Part shown: positions 1-64,000 of the stretch, one piece after another
Numbering within the stretch: the first letter of the stretch is position 1
Layout of the letters: each line of letters starts with the position of its first letter
Source: Methanomicrobium sp. W14
Lineage (GTDB): Archaea > Halobacteriota > Methanomicrobia > Methanomicrobiales > Methanomicrobiaceae
Reading direction: 5' to 3'
DNA length: 64,000 bases
Assembly (NCBI RefSeq): GCF_017875315.1
Contig: NZ_JAGGMM010000002.1
Span: 496,001-560,000, forward strand
Notes under the pieces: model-generated
Database searches by the model: none
The model's input: the letters and a program-made list of their open reading frames with translations, nothing else
Told to the model about the DNA's origin: nothing
Program-made: the position numbers and the translations under genes

Positions 1-192
1 CAGGTAATTCAGGTTAAGTATGTTTGTAATTTCGCCCCTGAGGTTTATAATGCCGGCAATATGCTTTGGTGCCAGAGGGACAGGGGTTATAGGAATCATC
101 TCTACAATTTCACGTGCAACCTGGATATCCAGTGCATACTGGACGCCTGATATTTCAAACTGCACTACAACAACGTTGTCAAATGAAGCCAT
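1..192 (-). CDS. cheW: CheW chemotaxis coupling protein (N-terminal part, cut by window edge)
   Basis: Couples chemoreceptors to the CheA kinase in the cytoplasm. The 64 visible residues contain the CheW pattern VVVVQFEISGVQYALDI, then AREIVEM, ITPVP and IAGIINLRGEIT. They match nearly position by position the complete CheW encoded at 35816-36280. The ATG lies 12 bases after the stop of the chemoreceptor at 205-2433, so receptor and CheW are co-transcribed. The C-terminal half lies outside the window. Confidence 0.93.
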   Translation of the reverse strand, partial: MASFDNVVVVQFEISGVQYALDIQVAREIVEMIPITPVPLAPKHIAGIINLRGEITNILNLNYL

Positions 193-204
193 GGTTTTCC
201 TTCC

Positions 205-2433
205 TTAGTATTTGAACCGTGAATTTGTCTCCCCCAGCTCTTTCACGAATGAATTCACCTCGTGCATAGCGCTTCCAATCTCTTCAATGGACGCACTGGC
301 TTCTTCTGCAAGTTCTGCAAGCTCTTCTGTCTCTTTCTGGACGTTTTTGGTCTGCTCCGTTCCTGCCTCCATAGATTTTACAATGTTGTTTGATATATTG
401 GCCTGGTCACCAATCGCTTTTGTAATCTCACCAACATCGTTTGAGACCTGCCCGGCGTTTTTGATGATTGTGTTAAGGGCTTCAATGGTTTTTGTGACGC
501 TTTCAACACCCTCCATTATTTCAGCATTGGCTGTTGTTATAGACTGTGCGGTCTTTTCACTTCCTGACTGGACCTTTGAAACGACAGTTTCTATGGAGTT
601 TGTTGCATCTCTGGCTTCACCTGCCAGATTTTTGACCTCCCCTGCAACGACTGCAAATCCTCTCCCGTGTTCCCCTGCACGAGCCGCTTCAATTGCGGCA
701 TTGAGGGCGAGAAGATTAATCTGGCCTGTAATATCGTTTATAAGTTTTACAACCTTACCTACTTCCTTTATGCTTTCTGTAAGATTCTGTATTTCCTCAA
801 CGCTTGCCTTGGCTATATTTTCTACATTTATCATTTTGGTGTTGGCATCGTTGCCCAGTCCCTGTGCCTCCTTTCCAATCTCGACAACGTGATTTGTAGC
901 ATTGTATACCTCCTGTGATGTTCCTGCTATCTCTTCGTTTGATGCCGAAAGATCAGCTATCTGGCGGTTTACCTCTTCAATGTCCTCAAGGAGGTCTTTT
1001 GTAAGATCGGCGGTCTTCTGGCTTGCATTTGCAACGCCTTCGGCAACCTTTGCGACATCACTGGTTCCTTTGTTTACGTCGTTTGAGCTCAAGGAGACCA
1101 TTTCTATCATGTTGCTGGTCTGTGAAAGCATTTCTGAGACGGAAACCCCTATATTGTCAACAGCGTTTTTGAGTTCAAGAAAACTCCCTTTAACGTTGAT
1201 GTTTTCATCAAAACGTGCCTTAAAATCGGCGTCGGCATATCTCCTGCATACATTCATTACAGCGTATACGGGCTCTGAAAACGTATGCATAAGTGCGTTG
1301 ATTCCTTCTATTATATCAATATAAGACCCTTTGTACAGGCTGCCGTCAGCTTTAAAGTCAAGGTTTCCGTCTTTGCCGGCATTAATGAAACTGTTGATAT
1401 CACTGACAAGTCTGTCCAGTGTAGAATATACGGATTTTACAGACCCTGTGACACCCAGAAACTGTTTTCTTATATCTTCTGTGTACTGGTCCGCTTCTCC
1501 GACTTCAAAGTTTATATCCTGTAGTCTGCCTTCAGCTATGCATTTCAGGTCATCAGCTACTTTCTTTACCTCTTTTTTAAGGTACTCTTCAATACTGACA
1601 GATTCCGTAATATCCAGAACTACTTCAACATGTCCGGTATTTTTTCCCTCTGCGTCTCTTATCCACTCCATATTTGCAAGGTAGTGGCTGTTGTTCTGGT
1701 CAAAGTAAGTTGTTTTTTCGCCTTTTTTAAGACGTTCTATGGCGCATTTGCCGTTGTTGCAAATTTTTGTATTCCACCTGCTGCACGGAAGGCCTATTGC
1801 CTCTTTAATATCAATATTTGCCATTTTTGCAGTTGCCGGATTTATATACGTCCATTTCATGTCCAAATCCGTGACTGATATCGGGAAAGGAATAGCAGAG
1901 AGTACTGATTCGTAAAATGCTTTCTGTTCCTCTATCCGGGTGACGTCTTTCAGGGAGATATAAACTCCGGTTAATTCATTGTTTTTGTTGAATGCTGGAA
2001 CAGAGGATGCGGAGATTATCCTTTCTGTACCCCCGGAATTCATAATATACCTGCATTCTGCCCTTTTTCTGAATTTTATGGCCTCTTTTGCAGTCTCTCC
2101 TTCTGTTTTCTCAAGTCTGAACTCAAAGTGAAAATCGTCGAGGGTCATTGAAAGAAGTTTTTCTCTTTTGTACCCTGTTAGACTTATGAAATCTTCGTTA
2201 ATTGCCGTAAATTTTAGATCAGAATTCAGAACGGCTATAGGAACCGGAGCATAGTTAATCGCATCATTGTAGTATGAAGCTTTTGTGTCTGACTCTTTTT
2301 TTTGAGCCATAATCCGGTTTAGGAGAGACCCTGTTTCATAGTACTCTTTGTCGATGTTGTTCAGGTCAATCATTGAATTTGTGTTTCCGTCCAGAAAATT
2401 TTTCAGGCTGTTTTCAATATTTTCAGGTAACAT
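205..2433 (-). CDS. Soluble methyl-accepting chemotaxis protein with two PAS domains
   Basis: Cytoplasmic chemoreceptor of 742 residues; no membrane segment is visible, so it should sense an internal signal. Two PAS domains (about 55-165 and 172-285) are followed by a HAMP-like helical region (about 295-420) and an MCP signalling domain with the hairpin tip near 570-600 ([19 protein letters not shown]). The second PAS carries C217, C225 and C230 in the pattern CxRWxxxICxxxxC, shared with the receptor at 3230-5461. The start is supported by an AAGGTG-type ribosome binding site. It lies between a small unknown gene (17-base gap) and cheW, probably in one operon. The ligand is unknown; the cysteines may bind a metal or cofactor, which is inference. 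Confidence 0.93.
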   Translation of the reverse strand: MLPENIENSLKNFLDGNTNSMIDLNNIDKEYYETGSLLNRIMAQKKESDTKASYYNDAINYAPVPIAVLNSDLKFTAINEDFISLTGYKREKLLSMTLDDFHFEFRLEKTEGETAKEAIKFRKRAECRYIMNSGGTERIISASSVPAFNKNNELTGVYISLKDVTRIEEQKAFYESVLSAIPFPISVTDLDMKWTYINPATAKMANIDIKEAIGLPCSRWNTKICNNGKCAIERLKKGEKTTYFDQNNSHYLANMEWIRDAEGKNTGHVEVVLDITESVSIEEYLKKEVKKVADDLKCIAEGRLQDINFEVGEADQYTEDIRKQFLGVTGSVKSVYSTLDRLVSDINSFINAGKDGNLDFKADGSLYKGSYIDIIEGINALMHTFSEPVYAVMNVCRRYADADFKARFDENINVKGSFLELKNAVDNIGVSVSEMLSQTSNMIEMVSLSSNDVNKGTSDVAKVAEGVANASQKTADLTKDLLEDIEEVNRQIADLSASNEEIAGTSQEVYNATNHVVEIGKEAQGLGNDANTKMINVENIAKASVEEIQNLTESIKEVGKVVKLINDITGQINLLALNAAIEAARAGEHGRGFAVVAGEVKNLAGEARDATNSIETVVSKVQSGSEKTAQSITTANAEIMEGVESVTKTIEALNTIIKNAGQVSNDVGEITKAIGDQANISNNIVKSMEAGTEQTKNVQKETEELAELAEEASASIEEIGSAMHEVNSFVKELGETNSRFKY

Positions 2434-2450
2434 ATCGTGTACACCTTCTT

Positions 2451-2888
2451 TTAGTTGTTCATGTTTTTGGTCTGTCCCGGAAATGGTTTACTCTGTCCCA
2501 AATCCACAAATGCTGAACATTCCGCGATTATTGTCTGTTTAAATGCCTTTCTCAGGCATATTGTGTTCATATCCGGGTCTATTGCATGAACCAGATAAGT
2601 TATTGCGTCAATGACTCTGTCATACCATATTTTCAGGGTCTTTGTTGCGTGAATCCCGCTAAATGTCAGGAAAGTGAAAAAAAGGCCTTCGGATTTGTCA
2701 TATGAAGAATTAGCTGATGCATAAACAGTTTTTTGTAGTAGTTCACCTCTTGCATCTGCTTCAATAAGCCTGTTTACAAATTTTTTGGGCTTTAAGTATT
2801 CATTTTCATTTTTTTCAGTACTTTCATGGGAACTTTTTTTTCCGCTGAAAAGTTCTGAGATTGTGTTTTTGAAGTCTGTTAATCTCAT
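2451..2888 (-). CDS. Hypothetical protein in a chemoreceptor operon
   Basis: A 145-residue soluble protein not recognised as any family. I chose the ATG at 2888 (MRLTDF) because AGGTG lies about 8 bases upstream; a TTG start at 2912 would add eight residues and overlap that site. The N-terminus is charged and low in complexity (to about residue 35), and the rest looks mostly helical (RLIEADARGELLQ, WYDRVIDAITYLVHAID) with two cysteines. It is followed after 17 bases by the chemoreceptor gene, so a role with that receptor is plausible, but nothing in the sequence proves one. Confidence 0.6.
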   Translation of the reverse strand: MRLTDFKNTISELFSGKKSSHESTEKNENEYLKPKKFVNRLIEADARGELLQKTVYASANSSYDKSEGLFFTFLTFSGIHATKTLKIWYDRVIDAITYLVHAIDPDMNTICLRKAFKQTIIAECSAFVDLGQSKPFPGQTKNMNN

Positions 2889-3229
2889 ATAGCAATCACA
2901 CCTGTTAAACAAATATGTATATCCGTATCGTAATACAATATATACAAAATGGGATTTTCAACAAGGTGATATTTATGATTTTCATAACTAAAATAATATA
3001 TATTTAGAGTGATCTATTCTGTTTACCCGTTTTTTTAAAGATTATTTCCAAAAAATCAAGATACTGATAAAAATCCTTCCCGCGCGCGCAGCATAAAAAG
3101 GGACTGTCCTTCGTGTTTCTTAAGCCCGCAGTTGGTTACCTGTTCAGATAATCTGCCAAAAGACAGTGAAAAAGTTGTTTTTAGTATTATGGTTTATCAT
3201 ATTTTTGGATAACCCGCAGGGCAGATATT
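2889..3229. other. Intergenic region, no gene seen
   Basis: About 340 AT-rich bases between two co-oriented chemoreceptor units. They hold the promoter region of the 2451-2888 gene (AT runs near 2930-3005) and a short alternating CG tract near 3081. No coding pattern, tRNA or clear repeat was found. Confidence 0.5.
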
Positions 3230-5461
3230 TTATTGAAATCTGAATTTTGAGTTCTCATCTTTCAGTTCTTTTATGTACGAATTCACCTCGTGCATTGCAC
3301 TTCCGATTTCTTCTATTGATGCACTTGCCTCTTCTGCAAGTGCTGCAAGCTCTTCTGTCTCTTTCTGGACGTTCTTGGTCTGCTGTGTACCTGATTCCAT
3401 TGCTCTTACGACATTGTTTGAGATGTTGGCCTGGTCTTCGATTGCCTTTGTAATTTCACCGATGTCATTTGAAACCTGACCTGTGTTTTTAATTATTGCG
3501 TTCAGGGACTCAATGGTTTTTGTAACGCTTTCAACACCTACCTTAATTTCGTCATTAGCCTCGGTTATTGCTTTTGCAGTGTTTTCGCTTCCGGTCTGGA
3601 TTGTGGAAACAACGCTTTCAATGGAATTTGTCGCTTCTCTGGCCTCTGCTGCAAGGTTTTTGACTTCACCTGCAACGACTGCAAATCCTCTCCCGTGCTC
3701 ACCTGCACGTGCAGCTTCAATTGCTGCATTAAGTGCGAGAAGATTAATCTGACCGGTAATATCGTTTATAAGTTTTACAACCTTTTCGATGTCTTTTACC
3801 TTTTCCGAAAGGTCGTGGATTTCATTTACACTTGCGTTCGCTATTTTTTCCACGTTCTTCATCCTTTCGTTTGCTTCTTCTCCAAGGTTTTGTGCCTCCT
3901 TCCCAATTTCAAGGACATGGTTTGAGGAATTGAAAACTTCCTGTGAAGTTCCTGCTATCTCTTCGTTTGATGCCGAAAGATCAGATATCTGACGGTTCAC
4001 CTCTTCAATGTCTTTCAACAGGTCTCTTGTGAGATCGGCTGTCTTCTGACTTGCATTTGCAACGCCTTCCGCGGCTTTTGCGACGTCATTTGTTCCTTTG
4101 TTCACATCATTGGAGCTTGAAGATACCTTGTCCGTCATCTTTCCTGTCTGTGAAAGCATTACTGAAACTGAAATACCGATATTGTTGACCGATTCTTTCA
4201 GCTTTTGGAAATCACCTTTCACATCCAGGCTGTCATCAAATCTTGCAGTAAAGTCGGCATTTGAATAACTGTTGCAGACATCTGTTGTTGCGTTTATTGG
4301 GATAGACAAACTGTCATAAACATGGTTTATGCTCTGAATAATCTTTTTGTATGCACCTTTGTAAGATTCGGTGTCAGCTCTGAAATCAAGTTCTCCTTCC
4401 TCTCCGGCCCTGACAAGTCTGTTTATGTCTTTCATAAGCATGTCCAGGGTATTGTTAACGGTTTTTAGAGATTCTGCCACACCAAAAAAGAGTTCCCTGA
4501 CTTCTTCGGTGTATTCGTCGGCCTCACTTACCTGAAGGCTGACTTCGTCGTTTCTTCCATCTGCAATGCACTGCAGGTCTCCTGCAACTTTCCGGACTTC
4601 ATCCTTCAGGTAGTCTCCGATTCTTACAGACTTAGTTATGTCCTGAATGACTTCCACATGACCAGTTTTGTTTCCAAAGGCATCCTTTACCCATGCGGCC
4701 CCTGCCATCAGATTTTTCCCGTTCTGCTCGAAGTATGTTGTTTTTTCTCCTCTTCTAAGGCGTTCTATTACACAGTCTGCGGTGTTGCAGATGTTGTTGT
4801 TCCATCTGTTGCATGTATTTCCAATCGCTTCATTTATGCCGGTTTTAATCATTTTTTCTGCGGCCGGGTTGATGTATGTCCATCTCATCTTCATATCGGT
4901 TACCGAGATGGGGAAGGGAATTGCATCAAGTATTGACTGGTACCATGATTTGGTGTCCTCGACCTCTGTTATGTCAGAAAATGAGATGACGAAGTGGAGA
5001 AATTCATTATTTTCATCGAAAAGAGGGTTGAATGCGACCTGAAAAATTTTTCTTTCCCCTTTAAGGTTCATCTGGTATACCCCGGATACCGTTTCAAGTT
5101 TTCTGAATGCTTCTTCGACACCTTCTCCGCGTATTTTTTTCAGATCAAATTCTGAGATGAAACTGTTCAGGTTCATTGAGCAAAGTCTTTCTTTTGAATT
5201 ACCGGAAATATTGATGAAGTAGTCGTCTGTATCAGATATTGTATAATCAGGTTCCAGGACGACTATTGGAATCGGATTTTTGCACAGGGAATGATAAAAT
5301 AGTTTGGCATTTTCATCAGTTTCTTTCTTTGCCTTTAATATTTGATTTATCAGTTCTCCGATTTTCTGATATCTTTCGTCCATTAATTTTGTATCAATCA
5401 GGATTTCATTGTTTCCGCCAATGAATTCCGTCAGTACGTTTTCAATTTCGGTTGTTGTCAT
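3230..5461 (-). CDS. Soluble methyl-accepting chemotaxis protein with two PAS domains (paralog)
   Basis: A 743-residue cytoplasmic chemoreceptor with the same layout as the one at 205-2433: PAS at about 55-165 and 172-285, HAMP-like helices, then an MCP signalling domain with the tip [19 protein letters not shown]. Similarity is very high in the signalling half and in the second PAS, where C217, C225 and C230 fall at identical positions; the first PAS is clearly divergent. This suggests tandem duplication followed by change in the sensing part. The ATG has a good ribosome binding site (AAGGAGTAACTCTA before it). No cheW follows directly, unlike the other two receptors in the window. Confidence 0.93.
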
Positions 5462-5968
5462 TAGAGTTACTCCTTAAAAACGGTTGACAAATAAGTGTCC
5501 AGACAAGGCATTTCATTTAAATGTACTTAAATCCTGATATCTATGCAAATATAAAATAAAATAAATCCCCCAAATTTGAACCGGATTTGAAAAATTATTT
5601 ACAATCTACTAAAATATGACAACGTATTTCATATTTTGCGCAGGATATAGAATTTTATATTATTGGTCCTTGCTTCATGGAAAAAAATTTTTAGCGGCTG
5701 TTTCCTTAAAACTGTAAAATGCTTCAGGTATTATGCTGAAATATGATTTCGGGTTGTTGCCTTTTTTTTAGTTTTGCAGAACTGATAGACTGCTTTTATA
5801 TTACGGGGGTATATTCCGGTATATAATGGATTTTCAAATTCAGATCGTTTAGATAGGTTTAATTATTTTAAAAAATAATATTAATCTGCAATATCCGCCC
5901 TAAATCAAAAAAAAGTTTATAATTCAGGTTGGTTTTTGGTTTACAGCGGTTTTGTGAATATCTGAAAT
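5462..5968. other. Intergenic region with tRNA promoter, no protein gene seen
   Basis: About 500 very AT-rich bases between a leftward chemoreceptor and the rightward tRNA-Lys. A TATA-like element (TTTATAAT) at 5916-5923 lies about 50 bases before the mature tRNA, which fits an archaeal promoter with a short 5' leader. No convincing reading frame was seen. Confidence 0.5.
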
Positions 5969-6042
5969 GGGCCTATAGCTCAGTCAGGCAGAGCGCTTGG
6001 CTTTTAACCAGGTGGTCGGGGGTTCAAATCCCCTTGGGCCCG
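5969..6042 (+). tRNA. tRNA-Lys (anticodon TTT)
   Basis: A complete 74-base cloverleaf. The acceptor stem GGGCCTA pairs with TGGGCCC, the D arm is GCTC/GAGC, the anticodon stem CTTGG/CCAGG encloses CTTTTAA with anticodon TTT, and the T arm is GGGGG-TTCAAAT-CCCCT. Discriminator base is G. The CCA end is not encoded and there is no intron. A T-rich stretch (6046-6064) follows and may end transcription. Confidence 0.96.
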
Positions 6043-6297
6043 CTCGTTTTTTTGGAATTTTTTGACTTTCATAAGAGTGTATTGTCTGTAAAAATTCGGT
6101 TTATTGCTGGTCTTACCCCGGTTTATGCCGATATTCAAAAAAATGCGGAAAGAGTCGGAAGCCCTTGACGTCGCCAATCCATAAAGAAAAACTGTGATGA
6201 AACACAGAATATTTTACCAGAATTTTTTTCGGGTAAGAATACCTTTAAAAAATTTATATGGTCAAAAAAAGGATTAAAAGATGTATTTTTCGGATTT

Positions 6298-7386
6298 TTA
6301 CAGCATCATAATTTCCTGTATTCCGATGATGGCAACCTCTATTGCTATAAGAATTATGACAATCCATTCAAGGAAGTTTGAATGCTGGATTCTGACTTCA
6401 TCAGAAAGCATTGAGTAGCTGTCCTGGATGGTCTCTATTTTTTTCTCCACGCTTCCTGTCCACTGCCCGCTCCTCATAACCTTAAGTGCTGACTCATAAA
6501 TACGTGCGTAGTAGACGTCTTCGGTGATTTTTATAAGGTTATGCACTTTTTCAGTCACTTCCGATATTTCGGCGCTGCTTTTCATCAGCTGGTTCATGAT
6601 TGAGTGATACTGCCTCATCCTGAGAAAGCTCGGCATCCGGTCTGCATGCTCGATGTCGTCGTACATCCTTGACATCTGGCGGGTGAGTTCCCTGTCGTAA
6701 TACCGGAGTTCAAGGACCTGTACATTTGCAAATTCTATCAGGTCAATGAGGTCAAGCGACAGCTGCGTATCCTGTCCGCACAAAATGGCTGAGTCCCATG
6801 ACAATACTGCAATATCATCTTTTGTGTAGCTCTGTGTGTTTTTCATCACTTCATCGTGCATCTGCGATGAAAAATCGGCGTCTTCTCCCAGTAGAAGAGA
6901 TGCGGGGTCCCCTTCAAGCTTTGTCGTGTCAGACAGGTATATGGTGTAGTCTTCAAAAAATTCCGGGTCGTAACTGAAATTTTTTATGGAAAACTTCAGC
7001 TTTTCCATCATGCTTTTAAGGTAATCTGTGAACAAGTTCCCTATCAGATCGTTTGATGTGATGAAGCGGGCGGTCTTCTCCATTTCAGGGTAAGTACCGT
7101 CGGGATTTTCATACACGAAGCATATGCTTATTGCACCTATATCGTATATCTTCGCCAGAACGCTGAATTCTAAAGTTGTTCCTTCTTTCTCAATTTTTAC
7201 TGGTTCTGATTTCAGTAAAACAGGTTTGTTTTCAAGAATTATTGACTTTGGCTTAACGCGCAGAAAACTTGTCCTTGCTGTAGGGAAAGTCTGCGTAAGG
7301 TCTTTTTCAAGCAGATCGAGATCGATCTCATTTCCGATATCATAGATTCTGTAGTACCTGATCGAAATCAAGATAATAATCTCCAT
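6298..7386 (-). CDS. RMD1/DUF155 family membrane-anchored protein
   Basis: A 362-residue protein of the RMD1/YagE (DUF155) family. The signature region around residues 190-235 reads AVLSWDSAIL then LIEFANVQVLELRYYDREL, and the C-terminus carries the single membrane helix after SNFLEW (about 338-358) that is typical of the family. The family is found from archaea to mitochondria and its molecular function is not settled. The gene stands alone. A perfect 10-bp inverted repeat directly touches the ATG (7387-7410), leaving no room for a normal ribosome binding site, so regulation at this point or a different start is possible. Confidence 0.8.
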   Translation of the reverse strand: MEIIILISIRYYRIYDIGNEIDLDLLEKDLTQTFPTARTSFLRVKPKSIILENKPVLLKSEPVKIEKEGTTLEFSVLAKIYDIGAISICFVYENPDGTYPEMEKTARFITSNDLIGNLFTDYLKSMMEKLKFSIKNFSYDPEFFEDYTIYLSDTTKLEGDPASLLLGEDADFSSQMHDEVMKNTQSYTKDDIAVLSWDSAILCGQDTQLSLDLIDLIEFANVQVLELRYYDRELTRQMSRMYDDIEHADRMPSFLRMRQYHSIMNQLMKSSAEISEVTEKVHNLIKITEDVYYARIYESALKVMRSGQWTGSVEKKIETIQDSYSMLSDEVRIQHSNFLEWIVIILIAIEVAIIGIQEIMML

Positions 7387-7410
7387 TGTAAACCGGACAA
7401 CCGGTTTACA
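7387..7410. promoter_or_regulatory. Perfect 10-bp inverted repeat abutting the DUF155 start codon
   Basis: TGTAAACCGG-ACAA-CCGGTTTACA is a perfect palindrome with 10-base arms and a 4-base spacer. It ends at the base before the ATG of the leftward DUF155 gene. It could be an operator at the transcription start or an mRNA hairpin that controls initiation. No regulator can be named. Confidence 0.6.
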
Positions 7411-7617
7411 GGTACACTAATCAGCAGTCATTGCAGATATTGTAATCGGTCAAAGTAACTGTTGTGAGACCTTAAAACTGAGATTGAAAAAATTGTGCCC
7501 CGTTTTTATTTTTCTACGGGATTAAGTCCTGAACTCTTTTCCAAGTCATCAGGTACATTTGATGTATTCTGTCGGGGTTTCTCTCAGGGAAAAATGTAAT
7601 TATTTTAAGCAGAAATT

Positions 7618-9570
7618 TTATACCGAAGGCTGCTGCTGGCTTACGCAGTGAATTGTCCCAAGTCCGTAGACCATCATGCGGCAGTCTATTCCGACAACTT
7701 TTCTGTCGGGGAATGCATTTCTGATTATTTCCAGAGCCTTTGAATCGTTTTTCGTTTTGAATACCGGAACGATTACAATTCCGTTTCCTATGTAAAAATT
7801 CGTGTAGCTTGCAGGTAGCGCTATTTTGCTGTCGACTCTTCCGGGCATGGGGACTTTAATCACATTCAGGGGACTGCCTGATTCGTCCTTTGAGTTTTTA
7901 AGAATCTCAAAATTCTTCCTGAGTATTTCGTAGTTTTCATCATCCGGGTTTTCCTCAACTGCACATATGATAGTATTCTGGTTTACAAACCTTGCGACAT
8001 CATCAATGTGTCCGTCCGTGTCATCGCCTGTTATTCCCTGTTCAAGCCAGATTACGTTTTCCGCACCCAGGTATTCGTCAAGATATTCTTCGATTTCCTC
8101 CTTTTTCAGGTGCGGGTTTCTGTTTTTGTTCAGAAGGCACTGTCGTGTCGTGAGAAGTGAGCCTTTCCCGTTTACGTCGATTGACCCGCCCTCAAGTATG
8201 ATTCCGGGATGAAACAGGTTTAATTGAAGGATTTTTGATAAAGCCGACGGGATAACATTGTCTGATTTCAGGTCTTCATACTTGCCGCCCCATGCATTGA
8301 ATACCCAGTCAACTGCTGCGATGCTTTTTTTATCCCTGTTTACGACAAAAACCGGCCCGTAATCGCGTATCCACACGTCTGCGTATTCCTGTACGAAAAA
8401 ATTTATTTTTCCGGGAGGGCATCCTGCATCAAAAAGAATCTTCCTGACTTTATCACGCATGTTTTCATCTTTGACAAGGAGATTTACCATTTCACCGGAG
8501 GATATCCAGGATACAACTGCGGTATATGTTTTTTCAACCGATTCAATGTCAAAAAATGTCTCGATATCATACGGCCAGCACAGCCAGACCGCATCGTGCC
8601 TCTCCCATTCGGCAGGCATGCGGTACCCTAGTTTTTTAGGAGTGTCCTGACGCTTTTTCGGGTTGCAGGTATAACCTTCGCTTAAAAAACGTCCTTCTAC
8701 CGGTTTTGTCAGGGTATCATATGTTTCAGGTCTCCTGTTTTTCAGAAATCCCCATCCCTCCCTTATATCCCTGTTCAGGGAGAAATCGATGTCTGCAAGG
8801 ACGATTTCATCTTTATCACCCGCTTCTGCCGTAATGTTTCCGAAAGGGTCACATAAGAATGAATTTCCCCAGAACTCAAGCTCTCCTTCCCTGCCTGTCC
8901 TGTTTACGGCGGCGACGTAAACACTGTTTGATATGGCATGACCTCTCTGGACTGTCATCCATGCGTTCTTCCAGTCGCCTTCGGCAGTGTCTTTCAGACC
9001 TGAGATGTAGCCGATTGCGGTAGGGTAAAAAATAATTTCAGCGCCGTTTAGTGCAAGATTTCTTGCAGCTTCCGGGAACCACTGGTCGTAGCAGATTAAG
9101 ACACCTATTTTTCCGTATATCGTATCGTAGACCTGATATGAGTCTCCCGGATAAAAGTAGTCCTTTTCGTAGAATAGGGGATCATAGGGGATGTGAACTT
9201 TGTGGTATGCAGGCATCAGTGTCCCGTCGGAGTTTATTACTATTGCCGAGTTGTAATGCCTGTTATCATCTGCTTTTTCGTATACAGTTAACACAATAAC
9301 GGCGTGATACTTTTTTGCAAGCTCTGAAAATACATTCGTCGCTTTTCCGGGGATACTCTCGGCGTATTTTTCGGCATCATTATTTTCATACTGCGGGAAA
9401 TAAGGCGTTGAAAAAAGCTCCTGGAGGCAGATTATTTTTGCACCTTTCTTGAGTGCCTCTTCTGCAAGCAGGAGTGTTTTTTTGATATTGCAGTCCGTAT
9501 TATCTGAAACTTCAGTCTGTATAAGTCCTATTTTGAGGTTTTGTTTCCCCATGTTTCTCATAGTTGACAT
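7618..9570 (-). CDS. Fused N-carbamoylputrescine amidase / agmatine deiminase
   Basis: One 650-residue frame joins two polyamine enzymes. Residues about 10-295 are a nitrilase-family N-carbamoylputrescine amidase (AguB type) with triad E51, K124 and C160 (LICYDQWFPE). Residues about 314-650 are an agmatine deiminase (AguA type) with WIRDYGP near 401, EGGSID near 460, H521 in TDGHIDD and catalytic C642 in the terminal GTIHC. Together they would turn agmatine into N-carbamoylputrescine and then putrescine, CO2 and ammonia. The order is reversed relative to the reaction. Both halves look complete and joined by a short linker (GYTCNPKKRQDTPKKLGY). The exact start is uncertain among three nearby Met codons (residues 1, 4 and 7); a TATA-like stretch near 9580 suggests a leaderless mRNA. 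Confidence 0.92.
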   Translation of the reverse strand: MSTMRNMGKQNLKIGLIQTEVSDNTDCNIKKTLLLAEEALKKGAKIICLQELFSTPYFPQYENNDAEKYAESIPGKATNVFSELAKKYHAVIVLTVYEKADDNRHYNSAIVINSDGTLMPAYHKVHIPYDPLFYEKDYFYPGDSYQVYDTIYGKIGVLICYDQWFPEAARNLALNGAEIIFYPTAIGYISGLKDTAEGDWKNAWMTVQRGHAISNSVYVAAVNRTGREGELEFWGNSFLCDPFGNITAEAGDKDEIVLADIDFSLNRDIREGWGFLKNRRPETYDTLTKPVEGRFLSEGYTCNPKKRQDTPKKLGYRMPAEWERHDAVWLCWPYDIETFFDIESVEKTYTAVVSWISSGEMVNLLVKDENMRDKVRKILFDAGCPPGKINFFVQEYADVWIRDYGPVFVVNRDKKSIAAVDWVFNAWGGKYEDLKSDNVIPSALSKILQLNLFHPGIILEGGSIDVNGKGSLLTTRQCLLNKNRNPHLKKEEIEEYLDEYLGAENVIWLEQGITGDDTDGHIDDVARFVNQNTIICAVEENPDDENYEILRKNFEILKNSKDESGSPLNVIKVPMPGRVDSKIALPASYTNFYIGNGIVIVPVFKTKNDSKALEIIRNAFPDRKVVGIDCRMMVYGLGTIHCVSQQQPSV

Positions 9571-9648
9571 AGGTTTGAATATATAGTTATCCCGGCGTCA
9601 GGACTTCCATGTAAACACTGCATCATATTTTATAATGTTCATTCAATA

Positions 9649-10914
9649 ATGATAACAAAAGGTTGTGCTGTCCTGAATAAATCAACAGAATATTACGACG
9701 TTATAATAGCCGGAGGCGGACCGTCAGGTCTGTTTTGTGCCGTCAGTGCCTCAGAAGGAAAAAACAGGGTTTTAGTCATTGAAAAAAATGAGATCTGCGG
9801 CAAAAAACTGCTGATATCCGGTCTTTCGCAGTGCAATATCACGCAGAGCGGAGATATTAAAAATTTTTTCATCAAATACGGGGACAAAGAGAAAGGAAAT
9901 TTCCTGAAGCCTTCTCTTTTCAATTTCACAAATGACGATCTTGTAAATTTTTTTAACGAACGCGGCCTCGAAACGGTTGTTGAAAAACAAAACAAAGTTT
10001 TTCCTGTCTCAAAAAAGTCTTCTGACGTCCTTGAAGTTCTGCTTGATGAGTGCTCTGCAAAAAATGTCATTATAAAATGCGGAGAAACGCTGACCAAAGC
10101 TTGTTTTGAAGATAGTTCATTTCTTGTAGAAACTCTGGCCAAAAGATATTCATGCAGAAGTCTTGTTATTGCAACAGGAGGGATTACATACCCTAAAACC
10201 GGCTCTACAGGAGACGGCTATAAAATTGCGGAACATTTTGGTCATACTGTGAAAAAAGCATCTCCTGCCCTGTGTCCTGTATATGTCCGCGACAATCACT
10301 TCGCATGTTTAAGCGGAATCTCTTTTAAAAATGCAGGCATCTCTTTATACCGCCGCAATAAAAAGGAAAAAGAGCTTTTTGGTGACATTCTCTTTACTCA
10401 CAGGGGTCTTTCCGGTCCCGGAATTCTTCACATCTCAAGATATGCAGAACCAGGTGACACCATAAAAATTTCTTTTATCGGGAAAATTAGAAAAGAGGAT
10501 TTTTTAAAGGATTTTACGGAAAAGATATCTTTAAACGGGACAAAATCCGTAAAGTCGGTAATAACAGGGTACGGCCTTTATGAAAGGTTTGCGAGAAGGA
10601 TACTGGATCTTCTTGAAATAAAGCATGATCAAAAATGTGCGCATCTTTCAAAAAGCAAAAGAAATGATATATCTGAGGGAATCTGTGACCATCCTTTTGT
10701 AATCGATTCAATCGGAGGTCTGAATGAGGGTATGGTCACAAAAGGCGGTGTTGACTTGAAAGAGGTTAATCCGAAGACAATGGAATCCAGAATCTGCAGA
10801 AATTTATATTTTACAGGAGAAGTTCTTGATATCGACGGTGACACCGGAGGTTACAACCTTCAGGCTGCGTTTTCAACTGGATATCTTGCAGGGCAGAACA
10901 TAAGCTCAAATTAA
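9649..10914 (+). CDS. BaiN/HI0933-family FAD-dependent oxidoreductase
   Basis: A 421-residue flavoprotein of the HI0933/YhiN/BaiN family. A dinucleotide-binding GGGPSG motif sits near residue 22, followed by EKNEICGKKLLISG and the family signature SQCNIT. ATGGITYPKTGSTGDGY lies mid-protein, and the C-terminal FTGEVLDIDGDTGGYNLQAAF motif closes the FAD site. Family members reduce C=C bonds in some substrates, but the natural substrate here is unknown. It is divergent from the polyamine fusion with 78 bases between them. A TATA-like TTTATAATG about 20 bases before the ATG suggests a leaderless transcript. Confidence 0.9.
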   Translation: MITKGCAVLNKSTEYYDVIIAGGGPSGLFCAVSASEGKNRVLVIEKNEICGKKLLISGLSQCNITQSGDIKNFFIKYGDKEKGNFLKPSLFNFTNDDLVNFFNERGLETVVEKQNKVFPVSKKSSDVLEVLLDECSAKNVIIKCGETLTKACFEDSSFLVETLAKRYSCRSLVIATGGITYPKTGSTGDGYKIAEHFGHTVKKASPALCPVYVRDNHFACLSGISFKNAGISLYRRNKKEKELFGDILFTHRGLSGPGILHISRYAEPGDTIKISFIGKIRKEDFLKDFTEKISLNGTKSVKSVITGYGLYERFARRILDLLEIKHDQKCAHLSKSKRNDISEGICDHPFVIDSIGGLNEGMVTKGGVDLKEVNPKTMESRICRNLYFTGEVLDIDGDTGGYNLQAAFSTGYLAGQNISSN

Positions 10915-11018
10915 AAAGTCAGAATAATAAATCAATCAAAAATAGATGCATTTGCAAAACTGAAAATACTGCTGTTAAAATACAGCTTTTCTTTTCAGAT
11001 TGTTAAAAAGAATATCAG

Positions 11019-11039
11019 GCAGATACTTTTAGTATCTGC
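11019..11039 (-). terminator. Hairpin overlapping the stop codon of the RRM gene
   Basis: GCAGATAC-TTTTA-GTATCTGC forms a perfect 8-base stem. On the minus strand the RRM stop codon TAA lies in the loop, and a CTTTTT run follows about 12 bases later. This resembles an intrinsic terminator or 3'-end stabiliser. Confidence 0.6.
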
Positions 11040-11292
11040 TGTTGAATTCTCTTCTGGGACGCGGCGGTCTTGCCTCGTCTATTCTCAGTCTGCGGCCTTC
11101 AAATTCAGTCTCGTTGAGTGCCTCTTTTGCCTTTTCGGCTTCTTCGGCAGTGCCCATTTCGACGAATCCAAATCCTTTACGTTCAATAATTTTGACGCTT
11201 TTAACATCACCATATTGAGAAAACAGTTCTTCCAGCTGTTTATCATCCACGGAGTATGTCAGGTTTCCGACATACAGTTTACTGGTTTCCAT
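11029..11292 (-). CDS. Single-RRM RNA-binding protein
   Basis: An 87-residue protein that is almost only an RNA recognition motif. RNP2 is KLYVGNL (residues 5-11) and RNP1 is KGFGFVEM (39-46), with the aromatic residues that stack on RNA in place; EGRRLRIDEARP closes the fold. A short Arg-rich tail (RPPRPRRE) follows, as in cyanobacterial Rbp proteins. It probably binds single-stranded RNA; targets are unknown. RRM domains are scattered in archaea. The mRNA has a ribosome binding site (GGAGACC) and ends in a hairpin at 11019-11039. Confidence 0.93.
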   Translation of the reverse strand: METSKLYVGNLTYSVDDKQLEELFSQYGDVKSVKIIERKGFGFVEMGTAEEAEKAKEALNETEFEGRRLRIDEARPPRPRREFNSRY

Positions 11293-11550
11293 TTTTCAGG
11301 TCTCCTACTATACATATGATTCCATCAGTTATGAAGCAGTAGGTAAAACCGCCTGTTTATGATGTCTTTGTTCGTATCCTTTTTTATGTCCCGGGTCCCG
11401 AAAAGACATGTCCCGGCGTTTATGAGAAGTATCACTGAAACCACGTTTCTGGTGCCGGATTTGCATATTTTTTGGCAATTCCCCGTCCATAAAGAATTTA
11501 CCTGTCCGGTGCCAATCAGTCTTCAAGGATTATTAGAGAGTTGCATTTAT

Positions 11551-13089
11551 ATGGTTAAACTTACCGCGAAACTTCTTGATATTGATTACAAGGGTGTTGT
11601 CTTAAACGAAGGGGATGCCAGGAAAATAGGAGTCCTTGACGGAGACCGCGTCCAGATTATAAGAGAGGGTACGGGGACGTTTGTTCAGGCCTTCGTTGTT
11701 ACAACAAAGACAATATTTCCTGAAGGAAATTTCGGGATATACCTCAAGACCAATAAGAGGCTGAATGCATCCGACGGCGATGAATTTGAGGTGAGGTCCG
11801 CAGACCGGCCTGTGTCTATAGACTTCATAAAAAAGAAGATGGACGGGGAAAAACTGAATTACGACGAGATGAACGTTATTGTGACCGATATTGTAGAAGA
11901 TGTTTTGTCTCCCGGTGAGACCAGTGCGTTTATTACGGGCTCATATATAAACGGGCTTGATATGGACGAAGTTGAGTTTCTGACGCGTTCTATGGTCACA
12001 ACGGGTGAAAAACTCTCGTTTTCGTCACATCCTATTGTCGACAAGCACTCGATAGGCGGCGTTCCCGGAAATAAAATTTCCCTTCTCGTTGTTCCTGTAA
12101 TCGCAGCATCCGGCCTCAAAATACCTAAAACGAGTTCAAGGGCCATTACCGGCGCCGGCGGGACGGCAGACCTCATGGAGGCACTGGCACCCGTGGAGTT
12201 TTCAGCGCAGGAGCTTCAGGTCATGACCGAAAAAACAGGCGGAGCGATTGTCTGGGGAGGGGCGACGAATATCGCTCCTGCTGACGACAGGATAATAATT
12301 TATGAATATCCACTTAAAATAGACGCACGCGGGCAGATGCTTGCAAGTGTTATGGCAAAAAAAATTGCCGCCGGAGCTGACCTTGTCGTAATCGATATTC
12401 CTGTAGGAAGTGAGGCCAAGGTCAGGACCGCTGACGAAGGCAGAAAACTTGCCCGGGAGTTCATAGAGCTTGGAGAAAGGTTCGGGATACGTGTTGAATG
12501 TGCACTTACATATGGGGAAGCCCCCGTCGGGCACTGCATAGGCGTAAACCTGGAGGTCAGAGAAGCGTTGTCGGTCCTTGAAGGGTCGGATGAGCCTGGT
12601 TCTCTTATACAGAAAAGCCTTACAATTGCAGGCATGGCCTTTGAAATGGCTGGGAAAACTCCGGCGGGAATGGGTTTTGAGCTTGCAGAGGAAATTCTGA
12701 AGAGCGGAAAGGCGCTTTCGAAGATGAAGGAGATTATAGCCGTCCAGGGCGGAAACCCGGATGTCACGTCAAATGACTTTAATCCCGGGGAATTTTCCTT
12801 TGAGGTCAACGCTCCCGAGAGCGGTTATGTTGTCGAAATGAAAAACAAAGCCCTTATTTCGATTGCAAGAATTGCCGGTGCACCGCATGACAAGGGTGCG
12901 GGCATTTACATGCACAGGAAGAGAGGCCAGAAGGTAGAGAAGGGGGAACCCATATACACAATATACGCCGACAGAAAATGGCGGCTTGAAAAGGCTATAG
13001 AGCAGGCAAGGCAGCTTATGCCCGTTTTTGTGGAAGGAATGCTCATAGATAAAATTCCGTCAGGCTACTGGCGCAGGACTCCTGAATAA
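11551..13089 (+). CDS. AMP phosphorylase
   Basis: Phosphorolyses AMP (and CMP/UMP in studied members) to the base and ribose-1,5-bisphosphate, the first step of the archaeal AMP-RuBisCO pathway. The 512-residue protein has the archaeal N-terminal domain (about 1-85) before the thymidine-phosphorylase-like core: [30 protein letters not shown] (165-175, phosphate site), [12 protein letters not shown] and the C-terminal [12 protein letters not shown] chose ATG 11551, which gives the expected [12 protein letters not shown] start; the frame is open 192 bases further upstream but that part has no family character. The next enzyme of the pathway is encoded at 16817-17749. Confidence 0.95.
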
Positions 13090-13208
13090 TTATTTCAAAT
13101 AATAACTTCTGTTTTTTATCCTGTATGAATATCAACTGCGGTAAAAATTCAATGAATCTTTTTTGCAGTAATTTTTGTTGATTTTTTCAAATGCTTAATC
13201 AAATGTGA

Positions 13209-13220
13209 TTTATAATATAA
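13209..13220 (+). promoter_or_regulatory. TATA box of a leaderless methyltransferase gene
   Basis: TTTATAATATAA lies about 25 bases before the ATG at 13238. That is the spacing expected between an archaeal TATA box and a transcription start, so the mRNA probably begins at or next to the start codon. It also argues against the GTG at 13205, which lies upstream of this box. Confidence 0.6.
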
Positions 13221-13237
13221 AACTGAAAAAACTTTTT

Positions 13238-14086
13238 ATGAATACCCAAAAAAGAGAGCTGAAATATACAATAAACTGGAAGGATGCAAGACAGTCGATA
13301 CTGCACGAGAGGTTCAAAGGCCCGAAACTCTCGTTTGACCCGCAGATAAAGGATAAGGCTGCGTCTGATTTTTCAAAAAGGGTGTCACAGGGTGAATATG
13401 AATATGGTAGAAAAACCGCCGGAATATTCTCGGAATTTATAGATTCATCTGATGAGGTTTTGGAGATAGGGCCAGGCCCCGGGACTGTGACCGTCCCTCT
13501 CAGCAAAATGACCAAAAAGATTACATGTATTGATCTTTCTGCAAGAAACATATCCCACCTTGAAAAAAACCTCAGCGACAACGGGTGCAGAAACGTTGAT
13601 ATTATAAATACCAACTGGCTCAGAACAGACGATGAAAAGTTAAAGGACAAGTATTCTCTTGTTTTCTGTTCACATTTTCTCTGGATGATTCCGGATTTGG
13701 AGGAGCATCTTATTAAAATGGAGAATGCTTCAAAGAAGTACTGTGCAATTGTCCAGCCTGCAGGACGCGGACAGCTGGTAAAGGACGTTTTTGAAAAGAT
13801 TACCGGCCAAAAATACGGCGGCGAGTTTGAGCCTGACGGAGATTATTTTGCTTACGTCATTCTCCGCCAGTGGGGAAGGCTTCTTAATGTAAGCCATTTT
13901 TCGTATACAAGCACCATGACCGCGCAGGAAAAAGCAAGGTCTATTGCATCCTTTATCGGCAGGTTCAGAGAGGTCGACAATGATGTCTTTGAAGAGATAA
14001 AAAAACTGGTCTTTCCGCATGCAGAGGACGGGCTTTTTACGGAGAAGCAGAACGTTGTTGCGATGTGGTGGGATTTAACCGCCTGA
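13238..14086 (+). CDS. Class I SAM-dependent methyltransferase
   Basis: A 282-residue methyltransferase. The SAM-binding motif I is EVLEIGPGPGTVTVPLS (about residue 82-98), followed by ITCIDLSARNISHLEKNL as motif II and FCSHFLWMIPDLE further on. An N-terminal helical segment with WKDARQSILHERF precedes the fold and may help substrate binding. The substrate cannot be read from the sequence. I chose ATG 13238 over the GTG at 13205 because a TATA box sits between them. The gene is alone, convergent with the lipoprotein gene. Confidence 0.85.
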   Translation: MNTQKRELKYTINWKDARQSILHERFKGPKLSFDPQIKDKAASDFSKRVSQGEYEYGRKTAGIFSEFIDSSDEVLEIGPGPGTVTVPLSKMTKKITCIDLSARNISHLEKNLSDNGCRNVDIINTNWLRTDDEKLKDKYSLVFCSHFLWMIPDLEEHLIKMENASKKYCAIVQPAGRGQLVKDVFEKITGQKYGGEFEPDGDYFAYVILRQWGRLLNVSHFSYTSTMTAQEKARSIASFIGRFREVDNDVFEEIKKLVFPHAEDGLFTEKQNVVAMWWDLTA

Positions 14087-14181
14087 TTTTTTTGAGGAAG
14101 AAATAAAAATAGACTATTTTTTTAGAGACCAAAATATTGGGTTTCATTTTTTTCTTATTTATTCATGGTGAAAAATAAGGG

Positions 14182-15456
14182 CTAATATTCTATATCGTTC
14201 ACTTTGCTGTTGTATATCGTTCTTCTGACCCCTTCGACATCATAAGGGTAATTTACAATATACTCATAAACTTCAATGTTTTTCAGGTAATACTCATGAA
14301 TTTCCCTGAATTCATTGGCAAGACCTGAATATTTCAGGTAGTCTGAATCGTACTCCTCCTGGGTATTATAGTACTTTTGAGGGTTGTTCAGTTTTTCTTC
14401 AAGTGTTACTGCCTCATCGTAGATTTCATTGAGTCTTTTCTCAAAATACAAAATTCTGTTTTCAATTTTCTTTTTGTTGCCAACGATATATGCAACGTAA
14501 TTGTAGTTGTTATAACTTCTTCCGTTTTCTCCGATGGGTATTACGACTGCATTTGCATCTTCGTATTCATCAGGATAAAGTCCGATATAGCTTGGGGAGG
14601 TAGCCTCTATAAAGAGGTATTTTCTGCCGTCATCAGACCTGTACATCCTGAAATTGGTATCGCCGCCGGGAATTATTCTTATTCCGGCAACTGCATGCCC
14701 CTGTTTTGGAAACAGAATCAGTGCCACATCATAACCGCTTTTTTCAAGAAGACCTATTAAAAGCATGCTTTTTTCGTCGCAGTCACCGGTTTTGTCGTAA
14801 ATCACTTCTACGGGAAAGCGTGTCCCCTGTGCATAATTGTCATACGGTATCTGCTGGACGAATGCAATAAGGTATTCAAGGTATTCCTCATCGCTGAAAC
14901 TGTTTGCAATTTTGATATGTCTCAGTTTTTTCAGGGTTTCATTCAGGAAAATGTCGTTTTCGGGACCTTCAAAGAATGATTTGTAGTAACTGACCTGAAC
15001 TTCTTCCGGCTCGCGTGCAATATGGAAGGCAAGGCTTTTGTTGGCGTTTGCCGCCCCGTTTAAAACTGACATGTTTACGTCAAATGTCACATCATACTCT
15101 GATTTTTGAAATTTTGTCGTAAAAGTCCTTTTTTCGTATTCATCTTCCTTTGTTTTGTCTGCAATCAACTGCGGGTACAGTGAATTATATCCGTTTTCCT
15201 CAAAACTCTGCGTTTCGTTCTGTGACTCCGTCTTATCCGGGCTGTTGGTATTTTCAGTCTGATTTATAGCAGAAGAAGCGTTTTCATCAATTTCCCGTAA
15301 TATTTTGTTTTCGCTTAAATTTTGCGGCATATAGTCCTGGCTTTTCGTACCGGTGCATCCTGAGGATAATGCGGAGAGAAGAATTAATAAGGCTGTCAAA
15401 ACTGCCGCTGAAAGAAATTTCCTCCGCCTTTGTGCTGAAAAAACTGAAAAGTCCAT
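14182..15456 (-). CDS. Transglutaminase-like lipoprotein
   Basis: A 424-residue surface protein. The N-terminus has basic residues, a hydrophobic stretch and a lipobox LSSGC with C34, so it should be lipid-anchored outside the cell. A low-complexity N/E/T-rich linker follows, then a transglutaminase-like cysteine-protease fold with nucleophile region GDCDEKSMLL and the His in KQGHAVAGIR; the third member is probably the Asp/Glu near FIEATSP. The C-terminal part (about 320-424) looks helical. The start at 15456 gives a proper signal sequence; an upstream alternative at 15531 would add residues without signal character. The substrate is unknown. Confidence 0.8.
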   Translation of the reverse strand: MDFSVFSAQRRRKFLSAAVLTALLILLSALSSGCTGTKSQDYMPQNLSENKILREIDENASSAINQTENTNSPDKTESQNETQSFEENGYNSLYPQLIADKTKEDEYEKRTFTTKFQKSEYDVTFDVNMSVLNGAANANKSLAFHIAREPEEVQVSYYKSFFEGPENDIFLNETLKKLRHIKIANSFSDEEYLEYLIAFVQQIPYDNYAQGTRFPVEVIYDKTGDCDEKSMLLIGLLEKSGYDVALILFPKQGHAVAGIRIIPGGDTNFRMYRSDDGRKYLFIEATSPSYIGLYPDEYEDANAVVIPIGENGRSYNNYNYVAYIVGNKKKIENRILYFEKRLNEIYDEAVTLEEKLNNPQKYYNTQEEYDSDYLKYSGLANEFREIHEYYLKNIEVYEYIVNYPYDVEGVRRTIYNSKVNDIEY

Positions 15457-15534
15457 AATCTTTCTTAAATAAAGATGGATTGCACTTTCTGTATAATAAA
15501 TCTGTCCGGCGATTATTCTGCCGTTGCACAAATC

Positions 15535-15567
15535 GGTTTAATCCTGAAGCTTTTTTTAGTTTTCAGG
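15535..15567 (+). repeat. Copy 1 of a short intergenic repeat (GGTTTAATCCTGAA-CTTTTTT)
   Basis: GGTTTAATCCTGAA, then G, then CTTTTTT; a second copy with A at the variable base lies at 25404-25429. Here the sequence continues to TTTTCAGG, so a weak hairpin between CCTGAA and TTCAGG is possible. It lies between the zinc-ribbon gene end and the lipoprotein gene start. Confidence 0.5.
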
Positions 15568-15615
15568 TAAAATAGATATAAAACCCTGTACCGGATAAAA
15601 AAAGAATTAATTTAT

Positions 15616-15795
15616 TTAATACCTAGGTTTCCTGTATTTTGGCAGGCAGTCCCTGCAGTATACTGGTCTTCCTTCTGTAGGCTTAAATGGAACTTCGCAC
15701 TCTTTTCCGCAATCTGAGCAGACTGCTTTATACATTTCTCTTGGTTCGCGGGGGCCGGAGTTTCTGTGCTGGCCTCCAAAATTTCTTTCACTCAT
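15616..15795 (-). CDS. Small CxxC-x17-CxxC zinc-ribbon protein
   Basis: A 59-residue protein with C-S-D-C, exactly 17 residues, then C-R-D-C, which matches the CxxC-x17-CxxC domain (TIGR04272) known from methanogens and many bacteria. GRPVYCRDC and the Lys/Arg-rich tail fit the family. It should bind one zinc; function is unknown, but the charge suggests nucleic acid or ribosome contact. The ATG at 15795 has GGA about 10 bases upstream; a TTG at 15810 would overlap that site. The gene stands alone. Confidence 0.85.
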   Translation of the reverse strand: MSERNFGGQHRNSGPREPREMYKAVCSDCGKECEVPFKPTEGRPVYCRDCLPKYRKPRY

Positions 15796-15980
15796 TTTTT
15801 TATTTTCCAACAGACTAGGCTGTTATCTATACCTTATGCTATTCTAGTACATATAATTCTGCATTATCACTCAATTATATTATAATGCAAATTTTTAAAA
15901 ATGTGAAAAAAATTTTTCCCTAAAAATATGATTTTATTTACTCTAAATTTTGTTGCAGGCAGCAGGTTTCTCTGACTTAT

Positions 15981-16616
15981 TTATGCAAGGCATTCTATCT
16001 CTTTTATGCGGAGTCTGGATTTAAGTATGCTCGCTTTTATATTTCCTATTTCCTTTGAGTCTTCAGGGTTATTGTTGCATATATTTCTTTTATCAAATGT
16101 CGTAATTTCAAGTGATAGGTTTTCTCTTTCGTAGATCTCAATTATGTCACATAAAAACCGGTACTGGCGGCAGACTGACCTGTACTCATTGATTATACAT
16201 TTGCTGACATCTTTTTTATCGAGTACTTCTGAAAATGCCCGTATTTTATGTGCAGAATCAAAGAACCTGTCTATTTTTTGCCTGAAGACTCTGTGAGTTA
16301 CAGGCTTCATCAGGTAACCGTCTATCATTGCGCCGTATCTTTGGACCTCAGACTGAAGAGGTGTCTTTGCAGTAAGAATTATCACAGGTAAATCTTTTGA
16401 AAAATTCTTCTTCCTGATGTTACCAAGAATTTCCCATCCGTCTTCAGGCTGCATAAGAATGTCCAGCAGAATCAAATCAGGCGTATTTCTTTCCAGTACG
16501 TCCATGCACTCACTCAGATCAGTTGCAGTTACTGGTATATGCCCTGTTATTTCAGTAAATTTTGAATATAATGATAATATGCTGTAGTCGTCATCTATCA
16601 GGAGTATTTTTTTCAT
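15981..16616 (-). CDS. Response regulator with receiver domain and unknown C-terminal region
   Basis: A 211-residue protein. Residues 1-120 are a receiver domain with the acidic pair D8/D9/D10, phosphoacceptor D52 (LILLDIL), T82 and K104 (YLMKP). Residues 120-211 are helical with no recognised output domain and contain several cysteines (SKCIINEYRSVCRQYRFLC and later CNNN). It probably relays a phosphate signal from a histidine kinase to a protein partner. No kinase is adjacent. Confidence 0.88.
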   Translation of the reverse strand: MKKILLIDDDYSILSLYSKFTEITGHIPVTATDLSECMDVLERNTPDLILLDILMQPEDGWEILGNIRKKNFSKDLPVIILTAKTPLQSEVQRYGAMIDGYLMKPVTHRVFRQKIDRFFDSAHKIRAFSEVLDKKDVSKCIINEYRSVCRQYRFLCDIIEIYERENLSLEITTFDKRNICNNNPEDSKEIGNIKASILKSRLRIKEIECLA

Positions 16617-16816
16617 GGGTTTGTCTGTTCTCCCAGCATAGTCAATTATTTCATTTAACTAATATATTTCTTTTTTCAGGATGAAGTCCTGTGTTGGAAT
16701 AATGGCACCCGAAAGATAGTACAACGCCCGTGATAACAAAAATCCGGTTATTGGCTTTCAACCGTGATAAGTTGTTTTTTTATAAGTATACTGTCATTAT
16801 CTTTAACCGGAAATCT

Positions 16817-17749
16817 ATGTCACTTGCCGATACCGCCCGGAAAATAAAAAACATGGAAATAAGAGGCGCAGGAAGAATTGCACGGACGTGTGCGACTGCT
16901 CTGAAGGAATACTCGGAAAGCCTGAAAACCAGTGATCTGAAGACATTTCAAAAGGAAATGGAATCTGCGGCGGACATTCTTCTGCAGACAAGGCCTACGG
17001 CAGTTTCACTTCCAAACGCTGTTAATATCGTTATGAAAGGAGTGAGAAGTGCAGAGAGCTATGAAGAGGCATTAAACTCTGTCAGAAAAAGTGCCTACGA
17101 TTTCGTTGAGAGTTCTAATGCCGCTGTCAGGCGTATTGCAGAGATCGGTGCAAGGCATATAAGGGACGGGGACGTTATTTTAACCCACTGCAACTCGCAG
17201 GCCGCAATTGCGTGCATCATTGAAGCTCACAGGCAGGGTAAGGATTTTGAGGTCTTTGCAACCGAAGTCCGCCCCAGAAAACAGGGACTTTTAACGATAA
17301 AGGCGTTGTCTGATGCCGGTGTAAAGACAAATTTCATCGTCGATTCTGCGGCCCGTTTTTTTATGAAGCAGGTGACTCTTGTAATTGTCGGTTCTGATGC
17401 CGTTACCGCAAACGGCGCTGTGGTAAACAAAATAGGCACTTCGCAGATAGCCCTTGCAGCTCACGAGGCAAGGACGCCTTTTATAGTTGCAGCCGAGACC
17501 TACAAATTTGCTCCCAGGACGATAACGGGTGAACTTATAAGAATAGAGGAGAGGGATTCCTCGGAAGTCCTTGATAAGTCTGTCTCTTTGACCCTCCCAA
17601 ACGTTACCGTAAGAAATCCTGCATTCGATGTGACCCCTGCAGATTACATCGACCTGATAATAACAGAGCAGGGCGTAATCCCCCCGGAAATGGCTTATAT
17701 TATAATAAAAGAGTCTCTTGGGTGGGAAATAAGTGATTTTGATGTCTGA
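16817..17749 (+). CDS. Ribose-1,5-bisphosphate isomerase
   Basis: Isomerises ribose-1,5-bisphosphate to ribulose-1,5-bisphosphate, the substrate of type III RuBisCO. The 310-residue protein belongs to the eIF2B-related isomerases: RGAGRIARTCATAL near the start, THCNS with C125, ATEVRPRKQGLLT, and VGSDAVTANGAVVNKIGT with D194; these Cys and Asp residues match the catalytic pair known in Thermococcus. I chose ATG 16817 (MSLADTARK), about 30 bases after a TATA-like TTTTTATAAGTA. It is 3.7 kb from the AMP phosphorylase gene on the same strand. RuBisCO is not in the window. Confidence 0.93.
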   Translation: MSLADTARKIKNMEIRGAGRIARTCATALKEYSESLKTSDLKTFQKEMESAADILLQTRPTAVSLPNAVNIVMKGVRSAESYEEALNSVRKSAYDFVESSNAAVRRIAEIGARHIRDGDVILTHCNSQAAIACIIEAHRQGKDFEVFATEVRPRKQGLLTIKALSDAGVKTNFIVDSAARFFMKQVTLVIVGSDAVTANGAVVNKIGTSQIALAAHEARTPFIVAAETYKFAPRTITGELIRIEERDSSEVLDKSVSLTLPNVTVRNPAFDVTPADYIDLIITEQGVIPPEMAYIIIKESLGWEISDFDV

Positions 17750-18079
17750 ATAAAAAAGCCCTGAACTGCGGGAGATATAAATTTACTTATTTTGGTCATT
17801 TTTTTGTCTCGTATAAGGCAAGAGTTCTTTTCGTTTGTTTTGATTTCCGGCAAAGCAGTGATTTCAGATTCACGAACATTTTTAAAAACGGCTGCCACCG
17901 TGTTTGGCCTGTAAAAAATGCTAATCCGGCATTATGCACTTCTTTTCTGCGCGAGTACACTTTCCCTGCTCAAAATATCCTTCTGAATTCATTGATGAAT
18001 GGAAAACAACTGTCCTTCAGCAAAATATTTCCCCTTAAAAAATAACTGAAATTTTTATAGGAAAAAATAAACAAAAGTC
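17750..18079. other. Intergenic region, no gene seen
   Basis: About 330 bases before the broken gene at 18080. A TATA-like ATTTTTATAGG near 18050-18061 could have driven that gene as a leaderless transcript. Nothing else was recognised. Confidence 0.45.
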
Positions 18080-19572
18080 ATGGCAAATCAGGAATCACAA
18101 ATGTACTCGGGCCTGTGGAAAGCCTTGAAAGCTATGTACGCGCCGACTGGTGGATGGAAATTTTCAACGCAAATTACCTCAGGACCGACGGCGACGTTAT
18201 AGATGACGATGGAATAACAAAAAAATAAGTTGACATTTTTCTTTCAAAAGTAAATCCGCCGAAAGACGGTTCTATTCTTGACCTGTGCTGCGGCCAGGGC
18301 AGGCATTCACTTGAGATAGCAAAGAGGGGCTATTCAAATGTATGTGGTCTTGACGTATGTGGTCTTGACAGGTCTCATTACCTTATAACACGGGCAAAAA
18401 AGCAGAACAAAAGTCTTGGCCTGCATGTAAATTTCAGGGAGGGGGATGCAAGAGAGCTTCCTTACCCGTGCGATACTTTTGACTGCGTTTTGATTCCCGG
18501 AAACAGTTTTGGGTATTTCAAGTCCAACGATGACGACAAGAAAGTATTAAAAGAGGTATTCAGGGTTTTAAAGCCTAAAGGAAGACTTCTCCTGGATATA
18601 TCAGACGGCAAATACCTGAAAACAAATTTTGTCCCGAGAAGCTGGGAATGGATTGACCAGAACTATTTTGTATGTCGTGAGAGGTGTCTTTCCTCTGACA
18701 GACAGAGACTTGTTACAAGAGAAGTTATAACCCACGTAAAAAAAGGAGTTATAGCTGACCAGTTCTACTCGGAAAGGCTTTACGGCGGAGAAGAAATCTC
18801 TGCAATGCTTAAGGAGTGCGACTTTCATGAGATATCAGTCGAAAATCCTCTTGTTTCAGAATCACGCAGAAACCAGGATCTCGGGATGATGGCAAGGAGG
18901 TTTCTTGCGACGGCCGTTGTTGAAAAAAAGTGGACTCCTGTCGTAAAATCCAAAGAAAAAAAGAAATCCGTAGTCGTTGTCATGGGAGACCCGAGGCTTT
19001 CGGACTCGGTAAAGCCTTCGTGCGTCTTCGACGATGATGATTTCACCACTATAAACCGGATGAAAAAGGCTCTTTTAAAAATAAAAGGATACAATTTCAC
19101 TTATTTCGACAACTGTGTAATAATGGTTGAGGAGTATCTTTCCGGCAAGGATATCAGTGTCGGGATAATCGGAAACCCTCCCGGTTCCTATGAAGTCCTC
19201 CCGATAATAGAGGAGGACTATTCAAACCTTCCTGATGACCTGCCGAAAATCTGCGGCTACGAGGCGAAATGGGACCCTGACTCCCCGTACAGCCGTGTAA
19301 AGTCGGTCAGTGCAAACCTTCCGGAGGATGCAAGGCGTTTTCTGGTTGCAAGCTGCCTGAAGCTTTTCAGGAGGCTTTGGTGCAGGGATTATGCAAGGTT
19401 TGACTGGAGGCTTGACCGCAACAACACCCCGCGGCTTCTTGAGGTAAACCCGAATCCGGGGTGGTGCTGGGACGGTCACCTCGCAAAAATGGCCGAAATT
19501 TCCGGGATGACATACCAGCAGATGCTTGAAAAGATTATTCAAAGTGCGGATAAAAGAATATCCGCTGAGTAA
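18080..19572 (+). pseudogene. Decayed methyltransferase / ATP-grasp (D-Ala-D-Ala ligase-like) fusion
   Basis: Remnant of a two-domain gene. From ATG 18080 the frame reads MANQESQMYSG and then shifts by one lost base near 18110; the continuation is PVESLESYVRADWW up to a TAA at 18226-18228 (GITKK-stop-VDIFL). The frame reopens directly and gives a methyltransferase with motif I ILDLCCGQGRHS, a tandem duplicate of the 5 codons VCGLD, and a C-terminal ATP-grasp part. Between FTYFDN and VEEYLSGKDISVG the central ATP-grasp domain (roughly 100 or more residues in relatives) is missing. The end keeps ARFDWRLD and LLEVNPNPG metal/ATP residues. Four independent lesions make a working full protein very unlikely; an internal start at 18490 would lack the SAM motif. 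Confidence 0.85.
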
Positions 19573-19592
19573 TCTGTAATTACACACTTTTT

Positions 19593-21266
19593 TTATACGG
19601 GTTCTATATCACGAAACCTGAATATTATCCTCCAGTCCTGCTGTTCTCTTAAAGTTATTTCGTTCATCTCCTCCAGGAATTCACGCAGTCTGTTCATATC
19701 ACTGACGTGTTCGACTTCGTTTTTTATGGAGGCTATGTGCCTTTCAATATGGGAATATCTTTCCGCGTTTCTAAGATATTCTCTCTGGACCCTTATTGAG
19801 GAGACTGCGGCGGCAAGTGCAGGCATTGTTATCGTAAGGGCTGCCAGGACAAGTGACCCGCTGATATTTTTATCCTCCCAGTGTCCTATTCCCAGGGCGT
19901 GGATTACCGCAAGAATAAGAGTAAGCAGAAATAAAAGTTCGCCTGATAAGGAGAGTATTCTGTATTTTTTTGCGGAATTTTTTCCTTCCCTGCGGTAAAA
20001 TGAAAGCCTGTTGTTTATCCATGCTGATATAATAAACGATTTTACGGGTTCAAAGGGCGTTTCAATCCGGCAGTACTTAAGGGGCGTTTCACGGATGACG
20101 GATTCGAAAGCTATTACCATCCAGTCATTCGGGCGGTGTGCAAGGCTCATATGCGGCGGGGTGTCTGGTTTTTTGCAGATTATGCATGCCACATACAAAA
20201 AGAAGGCGGCCCGTATCCTTTCTGAAAAAAAGTTGTAGTCTATCCATTTTCTGTGATAGCCCCCGTACCTTGACCCGGCCATAAGAAGGATTATCATTAA
20301 TATTTCTATTACCTCAAACCAGACGAGTTCGGGGTAATCATGGAAAAAAAGAGTCTGTATAGTGATTGTGAAGACTGCAAGCGCTGCAAGAAGGGGCACG
20401 GAAGTTCCTGCAAGCGAGTAAAAAAACCTGTATTTTTCCGAAAGCATCTTTGATCTGGTAAAATGCGGGATCATGGAGGTATACAGGTCTTTTACAAGTT
20501 CTTCGGAAAGTCCGGAGTTTTTTGCTTCTTTTTTTATTGTCGCGATATCCATTTCGACCCTTTTTTCATATGCTTTTCTCGGGAGTTTTTCGCTGTTGTA
20601 CTCGTTCAGGTTTTTGTATGACTCAAATATCCTGTCCTCGTGAGGAATTTCGCAGATTTCCGCGTTATCGGGGTTTATGGCGATGATTGTCGTCCCGTAG
20701 TGTTTTGCAAGCGCAAAAACGCTTCCTCTCCGGTATTTTGACAATTTAGGCTCCCATTCTCCTACAACAATTATAAGATTGCTTATCTCTGCGATTTTGT
20801 CTGAAACGGGGTCGTAACCGCTTGTTTTGGAATTCTCATCCGATTCGGTTACCCTGTACCTGATCTCTTTATTGAAAGGTTCAGTTTTTTCTGCAGCGTT
20901 TAAGACGGATGCATTTTTATAAGGCTTTTTTACAAGGACAATATCAATAGGACTTTTTCGGTCAGGTTTCCGGCTTAAAAGAACTTTTTCCATCAGTTCA
21001 TGACCGGGATTTTTTTCAAACGGAAGCAGAATGCAGTAGGTTGCAGGTGTGTTGTCAAGACTTTTTTCAAGTTTTTTCAGGATTTCCAGGAGTGCTTTTT
21101 CTGTCATTTCCCCTAAGAGGCTCTCTTCTTTTACGAAAATACCTATATCAATCTCTGCATGGAGTGATTTAGGAAATGGGTGAAGAAAATCCATTTCTGA
21201 GGTTTTCATATCGTTTAATGCCTGCTTGGTCTGTGAATAATTTTGTTTCATGTTCTGGCCTGACAT
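19593..21266 (-). CDS. Membrane protein with SLOG-like sensor and SLATT-like domains
   Basis: A 557-residue protein. Residues about 35-205 form an alpha/beta domain (IDIGIFVKEE, TYCILLPFEKNPG, then ISNLIIVVGEW and HYGTTIIAINPD) that resembles SLOG/TIR-like nucleotide-binding folds. After a charged helical linker come two pairs of membrane helices (281-305/313-334 and 441-461/471-490), each tied to motifs such as YHRKWIDYNFFSERIRAAFF, AWINNRLSFYRR and YLRNAERYSHIERHI, as in SLATT (SMODS/SLOG-associating two-TM, DUF4231-like) effectors. Such proteins are predicted to sense a nucleotide signal and act at the membrane. Assignment is by pattern only and no partner synthase is next to it; the neighbours are a pseudogene and a broken small frame. 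Confidence 0.6.
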   Translation of the reverse strand: MSGQNMKQNYSQTKQALNDMKTSEMDFLHPFPKSLHAEIDIGIFVKEESLLGEMTEKALLEILKKLEKSLDNTPATYCILLPFEKNPGHELMEKVLLSRKPDRKSPIDIVLVKKPYKNASVLNAAEKTEPFNKEIRYRVTESDENSKTSGYDPVSDKIAEISNLIIVVGEWEPKLSKYRRGSVFALAKHYGTTIIAINPDNAEICEIPHEDRIFESYKNLNEYNSEKLPRKAYEKRVEMDIATIKKEAKNSGLSEELVKDLYTSMIPHFTRSKMLSEKYRFFYSLAGTSVPLLAALAVFTITIQTLFFHDYPELVWFEVIEILMIILLMAGSRYGGYHRKWIDYNFFSERIRAAFFLYVACIICKKPDTPPHMSLAHRPNDWMVIAFESVIRETPLKYCRIETPFEPVKSFIISAWINNRLSFYRREGKNSAKKYRILSLSGELLFLLTLILAVIHALGIGHWEDKNISGSLVLAALTITMPALAAAVSSIRVQREYLRNAERYSHIERHIASIKNEVEHVSDMNRLREFLEEMNEITLREQQDWRIIFRFRDIEPV

Positions 21267-21517
21267 AATATTTGCTTAAAAACCGCACCCTGCCTCCCGG
21301 TTTTGAACCGGTTCTTTTTCCGGATAACCTCCTTTTGGAGTCCTTTATCATAATGTTTTGGTTTCCCGTTTCTGTTTTTTAGTACCCGTAGTCTGCACCC
21401 TGATTTATTTTGCAAATTCAACCTCCGGAATTCATCCGCCCGTCCCCTGCTGACCAGAATTTATATCTCATGAAATCAGATGATAAATTGTAGTCGCAGA
21501 GTAGGCTGAGATTTAAT

Positions 21518-21742
21518 ATGATAGTTGACTAGAGTAAGTTACACAATTACCTTTATGAGCAGAAAGAGAAGTTAAAGAAAGAGACAGAACGGCTCTCCGG
21601 TGAGGTTATGAAGGACCCGGACAAAGACCTAATCACACAGTTTAATGAGGTAAAAGGCAGGGAAATGGCATATGAGGACTTATATGATAAAATCCTGAGG
21701 GACTCTTTTTATACTACTCCTGATATCCATCATCTTGTGTGA
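21518..21742 (+). pseudogene. Small coiled-coil reading frame interrupted by TAG
   Basis: From ATG 21518 the frame reads MIVD, then TAG at 21530-21532, then 69 open codons with clear protein character (SKLHNYLYEQKEKLKKE, later GEVMKDPDKDLITQFNEVK and ending TTPDIHHLV). A GAG-to-TAG change would explain it. No ATG, GTG or TTG follows the TAG before the codon near residue 31. Pyrrolysine readthrough is formally possible in methanogens but no evidence for that system is in the window, so I treat it as a broken gene. Family not recognised. Confidence 0.55.
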
Positions 21743-21773
21743 ACAAGGTCTGATAATAAAGACCTTTCCTGCT

Positions 21774-22664
21774 TTAGAGCTCCCTGAAACTTCCTGATTT
21801 TCTGATAATTTTATCATATCCTTTCTGGATATAACAGCACATGACAAATAATGCCGGAATTATGAGCATGAGCAAAACTGCATTTTGCAATGCTCCTGAT
21901 ATTCCTGCACCTTTTATGAAGACGTTTGTTACGGCAAAGACAGGCATATGGAACAGGTAGATACAGTATGACGCATATGCAAGCGCAGTTATGCCAGGTA
22001 CGACGATTTTTCTATGATTTTTGAACGGCTTTTCGATAAATCCGAATCTGTATTTTGCCTTTGATGCCAGCATTCCGAAAATAAAAAAGAAATAATAGAA
22101 AAATAGCCTGTAATCGATAATATCAAATGATTCGTGAATTACCAGGAGGAAGATGAAAACTGCTATGGCAGCTAAGACTTTTTTGCCTGTCACTCCCTTA
22201 CCGCCCGAGAAAAGCGGGTATATTGCATACATTACCATTATGAAACCGATGAACCAGAGTGTAAATACGGGTTCGAATGAAGGTGTTGCCAAAAGAACCT
22301 GAATACAGAGTATATTTGCAGCCCATCCTGCGAGGCTGTAGTTTATGGCATGAAAGAGCCCCAGTACCTGAAAACAGATGAAAAACAGGAAAAGTGCGGC
22401 GAGATAAAGCGGATATACCCTTGTGATTCTCTTCTTATAGAAATGCAGAATATCGTATCTGTCCTTTAATATCATGTTGTTTTCATGAATTGCATAGCCT
22501 GATGCAAACGTAAAACAGGCCAGGCCAAGGAATTTGAGCCCTTCAATGAGATAATAATTTGGTATGATTATTGCGGACAGAAAGTTTTGCATATGGACAA
22601 ATATTACAAGGAGAATCGCGAACGCCTTTATGATGTCAAGGAAAAGGAGTCTCTCTGTGTTCAT
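21774..22664 (-). CDS. Acyltransferase 3 family membrane protein
   Basis: A 296-residue polytopic protein of the acyltransferase-3 (OatA/NodX-like) family. It starts RLLFLDIIKAFAILLVIFVHM, with the family's R/D and the His near residue 24 at the end of the first helix, followed by about nine more hydrophobic helices and a basic C-terminus. Relatives move acyl groups onto surface sugars or glycolipids across the membrane. Slightly short for the family (usually 330-380). No glycan gene cluster is adjacent, so the acceptor is unknown. Confidence 0.85.
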   Translation of the reverse strand: MNTERLLFLDIIKAFAILLVIFVHMQNFLSAIIIPNYYLIEGLKFLGLACFTFASGYAIHENNMILKDRYDILHFYKKRITRVYPLYLAALFLFFICFQVLGLFHAINYSLAGWAANILCIQVLLATPSFEPVFTLWFIGFIMVMYAIYPLFSGGKGVTGKKVLAAIAVFIFLLVIHESFDIIDYRLFFYYFFFIFGMLASKAKYRFGFIEKPFKNHRKIVVPGITALAYASYCIYLFHMPVFAVTNVFIKGAGISGALQNAVLLMLIIPALFVMCCYIQKGYDKIIRKSGSFREL

Positions 22665-22866
22665 CTGCGGGCACTGTAATATATCCTTTTTATACTCTTT
22701 GATTTATATATATTATGGCCAATTCTCAAAGGCCCCTCTATTTGATACTCTGTATTGAAGTCCGTTTCATCTCTTGTATCTGATATTTAAATTTCCAGAA
22801 TCATCCTATCAATTTAAATCCCTGGTAGCTGAAAGAATTCAGCAGTACAAAAAAAAGGTTATTGTC

Positions 22867-23430
22867 ATGATCTTGGAATACATAATCGCAGGAATAATAA
22901 TTGTTGTAATAATTGTGCTGATTCTGTGGCTTGTCGGCATTTACAACAAATTCTTCAGCCTGAAAAATTCGTCCGAGGCGACCCTCGGCCAGATAAAAGT
23001 CGCGATGAAAAAGCGTCTTGATATGATTGACCAGCTCTTAGGCTCAGTCAAAAGCTACGCCAAGTTTGAAAAGGAGACTCTTGAAGGCGTAACGAAGATG
23101 CGTACAAGCGTCGGAAGTGCAGGTGTCGGGGACTTAAACAAAATAGAAGCCGAGTCAAGGTCTGTTCTTGGAAGGCTTTTTGCAGTTATGGAAAATTATC
23201 CCGACCTTAAGACGTCGCAGACAGTCAAAACACTCATGGACTCCATAAAGGACATCGAGGACGAGATTGCACGCCAGCGCTATACCTTCAACAACATCTC
23301 CCAGCAGTACAACACAATGCTTCAGACTATTCCGTCAAACATCATCGGGAATATGCTCCACCTGACAAAACTCGATTACCTTGAGTTCGAAGACGAAAAC
23401 CTTGAAAAGGCTCCCAAAATAGAATTCTGA
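22867..23430 (+). CDS. LemA family protein
   Basis: A 187-residue LemA protein: an N-terminal membrane helix (about 2-24), then the conserved YNKFFSLKN, then LGQIKVAMKKRLDMIDQLL, with long helices typical of the family, and NNISQQYNTMLQTIPSNIIG near the C-terminus. The ATG at 22867 follows AAAGGTTATTGTC as ribosome binding site; the frame is open upstream but that part has no LemA character. It lies 14 bases before the DUF2207 gene; the pair is common in archaea and bacteria, and its function is poorly defined. Confidence 0.93.
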   Translation: MILEYIIAGIIIVVIIVLILWLVGIYNKFFSLKNSSEATLGQIKVAMKKRLDMIDQLLGSVKSYAKFEKETLEGVTKMRTSVGSAGVGDLNKIEAESRSVLGRLFAVMENYPDLKTSQTVKTLMDSIKDIEDEIARQRYTFNNISQQYNTMLQTIPSNIIGNMLHLTKLDYLEFEDENLEKAPKIEF

Positions 23431-23444
23431 TTAAAGGTTTTTAA

Positions 23445-25283
23445 ATGGATGAAAAGTTTCAGGTTGCAGTAATCTTTATTGCAGCCCTTTTTATCGGCAT
23501 AGCCGGGATATTCGTATCCGGTTTTTTGTTTTCCGGCGAAGGGTCGTTTGACGGAAGTCTTGTCGTCGACTCATATGAGGTCGTCTGGCACGACAACGGG
23601 ACCCTTACCGAGAAATATGTATATGATGTGAAAGAGTCGGGGGAATACAGGATGCTTTACCGTGTCTGGGCTGCACCTTTGTATTCGTCATCACAGGCAG
23701 GGTCAATCCCTGACAGTTCCCGTATCGAACTGGTAGGTGTAAAAACGCCTGACAACACCGCTGGTTATATAAAATCGAAGAACGGTGACGTTTACCTGTT
23801 TAATGCCGGCGATTCCGGGCAGGAGTCCGACCTGACCTCTTTTGTCAGCGAAAAGGCATATCCTAACGAAGCGGGAATTTTAGACGCCGGATATTTCAGT
23901 CCCGGGAAATATACCGTTGGGTTCACGTACAAAATATATCCTCCCATTGAGTATGACGATGAAGCATCGCACATAAACATCATGTTTGCAAGCGATCATA
24001 TACCTTACAAAAACGTTAAGATAACGCTTGATTCTCCAGAGATAACGAAAGTTTTCATGCACCCGCCAGGTTATCAGATAAGCTATGAGGACGGGGGGGC
24101 CGTAATTACGGGAAGTTCTCCTGAAGACGAGATAATCGAAGCTGAGATGCTTTTAAAGCCCGGTGCGGCGGAAAACATTCCCGGACAAAAGGAATACGTT
24201 GAGGGAGTTTCGGAAAAGACCGTATCTGAAAACGGCTCTTATGAGGCCGGTTTTAGTGTTGCAGGAATTGTTGCGGATGCAGGAAAGATAATTGTTCTTC
24301 TTGTGCCTTTCCTTCTGGTTGTTCTGTATTACGTGTCCGGGCGCGAGAAGCAGTATACAGTCCCGAAGTATCTCAGTACAATCCCCGACAAAAAACTGAC
24401 ACCCTGGCAGGTCAATCTTCTCTTTAAGGGAGATGCTTTTGAGTCCGACGAAAACGGATTTTATGCGACGCTTCTTGACCTGCACAAAAAGAAGAAGATA
24501 AAGCTTACAGAAAAGAAGGACGAAAAGGGAGTCCTCATCGAGATACTTGACGGTGAAACAGACGATTCCTACGAAAGAAAAGTACTTGGCTTTATCAGTG
24601 CAAACTCCGGTAAAAACGGTGTTCTGGACACCGGGTATTTCGAGGAGATTTCACGCAGTGCAATGAAGTCGTCCGCCGACGAAAAAATTGCCTCGGCCCT
24701 TAAAGAGAGCCTCAACAGCATAATGTCATCATCTGATGAGACCCTCTCGTCCAGGTATGCAGTCGACGGGAGGGGAAACCTGATTTTGTTCTACGCGGCG
24801 GGAGGACTTTTAATAATTGCCTCTATGATCTGCCTTTTCGTTTACCCTGATGCCTCCTCTCCGGAGTTTCTTGGAGTTTCGCTCGGGGTTGTCGTAATAA
24901 TACAGGCCCTTGTTGCAACCCTGTTCCCGTCGACACTGTTCGGGCACTGGAAAGACGATTATTACAAAGAAAAGCTTGAATGGGAATCGTTTAAGCGTTT
25001 TGTATCCGATTTGAGCCAGATAAAAAAATACGGGACAGAAGATTTGAACATGTGGGGAGAATGGCTTGTCTACGCAACGGCTCTTGGTGCGGGCGACAAG
25101 GTTGAGGCGGCGATGAAAGAGCTGAAAGTGGATGTCTCCGAAACAGGCTATTTCTATCCGCACTACATATGGTTTATAGGATTTCATTCCATCAGCACAT
25201 TCACTCCTCCCTCCCAGGGAGCATCGGGCGGAGGTTTCGGTGCCGGCGGAGGTTTCGGCGGCGGTGGCGCAGGTGGAAGGTAA
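23445..25283 (+). CDS. DUF2207 membrane protein with glycine-rich tail
   Basis: A 612-residue DUF2207 protein. After a signal-anchor helix (about 8-28) comes an extracytoplasmic beta-rich domain (YEVVWHDNGTLTEKYVYD to about 260), a membrane helix near 270-295, a cytoplasmic winged-helix-like region (TPWQVNLLFKGDAFESDENGFYATLLDLHKKKKI is the signature region), two more helices (about 447-500) and a tail of glycine repeats (GGGFGAGGGFGGGGAGG). It is co-transcribed with lemA. The role is unknown; envelope stress or protein quality control is often suggested. Confidence 0.9.
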   Translation: MDEKFQVAVIFIAALFIGIAGIFVSGFLFSGEGSFDGSLVVDSYEVVWHDNGTLTEKYVYDVKESGEYRMLYRVWAAPLYSSSQAGSIPDSSRIELVGVKTPDNTAGYIKSKNGDVYLFNAGDSGQESDLTSFVSEKAYPNEAGILDAGYFSPGKYTVGFTYKIYPPIEYDDEASHINIMFASDHIPYKNVKITLDSPEITKVFMHPPGYQISYEDGGAVITGSSPEDEIIEAEMLLKPGAAENIPGQKEYVEGVSEKTVSENGSYEAGFSVAGIVADAGKIIVLLVPFLLVVLYYVSGREKQYTVPKYLSTIPDKKLTPWQVNLLFKGDAFESDENGFYATLLDLHKKKKIKLTEKKDEKGVLIEILDGETDDSYERKVLGFISANSGKNGVLDTGYFEEISRSAMKSSADEKIASALKESLNSIMSSSDETLSSRYAVDGRGNLILFYAAGGLLIIASMICLFVYPDASSPEFLGVSLGVVVIIQALVATLFPSTLFGHWKDDYYKEKLEWESFKRFVSDLSQIKKYGTEDLNMWGEWLVYATALGAGDKVEAAMKELKVDVSETGYFYPHYIWFIGFHSISTFTPPSQGASGGGFGAGGGFGGGGAGGR

Positions 25284-25342
25284 ATTGTCATGATTTGCCG
25301 GCAAAAACGTATAAAAAATCCAAAAAATAAGCTTTTTAATTA

Positions 25343-25372
25343 TTCCCGGAAATCTCACTTAACTTCCGGGAA
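25343..25372 (+). terminator. Hairpin downstream of the DUF2207 gene
   Basis: TTCCCGGAA and TTCCGGGAA form a perfect 9-base stem around a 12-base loop, 59 bases after the DUF2207 stop and between convergent genes. It could end either transcript. There is no long U-run right after it. Confidence 0.5.
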
Positions 25373-25403
25373 CAGCATTCTTTGTATTATCAGTGTATGA
25401 CGG

Positions 25404-25429
25404 GGTTTAATCCTGAAACTTTTTTCAGG
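25404..25429 (+). repeat. Copy 2 of a short intergenic repeat (GGTTTAATCCTGAA-CTTTTTT)
   Basis: Matches 15535-15557 at 21 of 22 positions. In this copy CCTGAAA (25412-25418) and TTTCAGG (25423-25429) form a 7-base hairpin with loop CTTT. Confidence 0.5.
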
Positions 25430-25506
25430 TTTTCACAGTATCCTCTTAAAAAAGGAATATTTTTTATTTTTTGGTAAGGACGTGTGGCCGATTTCTTTCT
25501 TTGTTT

Positions 25507-25899
25507 TTAGTCTGATACAGGAATGAATAGAGCAAGAAGGGACATCTCACTGTCATATGAACTTACTGCATGGCTGACTCCGGGTGGTGTGGCAAATGTC
25601 TGCCCGGCAGAAAGAGTTATCTCTTTATTATCGAATATAAAAAGACCCTTGCCTTTAATCATTCTGTTCAGTTCCCATTCCTTTTCATGAAGGTGTTTTG
25701 GAATTTCACAATTCTTTTCAATGTGTACCAGATGATAGCTGAATTTGTTTCCTGTATCTTTTCCTGTTAGCAAATCCTTTAAGCGGATTCCCTTCCATTC
25801 AGGATGTTCATACCACTCCCTGTCTGAACTTTCAATCTCTCTGTCTGAAAGAAAGACTATCTCCCTGTCAGGTTCATCCATGATTTTACTCTGCTTCAT
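25507..25899 (-). CDS. Small cupin-domain protein
   Basis: A 130-residue single-domain cupin. The metal-site motif 1 is YHLVHIEKNCEIPKHLHEKEWELNRMIKGKG in outline (His pair HLH, then E) and motif 2 is ATPPGVSHAVSS with its His. The ATG at 25899 has an excellent ribosome binding site (AGGAGG, about 9 bases upstream). It follows the Adf-like dehydrogenase after 43 bases, so both may share one mRNA. Substrate unknown. Confidence 0.85.
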   Translation of the reverse strand: MKQSKIMDEPDREIVFLSDREIESSDREWYEHPEWKGIRLKDLLTGKDTGNKFSYHLVHIEKNCEIPKHLHEKEWELNRMIKGKGLFIFDNKEITLSAGQTFATPPGVSHAVSSYDSEMSLLALFIPVSD

Positions 25900-25942
25900 A
25901 GTACCGGTCCTCCTGAAAATTTTTACTAAAAAATAATTTTTT

Positions 25943-26935
25943 TTAGTCTGTGACAGCAGGAATGACATCCTTGAAGACATCTATTCCGAAGTTGACGTTC
26001 GGACTGGAGTTGCCGAGGCAGAAGTGGTTGATACCTGCCTCTTTGAACCTTTCAATTTCATGTATCAGCCCTTCCGCGTCAGTTGCGCACAGGTAGTTCT
26101 TTTTGAGGACATCAGGCTGGACAAGGTTCGCATGGCACTGGACCTCCGCCGGGTCGCTGACCCTGTATTTGAACATTGAAGGAACAAGGCAGCCTGCCCA
26201 GAAGCGGTTTCCTTCGACGGCCTTATCAAAGTCGGGGTCTACCGAGTACCATATCAGCATAGCCTTTTCCATCTTGCTGGGGTCTTTCCCTGCTTCTTTT
26301 GCGCCCTCCTCGAATTTAGGGATGGTCATGTTCTTAAGCATCTCTGTATCTGCAGAGACCGTCATCAGGTGGTCGCCGTATTTTCCTGCAAGTTTCGCGC
26401 CTTTTGGTCCCATTCCACTGAAATAAAGCGGAACTTCGTCCTCGGGCTTCGTATAAAGGAATGCCTTTTCAAGAGTGTAATATTTGCCTTTATAGGATAC
26501 CGGTTTTTCGTTCTCCCACAACTTTCTCATGACCTCAATTGCCTCGACTGTCATCTCCTGGCGTTCGGGGACTGTGGGCCACTGGCCGGTGACCGGAACT
26601 TCGTTTAAAGCCTCTCCGGCACCTACGGCTATTCCAACCCTTTTAGGGTACATCTGCCTTAAAGTCGCGAATGTCTGGGCGACAACACCGGGGTTGTATC
26701 TCAGGATTGGACAAGTTATGCAGGTTGAGAAAAACGCTTTCTTTGTTGCCTGAAGGGCTGCACCCATCCAGGCCCATGCCTGTCCTGATTGTGCATCGTC
26801 GTGATACCATGGGTGAAAATGGTCATCAACCCATATTGAGTCAAATCCTACATTTTCAGCCCGTACTGCCTGTTTAAGGGCATCCATCGGTTTGTACTGT
26901 TCAATAGACGCAAAGTAGCCAATTTTAGTATCCAT
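25943..26935 (-). CDS. adf: F420-dependent secondary alcohol dehydrogenase (Adf-like)
   Basis: A luciferase-fold (LLM) protein of 330 residues, the same length as Adf of Methanoculleus thermophilus, which it resembles closely from memory: KIGYFASIEQY, then GFDSIWVDDHFHPWYHDDAQS, STCITCPILRYNP, GAGEALNEVPVTGQWP and INHFCLGNSSP. Adf oxidises 2-propanol and other secondary alcohols with coenzyme F420, providing reduced F420 for CO2 reduction to methane. The ATG has a strong ribosome binding site (GGAGGAAATAAAAA before it). A cupin gene follows. The identity to Adf rather than another LLM enzyme is likely but not proven. Confidence 0.85.
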   Translation of the reverse strand: MDTKIGYFASIEQYKPMDALKQAVRAENVGFDSIWVDDHFHPWYHDDAQSGQAWAWMGAALQATKKAFFSTCITCPILRYNPGVVAQTFATLRQMYPKRVGIAVGAGEALNEVPVTGQWPTVPERQEMTVEAIEVMRKLWENEKPVSYKGKYYTLEKAFLYTKPEDEVPLYFSGMGPKGAKLAGKYGDHLMTVSADTEMLKNMTIPKFEEGAKEAGKDPSKMEKAMLIWYSVDPDFDKAVEGNRFWAGCLVPSMFKYRVSDPAEVQCHANLVQPDVLKKNYLCATDAEGLIHEIERFKEAGINHFCLGNSSPNVNFGIDVFKDVIPAVTD

Positions 26936-27464
26936 TTTTTATTTCCTCCTTACCGGAGAAAACCGACTGTATGGGCTTATGTGGTTTTAGTGTGACCAAA
27001 ATATTGAATACATATTCGTGCAATATAATGATCGGCGTTTTTCAGTCGGAGCCTTAAGCTCATATAAGAGGCAGACTTGTCGTAAACCATTATGCCTCCT
27101 GATAGACGATTGGGGGTCTGACTGTGCCGCCCATACTTTAGTTTTCTTTCACGGTTTTTGCGGACCTCTCTGATCCACGATTGGTAATTTATTGAGTTCA
27201 GGCATAAAGATATTTTTTATTGCTCATCAATAAACCCCTGGGCCATTCGTCTCTCAAAAAACTGTTATTCTTATTCAAAACTGATTTCAAACCTGGTGCA
27301 TGCCTTTATTATCAATACAAAAAGAAAATCCGGTTTTTTATTGCTCGCCATTATGCAATGTGTAGATCCTCAAAATGACTGATTATTGAGTAAAGCGCAA
27401 ATATGGAAATTTGGAAAATGTCATATTTTCAAGTGTTCTGTAAGAGATAAAATAGGGATAATTT
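26936..27464. other. Long intergenic region upstream of adf, possible gene remnant
   Basis: About 530 bases. The part next to adf holds its promoter (AT-rich near 26998-27025). On the minus strand 27075-27215 there is a short open stretch (YQSWIREVRKNRERKLKYGR) with protein-like composition but no start or continuation, possibly a remnant. No confident gene. Confidence 0.35.
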
Positions 27465-29615
27465 TTAGTTTTTCTCTCTTTTGTTCTCATCAACGGCCTT
27501 TGTAACATCAATCATAAATGACGCGATTTCGCCGGAAGGCAGTTTGAACACATAGTGCGAGATCCACGGGAAGTCTTCATGATTGCGGTATTTCACGGGC
27601 ATTACAAATTCAGGAACTTCAGTCACCATAACCCGCCTCAAAAGGTTGTGAATATAATCCCTCGGCAGGTCCGGGAATTCCTCAAATAGTTTTTTTCCGA
27701 CAATATCTTCTTTATTCATCCTGAGAAGGGATGCTGTCACTTTGTTTACATCTTTTATAATGTATTCCTTGCAGTTTCCGACAGGCTCATAAATTAATAC
27801 TCCGTTGCAGGTGTTTTCAAAGAACGAATGGTAGCGTGCTTCTTTCAGCTCTGTCCTTCTAAGGGCCTCTTCGGCTTTTTTTCTGGCTGTTACATTAAGA
27901 ATTATTCCGTTCCAGACAGTTTCATGTTTGAGCCGCACTGGTTTTGAAAGTACCTGGATGTACATCTCCTCACCGTCAGGTCTTATGAATCTCCCCTCAA
28001 ATTCCCATGATACGCCACGCTTTGTGACATCATCAATAGATTTAAACCATCTTTCCTTGTCTTCCGGAGCTATACATTCGGCGTACCTTTCAATCCATGT
28101 ATCTACAGGTGCCGGATAAACACCGTATATTTCGTATGAACGGTTGTCTACGTAATATGTCCCGTATTCTCCTGAATCTGTTGCATAGAACTGGTATACT
28201 ATTCCGGGGAGATTGCTTGTAATCCCTCTCAGGCGCTCCTCGCTTATATGAAGCGCCTCTTCTGCCTTTCTTCTGTCCGTTATGTCCAGAAAAATTCCGT
28301 TCCAGACAGTTTCGTTTTTCATGCGAACCGGCTTGGAAATTCCCCTGATGTACATCTCTTCGCCTGATGGCCTGATGAATTTCCCTTCAAACTCCCAAGG
28401 GGAAACGGTTTCTATAACCTTGATAATTGACTGGTACCATCTCTGCCTGTCCCGGAGGTCTATGCAGTCTCCGAACCTGTCAAACCAGTTTTCAAGCGGC
28501 TCTGTCGGAAGGCCGTAAAGCTCTCTTGACCTCTCGTTTACATAGTATACTCCCCATTCCCCGGAATCCCTTGCATAGAACTGAAAGACAATTCCGGGAA
28601 GATTTCCGACAATGCTTCTGTATCTTTCCTTTAACTGTTTTTCTGCGATTTTTTTTGCCGTTATGTCCAGAAACAGGATAAAATATTCTTTTGGAGTGTT
28701 CGAGCCTTTATTGACGACGGGTGCAAAAACAATCTGAAAATACGCAGTCCCTGATTTTTTAGTGGACTTAAGCACTTTAAACTTCATTCTGTCAAAATCG
28801 CAGGAAAGTGTAATTTCTGCAATTTCGTTCCTGCTGATAAGGCCTTTTATTATATTTTCTGAGCAGAATAGGTCGTAAAGCCTGAAATCGGCAAGGTCTG
28901 CGAATTCTGTAATTCCAAGTATTTCAAACGAAGCCCTGTTTGCGTTAAGGATTGTGCCGTCTTCCTGGAAAAGTATGATGCCGCTTGGAACCTCCTCAAA
29001 AAGAGTTCTTATTTTCCTTTCACTGTCTTTGAGGGCTTCTTCGGTTTTTTTCCAGACCGTTATGTCCCGGAGGCTTATCATAATACCGGGTTTTCCGGCA
29101 AATGATATGGATGAAATGAAAGTGGAAACGAATTCGGTGAGAAATATTCTGTCAGTCCCGTGTTCTATCAGGAGCATTTCGTTTACGAAGATCTGGGAGT
29201 TAAGTGCCCTGTTTATATTTTCCCATATTGTCGGGTTGTCAAAAACTGCAAGATTGATTTTGGACAGTTCTCTTCCCACGATATTCTTTCCTGAGCGGAT
29301 ATTGAATGTATCAATGAAGCTCTTGTTCACCATTGATATGTGAAGGCTGGTGTCAAGAATGACTATTGCATCGGAAAGATAGTCAAACAAGTCATCGAAA
29401 GCTATATTTCTTGAAAAATAGTATAGTTTGGCCTTTCCGTACGGCTTCATTATTACATGGCCGTGCGAATGCAAAACCTCCATATATTTTGCAACCGATC
29501 CCCTGTTCATATTAAGGTTTCGTGCTATTGTGGAAATTGATTCTCCCTTAGGATAGCGTTCCTGGAGAAATTCTTTTATTTTTGCATATTTTTCTTCCCT
29601 TTCATCCATGTTCAA
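27465..29615 (-). CDS. HTH plus multi-PAS sensor-regulator without kinase domain
   Basis: A 716-residue soluble protein. Residues about 5-62 form a winged helix-turn-helix (ISTIARNLNMNRGSVAKYMEVL), followed by about five PAS domains (roughly 70-190, 198-322, 328-455, 458-585, 595-705). PAS 3 and 4 are near copies of each other (NLPGIVFQFYARDSGEWG and NLPGIVYQFYATDSGEYG). There is no histidine kinase or other enzyme domain, so it is probably a one-component transcription regulator that senses small molecules or redox state. It lies upstream of adf on the same strand, but 530 bases apart, so a regulatory link is only a guess. Confidence 0.85.
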   Translation of the reverse strand: MNMDEREEKYAKIKEFLQERYPKGESISTIARNLNMNRGSVAKYMEVLHSHGHVIMKPYGKAKLYYFSRNIAFDDLFDYLSDAIVILDTSLHISMVNKSFIDTFNIRSGKNIVGRELSKINLAVFDNPTIWENINRALNSQIFVNEMLLIEHGTDRIFLTEFVSTFISSISFAGKPGIMISLRDITVWKKTEEALKDSERKIRTLFEEVPSGIILFQEDGTILNANRASFEILGITEFADLADFRLYDLFCSENIIKGLISRNEIAEITLSCDFDRMKFKVLKSTKKSGTAYFQIVFAPVVNKGSNTPKEYFILFLDITAKKIAEKQLKERYRSIVGNLPGIVFQFYARDSGEWGVYYVNERSRELYGLPTEPLENWFDRFGDCIDLRDRQRWYQSIIKVIETVSPWEFEGKFIRPSGEEMYIRGISKPVRMKNETVWNGIFLDITDRRKAEEALHISEERLRGITSNLPGIVYQFYATDSGEYGTYYVDNRSYEIYGVYPAPVDTWIERYAECIAPEDKERWFKSIDDVTKRGVSWEFEGRFIRPDGEEMYIQVLSKPVRLKHETVWNGIILNVTARKKAEEALRRTELKEARYHSFFENTCNGVLIYEPVGNCKEYIIKDVNKVTASLLRMNKEDIVGKKLFEEFPDLPRDYIHNLLRRVMVTEVPEFVMPVKYRNHEDFPWISHYVFKLPSGEIASFMIDVTKAVDENKREKN

Positions 29616-29797
29616 TATTTATCTGGTACCGAATCCGTTATATATGATTGCTATTAGGAAGTTTTGAGCTTTTATGGTGCTTGTTTAACGAAAAAAAGAA
29701 AATTGAATAACCATTCTATGTGTTTTAGAGGAAAGGTTTTTTTCATGTGCCCTGTCGAAAGCCATATAATATCGCGGCTTTAATGAATCTGAATACC

Positions 29798-30511
29798 ATG
29801 AAAAATTCACCTCCAAAAAAACCCGAACCCAAAAATCTGCCGGTTAAATCTCCTGAATCCTCTGAAAACAAATTTTCCGGAAACGAAGAGCCTTCGGAGA
29901 AGAAAAGAAAAAGGCTTCCGCCGACTCTTTCCGATATCGTTTACGTTGCGGTAATATCCGCCCCTTCATCCGGGAAAGAGAGTAACTTTGAGGTTTACGC
30001 AATAAGCATGTCAGACTATTCGATAATCAGGCTGAAATATTCAAGAAAAACAAGGCTCAAACCGGGAACATTACTGGATTTAAGGGATTTCGGGGACATC
30101 GGACATTACTCCATCGATGACAGCATACCTTTGGAGTCACTTGACAAAAGGGTATTGTCATATGCGGGAACGGCTCTTGTTTCGGCAGGTGAAAAACATC
30201 CTATTGGCCTGTTAAAGGCTCAGACAATGGCAGAAGAAGGAATAAAAAATCTCTTTGTGCTCCTGAATATGAGCGATCCTGAAAAACTTGAGAGGTTTTA
30301 TGAAGAGCTGAAAAAAAATTGTTTTGACGGTGAAATTGTTCACAGGGATGTGTTTGGCTGTTTCATAAAGGCATTTCCGGTAAAGGAGAATCCTCCTGAT
30401 ATCAGGCAGCAGGAGGCACTTTTAAAAATATGCGGAAACAATGCCCTTGTGATTGGAGAACTTATCAAAGGGTACCTGGACTATGTAAGTGAAAATGACA
30501 TAATAAAGTGA
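29798..30511 (+). CDS. Hypothetical protein with Pro/Lys-rich N-terminus
   Basis: About 237 residues, no family recognised. The first 45 or so residues are low-complexity and rich in Pro, Lys, Ser and Glu (SPPKKPEPKNLP), then a folded region begins at PPTLSDIVYVAVI with beta-strand and helix alternation up to the end (GNNALVIGELIKGYLDYV). No membrane segment. Start choice is uncertain: ATG 29798 fits a TATA-like ATATAAT at 29764-29770; ATG 29783 and GTG 29747 are alternatives. It is divergent from the HTH-PAS gene. Confidence 0.6.
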   Translation: MKNSPPKKPEPKNLPVKSPESSENKFSGNEEPSEKKRKRLPPTLSDIVYVAVISAPSSGKESNFEVYAISMSDYSIIRLKYSRKTRLKPGTLLDLRDFGDIGHYSIDDSIPLESLDKRVLSYAGTALVSAGEKHPIGLLKAQTMAEEGIKNLFVLLNMSDPEKLERFYEELKKNCFDGEIVHRDVFGCFIKAFPVKENPPDIRQQEALLKICGNNALVIGELIKGYLDYVSENDIIK

Positions 30512-30645
30512 GGAGGGATGACTGGTCATATTTTATTCTGTATTCAGTCCTGTGGTTTTATGTCAGACCATGTCACTTTTACTCCCCACTTTTTGACAGA
30601 CATACTTTTTTTTATAACAGGAATACATTTTCACTATACAAGGTT

Positions 30646-32124
30646 TTAATTGCCGGATTTCCGGTTATTTGTCCTGATTTTCTTTCTTATGATTGTTTCA
30701 CCGCTGTGCTTCCGCGTTTTTGTAAACCTGAAAACTGTGATTAATGCACCGATGATGCAAAGCAACGTCAGAATCCGGTAATCGTTTTCCATGCCGTAGA
30801 CAAAAACATCATCTCTTCCTTTTACGTAGTCGGTCACTGTAATCCCGAGTTTACTGCTCATAAAAGTGTAGAGAAAGGTCGTGGATAGGACGATTCCCAG
30901 GTATAGTCCGAGATTGCGTACCAGGGAATTTACACTTCCCCCTATGCCCAGTTTGTTTTTGGGGCATGCAGACATGATAAGTGAGTTGTTGGCCGGTTGG
31001 AAAAATGACTGGCCTACGGCCATGATTGACAGCAGTATTGCGCAGGTGACAACCGTTGAACGGATATTAAGGAAAGACATAAGAAAAAAATTTACGGCCA
31101 TTACGGAAAGGCCGGCCATAGTCAGAATTTCCGGCCTGATTTTATCCGCCAGAGTCCCGCAGGAAGGGGAGAGAAGTGCGATAACTATAGGGGAAATCAT
31201 CATAAGCAGTCCTGAGGCTGAGGGGGATATTTTGAGCGTATCCTCCAGATAGAACGGAAAAAGAAACGTATTGGCAGTTATGCAGATGAATGAGATCAGT
31301 GCGCAGATAAGGCTTATCGGGAAAAGCTGGTTCCTGAAAAGGCTGAGGTCCAGAAGCGGCTGTTGGCATCTCATTTCCAGACCTATAAACAGGACAAATA
31401 TGACGACAGCAAGCAGAATGGAATCCAGTATGTAAGGACTTGAGAATCCGGCTTTCTGTGCCTCCATAAGCGATCCAAAGAGGAGCATGGTTCCAAAAAA
31501 CTGCAGGACAGAGCCGGCTTTGTCGATATGCTGGTCCGGATTTTTTTTATCTTTCGGGAGGTATTTTAGTCCAAAGCCAAAGATAGCAATACCTATGGGC
31601 ACATTGACATAGAAGATATAATTCCAGCTCAGCAGGGATACAATGAAGCCCCCGAGAGGCGCTCCGGTCATGGTTCCCAGGGCAACGGTTGCGGCCAGGA
31701 TGCCAAGAGCCCTGCTCCTTCCCTCCTGCGGGTACAATTCTGTAATAATGCCCTGGTTATTGGCCATATAGGCGGAAGCACCGATTCCTTCAATAAACCG
31801 GCATACTATCAGCGGGACGAATGAATTGCAAACACCGCATAGCAGTGTGCCGATGATAAACAAAAGTGTCCCGTAGCTGAATACTCTTGATTTTCCGAAA
31901 ATATCTCCCAGTCTGCCGAAAAAAAGCAAGGTGGAACAGATAATCATGACGTAGCTCGCGACTACCCATTCAATGGAAGAAAGCGGAACGTTGAGGCTTT
32001 CCGACATCACAGGAAGGGCGATATTTACAATACTTGCGTCCAGTGTTGCCAGAAACGACATGGCCACCACAACAAAAAGGGTGATGTTTTTCTCCGTGTT
32101 CGAATTTGCGGGTGTCTTCTTCAT
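30646..32124 (-). CDS. MFS drug-efflux-type transporter (DHA2 family, 14 TM)
   Basis: A 492-residue major facilitator protein with about 14 hydrophobic helices. The DHA2/EmrB pattern is clear: LDASIVNIALPVM in helix 1, then IEWVVASYVM, the motif-A loop FGRLGDIFGKSR and TGAPLGGFI near motif C. It probably exports an organic compound by proton antiport. It diverges from an AraC-type regulator gene with 158 bases between, the usual arrangement for a regulated exporter. Similarity to bacterial exporters and the AraC neighbour suggest transfer from bacteria. Confidence 0.9.
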   Translation of the reverse strand: MKKTPANSNTEKNITLFVVVAMSFLATLDASIVNIALPVMSESLNVPLSSIEWVVASYVMIICSTLLFFGRLGDIFGKSRVFSYGTLLFIIGTLLCGVCNSFVPLIVCRFIEGIGASAYMANNQGIITELYPQEGRSRALGILAATVALGTMTGAPLGGFIVSLLSWNYIFYVNVPIGIAIFGFGLKYLPKDKKNPDQHIDKAGSVLQFFGTMLLFGSLMEAQKAGFSSPYILDSILLAVVIFVLFIGLEMRCQQPLLDLSLFRNQLFPISLICALISFICITANTFLFPFYLEDTLKISPSASGLLMMISPIVIALLSPSCGTLADKIRPEILTMAGLSVMAVNFFLMSFLNIRSTVVTCAILLSIMAVGQSFFQPANNSLIMSACPKNKLGIGGSVNSLVRNLGLYLGIVLSTTFLYTFMSSKLGITVTDYVKGRDDVFVYGMENDYRILTLLCIIGALITVFRFTKTRKHSGETIIRKKIRTNNRKSGN

Positions 32125-32282
32125 GGCTTTAATGCACTTCTTTCAAATTTCTGGATAACATTTTTGAGATTTTTGGATTTCTCTCTGGCATCTATAGTAA
32201 TTTGTTATGGAAATTATAAATAAAAGGCCATACAATGTTTATATTGCCAAAATTTAGCATAATATTGATATGATGTTGATTT

Positions 32283-33164
32283 ATGAAGGTCAATCAGGAT
32301 TATTTTTATAAAAAAATGCCGGACACCGGTTTTGGCGTGGATATTTTTCAGAGGTCAGATCTGAGTGCCGGAATGATACTGCGCAGGCACTGGCATGAGC
32401 ATATGCAGTTGTATGTTATCCTTTCAGGAAACGCTTTTCTTGAATGCGGAAAGTACCGGTTTCAGGCGACTGCCGGAGATATTGCCGTCATTAACAGCAA
32501 TGAGCTCCATTATCTTCAAAGTCTTTCGGATGATTTGAATCTCTATGTTATCCGGGTGGATCTGCCTTTTCTTTTTAGCAGCCAGGTGGATTTGTGCCAG
32601 ACAAAATTCCTCGTGCCTTTGTCACAGAACTACATTACCTTTCGTAACCTGATTCACAATGACAGGCAGGTTTTTGAATGTGTCTCTGATATTATTAAGG
32701 AGTATTATTCACGAGATTTGGGCTATGAGCTCGCGGTAAAATCTTCGATTTATAGGCTTCTTGTTCTGCTGCTCAGAGGACACGTCGAAAAAATACTATC
32801 TCCCAAAGAATTTTCAGCGAGGATAAGTAACCTCAGACGGTTTGACTCGGTTTTGCAGTACATCAGCAATCATTATGCCGAAAAAATATCGGTAAGCGAT
32901 CTCGCAAAAAATGCAAATATAACAGTATATTATTTCTGCCGGATCTTTAAGCAGATCACCGGAAAAACTATGACTAATTACCTGAATGAATTCAGGCTGG
33001 AAAAATCCACGGATTTTCTGAAGAAAAACGACTTGAACATTACGGAAATCGCACGACAGTGCGGTTTTGACTCTGTGAACTATTACAGCAGGTTATTCCA
33101 CAGATATTATCACGTTTCACCGACAAAATTCAGAGAAACCTGCTTTTATAATCATAATCTGTAG
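32283..33164 (+). CDS. AraC-family transcriptional regulator with cupin sensor
   Basis: A 293-residue regulator. Residues about 15-150 are an AraC-type cupin (LRRHWHEHMQLYVILSG with ligand-site His residues). Residues 195-290 hold the two helix-turn-helix units: ISVSDLAKNANITVYYFCRIFKQITG and NITEIARQCGFDSVNYYSRLFHRYYHVSPTKFRE, a textbook AraC signature. It probably activates the divergent exporter gene when a ligand binds. AraC proteins are common in bacteria and unusual in archaea, which points to horizontal transfer. Confidence 0.93.
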   Translation: MKVNQDYFYKKMPDTGFGVDIFQRSDLSAGMILRRHWHEHMQLYVILSGNAFLECGKYRFQATAGDIAVINSNELHYLQSLSDDLNLYVIRVDLPFLFSSQVDLCQTKFLVPLSQNYITFRNLIHNDRQVFECVSDIIKEYYSRDLGYELAVKSSIYRLLVLLLRGHVEKILSPKEFSARISNLRRFDSVLQYISNHYAEKISVSDLAKNANITVYYFCRIFKQITGKTMTNYLNEFRLEKSTDFLKKNDLNITEIARQCGFDSVNYYSRLFHRYYHVSPTKFRETCFYNHNL

Positions 33165-33335
33165 TTATTGTCCCTGAAATTTTATTGCCTGACCCGGACT
33201 TATATCCCTTTTGGCCTTACGTTTTGGGACTATCTGAAATGCCGGATGAAGGCTTGGAGGTCTTTGGGATTTAAGACCGGTTTAATTTCATGCCGTCAGT
33301 TTAATGCATGATAAAAGCCGATAAAAAAATGTAAA

Positions 33336-33662
33336 ATGCCTGAATTTTTTCCTGGAGACGTTGTTCTTGCCCCTGTGCGTTTCGGGGGAAACAGTGGTGT
33401 CAAAACAAGACCTGCAGTTGTTCTCGGTTCTGAAGGCGTTTTTGTAAAAATATGCCCTGTTACAAGCCATCTCCCAAGAGACTGCCCTTTGGTGGCACTT
33501 GATCTTGACGATTTCGAAAAAGGCGGTCTGAGTCTTTTTGACGAAAGTTACATCCTTGTGAATAATATAACAAAAATCCGCAAAAATGAAGTCGTTGGAA
33601 AGAAGGGAAGACTGACCCCGGAAAAGGTAAGCTGTATTTCGTCGATGATAACTTTAAGGTAA
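33336..33662 (+). CDS. MazF/PemK-like toxin, no antitoxin seen
   Basis: A 108-residue protein of the MazF/PemK fold: FFPGDVVLAPVRFGG, then KTRPAVVLGS, CPVTSH and an SYILVNNITKIRK region match the SH3-like barrel of these endoribonucleases. Family members cut mRNA at short sequences and are held back by a small antitoxin encoded just before them. Here the 170 bases upstream hold no plausible antitoxin, and none follows. It could be a solitary toxin-fold protein, as seen in other methanogens. Confidence 0.8.
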   Translation: MPEFFPGDVVLAPVRFGGNSGVKTRPAVVLGSEGVFVKICPVTSHLPRDCPLVALDLDDFEKGGLSLFDESYILVNNITKIRKNEVVGKKGRLTPEKVSCISSMITLR

Positions 33663-34024
33663 ACAGTCTGCCTTTAATATGTTTTTTTGCGATTGTTTAC
33701 TGCTTCAGTCGTCCTGTTTAAACTTAAGTAATCTTAACGGCAGGATTTAAAAAATGAGGTCATACTAAAATATTTATTTTACATCCAGAAATTATACTTA
33801 AAATAAAAGTTATCTCACAAAAATTGTTTGTTAAGGTAATATATTGGATATAGTATGTATTTAATTAAAAAAAATATAGTTATCTTAAAAATGGTATAAT
33901 CTTATTTCAGAATTATATTCCTATCCAAAGAAATATGTTCAATGTATTTCTTGCAACAATTGAAATAGGTATTTAATAGTTTCCGGGAATCATTATCACG
34001 TAACAGTTCATATTTCATTCCATG
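33663..34024. other. AT-rich intergenic region, no gene seen
   Basis: About 360 very AT-rich bases (especially 33750-33900) before a possible structured element and a chemoreceptor gene. It probably carries the receptor operon promoter; several TATA-like stretches make the exact one uncertain. Confidence 0.45.
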
Positions 34025-34127
34025 GGGTGGTTTAGCGGAGAGTTAAGAAGATAGATATATCCTGCAGGTGTCTTTTTTCTTTTCTTAGTGCTTTTGTTAT
34101 TGGAGGCATCTTCTGTTTAAACCACCC
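34025..34127 (+). promoter_or_regulatory. Nested inverted repeats: possible structured leader RNA of the chemoreceptor operon
   Basis: Outer arms GGGTGGTTTA (34025-34034) and TAAACCACCC (34118-34127) are perfect complements. Inside them AGAAGAT (34046-34052) pairs with ATCTTCT (34108-34114). This gives a long hairpin with an 11/3 internal loop and a 55-base terminal part. A smaller hairpin (CTGGT-AATTTA-ACCAG, 34132-34147) follows, and the receptor ATG is at 34172. It could be a 5'-UTR element, or a separate small RNA. It matches no RNA family I know. Confidence 0.5.
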
Positions 34128-34171
34128 GGATGCTGGTAATTTAACCAGGTTAACATGGAGTGATTTCACAG

Positions 34172-35797
34172 ATGTCAGAAATATCAAAACTTGAAGAAAT
34201 ATTGTCAGTGTTAAACAGTGGCGACCGTGCAAATAAGCTGAACCCTTCTGAATTCGGGGATGAATTCAGGGGTATTGTGAATGAAATAAATACTCTTCTT
34301 GAAGGTCTGGAAGCAGTATCCGATACTGCCGATATTCTGGACTCAATGTCCGATAATGACTATACAAAAAGAGTGGACGGCAATTATGCAGGGCTTTACG
34401 GCAGGCTTGCAGAGTCCACGAATCTTGTACTGGAGCGGCTTTTAACTCTCCAGAAGGTAGCGGGAGATATATCGGAGGGCAATTTTTCTGATCTTGAAAA
34501 ATTCCGCAGCATTGGGTCGGGGAAAGGTAAGAGATCTGAAAACGACAGAATTGTTCCTGCCTTTATCTGCATGATGGAAGCAATACAGAATGTAACCCAG
34601 GAAGTAGAGATTCTCGGCAGCAATGCTTCTGAAGGAAAACTCGACTACAGAAGCAACGCTTCGGCTCACAAAGGTGCATTCGGAGGGCTTGTCGAATCTG
34701 TCAACAAGACAATCGATTCGTTTGTAATTCCGATGAACGAATCCATACGCGTATGCAGAAAGTACGCGGATGCTGATTTTACGGCACGTTTTTCGGATGA
34801 TTTCACCGTAAGGGGAGATTTTGAAACATTTAAAACTGCGGTAAACAATATCGGAGAATCTGTTTCGGTTTCACTGTCAGTAACAAGCAAAGTTACAAGT
34901 CAGGTCGTCGAAAACTCAAACGAGGTAACTAAAGGGACAGATGAGGTTGCAAAGGCCACGGAGGGTGTTGCAAATGCAAGCCAGAAGACCGCAGACCTTA
35001 CAAGGTCGCTGCTCGGAAATATTGATGATATTACGAAGCAGATCTCCGACCTTTCGGCTTCAAACGAAGAGATTGCAAGTACTTCGCAGGAAGTATACAA
35101 TGCAGCAAATCATGTTGTTGACGTCGGCAAAGAGACCCAGAACCTTGCGAATACCACAAACGGTAAGATGGGCGGTGTTGAAAAGATTGCAAAGGAAAGT
35201 GTCGTGGAAATACAAAGCCTTACTGAACAGGTAAAAGAGGTAGGAAAAATAGTCAAGCTGATAAATGACATTGCCGGGCAGATTAATCTTTTAGCGCTGA
35301 ACGCTGCAATTGAAGCCGCACGAGCAGGTGAGCACGGAAGAGGTTTTGCAGTCGTTGCAGGTGAAGTAAAAAATCTGGCGGCTGAAGCAAGGTCTGCCAC
35401 GGACTCGATTGAAAAAGTGGTGTCCGCTGTCCAGGAGGAAAGCGAAAAGACTGCGAAGGCAATAATGCTTGCTAATACCGAGATTATCGACGGTGTCGAG
35501 AGTGTGAACAAGACGCTTGAAGCGCTTAATACAATCATTAAGAGTGCAGGTCAGGTCACCCATGACATAGGGGAGATAACAAAGGCAATAGAAGACCAGG
35601 CCTATATTGCAAACAATATAGTCAATGCGGCTGAAATAAGCAACAAGATGACAAAGGATGTCCAGAAAGAGTCAGAAGAGCTTGCGGCACTTGCCGAAGA
35701 ATCAAGCGCCTCGGTAGAGGAAATAGGAAGTGCGGTTCACGAGGTCAACGCTCTTATAAAGGAGCTTGACGAGGCCAACTCTCATTTCAGGTATTAA
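34172..35797 (+). CDS. Soluble methyl-accepting chemotaxis protein without PAS domains
   Basis: A 541-residue receptor with no membrane segment. The first 230 or so residues are HAMP-like helical repeats (DNDYTKRVDGNYAGLYGRLAE and similar units), and residues 240-541 form the MCP signalling domain with tip [20 protein letters not shown]. The signalling half and the segment KYADADFTARF are very similar to both PAS-containing receptors at the left of the window, so all three share an origin. I chose ATG 34172 because GGAG lies about 10 bases upstream; a GTG at 34160 would overlap it. cheW follows after 18 bases. Confidence 0.93.
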   Translation: MSEISKLEEILSVLNSGDRANKLNPSEFGDEFRGIVNEINTLLEGLEAVSDTADILDSMSDNDYTKRVDGNYAGLYGRLAESTNLVLERLLTLQKVAGDISEGNFSDLEKFRSIGSGKGKRSENDRIVPAFICMMEAIQNVTQEVEILGSNASEGKLDYRSNASAHKGAFGGLVESVNKTIDSFVIPMNESIRVCRKYADADFTARFSDDFTVRGDFETFKTAVNNIGESVSVSLSVTSKVTSQVVENSNEVTKGTDEVAKATEGVANASQKTADLTRSLLGNIDDITKQISDLSASNEEIASTSQEVYNAANHVVDVGKETQNLANTTNGKMGGVEKIAKESVVEIQSLTEQVKEVGKIVKLINDIAGQINLLALNAAIEAARAGEHGRGFAVVAGEVKNLAAEARSATDSIEKVVSAVQEESEKTAKAIMLANTEIIDGVESVNKTLEALNTIIKSAGQVTHDIGEITKAIEDQAYIANNIVNAAEISNKMTKDVQKESEELAALAEESSASVEEIGSAVHEVNALIKELDEANSHFRY

Positions 35798-35815
35798 AGG
35801 GGGCATGTACTGAAA

Positions 35816-36280
35816 ATGTCTTCCATAAATGTCGTGCAGTTTGAGATATCTGGCATAAATTATGCCATAGATATCAACACTGCCCGTGAAATAGTTGAAA
35901 TGATGCCTATTACTCCTGTCCCCAGGTCTCCTGAGCATATCGCCGGAATTATCAATCTAAGGGGCGAAATAACGAACGTAATGAATTTAAACTGCCTTAT
36001 GGGTCTGGACTGCGGAAAAGACTATGTGAACCGGAAGATAATTGTTCTCGTCCCCGAGACTACGGGCGGCAGCAGTGTAGGTCTTATTGTCGACGATGTC
36101 CAGAGTGTCCTCCAGGTAAATGAGGAGGATATCGACCAGATGGACTCGTCTCTGTCAAAAGAGGCTTTTGTCAAGGGTATAATAAAAATGGGAAATGCAG
36201 GCAGCACAAAAAAAGACCTTGTAATCTGGATTGATATTGAAAAAATACTCGGGGAAGCTCTTGCCGGAAGGTGCATGTGA
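35816..36280 (+). CDS. cheW: CheW chemotaxis coupling protein
   Basis: A complete 154-residue CheW: VVQFEISGINYAIDI, then IAGIINLRGEITNVMNL, IIVLVPETTGG, VGLIVDDVQSVL and a C-terminal helix. It links receptors with the kinase CheA. The ATG has a GGGGG ribosome binding site inside the short gap after the receptor gene. The first 60 residues are nearly the same as those of the CheW at the left edge, so the receptor-cheW unit was probably duplicated as a whole. Confidence 0.95.
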   Translation: MSSINVVQFEISGINYAIDINTAREIVEMMPITPVPRSPEHIAGIINLRGEITNVMNLNCLMGLDCGKDYVNRKIIVLVPETTGGSSVGLIVDDVQSVLQVNEEDIDQMDSSLSKEAFVKGIIKMGNAGSTKKDLVIWIDIEKILGEALAGRCM

Positions 36281-36286
36281 TTTGTA

Positions 36287-36303
36287 TTCCGGATAATCCG
36301 GAA
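36287..36303 (+). terminator. Hairpin after cheW
   Basis: TTCCGGA-TAA-TCCGGAA is a perfect 7-base stem six bases after the cheW stop codon. A CTTTACTTTTT tract follows shortly after. It likely marks the end of the receptor-cheW transcript. Confidence 0.5.
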
Positions 36304-36487
36304 GATAAATCCCTTTACTTTTTACAGTTTGTTTTTGCTGAAATTTTCTTTCGTAATAGCAAAAACGTGATACTAAAAAATCAGGAGTCAGCCGGGAGAA
36401 AAATTTAAAGTTTTTGTTATTCCTTTGCTGATTTCAAATAAGCCTCCCTAAAGCCTGCGATTATTTTTTGGAGGGGCAGATCTGTGT

Positions 36488-36841
36488 TTAGTCAGGATCA
36501 GGAATATAAACGGGACTTATATTGCTTTCAAGATCATCTATAAGATCCTCTGCGTAAGAGATTCCGTTCCTGTTAAGGCGCCATTTCATGCCTGACATGG
36601 TAGATTCGTCAATGATATAGTTCTTCTCCGTAAGCTCTTCGATTGCGAGCATAATTTCATTTTTGGAGATCGAACATTTCCTTTCTATATCCTGTCTTAT
36701 GACACTTTTTTTTCCTTTGTCACCAAGTATATATAAAGCCATGAACAATTTATCCAGCCTTTTTTTATCCGGCTTTACACCCTTTTTTCCATACTGCCTG
36801 TCGTAATGATCAAAGGCAGATTTAATCGTTTTGATTGCCAA
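36488..36841 (-). CDS. Winged-helix protein
   Basis: A 117-residue protein with a winged-helix pattern: KRLDKLFMALYILGDKGKKSVIRQDI, then CSISKNEIMLAIEELTEKNYI as recognition helix and a wing at MKWRLNRNGISYAEDL. It probably binds DNA as a small transcription regulator, or acts through protein contacts. No ligand domain. An inverted repeat at 36957-36973, about 115 bases upstream, may be its operator. Confidence 0.65.
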   Translation of the reverse strand: MAIKTIKSAFDHYDRQYGKKGVKPDKKRLDKLFMALYILGDKGKKSVIRQDIERKCSISKNEIMLAIEELTEKNYIIDESTMSGMKWRLNRNGISYAEDLIDDLESNISPVYIPDPD

Positions 36842-36956
36842 TATATCACCTATTATGGGATATTCCCCTTGGTCGGGTTTTAAATTATCACATTAGTTTT
36901 TCTCTTAAAGATAATATTGTTTTTGAGAGGTACTTTAAAAAACGCGGTAAGACATT

Positions 36957-36973
36957 TATCTTAGATTAAGATA
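36957..36973. promoter_or_regulatory. Inverted repeat TATCTTA-GAT-TAAGATA
   Basis: A perfect 7-3-7 palindrome in the 271-base gap between the winged-helix gene (leftward from 36841) and the end of the oxidoreductase gene. Size and symmetry fit a dimeric regulator site; the winged-helix protein next to it is the obvious candidate, which is inference. Confidence 0.45.
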
Positions 36974-37112
36974 GCACCGCAGGCTTTGTGCAGACGCATG
37001 CCTATAGTACATTCGGGGATAAGAAATAAACGAAAATCCGGTATTTTCTGATTTTTGCACCCTGAGCACTGGTGAGGAAGTTAAAAAAATTGGAATCTTC
37101 GTTTTTGAATTG

Positions 37113-37757
37113 TTATTTTAGATTTTTAAGCACTTTTTCAAATCTTTCAAGCTCTGATTTTACTCTTTTGTCGTCCATTGATGATGCACTGAATATGTAG
37201 AATATGTCATAATTTTCTATTCCGGTAAACTCAAGTGTGGAATGCCATAAGGTCATAAGGTGGACCTCCAGGTCACCGTTGATTCCGTATTTTGTGTACA
37301 GCTCCTTCGGCGAGCCGACGGTTACGGAAATCAGTGCCTTTTTTCCTGCCAGAAAACCCTTATCAAAGAGGCGTCCTTTACCCAGGTCTACTACAAATCC
37401 CTGTGCAAAAACCCTGTCAAACCACCCTTTAAGAATTGCCGGGCAGCTGCTCCACCATATCGGGAACTGAAAGATTATGGTATCCGCCCATTTTACCTTC
37501 TCAATCTCCTCTGCGATGTCAGGACTGAAGGTGCCTTTTTCATATGCATTCATCTGCTCCTTCGGGATTACAAGTTTTTCTTTGTCAGTCCTGTCCGGAA
37601 AATCTTCCCCGTCAAGTGCGGCCTTAAAATGCATTGCGTAGAGGTCGGATACTTTTACAGAGTGTCCCTCTTTTTTGAGAACCTCCACGGCGAAGTCTTT
37701 AAGGGTCCCGTTAAGTGATTCAGGCTCGGGATGAGCATATACAATCAGTACTTTCAT
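37113..37757 (-). CDS. Flavodoxin-fold NAD(P)H-dependent oxidoreductase (NQO/MdaB type)
   Basis: A 214-residue protein of the flavodoxin-2 family. It starts KVLIVYAHPEPESLNGTL (phosphate loop of FMN/FAD site) and has WADTIIFQFPIWWSSCPAILKGWFDRVFAQGF, the hallmark of NAD(P)H:quinone reductases, then KKALISVTVGSP. It probably reduces quinone-like or other electrophilic compounds by two electrons. Alone in its transcription unit; substrate unknown. Confidence 0.9.
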   Translation of the reverse strand: MKVLIVYAHPEPESLNGTLKDFAVEVLKKEGHSVKVSDLYAMHFKAALDGEDFPDRTDKEKLVIPKEQMNAYEKGTFSPDIAEEIEKVKWADTIIFQFPIWWSSCPAILKGWFDRVFAQGFVVDLGKGRLFDKGFLAGKKALISVTVGSPKELYTKYGINGDLEVHLMTLWHSTLEFTGIENYDIFYIFSASSMDDKRVKSELERFEKVLKNLK

Positions 37758-37963
37758 AATCAGTATCCCCCCGGGATTTATGATTTAGACTTGTGCTGAC
37801 AATATTTTAATCCTGTGGTCACGGGGGGCATAAGATAAAACAGGCAGTCAGGAAATGGACCGGGGAATTATATAGAAAAAAGTTGTCATTTGCGTTTTTT
37901 TGACTATTATAAGTAAAAAAAAGTAATAAACTGAGACTGGAATCTGTTCAGGGGTCAAAAAAA

Positions 37964-39139
37964 TTAAAAATCGTCTATAGCCGCTTTAAGCCTTTTCATT
38001 CCTTCAGCAATCTCGTCTTCGGACGGGGACGAAAAGTTTAGCCTTACGTTGTCTTCTCCGCCTTTTCCTGTGTAAAAAGGAATTCCCGGAAGAACAGAAA
38101 CTTTTTTCTCAAGACCCCTGTCAAATAGCTTCAGGGAGTTTATGCCTTTCGGAAGGGTCAGGAGCATGAACATCCCGCCTTTCGGGTCGGTTCTTATTAC
38201 ATCCCCAGGCAAAATGTCATCGCAGAGGTCGCACATAAGCCTGCATTTTCTTTTGTATATTGAATTAATCTTTTTTATATGGTTGTCAATGTCAGCTTTT
38301 CCAAGGTAATGGTGCATTATTTTCTGGCATAAAAAATTTGAATGAAGATCCGCGGCCTGCTTTGCGCAGTCAAATTTTTTGATAATTTCGCATGGTGCGT
38401 AAATCCATCCCATTCTCATCCCGGGAGCGATAATTTTCGAAAAAGATCCGCTCATTATTGTATTGTCGTATGCAAATTTCTTTACCGGGGGAATCGGCCT
38501 GTTGTCAAATGAGAGTTCACCGAAGGCGTCGTCCTCGTAAAAAATTCCTTTTGTTTCAGTGAGAATTTCAGCAATTTCTCTTCTTCTTTCCGTTGAATAA
38601 GACCTGCCTGACGGGTTCTGGAAATTCGGTATGCCATAGAAGAATTTGGGTTTTTCTTTTTCAAAAAGCTCCCTGAAACCGTTAGCGGAAATGCCTTCCC
38701 CGTCCATTTCAACGCCTTTAAATGACGGCTGGTACATTGAAAAAGCCTCTATTGCGCCGAGATAACCTGGTTTTTCTATGCCTACGAAATCGCCTTTGTC
38801 AAGAAAAATTTTGGCTGTAAGGTCAAGACATTGCTGCGAGCCGTTCACAATTCTTATCTCGTCTGCGCACGCAGGGATTCCAAGCCTTTTTTTGTATCTT
38901 TCGGCAATATATTCTCTTAGAGGAAGATACCCGGTAGTCGTCGTATACTGAAGCGCTTCTCTTCCTTCATTTTCAAAAACGTCCTGCGCCGCATTTTCTA
39001 TGCCTTTGACGTCAAGAAGATTTTTATCCGGAAGACCACCTGCAAAAGAGATTATTTCAGGGTCGTTTGAGACATCAAAAAGTCTGTTCAGAAAGGACTC
39101 CTTTTGTGTGTTCATCCTTTCTGCAAAGGAGTAATTCAT
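37964..39139 (-). CDS. PLP-dependent aminotransferase (2-aminoadipate/MocR type)
   Basis: A 391-residue fold-type I aminotransferase. Features are ISFAGGLPDKNLLD, YTTTTGYLPLREYIAERY, NGSQQCLDLTAKIFLDKGD, IPNFQNPSGRSYS, YEDDAFGELSF (PLP-pyridine Asp) and the PLP lysine in SGSFSKIIAPGMRMGW. This is the class with LysN-like 2-aminoadipate aminotransferases and the catalytic half of MocR regulators; no HTH domain is present here. Substrate range cannot be read. It is divergent from the Dsr-like gene. Confidence 0.88.
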   Translation of the reverse strand: MNYSFAERMNTQKESFLNRLFDVSNDPEIISFAGGLPDKNLLDVKGIENAAQDVFENEGREALQYTTTTGYLPLREYIAERYKKRLGIPACADEIRIVNGSQQCLDLTAKIFLDKGDFVGIEKPGYLGAIEAFSMYQPSFKGVEMDGEGISANGFRELFEKEKPKFFYGIPNFQNPSGRSYSTERRREIAEILTETKGIFYEDDAFGELSFDNRPIPPVKKFAYDNTIMSGSFSKIIAPGMRMGWIYAPCEIIKKFDCAKQAADLHSNFLCQKIMHHYLGKADIDNHIKKINSIYKRKCRLMCDLCDDILPGDVIRTDPKGGMFMLLTLPKGINSLKLFDRGLEKKVSVLPGIPFYTGKGGEDNVRLNFSSPSEDEIAEGMKRLKAAIDDF

Positions 39140-39253
39140 CGTCGTTTATTGTTTTGGCGTTCTGCCCTGATAATTTTTGGGCAGCGTTTACCGCAGGCGG
39201 GCAGTTTGCACCCATGGTTATCATATTTATTCCTCAAAGTCAATATACTCCGT

Positions 39254-40093
39254 ATGGGAAAGGAAAACCGCTTTGGCATTTTAAAGGAGCAGGACAAAAA
39301 ATTCCGGACAATAAGAATACGTGCCCCGGCAGGTAACCTTAATTCAAAAGAGCTGGCATTGATATCCTCGGTTTCCGGTAAATACGGGCGTGGAGAAGTA
39401 TGTTTTACATCAAGGCTTAATGTTGAGATTCCATATGTGCCGTTTGATAAACTGAATGATGCAGTATCTGAACTTGAAGCGGGAGGGCTTGTTATAGGCG
39501 GGACAGGCGCTTCTGTAAGGGCGGTATTTGCGTGCAAAGCGGCTTTTTGTCCCCACGGGATAATAAACAGCAGAGAAGCTGCACTTAAGATTGAGGAGAA
39601 ATTCGGAGGCAGAAAACTTCCGGTAAAGTTCAAGGCTGCAATCTCTGGATGCCCCAACAACTGCGGGCGTGCGCAGCTTAACGATCTCGGGTTTGTTGCG
39701 TTTTTAACGCCTGAAGTCCTGACTTCCCAAAGCTGCGACGGTTGCGGTCTGTGCATATCCGTATGCAAGGAGGATGCGATATCCCTGAATGATCCCAAAG
39801 ACGGAATTTCGATAGACTATTCATTGTGTGTCTCATGCGGAGACTGCGTCCGTGCCTGCAAAAAAGGAAACATCACCCCCGGAAAAAAAGGTCTGCATGT
39901 ATATATCGGCGGACGCGCCGGGAGGGAGATAAAGTCCGGCATTCTTTATGAAAACGAAATTTCAGAGGGCGATATAACTGATTTTGCAGGGAAAGTAATC
40001 GATTATATTGACGATGAGTGCACTGGGCATGAGCGTCTGTGTTCTCATCTTGAAAGGGTGGGTATCGAAAAGCTTGCGCACCGCCTCGGGTAA
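39254..40093 (+). CDS. Dsr-like siroheme protein with two [4Fe-4S] ferredoxin clusters
   Basis: A 279-residue protein similar to small sulfite-reductase-like proteins (Dsr-LP) of methanogens. An N-terminal ferredoxin-like half (about 15-80) precedes the siroheme/[4Fe-4S] site: C94 and C99 (ACKAAFC) with C133 and C137 (SGCPNNCGRAQ). Residues 161-171 and 192-202 each carry a CxxCxxCxxxC ferredoxin motif. The first pair is C-x4-C rather than the common C-x5-C. It may reduce a sulfur or nitrogen compound, or play a role in siroheme or methionine-related chemistry; the true role is unknown. I chose ATG 39254, where family similarity begins. Confidence 0.78.
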   Translation: MGKENRFGILKEQDKKFRTIRIRAPAGNLNSKELALISSVSGKYGRGEVCFTSRLNVEIPYVPFDKLNDAVSELEAGGLVIGGTGASVRAVFACKAAFCPHGIINSREAALKIEEKFGGRKLPVKFKAAISGCPNNCGRAQLNDLGFVAFLTPEVLTSQSCDGCGLCISVCKEDAISLNDPKDGISIDYSLCVSCGDCVRACKKGNITPGKKGLHVYIGGRAGREIKSGILYENEISEGDITDFAGKVIDYIDDECTGHERLCSHLERVGIEKLAHRLG

Positions 40094-40270
40094 ACGGATA
40101 AACGTATTTTAAGAATGCTGGAATTCTGATATAAAAAAATCCCCTTCTATCCAGCGCATTTTTAAATTTTTGTCAGTTTTCTGTGAAACGACATGACATC
40201 TCTTCTAAAACAGACCCGAACTTTTGAAAATTCTACTTCTAAATCCGGTAAAACAGGAGGTATTTACTGA

Positions 40271-40309
40271 ATGTCAATATTTTTAAGCGTAAAAAAGTAT
40301 ATGTTTTGA
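40271..40309 (+). CDS. Possible 12-codon leader peptide before the aminotransferase gene
   Basis: AGGAGG at 40255-40260, then ATG at 40271, gives MSIFLSVKKYMF and a TGA. This is the strongest ribosome binding site in the region, whereas the aminotransferase ATG (40329), 20 bases after this stop, has none. It could be a leader peptide that couples translation to the aminotransferase gene. A chance short frame cannot be excluded. Confidence 0.35.
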   Translation: MSIFLSVKKYMF

Positions 40310-40328
40310 GTACAGATATGAAAATGAT

Positions 40329-41456
40329 ATGAAAATTGACGATTTTCAGCTTGAGAAGTATCTTGAAAAGTATGAGTTTTGTGCACCTTATCTTCTGTGC
40401 ACTTCAGACTGCCAGTCAATGTCGGCAAAAGAGCTTCTTGAATTTTGCAAAGAGCCTTTTGAATCATATTTGGACGTATGGCTTGGGTATACGGAGACAA
40501 AAGGCTCCCCTTCCCTTAGAAGAGCAATCTCGTCGGTTTACACTTCCATAACCCCTGATGAGATTATTACTTTTTCAGGTGCCGAAGAAGGGATATTCGT
40601 CTTCATGAATGCCGCGTTAAGCCCGGGAGACAATATAATCGTAATGCACCCCGGCTACCAGTCGCTTTATGAGATAGCGAAGTCGATAGGGTGCTCGGTG
40701 ACTTTCTGGGAAATGCGTGAGGAGGACGATTGGAAGCCGGATCTAAGTGTCCTCAGGTCACTTATACGCGAGAATACGGCAGCAGTTATACTGAATACAC
40801 CGCACAACCCAACAGGTTACAATTTCTCAAAGGATGATTTGGAGGATATAGTAAAAATAGCATCTGAACATTCGTTGTACCTGTTTTCGGATGAGGTGTA
40901 CCGCGGCATTGAATACAGTATTTCCGACCGTCTTCCCGCCGTCGCCGATTCGTACTCAAAGGGAGTGTCCCTTGGGGTCATGTCAAAGGCGTACGGGCTT
41001 GCCGGACTCAGGGTCGGCTGGATTGCGTCAAAGGACAGTGAACTGATGGAGGGCATTGCAGGGTTCAAAAATTACACGTCAATATGCCAGAGTGCGCCAT
41101 CGGAATTTCTCTCTGAGATTGCAGTTAAAAACAGTGAAAAGCTGATTGAAAGAAATCTTGAAATTATCCGCGGAAACCTGAAACTCCTTGACGGATTCTT
41201 TTTGAAATACAGGGATATTCTTGGCTGGGTAAGGCCAAAGGCCTCATCAATAGGTTTTGTCAGGATTAAGACCGGTGAGAATGCCGATTCCTTCTGCATG
41301 GACGTGATGAAAAAGGCCGGGGTTCTTCTCCTTCCTTCAACCGTGTACGGCTTTTCAAATACCCATTTCAGGATAGGGTTCGGGAGGGCGGACATGAAGG
41401 ACGCCCTCGTGAAATTTGAGGAGTACCTTGATGAAAAATACCATATCAAGCAATAG
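40329..41456 (+). CDS. Class I/II PLP-dependent aminotransferase
   Basis: A 375-residue fold-type I enzyme with YTETKGSPSLRRAIS, HPGYQSLYEIA, ILNTPHNPTGYNFS (substrate and PLP contact), LFSDEVYRGIE (Asp to pyridine N) and the PLP lysine in VMSKAYGLAGLRVGW. It is aspartate/aromatic aminotransferase-like; some relatives are annotated as capreomycidine-synthase- or alanine-type enzymes, so the substrate stays open. The ATG has no clear ribosome binding site and may depend on a short upstream frame at 40271-40309. A strong terminator follows at 41490-41515. Confidence 0.88.
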   Translation: MKIDDFQLEKYLEKYEFCAPYLLCTSDCQSMSAKELLEFCKEPFESYLDVWLGYTETKGSPSLRRAISSVYTSITPDEIITFSGAEEGIFVFMNAALSPGDNIIVMHPGYQSLYEIAKSIGCSVTFWEMREEDDWKPDLSVLRSLIRENTAAVILNTPHNPTGYNFSKDDLEDIVKIASEHSLYLFSDEVYRGIEYSISDRLPAVADSYSKGVSLGVMSKAYGLAGLRVGWIASKDSELMEGIAGFKNYTSICQSAPSEFLSEIAVKNSEKLIERNLEIIRGNLKLLDGFFLKYRDILGWVRPKASSIGFVRIKTGENADSFCMDVMKKAGVLLLPSTVYGFSNTHFRIGFGRADMKDALVKFEEYLDEKYHIKQ

Positions 41457-41489
41457 AATTAAACAATAGCAAATTCAGTCTGAAACCAA

Positions 41490-41515
41490 AATATTCTCTT
41501 TAGAATATTCTTTTT
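41490..41515 (+). terminator. Intrinsic-type terminator after the aminotransferase gene
   Basis: AATATTCT-CTTT-AGAATATT forms a perfect 8-base stem followed by CTTTTT, 33 bases after the stop codon. It also lies close to the end of the convergent TRIC-like gene. Confidence 0.65.
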
Positions 41516-41559
41516 AATAAAGTCAAATTTAATAAAAGCAAAATGATGCTCTCAAAAAT

Positions 41560-42228
41560 TTATTTTTGGTGATTATGGTCCTGTTTTAAATTGCTTTCTT
41601 TTCCGGCAAAAAGCAGCCATTTCGGGTACCTTAGGTTCCACCTGATTGCTGCGACACGGATAATGAAAACTACCAGAATTGCAGTAATAGCGCTTACAGT
41701 CTTAAGGGCTGGCAGCAGGTAGAGCATACAGACGTACATTACTCCTCCTATCAGGATAGGCGTTGCATAAAGCTCCTGCTTTAAGACAAGATTAGGTCTG
41801 TCGGTTAAGATGTCTCTCATAATACCGCCTGAGATACCTGTAACTACACCCATAATTACAGCAACGCCTGGGCTGAATCCAAGGGTAAGCGTTTTGTCTA
41901 TCGCCTGGACGTTGAAAAGGGATACTCCGAGTGCATCAAGATGCAGCAGCGGTTTATGTGTTTTCCAGAAATAGTCCTCGAGAAAAAATGCAGCAATCGC
42001 TGCAGCCACCGCAATCCAGACATATTCAAAGTGTTGTATCCAGAATACCGGAGTATCGATTATCACGTCCCTTAAAGTACCTCCGCCGAGAGCGGTCACA
42101 AGAGCTATTATGGCTATGCCAAATATATCCATGCCTCTTTTTGCCCCGGCGAGGACTCCGGTAACTGCAAAAACAGCAATTCCTATTACTCCTATAGCGT
42201 AGTTCAAAGGGCCGAGTTCTATTATCAT
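41560..42228 (-). CDS. TRIC-type (UPF0126) cation channel family protein
   Basis: A 222-residue protein with seven hydrophobic helices built from two related halves, each with a glycine motif and a conserved RD: ALGGGTLRDVIID and GISGGIMRDILTD. This is the signature of the prokaryotic TRIC (trimeric intracellular cation channel, YicG/UPF0126) family, which conducts K+ and similar ions. The tail (ESNLKQDHNHQK) is hydrophilic. Function in archaea is unproven. Confidence 0.9.
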   Translation of the reverse strand: MIIELGPLNYAIGVIGIAVFAVTGVLAGAKRGMDIFGIAIIALVTALGGGTLRDVIIDTPVFWIQHFEYVWIAVAAAIAAFFLEDYFWKTHKPLLHLDALGVSLFNVQAIDKTLTLGFSPGVAVIMGVVTGISGGIMRDILTDRPNLVLKQELYATPILIGGVMYVCMLYLLPALKTVSAITAILVVFIIRVAAIRWNLRYPKWLLFAGKESNLKQDHNHQK

Positions 42229-42264
42229 TCCAGTCTGCCGGATAAATTATCATCCTTTTAATGC

Positions 42265-42292
42265 TATAAACTAAACGGGGGGGCGGTTTATA
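42265..42292. promoter_or_regulatory. Inverted repeat TATAAAC...GTTTATA around a G-rich loop
   Basis: TATAAAC and GTTTATA are perfect complements 14 bases apart, enclosing TAAACGGGGGGGCG. It lies 36 bases upstream of the leftward TRIC gene, so its arms overlap the likely TATA region and it may be an operator. Confidence 0.4.
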
Positions 42293-42426
42293 CTCCTGGG
42301 GGATGCTTTTTTAAAACATGAAAATATTATTAATAAAACATAAGCTTTGGCACTGTTAAAATGCAGAAGCAGCGGATTTTTGGCAGGATTAAAATTCTTT
42401 GAAACCTTTGAAATATTTGTGATACC

Positions 42427-42768
42427 ATGACTGAAGAGACAAACGGAAACTGCGGTGAAGGCAGGTGCAGGAGGGGAAGGGGAAGGCCAAGAGCAAAAAG
42501 AATAATGAACGGCGCATGCAGAAGGGGATGTTTTGCACCTTACGAAAATGAGGAATTTTCCGGCAGAGAAACTGTGTTTCTTCTTCCTGAAGAGATGGAG
42601 GCTGTAAGACTTGTAGACCTCCTGGATAATGACCAGGAGGCGGCTGCTGAAATCATGGGTGTATCACGGCGTACACTCTGGAGGGACCTGCATAATGGCC
42701 GGAAAAAAATTGCTGATGCACTTGTCAACGGAAAAAGGCTTGAGATTGTACCCGGAAACGAAGATTAA
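42427..42768 (+). CDS. DUF134 helix-turn-helix protein
   Basis: A 113-residue DUF134 protein: a Cys/Arg/Gly-rich N-terminus (NCGEGRCRRGRGRP), then FLLPEEMEAVRLVDLLDNDQEAAAEIMGVSRRTLWRDLHNGRKKIADAL, a sigma-70-region-4-like helix-turn-helix. It probably binds DNA. In many archaea and anaerobic bacteria DUF134 genes sit with genes for small Gly/Cys-rich proteins and NifX/NifB-like MoFe-cluster proteins; here it is followed after 140 bases by such a small protein. Confidence 0.9.
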   Translation: MTEETNGNCGEGRCRRGRGRPRAKRIMNGACRRGCFAPYENEEFSGRETVFLLPEEMEAVRLVDLLDNDQEAAAEIMGVSRRTLWRDLHNGRKKIADALVNGKRLEIVPGNED

Positions 42769-42907
42769 GAGATTTTTTATCTGACCGATAGTTTTATTTT
42801 GCACATATGAGTAATAATATACTACAGGCAGGGTGAAGAACACCTATTGATCTGAAAGAGGAAATATCACGTTCCGCAAATCTTCAGCCTGCCGGGGAGA
42901 GATAAAA

Positions 42908-43159
42908 ATGCCAGGATTTGACAGAACCGGCCCAAGGGGCTGTGGCAGGATGACCGGAAGAAGACTCGGTCAGTGTAGCAGAGATTTGACGGAAAAAATA
43001 AGTGAGTCCGGTGAGGAGACCGGGATTCCGGAGACTTCTCCTATTGAAAACCCGGATAATGTAGTATACGGGGCGGGCCGCGGTGGAGTTCCTTACGGAT
43101 GTGGTCAGGGCTTCTGCGGAGGGAGATCAGGAAGAGGTCGCCGCCGCAGATGTATTTAA
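42908..43159 (+). CDS. DUF5320-type small Gly/Arg/Cys-rich protein
   Basis: An 83-residue protein beginning MPGFDRTGPRGCGRMTGRRLGQC, the conserved start of DUF5320 proteins (MPgxDGTGPxGxGpMTGRxxGxC). A middle part of low complexity and a tail rich in Gly, Arg and Cys (GCGQGFCGGRSGRGRRRRC) follow. The ATG has GGGGAGA about 7 bases upstream. It is usually found with DUF134 and iron-molybdenum-cofactor-type proteins; function unknown, metal binding plausible. Confidence 0.85.
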   Translation: MPGFDRTGPRGCGRMTGRRLGQCSRDLTEKISESGEETGIPETSPIENPDNVVYGAGRGGVPYGCGQGFCGGRSGRGRRRRCI

Positions 43160-43234
43160 AAAAAATAAAAAAAGGTTTTAAAGCCATTTCAGTTAAACCT
43201 CCTGTAAAACCATAATAAACCCGTCTTTTATTTT

Positions 43235-44179
43235 TTAAATAAACTCTTTTTTCCACATGATTATCCCAAGTGACACTGATATAAGAAGGGACAAAATGAA
43301 CAGGAGCATGGTCATATTAGGACTGCTCTGAAACGGAAGAGGGACGTTCATACCGAAAAAACTGGAGATCATTGTTGGAATTGAGAGTATAATCGTTACT
43401 GACGCCAGAATTTTCATTATCTGGTTCATATTGTTGTTGATGATGGATGCAAATGCGTCCATCATTCCGGAAAGTATGTTTGAATAGATATTAGCCATCT
43501 CAATAGCCTGTTTGTTCTCTATAATTACGTCTTCCAGAAGGTCTGTATCGTCCTCATACATCCTTATTGGACGGAATTTAAGGATTTTTTCAAGTACGAC
43601 CTCATTTGCCTTCAGCGACGTTGAGAAATAAACAAGACTTTTTTCAAGGTCTAAAAGCTCAATTAACTCCTGGTTTTTCATTGATTTGTGCAGGAGCTCT
43701 TCAACCTGGTCTGTTTCCCTGTCTATAATTCTCAGGTATTTCAGGAAGTACTGGGCATTTTTATAAAGCAGCTGCAAAAGGAACCTGGTTCTTTTATATG
43801 TAAAACAATTCGGGATTTTCCCTTCCCTGAATTCGTCGAGAACTGAGTTGTTTTTAAGACACACTGTCACTATGAATTTTTCGTTTATGACTATTCCGAG
43901 AGGCAGGGTGTCGTAAAGAAGAACATCGCCGTCACCGGTTTTTTCAGGAGTATCAATAATTATCAGGGTATTGCCGTTTTCAAATTCTGTCCTTGGCCTT
44001 TCCTCTTCATCAAGGGCTGCCTTGAGATATTCTACGGGAAGACCGGTAGACAGGGACACCTCCTGAAGTTCTGACTGGTCGGGAGATGAAAGATGTATCC
44101 AGACACCGTGTTCAATTTTATCATGTTTTTCAGGGCGATTCAAGTCCTCTGTTTTAGGTGTCAGGTATATTTCTTTCAT
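43235..44179 (-). CDS. corA: CorA-family divalent cation transporter
   Basis: A 314-residue CorA protein. The N-terminal cytoplasmic funnel (about 1-250) is alpha/beta then long helices (DTDLLEDVIIENKQAIEMANIYSNILSGMMDAF), and the two C-terminal helices flank the signature GMN in SFFGMNVPLP. The last residues are basic (MWKKEFI). It moves Mg2+, or possibly Co2+/Ni2+, into the cell as a pentamer. It stands alone. Confidence 0.92.
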   Translation of the reverse strand: MKEIYLTPKTEDLNRPEKHDKIEHGVWIHLSSPDQSELQEVSLSTGLPVEYLKAALDEEERPRTEFENGNTLIIIDTPEKTGDGDVLLYDTLPLGIVINEKFIVTVCLKNNSVLDEFREGKIPNCFTYKRTRFLLQLLYKNAQYFLKYLRIIDRETDQVEELLHKSMKNQELIELLDLEKSLVYFSTSLKANEVVLEKILKFRPIRMYEDDTDLLEDVIIENKQAIEMANIYSNILSGMMDAFASIINNNMNQIMKILASVTIILSIPTMISSFFGMNVPLPFQSSPNMTMLLFILSLLISVSLGIIMWKKEFI

Positions 44180-44535
44180 TTTTCAACAGACTTCCTGATT
44201 TTGGTTGCCTTATCCGGGTTGATTATTTTGAACTGTTTACGATTATATTTATTGTTGTAGGCATTTTAAATGCTTATATAGAAAGGGTATGTCTATACTT
44301 TGAAGTTACCTCTCTAATATAATTTGTTACTGATTAATATATACTAAATATTGATTCCGGGCGTATATATTTAAAAATCAGAATACCTATCCGTTAAAAT
44401 TGTTTTTCGCAGTTTTCGTGATTTTCATGAATTAAAATATTTAAGAAGAGCAGAAAAATGAAAAATGTCAGTATCAAAATATACCCTGATAAGAATTGAT
44501 ATATTTAATAAGCGCTAATATGTATAAAATCGGAG
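44180..44535. other. Divergent intergenic region between corA and aIF-1A, no gene seen
   Basis: About 355 AT-rich bases with promoter-like elements for both sides: a GCATTT-T-AAATGC palindrome at 44261-44273 on the corA side, and TATATTTAATAAGC near 44499-44512 on the aIF-1A side. No other feature recognised. Confidence 0.45.
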
Positions 44536-44862
44536 TTGGAATTTCTGGTAGATAATAAGAAAAAAAGAGGACCTGGAGCAGGGGGGGACGTAATAGTACG
44601 TGTACGTCTCCCAAATAAACGGAACAAGGAGCAGTTTGCAACAGCGGACTTAATGCTGGGGGCAAATCATATCAGGGTGAGAAGCTATGATGGTGTAACC
44701 CGCGTGGGTCGCATCAAGGGAAAAATTAAGAAAAGGGTATGGATCCGTGAAGGTGATGTTCTTATAGTAGTTCCGTGGTCCTTCCAGGACGAAAAGTGTG
44801 ATATTATATACAGATACACAAAGCCGCAGGTCGAGTGGCTGATGAGAAATAATTATCTGTGA
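44536..44862 (+). CDS. eif1A: Translation initiation factor aIF-1A
   Basis: The archaeal homologue of eIF1A, an OB-fold protein that binds the ribosomal A site during initiation. The conserved body is complete: VRLPNKRNKEQFATADLMLGANHIRVRSYDG, RVGRIKGKIKKRVWIREGDVLIVVPW and DEKCDIIYRYTKPQVEWL. The start is unclear, as no in-frame ATG or GTG exists: TTG at 44536 directly touches the GGAG at 44532-44535, while CTG at 44545 lies nine bases after that GGAG and would give MVDNKKKRGPG, a typical N-terminus. The given start is the TTG. Essential gene, so some start must work. Confidence 0.93.
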   Translation: MEFLVDNKKKRGPGAGGDVIVRVRLPNKRNKEQFATADLMLGANHIRVRSYDGVTRVGRIKGKIKKRVWIREGDVLIVVPWSFQDEKCDIIYRYTKPQVEWLMRNNYL

Positions 44863-44938
44863 ATTTGATTCCGTTTTTTTATTTTTTAATTTTTGTTGAA
44901 AAAAAGTTATTCTGAAATATTAATATTACATTTTTCTT

Positions 44939-45745
44939 TTACAGATCTTCTATTTTTATGTTGTATTCTTTTATTACAAGCCTTTTTACTCCTGTAAAAT
45001 TATAGGTGTTCGAACCGTAGTCCCCGAAATTCCCGCCTGAAAATGAGTCCCCGGTAAGGTAGTTTTTCCATGCCGCCGAGAGGTCGTCTGAACTGTCAGG
45101 ACTGTAAGTAAGATATACCGGTACTGGACCTGTATTGTAACTCTCGTCAGTAACGGTGACGGGCTCACTGAGCATACTCATACGGACGTTTCCTATGCCG
45201 CTTAGTGAATAGTCCCTGTCAGCCGATATTTTTGTGAGGAGTATTACAAGCGTGCCTGCGGATTCGTCGTAATACCACCTCGGTTCTGCAACCATAACCG
45301 ATCCTTCCTGGAATTTCTGGCGTGAGAGGACTGCACCGTTCTCTATAGTATATACTGCGTCACCCTCACCCGAAGTGTATCTTAGGTAACCGGGGCTGAA
45401 CGTATAACTCTGTGAGTTGCCGGAGGAGTCGGGATAATCAAACATGAAGCTGTCTTTGGATTTTGAGGAATCAAAGGCGTCAAGAAAACCCCCTGAGACG
45501 CGTACTGCAAGGTCCCTGTAGGGAACGTTACTGTAGGTCAGTATCTTCATCTCGTTCTGCAAAGAGATCATGGTCTGCTCCATTGTCCTCTCGTCAGAGT
45601 TTATCTGCGACTGCAAAAGGAGCGGATACGCGTACAGAGTTACCATCGCAATCCCGGTAACCACGATTGAAAACATTATCAGAAATCCTATTGCTTCAGA
45701 TACTCCGCTTTCACTGTCAGTTCTTTGAAATTCTGTTCCTGCCAT
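44939..45745 (-). CDS. Pilin-like membrane-anchored protein (DUF7289-like), last gene of operon
   Basis: About 268 residues. A short polar N-terminus ending in SESG is followed by VSEAIGFLIMFSIVVTGIAMVTLYAYP, a pilin-like hydrophobic helix, and then a beta-rich outer domain with many Ser, Tyr and Asp residues. This fits haloarchaeal/methanogen DUF7289 proteins that occur with type IV pilus-like machinery. Its ATG overlaps the stop of the gene before it (ATGA), and GGAGGAGT supplies the ribosome binding site, so I prefer 45745 over a far upstream start at 45916 whose extra residues lie over the neighbour gene in another frame. Confidence 0.75.
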   Translation of the reverse strand: MAGTEFQRTDSESGVSEAIGFLIMFSIVVTGIAMVTLYAYPLLLQSQINSDERTMEQTMISLQNEMKILTYSNVPYRDLAVRVSGGFLDAFDSSKSKDSFMFDYPDSSGNSQSYTFSPGYLRYTSGEGDAVYTIENGAVLSRQKFQEGSVMVAEPRWYYDESAGTLVILLTKISADRDYSLSGIGNVRMSMLSEPVTVTDESYNTGPVPVYLTYSPDSSDDLSAAWKNYLTGDSFSGGNFGDYGSNTYNFTGVKRLVIKEYNIKIEDL

Positions 45746-46110
45746 CATACTCCTCCCGAGTCGTATGTAATTCTGTTTATGCCGGAGCCTGTGGTGTTTC
45801 CTGTAACCCCTCTTGTCGCCCCGATTCCGGCGATGGAAATTCTGCTCCTGATACTGCCGTCGGTTATGATGATTGTCTGGGACGCACCGGCCAGGTAAGG
45901 GTCCATTTTTACCCAATAATCTTTTCCGGCAACGTCATCCGGCAGGTCAAATTTAGTTGAAATTCTTCCTGTCTCGGGGGCGATGACGTATATGTCGACT
46001 ATCCTTGCACTTACTCCGTTTCCTATATCGACAAATGAGTGGTATTTCAGGGTGTTTGACGGGTTTTCAATAAGTGAGGTGTTTGTTACTATCATGACGA
46101 CGGTCAGCAT
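45745..46110 (-). CDS. Pilin-like protein with unclear start
   Basis: From the first canonical start (ATG 46110) it encodes 121 residues: MLTVVMIVTNTS, then an outer beta-rich domain with GYGRISTKF-like strands. However the same frame is open upstream to 46212 and encodes KRNNDEAVSTIVEYILITSVLVV, a clear pilin-like N-terminus (positions 46111-46179). No ATG, GTG or TTG exists in that extension; it has ATT at 46149 and ACG at 46152. The real protein therefore probably starts with a non-standard codon or by a +1 frameshift from the gene before it at CCAAAAAAGGAATAA. It overlaps the next gene by ATGA. Confidence 0.6.
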   Translation of the reverse strand: MLTVVMIVTNTSLIENPSNTLKYHSFVDIGNGVSARIVDIYVIAPETGRISTKFDLPDDVAGKDYWVKMDPYLAGASQTIIITDGSIRSRISIAGIGATRGVTGNTTGSGINRITYDSGGV

Positions 46111-46168
46111 GACAACAAGTACTGAGGTTATGAGAATGTACTCTACAATCGTGCTTACGGCTTCGTCG

Positions 46169-46552
46169 TTATTCCTTTTTTGGAAGAAGGTATGTTTCGT
46201 CGTATGATGTCACCCCGTTATTGTAGTGGATTACTGCTTCGGTATATGTATAGTATGAGTCAGAGTACCTGTTTTCTGTTATATTATACCATAAAACAGT
46301 GTCTTCCCTGTTCATTGCAAGATTCTGAAGGACTGTCATGTTTTCGGTTGTATCCCCGCCGTTTTCAGCGAGGTAGAGAATTTCAGCTCTAATGTCCTGA
46401 ATCTCTGATTTTGGAAATTCAAGTACACCTTCCGATGTCGTCTGTCCGACCATCACGGACTGGTTTATGATTATTGCGAGGAAGAATATTCCGACGCTTA
46501 TGATAAATCCCATCAGGACAATCCACTGTCCGTCGTCGTCTAGTCTCTCCAC
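46169..46552 (-). CDS. Pilin-like protein (DUF7261-like)
   Basis: A 127-residue protein starting with a charged MERLDDDGQW, then a hydrophobic helix IVLMGFIISVGIFFLAIIINQS (about 11-33) and an outer part. The DDxGQ-plus-helix start fits DUF7261-type proteins of haloarchaeal pilin-like clusters. It overlaps the previous gene by 13 bases and ends just where the reading frame of the next pilin-like protein begins, so translation is probably coupled. Confidence 0.65.
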   Translation of the reverse strand: MERLDDDGQWIVLMGFIISVGIFFLAIIINQSVMVGQTTSEGVLEFPKSEIQDIRAEILYLAENGGDTTENMTVLQNLAMNREDTVLWYNITENRYSDSYYTYTEAVIHYNNGVTSYDETYLLPKKE

Positions 46553-47070
46553 AGTAAAACCTCCAGCTTCAAAACTGTCTCCTTACCCTTCCAGTCGGCG
46601 GTCACGTATCTGCCGCAGCGGATAGCAGGACTTCTGCCCGGGTTATCGCCTTCACTGCTGTGCGCAAAAGGTACAGCCTTCACTGTTTTTGTTGTCTGGT
46701 CATAGTAGTATATTGTGGAGTTATACCTGAGAGAATTGACAAATGCTGTTGCTCCTGTGTTCATATCCAGGTAATTCTGAAAGGCGGAATTGAATTCAGA
46801 TGCGGCCGGCCCGTCCGGGTCGGAATTTCCGCTTGCATTGCTTATTATTGAAGAAAGAACGTTTCCTTCCGTGTATGTGTCTTTCGTATCCATCATCAGA
46901 AGTGCGTCATTTCCAAGCTGTTCCAGCTGCATGTCCGGGATGTGGACGTCTCCGGGTGTTAAGACCATACCTGTCCCAAGGACCACATATGCGGAGACAA
47001 GCATAATCACGGCTGCCGTCAGTCCTTCAATAGTATAAAGCTGTCCTGAACATGAGAGGCTTTTTACCAT
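46540..47070 (-). CDS. Pilin-like protein (DUF7288-like)
   Basis: A 176-residue protein with N-terminal SGQLYTIEGLTAAVIMLVSAYVVLGTG; the GQ...xEGLxAAxIM pattern is typical of DUF7288 proteins in haloarchaeal clusters of secreted pilin-like proteins. The outer domain is acidic and includes a likely disulfide or metal pair (CGRYVTADW). It overlaps both neighbours by a few bases, so it is in the middle of a tightly packed operon. Confidence 0.65.
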   Translation of the reverse strand: MVKSLSCSGQLYTIEGLTAAVIMLVSAYVVLGTGMVLTPGDVHIPDMQLEQLGNDALLMMDTKDTYTEGNVLSSIISNASGNSDPDGPAASEFNSAFQNYLDMNTGATAFVNSLRYNSTIYYYDQTTKTVKAVPFAHSSEGDNPGRSPAIRCGRYVTADWKGKETVLKLEVLLWRD

Positions 47071-48143
47071 ATGCAGACCTCCATAACTCCGTCTGTTAGG
47101 TACGGCTTGGTCATATACGGTGAATCATAGTCATAAGAGAAGTTTCCGCCAATCATTTTGACTGTTGAATTTTTCTTGATCTCATATTCAAGGTTTAATT
47201 CAACCGATACTGTTGACGTGATTTCGGATGAGAACATCAGGCTTGGAAGAATCGTAAAGCCGATGTCCGAAATGTTTTTGTCTTCAATGGCGGTCTCGTT
47301 ATAATTCATAGTGCGTGGGACGCCGTTTATTTTGTATATATACGAGCTGTTGTCAAAAGAATCATAAGCCATTGAGATTTTTGTACCGTCTTTAAGAAAC
47401 CGTGCATTTACAAGGTTTACAGTATAGTTGTCAGATTCAGATTCCAGACTTTTGCTCAGGTTGTAAATTCTGAATGTCACAGGCTCCGTCTTCGGGTCTA
47501 TCCTGTATTCGGCAGAAATGGTTTTGTCGTATAGAAGGGAGTAGTTGAACCTGCACTCGATTTTTTGTTCTATTTGCTTTGGAAACGATGATGACTTTAT
47601 ATTTTTGGTTGTATTCAGAAGGTCTGCCTGGATGTCAGCCGAGCTGTAATGTTTAATCTTTACAAGTCTCTTCATATACCCGTATCCTCCTTTCGGGACA
47701 GGCTCTCCGGCACAGAGAGTTGATGATGAACCGTCACGGAGGGATATATTGAACTGGTATCCAAAGTCTCCGAATATGGCTTTACTTCTGTATTCGTCTT
47801 CTGTAAAATTGAATTCAGTTGTACTGCTGAAGAATTTGTTAATCTTGTATGTCGAAAGTATATTTGGTGTCTGCGAAGATACGGAAAGTCCAAGCCTTTC
47901 TATTTCATCCTTGTGCTTTGAGTCTTTGAGCTCCCACGGAGTACCTGTCGGCCATCCCGGGTCTTCTGCAAGTATGACGGATGTTCTGTAAGAGACTGCG
48001 TCATAATCGACTGTAGAACTCTTTACATTAAGCAAAAGACCTGGGATCATGCTGATTACGAATATCAGGGCGACCAGAAATATTGTAAAGCCTGCAAGAA
48101 AGTCAACCGAAAGCATACCGGAATCATCGCTGACCGCCTTCAA
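47064..48143 (-). CDS. Large pilin-like surface protein (DUF7287-like N-terminus)
   Basis: A 359-residue protein. After MKAVSDDSGM comes LSVDFLAGFTIFLVALIFVISMIPGLLL, a pilin-like membrane helix with the D-F-AG-I motif seen in DUF7287. The outer domain (about 40-359) is beta-rich with many Asn-X-Ser/Thr sites, which fit archaeal N-glycosylation. It may be a major or tip-like subunit. Overlaps both neighbours by 4-7 bases. Confidence 0.65.
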   Translation of the reverse strand: MKAVSDDSGMLSVDFLAGFTIFLVALIFVISMIPGLLLNVKSSTVDYDAVSYRTSVILAEDPGWPTGTPWELKDSKHKDEIERLGLSVSSQTPNILSTYKINKFFSSTTEFNFTEDEYRSKAIFGDFGYQFNISLRDGSSSTLCAGEPVPKGGYGYMKRLVKIKHYSSADIQADLLNTTKNIKSSSFPKQIEQKIECRFNYSLLYDKTISAEYRIDPKTEPVTFRIYNLSKSLESESDNYTVNLVNARFLKDGTKISMAYDSFDNSSYIYKINGVPRTMNYNETAIEDKNISDIGFTILPSLMFSSEITSTVSVELNLEYEIKKNSTVKMIGGNFSYDYDSPYMTKPYLTDGVMEVCIW

Positions 48144-48769
48144 TTGATCACTTCCCCTGTATATGCGTCAATTTGTACTCCCTTTATGTCATCAGACTGC
48201 TCCGGAGTAATATAATATACTCCGTCTTCAAGAATTATGTAGAGCCTGTCGTCATATGACCTGTCAAACATCTCGTCAGTGTATCCTGCCTGTTTTTCCA
48301 GTATTTCAGACGGCATCATGACATCATCCGTCCTTATTGCGCTGTCGGGAAACGGACCGGGCCAGACCACTTCCTTAAGGCCTGAACTGCCGAGGTAGAG
48401 AAGAGTTGTGTTTTCCCCGTATTTTACACCGAATATCCAGGAATCTGCGTTCCCGTACCTGTTTACACCTGCACCTGCTATATTGGCAATCTGTATTTCA
48501 CTGTCTTTTGCGGCTACATGATACCCGGTTTCTTCTGCTCCCGGAAAATCCGGGTTTACAGACGAATACAGTTTATCCAGAGCTTCTTTAAGGGAGATGT
48601 TACCTGTTTCTGTTATGCTGCCATGGTCACCCGTGAGTGTAGCGTCTCCCAGAAGGGATATGTTTTGGGTAGTGTTTTGGCTGTTCTGGCTGACGCATGC
48701 ACACACAGTGCAGAAGCATATCATAAAAGCAGCCAGTATGAACGTTAATGCCCTTTTCAACAGAATCAC
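48140..48769 (-). CDS. Secreted lipoprotein-like protein, first gene of the pilin-like operon
   Basis: A 209-residue protein with a signal sequence (RALTFILAAFMICFCTVCAC; the end is a possible lipobox with a Cys near 25), an Asn/Thr-rich linker and a PepSY-like outer domain (ISLKEALDKLYSS, then VQIDAYTGEVIN at the end). It starts the operon of six overlapping genes. Family not firmly recognised; a role on the cell surface with the pilin-like proteins is inferred from position. Confidence 0.65.
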   Translation of the reverse strand: MILLKRALTFILAAFMICFCTVCACVSQNSQNTTQNISLLGDATLTGDHGSITETGNISLKEALDKLYSSVNPDFPGAEETGYHVAAKDSEIQIANIAGAGVNRYGNADSWIFGVKYGENTTLLYLGSSGLKEVVWPGPFPDSAIRTDDVMMPSEILEKQAGYTDEMFDRSYDDRLYIILEDGVYYITPEQSDDIKGVQIDAYTGEVIN

Positions 48770-48938
48770 GATCCATGTGGGTAGCGGTTAACGGGTTTAT
48801 CTTGGATGTTTAATTATATCATATGAGTAAAATATAACAGTTGCTAATTAGAACTGTGTATAAAAAATTATTTTTATCGCTCCATTTGCTTTAAAACTAG
48901 AAATAAATAATTATGTGGCCTGTTTATCGAAAAATGTG

Positions 48939-50198
48939 TTAATCCAGGGTATGAATGACAAGCCCCGAGAGGAGTTTTGGTTCAAACCATGTTGATTTCG
49001 GAGGCATGATTTCACCATTATCCGCAACTTTTAGGACAGTCTTAACTTTAACGGGCTGCATTGAAAAGGCCGCCTTAAACATTCCCGAATCAACGCTTTC
49101 TTCAAGTTCGTGAACAGGTTTTGAACCGCCGAGATACTGAAGACGCTGGTCACCTCTCGGGTCGGTTATCCCGAGTATGTCCTCCATAACTTTTTTCTGG
49201 AGGACCGAAACATCCAGAGATGCTATTATGTCATCAGGATTTTCTACCGGCGCCGAAAGTTCATACCATTTTCCGCCCATGTACATGTGGAATACGTGAA
49301 GGGGTTTGTCTGTTTTTTTATGCGGAGGTATCTGGGATAAACTGCCGTCAACTTTTTTGCAGGAGTTTATTTCAAAGACCTCCGAGAGTTTATTCAAAAA
49401 AGTCTCAGGGTTATAATCCTTCAGATCCGTTACGAGACGCGAATACCCGTATATCTTTACACTGCTTTCCGCAAAGATAACAGCCATGAACCTCCCGGCC
49501 TCTTCTGTAACCCTTCCCTCTGCTCTTCTTTTCTGTGCAACGTTTACCGATGATTTGGCACGGTGATGACCGTCGGCAATATAAAGTGCACCTACGTCCT
49601 CAAACATAGAGACCAGTTTTTTTACCGGTTCATCGTCAGATATCCTGAACACTTTATGTAATGCACCCGATTCGCTTTTTGCAATGCCGTCCGGGTTTTT
49701 ATTGGTTATAAGTGATTCTACGTAAGAGGTGATTTCACCGGGGTCGCGGTAGAGCAGAACAACAAGACCTGTGTTTGCATTTGTAGTATCAATGTGCATT
49801 GTCCTGTCCTCCTCCTTTTCATAGCGGGTAAGTTCGTGCCTTTTGATTCTGTTCTCCTCGTAATCCTTTACCGATACATCGGCGACAAATCCGGTGTATA
49901 TGCTTTTGTCCTGTTCTATTCTGTAGACATAAATTCCAGGTTTATCATCCCGCTTTAAAAGTCCGCCTTTGATCATCTCTTCAAGGTTTCTTTTTGCTGT
50001 CGCGTAGACCTGCGAGTCTTTCGGGTCCAGGTCCTGCATCATTGCATCAGACCTTATGACTTTCATAAAGCTGTCAGGGTTCTTTTCAATGCATTCACGC
50101 GCCTCTTCGGTACTTACGACATCGTACGGAGCTGATGCGATATCAGCAGCTTTTTTTGGAACAGGTCTTATTGCGGGGAAGCTGAATATTTTCACCAT
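48939..50198 (-). CDS. DUF1015 family protein
   Basis: A 419-residue DUF1015 protein: FPAIRPVPKKAADIASAPYDVVSTEEARE at the N-terminus, RHELTRYEKEEDRTMHIDTTNANTG, IADGHHRAKSS (conserved GHHR) and a C-terminal VFTMQPVKV-like region. The family is widespread in bacteria and archaea; a link to serine metabolism (SerK-like kinases are related by fold) is reported for relatives, but the role here is unknown. Transcribed alone. Confidence 0.88.
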   Translation of the reverse strand: MVKIFSFPAIRPVPKKAADIASAPYDVVSTEEARECIEKNPDSFMKVIRSDAMMQDLDPKDSQVYATAKRNLEEMIKGGLLKRDDKPGIYVYRIEQDKSIYTGFVADVSVKDYEENRIKRHELTRYEKEEDRTMHIDTTNANTGLVVLLYRDPGEITSYVESLITNKNPDGIAKSESGALHKVFRISDDEPVKKLVSMFEDVGALYIADGHHRAKSSVNVAQKRRAEGRVTEEAGRFMAVIFAESSVKIYGYSRLVTDLKDYNPETFLNKLSEVFEINSCKKVDGSLSQIPPHKKTDKPLHVFHMYMGGKWYELSAPVENPDDIIASLDVSVLQKKVMEDILGITDPRGDQRLQYLGGSKPVHELEESVDSGMFKAAFSMQPVKVKTVLKVADNGEIMPPKSTWFEPKLLSGLVIHTLD

Positions 50199-50641
50199 AA
50201 CGGAAAAGTCCTCCTTGTTTTAAATTATTTGTCTGAATTATGCCAGAGTAAGTTATTGCCTATTAGGGTTTATACCTTAATTACCGTTTAAAGGCAGGCT
50301 TATTTTATTTTCTGTTTTTATGCATTGTGCACAGAAATTCCATTGGATTGAAGCGCCGGTGGCATTCAGGTTTATCTGCGGGGTACAAATTAAGAGTTTG
50401 TGAAACATTATTCTATTGTTTCACTTTGACGTAAGAATTTTTATCATGTATATTTCTCTTTATAGTTTTCAGCGGTGGGGTAAACCGTTCCTCGTTTATT
50501 TGTGCAGGTTAAATGGCCTGACCTCTGGTTTTATCTGTTATCTGGGTGCATTTAATACAGAAAATAGAACAAAACTATATCATTAAAATAAAAATAAAAT
50601 GACTGCACCTTAATTCAGGTGCGACTTTATCCGGTAATCAG
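50199..50641. other. Divergent intergenic region with two short inverted repeats
   Basis: About 440 bases between DUF1015 and rimI. GTGAAAC-ATTATTCTATT-GTTTCAC is a 7-base inverted repeat at 50400-50424. GCACCT-TAATTC-AGGTGC at 50605-50622 is a 6-base inverted repeat 19 bases before the rimI ATG and may lie in its leader. No gene seen. Confidence 0.45.
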
Positions 50642-51103
50642 ATGGATGAAAAAAATATTTCAATAAGAAGGGCAAAAAGAGGAGACCTCCGGCAGATTGT
50701 TTCAATAGAAACCAGCTCTTTTAAAGACCCCTGGGACGAATCGGCCTTTGTAGATGCACTATTCTATTCCTCATCAACATTTTTTGTTGCCGAAGCAGAA
50801 GAAAAAATTGCAGGATTTGTCACGGCAGGTGTGGAGGACACTTCTGAAGCGGTCTACGGTCATATCATGAATATCGCAGTCCTGCCGCAGTTCAGAAAAC
50901 TTGGCCTTGGCGGAAGACTGTTGCAGAGAATAGAGTATGAATGTCTGGTGATAGGTGCAGCCGGTGTCCAGCTCGAGGTGCGTGTTTCGAATCAGGAAGC
51001 CCGGAGGTTTTACCAGAAAATGGGTTATTCGCAGGTGTTTCTTGTAGGCAACTACTACAGCGACGGTGAAGATGCAATTCTTATGATGAAGTGGTTTGAA
51101 TAA
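50642..51103 (+). CDS. rimI: RimI-type N-terminal acetyltransferase
   Basis: A 153-residue GNAT protein of the archaeal Ard1/RimI type, which acetylates N-terminal amino groups of proteins with acetyl-CoA. Seen are SSFKDPWDESAFVDAL at the start, the acetyl-CoA site IMNIAVLPQFRKLGLGGRLLQ (about 78-98) and the C-terminal ARRFYQKMGYSQVFLVGNYYSDGEDAILMMKW typical of RimI. Length fits the family (about 150-160). Confidence 0.93.
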   Translation: MDEKNISIRRAKRGDLRQIVSIETSSFKDPWDESAFVDALFYSSSTFFVAEAEEKIAGFVTAGVEDTSEAVYGHIMNIAVLPQFRKLGLGGRLLQRIEYECLVIGAAGVQLEVRVSNQEARRFYQKMGYSQVFLVGNYYSDGEDAILMMKWFE

Positions 51104-51114
51104 ATGAATTGCTG

Positions 51115-51520
51115 TCAGGCGGATTCAGTTTTTTGTAGTCCTGCTATAATTATTGCCGGGAATTCCATTTCATCGTCGTTTTCTTCGTAAAATCCGGTCA
51201 TGACAAATCCTGCATCAAAGAATATTTTCAGAATGCTTCATACGTCTTTTCTTTGCGTTTGGGAAAATTTTGTCAGAATAATCAAAAGCGACTATTTCAG
51301 CACCCTTCTTTGCAAGGCACAGGGAAAAATTTTCGTTTCCACAGGCTACATCCAGAATAAGGTCGCCTTTTTTTCTGCGTCAAGCATCTCTTTCGGTATG
51401 AGGTCTTACTATATTTCGTTGGAAAGAGTTTGAATCATCGCCCATTTTGAAATCCCGGAAGTCTGCATTTGCTTCCCACCTGATTTTGCTCTCTTCTGTG
51501 GTCTCCCTGAAAATGTCCAT
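51115..51520 (-). pseudogene. Decayed SAM-dependent methyltransferase
   Basis: Starts with ATG at 51520 (MDIFRETTEESKIRWEANADF) but the frame soon breaks. In shifted frames the remainder reads PKEMLDAEKK, then GDLILDVACGNENFSLCLAKKGAEIVAFDYSDKI (motif I and II of methyltransferases) and, after an apparent internal deletion, SILKIFFDAGFVMTGFYEENDDEMEFPAIIIAGLQK up to TGA at 51115. Typical relatives are about 250 residues, so much of the C-terminal half is gone. At least two frameshifts plus a deletion make it non-functional. Confidence 0.8.
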
Positions 51521-52091
51521 TATATAACCTGATAACCGTATTTGAAATAGGGCCCCCATTGATTATGATTGTGGTTTTGTATTTTCTGTATCATTTAGAA
51601 TATGCGTACAGGATTTTCACCGCGTTTTTTGAAGAACCTCAAAAGAGTAAAAATTTAGTAAATCATTATGAAAAAACAGAACGTCTGCTTTCTGCCGGTA
51701 CCCGGAATTTTTATTGAGGCCTTTTTTTATGTGGATTTGGTCTGCTTTGTGTGAAAATAAATTTAAGCCCGAAATTCAGGTATTTCAAATGTTTTTCCGG
51801 CATCGTTCAAATACGGTTCATCTTACATGTGCAGGTAAGGGTTTAGGATCATTTCCGGATATTTTACGGCATCGGCAGACATCACTGGCTGTTCTTTTTG
51901 GTGATACTGTTGCATTATCCGGGTACATTTCTGTTTTTTTAGCTCCCGGTAATACAAATATGAATTTTAGTATTATTATATATATGCTTTTTGAAATAAT
52001 CTGACAAAACGCCCTGTTGAAATCAGGACAAGTGCAGACATAACCTGAAAAAATCCTGGATAAAAATAGTATTTTAAAAAAAGGCAGGAGT
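51521..52091. other. Intergenic region, no gene seen
   Basis: About 570 bases between the methyltransferase pseudogene and HMG-CoA reductase. A frame at 51714-52004 is open but its composition (many Phe, Met, His) does not look like a protein. No RNA or repeat recognised. It may contain further decayed material. Confidence 0.4.
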
Positions 52092-53297
52092 TTACCTTCC
52101 AAGCTGTTTGTGCGCCCTTGCAAGATGTCCTGCGCCCAGTGCGCCTATAAGAGAAAGTTCGCCTGCAAGAACTGCTGATGCAACGATTTCGGCAAATTTC
52201 CTGGAATTGTTGCCCGGCTCTTCCCCGCCGCCGTGGCAGCCCAGCATTTCAAGGCATTCTTTTTGTGTGTCAAGTCCGCTCCCTCCGCCTACTGTTCCGA
52301 CCTGAAGGGACGGGAGCGTGACGGAAACATATACACCTCCGTCCGTCTGGTCGACTGTGGTTATTGCATTTGACCCTTCAACCACGTGTGCAGGGTCCTG
52401 CCCGCACGCAATAAACATAGCAGCTATAACGTTTGCAGCTTGGGCGTTGAAGCCGAGTGCGCCCGAACGTGCTGAACCGACAAGGTTTTTGCGGGTATTG
52501 ACCTCAGCCATGGTCCTGGCATCAGTCTTGAATATGTTTTTTATCATATCATCCGTAAGAAAGACACCTGCTGCGACCGTTTTTCCTCTTCCAAGTATCA
52601 GATTTATTGCAGCCGGTTTTTTGTCGGTACACATGTTTCCGGAGAGGGATATAAAAACAGCACCGGTTTCCTGCCCTATTTTCTGTGCAATCTTTTCGGA
52701 TGCAATGGTAACCATGTTCATCCCCATTGCGTCGCCTGTAAAGAATTCTATTCTTACATGCACGTTTGTTCCGGTAAGAAAGCATTTGATGTCAGTCAGT
52801 TTGCCGTGAGAAGTCGTCTCTTCGGCGATTTTCTTCAGTTCATCTTTGTTGCTCTCTATCCATCTTATAATGTCTATTGCATGGACGACGCTTTTAGCGG
52901 CAAAAACCGGTGCCCTTGTCATTCCGTCACGCTGTATTCTTACATCCGCACCGCCCGCTTTTGTAATGGCCTTGCATCCCCTGTTTATTGAAGCGACAAG
53001 GGCGCCTTCTGTCGTTGCAAGGGGTATATAGAATTCTCCGTTTGCGTATTCTCCGTTTACTTTGATTTTTCCTGCAACGCCGAGCGGGACCTGAACTGTA
53101 CCTATCATATTTTCGCAGTTCTTCCTTGCCGCCCTTTCTGCGTCTATCGAAAATTTGCCGACTTTGTCGAATTTGTATCCGGTCTCTTCCTCTATGTACT
53201 CCCTCCTGACCGATACAGCCTTTTCTGCCGGCATTTCCTTTTCAAGCTCGTGAATTTTTATGCTGCCGTTTTTTAGCTTTTCGATGTAGTCTTCCAT
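52092..53297 (-). CDS. hmgA: HMG-CoA reductase (class I)
   Basis: Reduces HMG-CoA to mevalonate with NADPH, the committing step for archaeal membrane lipids. The 401-residue protein has ENMIGTVQVPLGVAG (substrate site), the catalytic Glu in ATTEGALVASINRG, FFTGDAMGMNMV (NADPH site), a Lys/Asp-bearing middle part, GTVGGGSGLDTQ and the terminal HLARAHKQL with catalytic His. The residues are complete. Transcribed alone and divergent from the Trm5-like gene; HMG-CoA synthase is encoded 6 kb away. Confidence 0.97.
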   Translation of the reverse strand: MEDYIEKLKNGSIKIHELEKEMPAEKAVSVRREYIEEETGYKFDKVGKFSIDAERAARKNCENMIGTVQVPLGVAGKIKVNGEYANGEFYIPLATTEGALVASINRGCKAITKAGGADVRIQRDGMTRAPVFAAKSVVHAIDIIRWIESNKDELKKIAEETTSHGKLTDIKCFLTGTNVHVRIEFFTGDAMGMNMVTIASEKIAQKIGQETGAVFISLSGNMCTDKKPAAINLILGRGKTVAAGVFLTDDMIKNIFKTDARTMAEVNTRKNLVGSARSGALGFNAQAANVIAAMFIACGQDPAHVVEGSNAITTVDQTDGGVYVSVTLPSLQVGTVGGGSGLDTQKECLEMLGCHGGGEEPGNNSRKFAEIVASAVLAGELSLIGALGAGHLARAHKQLGR

Positions 53298-53343
53298 TGC
53301 ATTTAGTTATTAGTCGGATAAGATACAATATTATGGCGGTTGA

Positions 53344-54258
53344 ATGAAAGAGCAGCACTGGGGAATAAAGGTAGAAAAGTCAAATGGTGAGGCTGTCAGA
53401 AAAAGGCTGATAGCTCTTGGAATGTACGATACGGAATTTAAGCCTGTCTGTGAAGACGACTTCATCGTGTTTCCGGTGGTGTCGGAAAAAGAGTCTTCAG
53501 GAGAATATATTTTTGAAAAGAGGCCGAAGAAAAGGGAGCCTGCACGGCACGAACTTATTGGTGGAATTGCCGTAATGCAGTCCGACGACCCGGGTGAAGC
53601 CGAATACCTCCTGGAATCAAGACCTGTAATACATACAGTCCTTTATTCCAAAAGCCCGGTATCCGGTGAGTACAGGACAAAGGATTTCGTGGTCCTTGCA
53701 GGTGAAAATACCACAAAGACGCATTATATCGAGTACAACAACCGTTTTGTAATCGATCTTTCGGCAGCGTACTTTTCTGCAAGACTTGCAAACGAAAGGC
53801 AGAGGATATATTCACTTATAGAAAAAAAAGAGAGAATTCTTGACATGTTTGCAGGTGTCGGTCCTTTCCCGGTTGTACTTTCAGAAAAAGCGTCTGTCAT
53901 TTATGCAGGTGACATAAATCCCGGTGCTGTAGCTTTAATGAAGGAAAATATTGAGCTGAACCATAAAAAAAATATAATACCCATGCTTTTTGATGCGCTT
54001 GACCTTAAAGGCATTTTCAGTGCACATTCGTTTGACAGGATTATAATGAACCTTCCTATGAGGTCTGAGGAGTTTCTGGAAGTGGCTTTTAGTCTCTGCA
54101 AAAAAGGCGGTGTAATTCATTATTACACTCTTCAGTCCGAAAAGGGGGAGATGCTTGACACACTGGGGCGGTACACAAAAGGCAGGATTTGCGAGAAGGT
54201 GGTCAGGTCGTACTCTCCGGCGCAGCACCATGCAGTATATGATATCAACTGTCTTTAA
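53344..54258 (+). CDS. Trm5/TYW2-family tRNA methyltransferase
   Basis: A 304-residue class I methyltransferase of the Trm5/TYW2 (Met-10+) family. An N-terminal region with the THYIEYNNRFVIDLSAAYFSARLANER signature precedes motif I ILDMFAGVGPFPVVLSEKA, motif II YAGDINPGAVALMKENIELN and the NLPM motif that contacts the substrate in Trm5. Such enzymes methylate G37 of tRNA or transfer an aminocarboxypropyl group in wyosine synthesis; which one cannot be told. It lies divergent from hmgA with 46 bases between the starts and is probably leaderless. Confidence 0.9.
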   Translation: MKEQHWGIKVEKSNGEAVRKRLIALGMYDTEFKPVCEDDFIVFPVVSEKESSGEYIFEKRPKKREPARHELIGGIAVMQSDDPGEAEYLLESRPVIHTVLYSKSPVSGEYRTKDFVVLAGENTTKTHYIEYNNRFVIDLSAAYFSARLANERQRIYSLIEKKERILDMFAGVGPFPVVLSEKASVIYAGDINPGAVALMKENIELNHKKNIIPMLFDALDLKGIFSAHSFDRIIMNLPMRSEEFLEVAFSLCKKGGVIHYYTLQSEKGEMLDTLGRYTKGRICEKVVRSYSPAQHHAVYDINCL

Positions 54259-54318
54259 AATGGTATAACCGTCCAGTTTCTTCCCAGCCTGTTTTTTATT
54301 TTTTATCGTTATTTTCTA

Positions 54319-54846
54319 TTATATTCTTATTTTCAGGTACCGGTATCCCAGGTCGCCTGCAATGTCTCTCCAGATTTCATCGTAAGGTCTGAAGCGCTTA
54401 GATAGCGGAACACTTTTCAGCCTTATCCTGTAGCACTTTAGTATTTTGTAATAATCTGATACTGCAAAGTGCTCCTGTTTTTCCGGAGGAAAGAACATAA
54501 AGATGAACCTGTGAGTTGCAACTATCATTCCGGCCATATTGAGTGCACATGCAGACCGGATGTCAGGAAGTGAGAATCCTCCCCCGCGGGGATGGTTGTG
54601 CATGAAAATATTCTCCTGGAGCAGAAACATGTCACAGTACCTGAAATCTATGTTGTTTCTTTTTCCGTTCATTCTGAAGAGAAAATTGCCTTCTTTATCA
54701 AAAATTACGGCCTTTTCAAATTTAAGGTCCTTAATTTCCCTGACATATTGCAAAAATTCACTTTTAAGCAGAATTTTTCTGCTGTTTTTGACGGGAGCAT
54801 TTCTGCCTTCATTTTTTGTTGTGTCCTGTTCAGTCTCTGCCCGCAT
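54319..54846 (-). CDS. Small JAB/MPN-like protein (HNHP motif)
   Basis: A 175-residue protein. The central region (about 40-120) reads FEKAVIFDKEGNFLFRMNG, then MHNHPRGGGFSLPDI with H83, H85, S92 and D95, close to the HxHP-S-xx-D zinc site of JAMM peptidases, with E52 as a possible general base. Spacing is one residue shorter than canonical. N-terminal 40 residues are basic and polar, the C-terminus is Arg/Tyr-rich. It may be a metallopeptidase or deubiquitinase-like enzyme (a SAMP or pupylation-like substrate is speculative). Stand-alone gene. Confidence 0.65.
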   Translation of the reverse strand: MRAETEQDTTKNEGRNAPVKNSRKILLKSEFLQYVREIKDLKFEKAVIFDKEGNFLFRMNGKRNNIDFRYCDMFLLQENIFMHNHPRGGGFSLPDIRSACALNMAGMIVATHRFIFMFFPPEKQEHFAVSDYYKILKCYRIRLKSVPLSKRFRPYDEIWRDIAGDLGYRYLKIRI

Positions 54847-55215
54847 ATTGATAAATTTAATTTTAGTTAAATAAACGTTTTGTTAGTTACAATCTTTTGC
54901 ATCTGCTGGGGATAAGAAAAACCATTATGTATACCGGGAAATATACACTGGACTTGCATTGAGGCAAAATGTCTTTCAGGTTTTTATCTTTGGATTTTGC
55001 CTTTTTGAAATATGTGTCGGTTCCCTTAAATGGGAGCAGAAATCTGATTAAACGGGCTAAATGGTATATATATAAATATGACTGCGGGAATTTTTAAAAT
55101 TCTGTTTTGTCAGTTTAAAAACCTTTGAAATGATCCCCCGGCATATGAGCGTCTGTGCTTTTTCCCTGTGTCATTACCCCGTTTAATCAGAATTATCCGG
55201 GAGGTATTAACCGAA
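54847..55215 (+). promoter_or_regulatory. Upstream region of the mscS gene with TATA box
   Basis: About 370 AT-rich bases with no gene seen. TATATATATAAAT at 55065-55077 is a strong TATA-like element; the start of transcription would fall near 55100, giving a 5' leader of about 120 bases before the mscS ATG at 55216. Confidence 0.45.
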
Positions 55216-56052
55216 ATGGCAGATAAAGTGACAGTGGATTTGTCCAGTCTGGGCAGTTATGTGGATTCAGTCAGTTCAGTCTCGTTAGAGCAGGTAATTG
55301 CGGCCCTGTTGGTCCTTATAGTGGGTTATCTGGTCATTAAAGTTTTAATGAAACAGTTTGGGAGAATAGGTGAGAAAAATCTCAATATCCCCTCTCTGAC
55401 AATGCTGCAGCTGACGCGTGCTCTTAAGGTGCTCTTGTATTTTGTCCTTATCATGGCAGTTCTTGGAATTCTTGGTTTTGATATTGATGGAATACTTATA
55501 AGCATTACGGCAGGGATCTCGATAATTCTCGGTTTCGGTCTTCAGGATACGATAAACAACCTGGCGTCAGGAATATGGATTTCGGCAAGCCGTGCCTATG
55601 ACCTTGAGGATGAGGTGACAATTGCAGGTGAGACTGGAACTGTCAAAAATGTCTCTATTATGGCGACCGAACTAAAAAAACTTGACAATACAAGAGTTAT
55701 AATTCCCAACGGCAAAGTCTGGAACAGTGCGATTATCAATGTCACCAAAATGGATAAGAGACTAATTGTTTTAGATTATGGCGTATCGTATGATACAAAT
55801 ATAAACGATGCGATAAAGGTAGCACTGGACGTCGCAGACAGCCATCCAAAACTTCACAAAGAGCCTGCTCCTATTGTAAGGTTCAAAGAGATGGCTGATT
55901 CCTCTATTGTTCTTCAGCTCAGGGTATGGGTTGACACAGATGACTATTACCCTGTAAAATCGGATGTTTTAAAGATGCTCTTTGAAAAACTCACTGAAAC
56001 CGGAATAAACATCCCATTCCCCCAGGTGGATGTGCATATGAAAGAACAGTGA
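55216..56052 (+). CDS. mscS: MscS-family mechanosensitive channel
   Basis: A 278-residue small-conductance channel that releases osmolytes on osmotic downshock. Membrane helices lie at about 26-46, 67-88 and 95-125; the pore helix is GISIILGFGLQDTINNLASGIWI. The beta domain (VTIAGETGTVKNVSIMATELKKLDNTRVIIPNGKV) and C-terminal alpha/beta part are complete. I chose ATG 55216 because GGGAGG sits about 9 bases upstream. Length matches E. coli MscS (286). Confidence 0.93.
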   Translation: MADKVTVDLSSLGSYVDSVSSVSLEQVIAALLVLIVGYLVIKVLMKQFGRIGEKNLNIPSLTMLQLTRALKVLLYFVLIMAVLGILGFDIDGILISITAGISIILGFGLQDTINNLASGIWISASRAYDLEDEVTIAGETGTVKNVSIMATELKKLDNTRVIIPNGKVWNSAIINVTKMDKRLIVLDYGVSYDTNINDAIKVALDVADSHPKLHKEPAPIVRFKEMADSSIVLQLRVWVDTDDYYPVKSDVLKMLFEKLTETGINIPFPQVDVHMKEQ

Positions 56053-56140
56053 AATTTATTTTTTATTTTTTCAGATGTTTTCCTACAAAATGATATATAT
56101 ATAATGCTATATATTCCAAATATACGTGGAGGGTTTTCAG

Positions 56141-56641
56141 ATGGGGAGAAAATTGAGGATTTTCGTTGTTTTAATTCTAATTCTTGCTTTTTCAGGGGTT
56201 TTTGTTCAGGGAGTTTCTGCGTCACTGTCAGTCCTTGACGAAATGTCTTTTAGAACGGCCTCCGGGATATACCCCGAGAGGCAGTACGTTCTACTGGATT
56301 ATGATATGACCGGAGGACCAAAAGGAATTGAGATGTATTCCGGTAATGCGAGCATATTCTCGTGGAACACCAGCAATTATCCTGTCCGCATGCATATAGA
56401 CGAAATTACCGATGCAGCAGCAGACGCCGGTATGGCTTCAGCCGGGCTTTTTATGCCTGAAGGCCCTCTGATGGCTTTCGGCTGTGACAGCAGGGTAGTC
56501 TGGGCCGGAATATATTACAAAGAGCACCCATGCCATGATAAGATTATGCAGATTTACGATATAATAGAAGAATCGGCAGAAAGTCTTGGCTATGACGAGG
56601 TACCTGTCGTATTTTACAGGGAGAATGTAATTCTTGACTGA
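56141..56641 (+). CDS. Secreted hypothetical protein
   Basis: A 166-residue protein with a clear signal peptide (KLRIFVVLILILAFSGVFVQGVSA, cleavage probably after VSA near residue 26). The mature part has several Tyr/Asp/Gly-rich stretches and three cysteines; its end (YDIIEESAESLGYDEVPVVFYRENVILD) is well structured-looking. No family recognised. The ATG has GGAGGG seven bases upstream. A frame is open 15 bases further upstream (GTG) but that would overlap this site. Confidence 0.7.
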   Translation: MGRKLRIFVVLILILAFSGVFVQGVSASLSVLDEMSFRTASGIYPERQYVLLDYDMTGGPKGIEMYSGNASIFSWNTSNYPVRMHIDEITDAAADAGMASAGLFMPEGPLMAFGCDSRVVWAGIYYKEHPCHDKIMQIYDIIEESAESLGYDEVPVVFYRENVILD

Positions 56642-56712
56642 GATTTGGCTGATACGGGGAAAAACCCAAAACAGTGGATTATTGAAATCCAATCTTTTTT
56701 TACGGAATGTCT

Positions 56713-57213
56713 TTAAAGTACAACCGGATTTAGCACAAGGACTGCGGCGTTTAAAACTGCCGCAAAAGTCACCCATAATATATACGGGACCAGGAGAACC
56801 CCTGCATATCTGCTGACTTTGTATGAAGCGACAATTGTCAGGAGTATGAATATCCAGAGAAATATTATGCCTATGAGTCCGTATAAAGGGCTTTCAAGGC
56901 CGAAGAACAAGAATGACCAGCACGCATTCAGTATAAGCTGGACTGCAAAAAAAACTGCTGCAATATTCACGTTCCTTTTTGATATGTCTTCTTTGAGGAT
57001 GAGGTAAAGGGATATTCCCATCATTATGTAAAGGGCTGTCCAGACCACCGGAAAAAGAAATGAAGGCGGCAGAAACCAGGGTTTTGCCAGGCTGGAATAC
57101 CATGATCCATCACTGGTACTGGTGAAAAGACTCCCGAAAATTCCGGGAATTATGCATATGACTATTGATACGGCAAGAAGACACGGATTTTTTATAACGT
57201 TTATCCTTTTCAT
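56713..57213 (-). CDS. tspO: TspO/MBR-family membrane protein
   Basis: A 166-residue, five-helix protein: GSWYSSLAKPWFLPPSFLFPVVWTALYIMMGIS is the TspO signature and NACWSFLFFG is also conserved. Family members bind porphyrins or tetrapyrroles and may carry or degrade them; in a methanogen F430, siroheme or heme-like compounds are possible ligands, which is inference. The start at 57213 is taken because GGAGG lies about 10 bases upstream. Confidence 0.9.
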   Translation of the reverse strand: MKRINVIKNPCLLAVSIVICIIPGIFGSLFTSTSDGSWYSSLAKPWFLPPSFLFPVVWTALYIMMGISLYLILKEDISKRNVNIAAVFFAVQLILNACWSFLFFGLESPLYGLIGIIFLWIFILLTIVASYKVSRYAGVLLVPYILWVTFAAVLNAAVLVLNPVVL

Positions 57214-57410
57214 CTGTACCTGTCCTCCGGGGAATAAAAACTTCACTTTTTACTTAATGCCGCTTTTGCCTGTATATTCAGGCTTACTATTTTAATGTGT
57301 TTTTGTTCCAATATGTAATAGAACTGGTTTATAATATTTTCGTCGTTTTTGCAGATGTTACAGATGAAATAAATCAAAAGCTCTAAAAAAGGGATTTTTA
57401 TTGAAATTTT

Positions 57411-57800
57411 TCAGGCCGGGACAAATTTTGTTCCGTATACGATTATACCGCTGTCTCCTTCTGCGGTAATCTTTCTGAATGTGGATTTTACCGGCATCCC
57501 GATATATATTTTGTCTATATCGCATATGACAGGGGCAGTGAGCCGTGTTCCTTCGTCAAGCTCTATTATAGCTACTGCAAATGGCGTCTGGATGTCATAA
57601 GGCTCGCTTGTCGTTCGGATTATGGAGTACGTGACAACCTTCCCGGTTCCCCTGAATTTATGGTCAACTATTTTTCCTTCTCTCCTGCATTTAGGACAGA
57701 GCGATCTCGGCGGGTAATAATATGTTCCGCATGTCTCGCATTTTGTTCCTATCAGGTTGTATCTGTTCTGCTGTTTACGCCAGAACCGCGGTACCGACAT
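57411..57800 (-). CDS. DUF35 zinc-ribbon/OB-fold protein of the HMG-CoA complex
   Basis: A 129-residue protein: a zinc ribbon with C21, C24, C35 and C38 (CETCGTYYYPPRSLCPKC), then an OB-fold (GTGKVVTYSIIR, TPFAVAIIELDEGTRLTAPVI). Known archaeal work shows it bridges thiolase and HMG-CoA synthase and helps channel CoA intermediates between them. The gene follows the thiolase gene after two bases, as in other methanogens. Confidence 0.93.
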   Translation of the reverse strand: MSVPRFWRKQQNRYNLIGTKCETCGTYYYPPRSLCPKCRREGKIVDHKFRGTGKVVTYSIIRTTSEPYDIQTPFAVAIIELDEGTRLTAPVICDIDKIYIGMPVKSTFRKITAEGDSGIIVYGTKFVPA

Positions 57801-57802
57801 CC

Positions 57803-58969
57803 TTAAACCCTCCTGAATATGCTTGTTACCGCAGTGGCGCCTGTTCCGCCCACATTATGTGACATACCTGTTTCGGCGCCGTCCACCTGTCTCCTGCCTG
57901 CCTCTCCACGGAGCTGCATGACAATTTCGCAGACCTGCTTTATTCCTGTTGCACCTACAGGGTGTCCGCAGGATTTGAGTCCTCCGCTTGTGTTTACCGG
58001 AAGGTCTCCGTCAAGTGCGGTCCATCCTTCTTCGGTAAGTTTTCCGGCCTCACCTTTTTTACAGAACCCGAGGTCTTCTATGGCGCACAGTTCAGCGATT
58101 GTGAAGCAGTCATGGACTTCCACGAGGTCTATGTCCTTTCTTTCGACCTTTGCTGTCTTAAAAGCCCGGTCTGCCGCGGCAACTGTTGCATCCAGCGTGC
58201 TGATATCCCTTCTGTCGTGAAGAGATATAGTATCCGAAGCCTGTGTGGATGCAAGGACCTTCACCGGGGTATCGGTAAATTCTTTTGCACGCTCCAGGGG
58301 GCAGAGAATGACTGCCGCGGCACCGTCTGTTACAGGCGAGCAGTCCATAAGCCTTAGTGGATCTGCAATAAGAGTGGATTTCATTACGGTGTCAAGGGAT
58401 ATCTCCTTCTGGTACTGCGCAATAGGGTTTCTTGCACCGTTGTAATGGTTTTTAACTGCGACCTGCGCAAGCTGCTCGCGTGTCAGGCCGTATTTGTTCA
58501 TATAGTCGACTGCTATCATTGCGTAAAGGGACGGGAATGTGACTCCGTATATCCCTTCCCACTCGCGGTCGGCGGCGCCTGCAAGTGCATCAGTGGTCTC
58601 TCCTCCGGAAACATCGGTCATCTTCTCTACGCCTGCCGCTATGACGATGTCCTGGGTTCCTGATGCAACACAGTTTACAGCCTGCCTGAATGCAAGACCT
58701 CCTGATGCACAGGCAGCCTCAGTCCTTGTCGACGGGATATGGTTGGTCGCAAGGCCTGCGTAGTCCGCTATCAGGGCACCTATATGCTCCTGCGATACAA
58801 AGCGTCCCCCGCTCATGTTCCCGACAAACATCTCCTGTATCCTGTCGCCGTCAAGACCTGCATCCTCTATTGACTTAACACCTGCCTCAACGCAGAGGTC
58901 ACGGAACGAAGTGTCCCATCTCTCACCGAATTTTGTGAGTCCTACTCCAACAACTGCTACTTCTCTCAT
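57803..58969 (-). CDS. Acetyl-CoA C-acetyltransferase (archaeal thiolase)
   Basis: Condenses two acetyl-CoA to acetoacetyl-CoA for the mevalonate pathway. The 388-residue protein has the nucleophile C87 in [24 protein letters not shown], the catalytic His in [13 protein letters not shown] and [12 protein letters not shown], and ends [19 protein letters not shown]-x/archaeal type. The ATG overlaps the stop of HMG-CoA synthase by four bases, indicating translational coupling inside the complex operon. Confidence 0.94.
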
Positions 58970-60015
58970 TTTTGCATCACTATTTTACCCTTGTGTTTTG
59001 CGTAAACGGCATAGTCGAGATATACTTTCTCGTCAAGAAGCTCCTCCACAGAAGGAGCGGCCTTTCTGTCAATTTCAGACTCGATTGCATCCGTAACCGT
59101 GATGTCGAACGAGTCGCTTCCCGAACCTGACCCGTATGATGTAACGAAAATTCTGTCGCCAGATTTTGCAATGTCAAGAGTTGCCGAAAGCCCTACAGGT
59201 ACTGCTCCGGAGTAGGTGTTTCCAAGGCGCGGAACTACAAGGCCCGGTTTAATCTGTTCTGATGTAAAGCCGAGCATCTTGGCTGCACTTCTCGGAAACT
59301 TTGCGTTTGGCTGGTGGAATATTGCATAATCGTAGTCAGACGGCTTTGTTCCCATCTTCTCCATCATGAGTTTTGCGGCGCTCTGGACATGCTTGAAGTA
59401 TGCAGGTTCGCCTGAAAAACGTCCTCCGTGTCTCGGGTATGTTTGTCCTTCGCGCCTCCAGAAATCAGGGGTATCGGATGAATACGAGCATGTATCGTTT
59501 ATTTCGGCGATTACGTCCTCTTCTCCTATGACGAATGCAGCTCCGCCTGCTGCTGCGGTGTATTCAAGGGCATCCCCGGGAGCTCCCTGTGCTATATCCG
59601 ATCCTATTGCAATCCCGTATTTTATCATGCCGCTTTTTACAAGACCCATGCATGTCTGTATTCCGGCGGTTCCTGCTTTACACGCGAATTCGTAGTCTGC
59701 CGCTGTCATCAAAGGGGTTGCTCCTATCGCCTCTCCCACTGTAACTGATGTCGGCTTTACAGCATATGGGTGCGATTCGCTGCCCACGTAAATAGCACCG
59801 ATATCCTCGGGGTCTATCTCCCTTCTGTCAAGAGCGTATCTTGCAGCGTTTACAGCTATTGTAAGCGTATCTTCGTCAAGGTCAGGGACTGATTTTTCCG
59901 TCACACCTAGTCCTTTGGCGATTTCGGCGCCGTTTGCACCCCATACCCGCGCTATTTCTTCTGTTTTTATGCGGAATTTTGGAATGTATGCACCGTATGT
60001 TAGAATTCCTACCAT
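58966..60015 (-). CDS. HMG-CoA synthase (archaeal type)
   Basis: Makes HMG-CoA from acetoacetyl-CoA and acetyl-CoA. The 349-residue protein carries catalytic E80, C112 ([12 protein letters not shown]) and His in FHQPNAKFP, plus [12 protein letters not shown] and [14 protein letters not shown], all at archaeal positions. The gene is third from the end of the operon regulator-synthase-thiolase-DUF35 and overlaps both neighbours (7 bases with the HTH regulator, 4 with thiolase). Confidence 0.96.
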
Positions 60016-60719
60016 GGTTCTTCCCTCAGTACTTTGACAATCCTGTCTGTATCCATTTCTGTCGTAAAAAGTGTAATTTTGTCTCTTAAAGCGAGTTCAG
60101 GGACTATGGGGTGAATTTTTTCGGGTGTTATACCCTGAAGAATTACACAGCGCGGCTTGAATGGAGTGACCCGGATTGCTATCATAGGCGATTTGCCTGT
60201 AGATACGTTTGTAAAAATAAGTGCTCTCTCTGTGCTCCAGCCGTAAATCTTGTTGAATTCCGGAGCGGACAGAGATACTATGGCATTCAGACTGTTGACA
60301 ACCGTATAACCGTAGATTCTGTGATCAGTTGAGCCTTCAATAAGCCTGCAGTCTATTGAATCACAAAAACTTTTGAGCGGAATGGAAGTGTCATAGTCGT
60401 GCATGTCATAAATAACGTCATCATCAAAATCGCTGTAGAGAATATTGGCGTACTTTTTCATGTACCTGCCCCCGTTCTCCTCATCGATTTTGAGAATTGT
60501 TTCAACAATCCTTCCGACTACTGCTGTTCCGGGACTTTTCCTTCTGCCACCTTCGTAGTCTGAAATGACAGACGGTGAAAACCCGAGTTTTTCTGCCAGA
60601 ACTCCCGGTGGAATGTTGAAATTCATTCTCCACTTTCTCAGGGCGTCGCCGGGTGATTCTGAAAGCGTAATCTCTCCTGCCATTTTTTCGGCAAGACGGT
60701 TCCGCAGTGCGGATTTCAT
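60009..60719 (-). CDS. XRE-type HTH regulator leading the HMG-CoA operon
   Basis: A 236-residue protein with an N-terminal helix-turn-helix: [53 protein letters not shown] (about 24-78), as in archaeal Tfx/XRE-type regulators, and a C-terminal alpha/beta domain (about 110-236) of unknown fold ([11 protein letters not shown]...[15 protein letters not shown]). It likely senses an intermediate and controls the HMG-CoA genes and itself. The gene overlaps the HMG-CoA synthase gene, and paired inverted repeats lie in its promoter (60756-60781). A TATA box near 60744-60750 suggests a leaderless mRNA. Confidence 0.85.
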
Positions 60720-60755
60720 ATTATTATATGAGATTTTACTACATTATATAATTAG

Positions 60756-60781
60756 CGAATATCCATTCGTCATTTCACGAA
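60756..60781. promoter_or_regulatory. Overlapping inverted repeats in the divergent hmg/ribK promoter region
   Basis: CGAAT-ATCC-ATTCG (60756-60769) and TTCGT-CATTTC-ACGAA (60766-60781) share the TTCG core. They sit just upstream of the TATA box (TATATAAT near 60744-60750) of the HTH regulator gene. They may be operator sites for that regulator, or for the riboflavin kinase HTH domain; neither is proven. Confidence 0.5.
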
Positions 60782-60846
60782 AATTATTGACCTGAGAAGA
60801 TTGTGTCAGATCAATACCCATATATGTTAAGCATATCATATGTGGT

Positions 60847-61521
60847 ATGAGAATGATTACTGCAGAAGATCTTTTGTTTCTTAAAAAGATGGGCCTTATG
60901 GGCGGACTTAACGGTCAGGTTCTGGTCTCCTCTCAAAAACTTGCAGAGTCACTTAAAATGAGCCCCATGACTGTTTCCCGCAGGTTGTCATCACTTGAAA
61001 AAGAGAATTACATAGTAAGGTCTGTGAGACCTGACGGTCAGTATGTTGCAGTCACGCGTCTTGGCGAAGACGCTTTAAAACGGGAATACGCGGATTATAA
61101 AAAACTTTTTGAGGACAATTCGGGAACTCTGCTTATAGAGGGCGAAGTCATAAGCGGACTTGGTGAGGGCCGTTATTATGTCAGTATCCCCGGCTATGTG
61201 GACCAGTTCCGGAAAAAACTTGGTTTTGGACCTTATCCGGGGACTCTGAACCTGAAGATAGACCCGTTCAGTGTAAGTGTCAGGAAAAGGGCTGAGCTGC
61301 ACAGCTGGGTCGATATAGAAGGATTTCAGGCTGATGACCGGACTTTTGGAAGTGCAAAATGCCTTCCGTGCAGAATAAACGGGTATAAATGCGCAATAAT
61401 CGTTCCCGGCAGGTCACATTATCCTGACGACGTTATAGAGGTAATATCCGAGGTAAAACTTCGTGAGAAGATGAATCTTGAAGACGGCAACAGGGTAAAG
61501 GTTGAGGTTTGTATAAGATGA
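60847..61521 (+). CDS. ribK: CTP-dependent riboflavin kinase with HTH domain
   Basis: A 224-residue DUF120 protein that makes FMN from riboflavin with CTP. Residues about 1-85 are a winged helix (VLVSSQKLAESLKMSPMTVSRRLSSLEKENYIVR); the rest is the RibK fold with GEVISGLGEGRYYVSIPGYVDQF, LGFGPYPGTLNLKID (CTP site) and AIIVPGRSHYPDDVIEVISEVKLRE. The HTH may make it a regulator of flavin genes as well. Its stop overlaps the ribB start by four bases. Confidence 0.95.
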   Translation: MRMITAEDLLFLKKMGLMGGLNGQVLVSSQKLAESLKMSPMTVSRRLSSLEKENYIVRSVRPDGQYVAVTRLGEDALKREYADYKKLFEDNSGTLLIEGEVISGLGEGRYYVSIPGYVDQFRKKLGFGPYPGTLNLKIDPFSVSVRKRAELHSWVDIEGFQADDRTFGSAKCLPCRINGYKCAIIVPGRSHYPDDVIEVISEVKLREKMNLEDGNRVKVEVCIR

Positions 61522-62192
61522 TAGACGATGCAATTGAATCATTGAAAAACGGCGAATTTATTTTGATTTATGATTTTGCCGACAGAGAGGGAGAAACTGA
61601 CTTTGCAATACGCTCTGATGCAATAAATCATGACAGCATCAGAAATATGAGAAACGATGCGGGAGGCCTCATCTGCACTTCGATACATTCGAAGGCTGCT
61701 GAAATTATGGGTCTTCCTTTTGCAAGCGACGTCTTAAGGCCGACCCATCTTGCGGAAAAAGACGGTGATATTCCTTATGACAGGGCAAACCACTCGTCAT
61801 TCTCCCTGTGGGTTAATCACAAGGATACTTTTACAGGTGTTACTGATATAGACCGTGCACTGACTGCCAATAAACTCGCAGAGCATGTAAAGCACGCGAT
61901 GAACAATGACCCTCTGGACTTTCCGGCAGAGTTCAGAACTCCGGGGCATATGGCGACTCTTCGTGCGAACGACAAACTTCTTGACGTAAGGCGCGGTCAG
62001 ACCGAACTTTCAATAACTCTGGCTGAACTGGGAGGAATCAACCCATGCGTAACCATCTGTGAGATGCTTGACGACAGTACAGGAAGAGCTCTGAAAAAAG
62101 AAGATGCTATGAAATATGCCGATGATAACGGGCTTGTATTTATTGGCGGCGATGAAATAGTAAAGTTCTGGGAAGACAATAAAGTCTACTAA
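61518..62192 (+). CDS. ribB: 3,4-dihydroxy-2-butanone 4-phosphate synthase
   Basis: Converts ribulose 5-phosphate to the four-carbon precursor of riboflavin plus formate. The 224-residue protein has DFADREGETDFAI (acidic loop with metal-binding Glu), the Arg/Asn/Asp/His cluster around NMRNDAGGLIC and NHSSFSLWVNHKDTFTGVTDIDR, and FRTPGHMATLR with catalytic His, all conserved. ATG at 61518 overlaps the ribK stop (ATGA), so the pair is translationally coupled. Confidence 0.95.
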   Translation: MIDDAIESLKNGEFILIYDFADREGETDFAIRSDAINHDSIRNMRNDAGGLICTSIHSKAAEIMGLPFASDVLRPTHLAEKDGDIPYDRANHSSFSLWVNHKDTFTGVTDIDRALTANKLAEHVKHAMNNDPLDFPAEFRTPGHMATLRANDKLLDVRRGQTELSITLAELGGINPCVTICEMLDDSTGRALKKEDAMKYADDNGLVFIGGDEIVKFWEDNKVY

Positions 62193-62427
62193 AAAAATAA
62201 TTCCGCCACTTTCATTTTTTTGAAACAGGAAAGACTCCCAGGTTTGATATGCAGTAATTAAATCAATTTTAAAGGGAAAACCAAAATAATATATCCTACT
62301 CGGTCGTAATATAGAAATCAGGGTCGTATCTGGAATTTATTTCAGAGAATGGTGAATTAATCAGGAAAATTTTATTTGCCGGAGGAGGTGTATTCGTATA
62401 GATTCGAATCTGCATAATACCGGATAT

Positions 62428-63582
62428 TTGTCCGGGACAGCAAAGAAAACTGAAATTGCATCAGAAATTCTTTGCAAAATGCTTGCATCTCATGCCGTAA
62501 TTCCGCAGGGTGAGGCTGAAGCAGGGGAGCCTGAAGAGTGCCCTTTTGCGGAGCAGTTAATGGAAATTTTTGTTTTATCCCCTGAAAAGGTATTTTTTGT
62601 CTCATCTCCTTCAAAAGAGATTGTATATGTAAACCCTGCGATGGAAAAATGGCTTTCGTCATACGGTTTAAAGGCATTAAACAGCAGAATCTCCGATATT
62701 TTTTCACCTGGTGAATTGTATAAATTCTGTCTAAAAGATATAACGGTACCGGAGGACTGTTCTGCTGGAAAAAAGATCTCTGTTCTTTTAAAGACAGAAG
62801 GCATTCAAAAAGCAGAACTTACGGCTGTTGATATATCCGGCGGAAAATATTCACTTATTCTGGTTTATGCAAAGGAAATTTCGGGTACCAGGACAAATAA
62901 AAGGGCTCTGCGTGAATCAGAAGTCCAGTGCAGTTCGGCCATTAATGCGATTCGCGATGGAGTTGTTGTTGTTGACAGCGACATGAATATTACAATGTGC
63001 AACAAGGCCTTCTCGTCTGTTGTGTCGTCAGGAAGCCTTTCCGGGGAGGTTCTGGGTAAAAAACTCGGGGAAGTGGCCGGTTTTCTTACCGGAAAACTTG
63101 GTCTGGAATATAAATTTGTATTTACTTCCGGGGAATCTCTTGACAATACGGTGAAATACAGGCATGAAGGTGGTCTTACATACTACGAAGTTATAAAGAG
63201 CCCTGTTTTTGGCAATGACCATGTGGTTCAGGTTGTTACAATACTGCGGGACAGGACGCAGAATTATAATCTTGAAGAGCTAAAAAAAGAGGCTTTTTTC
63301 CAGATTGAAAAAAATATGGAGCAGTTTGCAATATTAAACGATCATATAAGAAATCCTCTCCAGGCAATTGTAGGCCTTGCAGACCTTTACGGCGGAGACA
63401 TGGGCAGTAAAATTATCTCCCAGGCCCACGAGATAAATGATATTGTGACGAGGCTTGACACAGGCTGGATAGAATCCGAAAAGGTAAGGGATATGCTTTC
63501 AAAACATTATGGAATTACACTGAAACGCCGCCCGAATGTGGAAAGCCCCATCGGAATGCTCAAAACCAATGAGGTATACTGA
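62428..63582 (+). CDS. PAS/HisKA-like sensor protein without ATPase domain
   Basis: About 384 residues from a TTG start. A first PAS-like domain spans about 45-150, a second about 165-280 (AINAIRDGVVVVDSDMNITMCNKAF, ending VVTILRDRTQNYNLEEL), then a HisKA-like helix pair with a His in ILNDHIRNPLQAIVGLADLYGG (about 308-330). No HATPase domain follows; the frame ends at 384 residues. It may receive a phosphate or only transmit signal to a partner. The true start is unclear: GGAGGAGG at 62381-62388 fits an ATA codon at 62398 (giving MDSNLHNTGYLSG), which is not a normal start. Confidence 0.75.
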   Translation: MSGTAKKTEIASEILCKMLASHAVIPQGEAEAGEPEECPFAEQLMEIFVLSPEKVFFVSSPSKEIVYVNPAMEKWLSSYGLKALNSRISDIFSPGELYKFCLKDITVPEDCSAGKKISVLLKTEGIQKAELTAVDISGGKYSLILVYAKEISGTRTNKRALRESEVQCSSAINAIRDGVVVVDSDMNITMCNKAFSSVVSSGSLSGEVLGKKLGEVAGFLTGKLGLEYKFVFTSGESLDNTVKYRHEGGLTYYEVIKSPVFGNDHVVQVVTILRDRTQNYNLEELKKEAFFQIEKNMEQFAILNDHIRNPLQAIVGLADLYGGDMGSKIISQAHEINDIVTRLDTGWIESEKVRDMLSKHYGITLKRRPNVESPIGMLKTNEVY

Positions 63583-63618
63583 TATCTGTTTCAGTTTTGT
63601 TTACAGCCGGATTTAGGA

Positions 63619-64000
63619 ATGATTCTTGATGGCATTGAAGTATCGGTCGTGAGAAAGCCTGTAAAATATGTACGTATTTCTGTTCTTTCAGACTGTTCTG
63701 TAAAGATTGTCGCACCAGAAGGTTTTGAAGCAGAAAAAGTCTTTTATGAAAAAAAGAACTGGATTTTAAAAAAAATAAAACAGAAAACCGAGATATTTAA
63801 CCAGAATCAGGAAAATTCCGGTATGATGCTTTTTTTCGGGTCTTATTTCACGCTTTTTTCAGGTAATTCCTGTTGTTTTGATTATGAAAACATGACCGTG
63901 GAATATCCTTCTGTACGTGAATTCAAAAAGTATGTCAGGAAAAAACTGGCGGAAGACCTTGACAAAAAGACTGCCGATGTATCGGCACGCATGGAAGTTA
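63619..64000 (+). CDS. YgjP/DUF45-type metallopeptidase (N-terminal part, cut by window edge)
   Basis: The 127 visible residues match the start of YgjP-like (DUF45) proteins of the M48/SprT-like group: a beta-rich region (VRKPVKYVRISVLSDCSVKIVAPEG), EKKNWILKKIKQ, a mini-domain with FFGSYFTLF, and the basic KKYVRKKLAEDLDKKTADVS helix. The HExxH zinc motif would come later, outside the window. The ATG follows the sensor-like gene by 36 bases and no good ribosome binding site is visible. Confidence 0.75.
   Translation, partial: MILDGIEVSVVRKPVKYVRISVLSDCSVKIVAPEGFEAEKVFYEKKNWILKKIKQKTEIFNQNQENSGMMLFFGSYFTLFSGNSCCFDYENMTVEYPSVREFKKYVRKKLAEDLDKKTADVSARMEV

Follow-up and report, generated by a model that had tools for sequence, protein, structure and literature searches.

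A six-gene operon of the methanogen Methanomicrobium sp. W14 very probably encodes the pilins of a type IV pilus-like machine of the euryarchaea; to judge from sequence comparisons, these pilins would be assembled by a motor encoded elsewhere in the 2.54-Mb genome, on contig C1. In the mechanism that we propose, the short class III-type leaders of the prepilins g2 to g6 would be cut off by a PibD-type peptidase, the C1 ATPase and two TadC-like proteins would draw the mature pilins out of the membrane and pack them via their N-terminal helices, and the lipoprotein g1 would probably sit on the outer face of the membrane, where it may assist or anchor assembly. A system of this kind is already known in outline and has been little studied; what is described here is its unlinked pilin module and candidate motor in methanogens. 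The features concerned are the following ("the window" denotes the whole 64-kb stretch of DNA that was analyzed):

48769 to 44939, leftward (minus strand): six-gene operon of overlapping open reading frames in the 64-kb window
48140 to 48769, minus strand: g1, lipoprotein-like protein, 209 aa, GTG start, lipobox-type ...VCAC
47064 to 48143, minus strand: g2, DUF7287 pilin-like protein, 359 aa, TTG start; PF23958 with 43.1 bits (cut-off 27)
46540 to 47070, minus strand: g3, DUF7288 pilin-like protein, 176 aa, ATG start; PF23959 with 39.6 bits (cut-off 27)
46169 to 46552, minus strand: g4, DUF7261-like pilin-like protein, 127 aa, GTG start; N-terminus conserved
45745 to 46203, minus strand: g5, DUF7266 pilin-like protein, about 152 aa; PF23928 with 36.6 bits (cut-off 27.6)
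44939 to 45748, minus strand: g6, DUF7289 pilin-like protein, 269 aa, ATG start that overlaps the stop codon of g5; PF23960 with 49.2 bits (cut-off 27)
G000:C1:723964-729028 (locus L047): ATPase gene and two TadC genes, next to a prepilin peptidase gene

The operon is more than a chance arrangement of reading frames, as four of its six proteins score above the Pfam gathering cut-offs, its gene order is kept, and pN is low compared with pS. The order g1 to g6 recurs across 20 sampled relatives, a few of which have g1 missing or displaced, and a DUF1015 gene is usually near. DUF7289 is present in 57 of 60 relatives and DUF7288 in 155 of the 197 genomes of the phylum. For g2 to g6, comparison with the closest relative gave pN values of 0.12–0.27 against pS values of 0.65–0.83; because pN is low with silent sites near saturation, these genes appear to be under purifying selection. 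The original prediction of six leftward genes was thus sound, and the overlap of 1–13 bases that it gave for most neighbors holds for four of the five junctions. In the order g1 to g6 the overlaps amount to 4, 7, 13, about 35–38 and 4 bases, and the single one exceeding 13 bases arises because g5 is given its real 5′ end. As mechanically listed (45745–46110), g5 is truncated; its open frame extends to 46206 and includes the codons of a normal pilin N-terminus. No ATG, GTG or TTG is found in the 5′ end of g5 up to position 46206. At 46203–46201 (minus strand), where the closest relatives have ATG, the window reads ACG, a difference that is silent (Tyr) in the overlapping g4. This ACG may be a rare start codon, a mutation or a sequencing error. 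A lost G ahead of g5 was also considered as the cause of the missing start and was rejected, since the site of the relatives' ATG reads ACG in the window.

A pilin-like N-terminus, consisting of a short polar stretch, a G or A and a hydrophobic helix, was recognized by inspection and by rule in five genes, g2 to g6, and not in four as first proposed: the N-terminus of g4 (MERLDDDGQWIVLMGFIISVGIFFLA...) is pilin-like too. Outside the operon, the only pilin-like open reading frame of at least 100 aa that the simple rule returned in the window encodes a secreted-looking protein at 56126; the rule is loose, because the lipoprotein g1 passed it as well. The lipoprotein-like nature ascribed to the first gene is supported by the lipobox cysteine, which is present in g1 and nearly invariant among its orthologues. 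Identification of g1 as a PepSY protein was rejected, since the match of its C-terminus is weak (E=0.0093), lies below the curated cut-off and is shared by only one of 18 orthologues. As for the family assignments made beforehand, DUF7287, DUF7288 and DUF7289 were matched above cut-off, whereas DUF7261 emerged weakly and via orthologues of g4: g4 itself has no Pfam match above cut-off, and 10 of its 21 orthologues weakly match PF23922 (best E 0.0052). DUF7266, matched by g5 above cut-off, comes in addition to the families named in advance. An NCBIfam search of the operon proteins gave nothing useful, and the literature collection that was searched contained no papers naming DUF7288, DUF7287, DUF7289, DUF7266 or DUF7261. 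In the structure model of g6 (pLDDT 89), an N-terminal helix of 61 residues leads into a beta domain; the AlphaFold2 model of g2 (pLDDT 78.5), less well modelled than g6, likewise has an N-terminal helix and then a beta-rich domain. Comparison with solved structures yielded no convincing match for g6 (Foldseek, VIA-align) or for g2 (Foldseek), and a profile search with the g6 sequence retrieved no solved structure.

Some relatives carry variants of the pilin set. Several tandem copies occur in G171 (L113, L114) and G222 (L111), where long (about 320 aa) versions of the DUF7287 protein stand beside short ones (about 160 aa). In two further loci the DUF7266 protein carries a long fused extension (L118:6224-9133, 969 aa; L119:6675-9098, 807 aa), with the operon order the same.

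There is no ATPase gene beside the operon, neither in the window nor in the 20 relatives. The earlier expectation that the core of the machine lies outside the window proved correct, its best candidate being located on another contig (C1, L047). The pilus-type ATPase, TadC and PibD peptidase genes for which a search of the genome had been proposed are all present, and neither a lack of such an ATPase nor matches of the operon proteins to unrelated families were encountered. Seven PF00437 (T2SSE) matches correspond to six secretion ATPases and one of the PIN-KH type, PF00482 matches reveal TadC/FlaJ-type membrane platform proteins, and a single A24 PibD-type prepilin peptidase is encoded (the 265-aa protein of L047, matching PF01478 and PF06847, Arc_PepC_II). 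The C1 locus comprises the genes for this peptidase, a 212-aa protein, a 1043-aa ATPase and two TadC proteins in succession, and it contains no pilin gene. Archaellin or pilin-like genes are found in the vicinity of the remaining five motor loci, which are the archaellum locus (L048), three loci with pilin-like genes alongside and one with an archaellin-family gene. In relatives, the gene order of the C1 motor is conserved and the locus is pilin-free. We regard the C1 locus as the most likely motor of the operon because it is pilin-free, because it co-occurs with g2, and because it is the only non-archaellum motor detected in three genomes that carry the operon (G012, G033 and G055).

Several observations were made on the motor loci in passing. 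A counterpart of the 212-aa protein (L047:8308-8946), for which there is no Pfam family, is encoded upstream of the C1 ATPase in most sampled relatives, and in L185–L187 the profile of the 212-aa protein matches a response-regulator-like protein (about 485 aa). In two genomes (G280:C1:1229614-1230552 and G281:C14:15613-16452) a stop codon breaks the second TadC gene. An archaellin-family gene (PF01917) at L052:6897-7472 lies near the genome's other clade 2-type ATPase/TadC pair, which is PilB3-like, and not in the archaellum locus.

Co-occurrence was assessed across 135 Methanomicrobiales genomes, each at least 90% complete, with g2 (DUF7287) and the second TadC of the C1 motor as markers; the table was derived from two lists, and 13 g2-negative genomes were assigned by elimination. 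The pilin marker is present in 102 and the C1-type second TadC in 118 of the 135 genomes. Both occur together in 102 genomes, the pilin marker alone in none, the motor alone in 16 and neither in 17 (Fisher p 7e-13, not corrected for shared ancestry). These counts reflect few independent events, because the genomes are related and 12 of the 17 double absences fall into one genus. In G012, G033 and G055 the pilin operon is accompanied by a C1-type ATPase as the only one besides the archaellum-type ATPase (E≤1e-30; by elimination). The genomes with a C1-type motor and no detected DUF7287 gene include G031, G262, G263, G264 and those of genus g92 (G285–G291), in which the non-detection may reflect real loss, divergence or assembly gaps; some motor-only genomes, for example several of genus g13, may use other pilins.

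In haloarchaea, genes of the DUF7287, DUF7288, DUF7266 and DUF7289 families are located directly behind those for a long PilB and a TadC, and the same pilin families also lie beside PilB-TadC genes in two f8 genomes. For the PilB4 locus of Haloferax volcanii, Makarova, Koonin and Albers (2016, PMC4858521) describe this layout, together with a pilin set belonging to the locus and an ATPase that bears additional terminal domains; from layout and the long ATPase, we infer that the haloarchaeal loci examined here correspond to this PilB4 locus. A group uniting the C1 ATPases with the haloarchaeal pilin-adjacent ones was not recovered in an ATPase tree built without rows L158, L174 and other long rows, nor was it rejected (p-AU 0.239). 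It is therefore the pilin families and the co-occurrence, and not the ATPase phylogeny, that support the link to PilB4. Several points count against the proposed pilin module and its pairing with the C1 motor: the two are unlinked in the host genome and in the sampled relatives, 16 genomes have the motor and no detected DUF7287 gene, the tree does not recover the C1 ATPase as the closest relative of the haloarchaeal pilin-adjacent ATPase, and neither pilin model convincingly matches a solved structure.

With regard to the product, we consider a surface filament containing several low-abundance subunits more likely than a secretion pseudopilus. A lesser possibility, but one to be taken seriously, is that the five proteins would form a short pseudopilus that pushes cargo out in a manner resembling type II secretion and not an exposed pilus. 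That one operon combines a lipoprotein with several kinds of pilin-like protein is, by analogy, in keeping with such a structure, as is the fact that no obvious abundant major pilin is apparent among g2 to g6 by sequence; on the other hand, neither cargo nor a dedicated channel was found, and the published model of the related system is a pilus that has a predicted major pilin of its own (PMC4858521). Since a pseudopilus is a variant of the type IV pilus-like machine that we prefer, the confidences placed in these readings overlap.

It appears quite unlikely that the pilins are assembled by the other clade 2-type motor (ATPase at C2:360877, with a fused TadC, PilB3-like) or shared between motors. 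This motor has only one archaellin-family gene close by, and exchange of motors and pilin sets has been argued (PMC4858521); however, G012, G033 and G055 have the pilin operon without a C2-type motor at E≤1e-30, G175, G047 and G190 have a C2-type motor without these pilins, and in the tree the C2-type ATPase groups with haloarchaeal non-adjacent ATPases (96/94). That g2 to g6 are membrane-anchored surface proteins sharing just an N-terminal helix and unrelated to pilus assembly is highly improbable given their leader type, the PilB-TadC adjacency in haloarchaea and the co-occurrence with one motor, even though all matched Pfam families are labelled as being of unknown function and no ATPase adjoins the operon.

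On the proposed reading of the operon, five Pfam families of "unknown function", four firmly and DUF7261 weakly, become readable as pilin-like parts of one methanogen machine, with a particular motor, unlinked to the operon, as its likely partner. Hypothetical proteins thereby become material for testing, by gene deletion, how motors and pilins pair, a matter that the 2016 census did not settle. We consider it rather doubtful that the Methanomicrobiales version represents a distinct branch of type IV filament machines, in which a motor of two TadC proteins and the 212-aa partner would assemble five different pilins, led by a lipoprotein, into a heteropolymeric filament or pseudopilus with a job of its own.

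Among known systems, the archaellum belongs to the same type IV filament superfamily and shares class III-type leaders and an ATPase with a platform protein; it differs in that none of g1 to g6 matches the archaellin family PF01917 and in that the genome has a separate archaellum locus (L048). The PilA-based (PilB3) adhesion pili of Haloferax use an ATPase and TadC of the same superfamily and have pilins encoded away from the motor, but PilA-type pilins carry Pilin_N (PF07790), for which g6 reaches only 14.8 bits against a cut-off of 25.2 and the other operon proteins give no match. The PilB4-type system of clade 2 resembles ours in its multi-pilin set with its own ATPase/TadC module, and the families of that set are found here, DUF7287, DUF7288, DUF7266 and DUF7289 above cut-off and DUF7261 weakly through orthologues. 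In the haloarchaeal loci the pilins adjoin the ATPase/TadC genes, whereas here pilins and motor occupy separate loci; such adjacency is not universal, pilins encoded away from motors having been reported in the literature. Set against the PilB4-type system, the two TadC genes of the motor and the lipoprotein gene leading the operon are features of the system described here, and g2 has 359 aa as compared with about 150–200 aa in the sampled haloarchaea.
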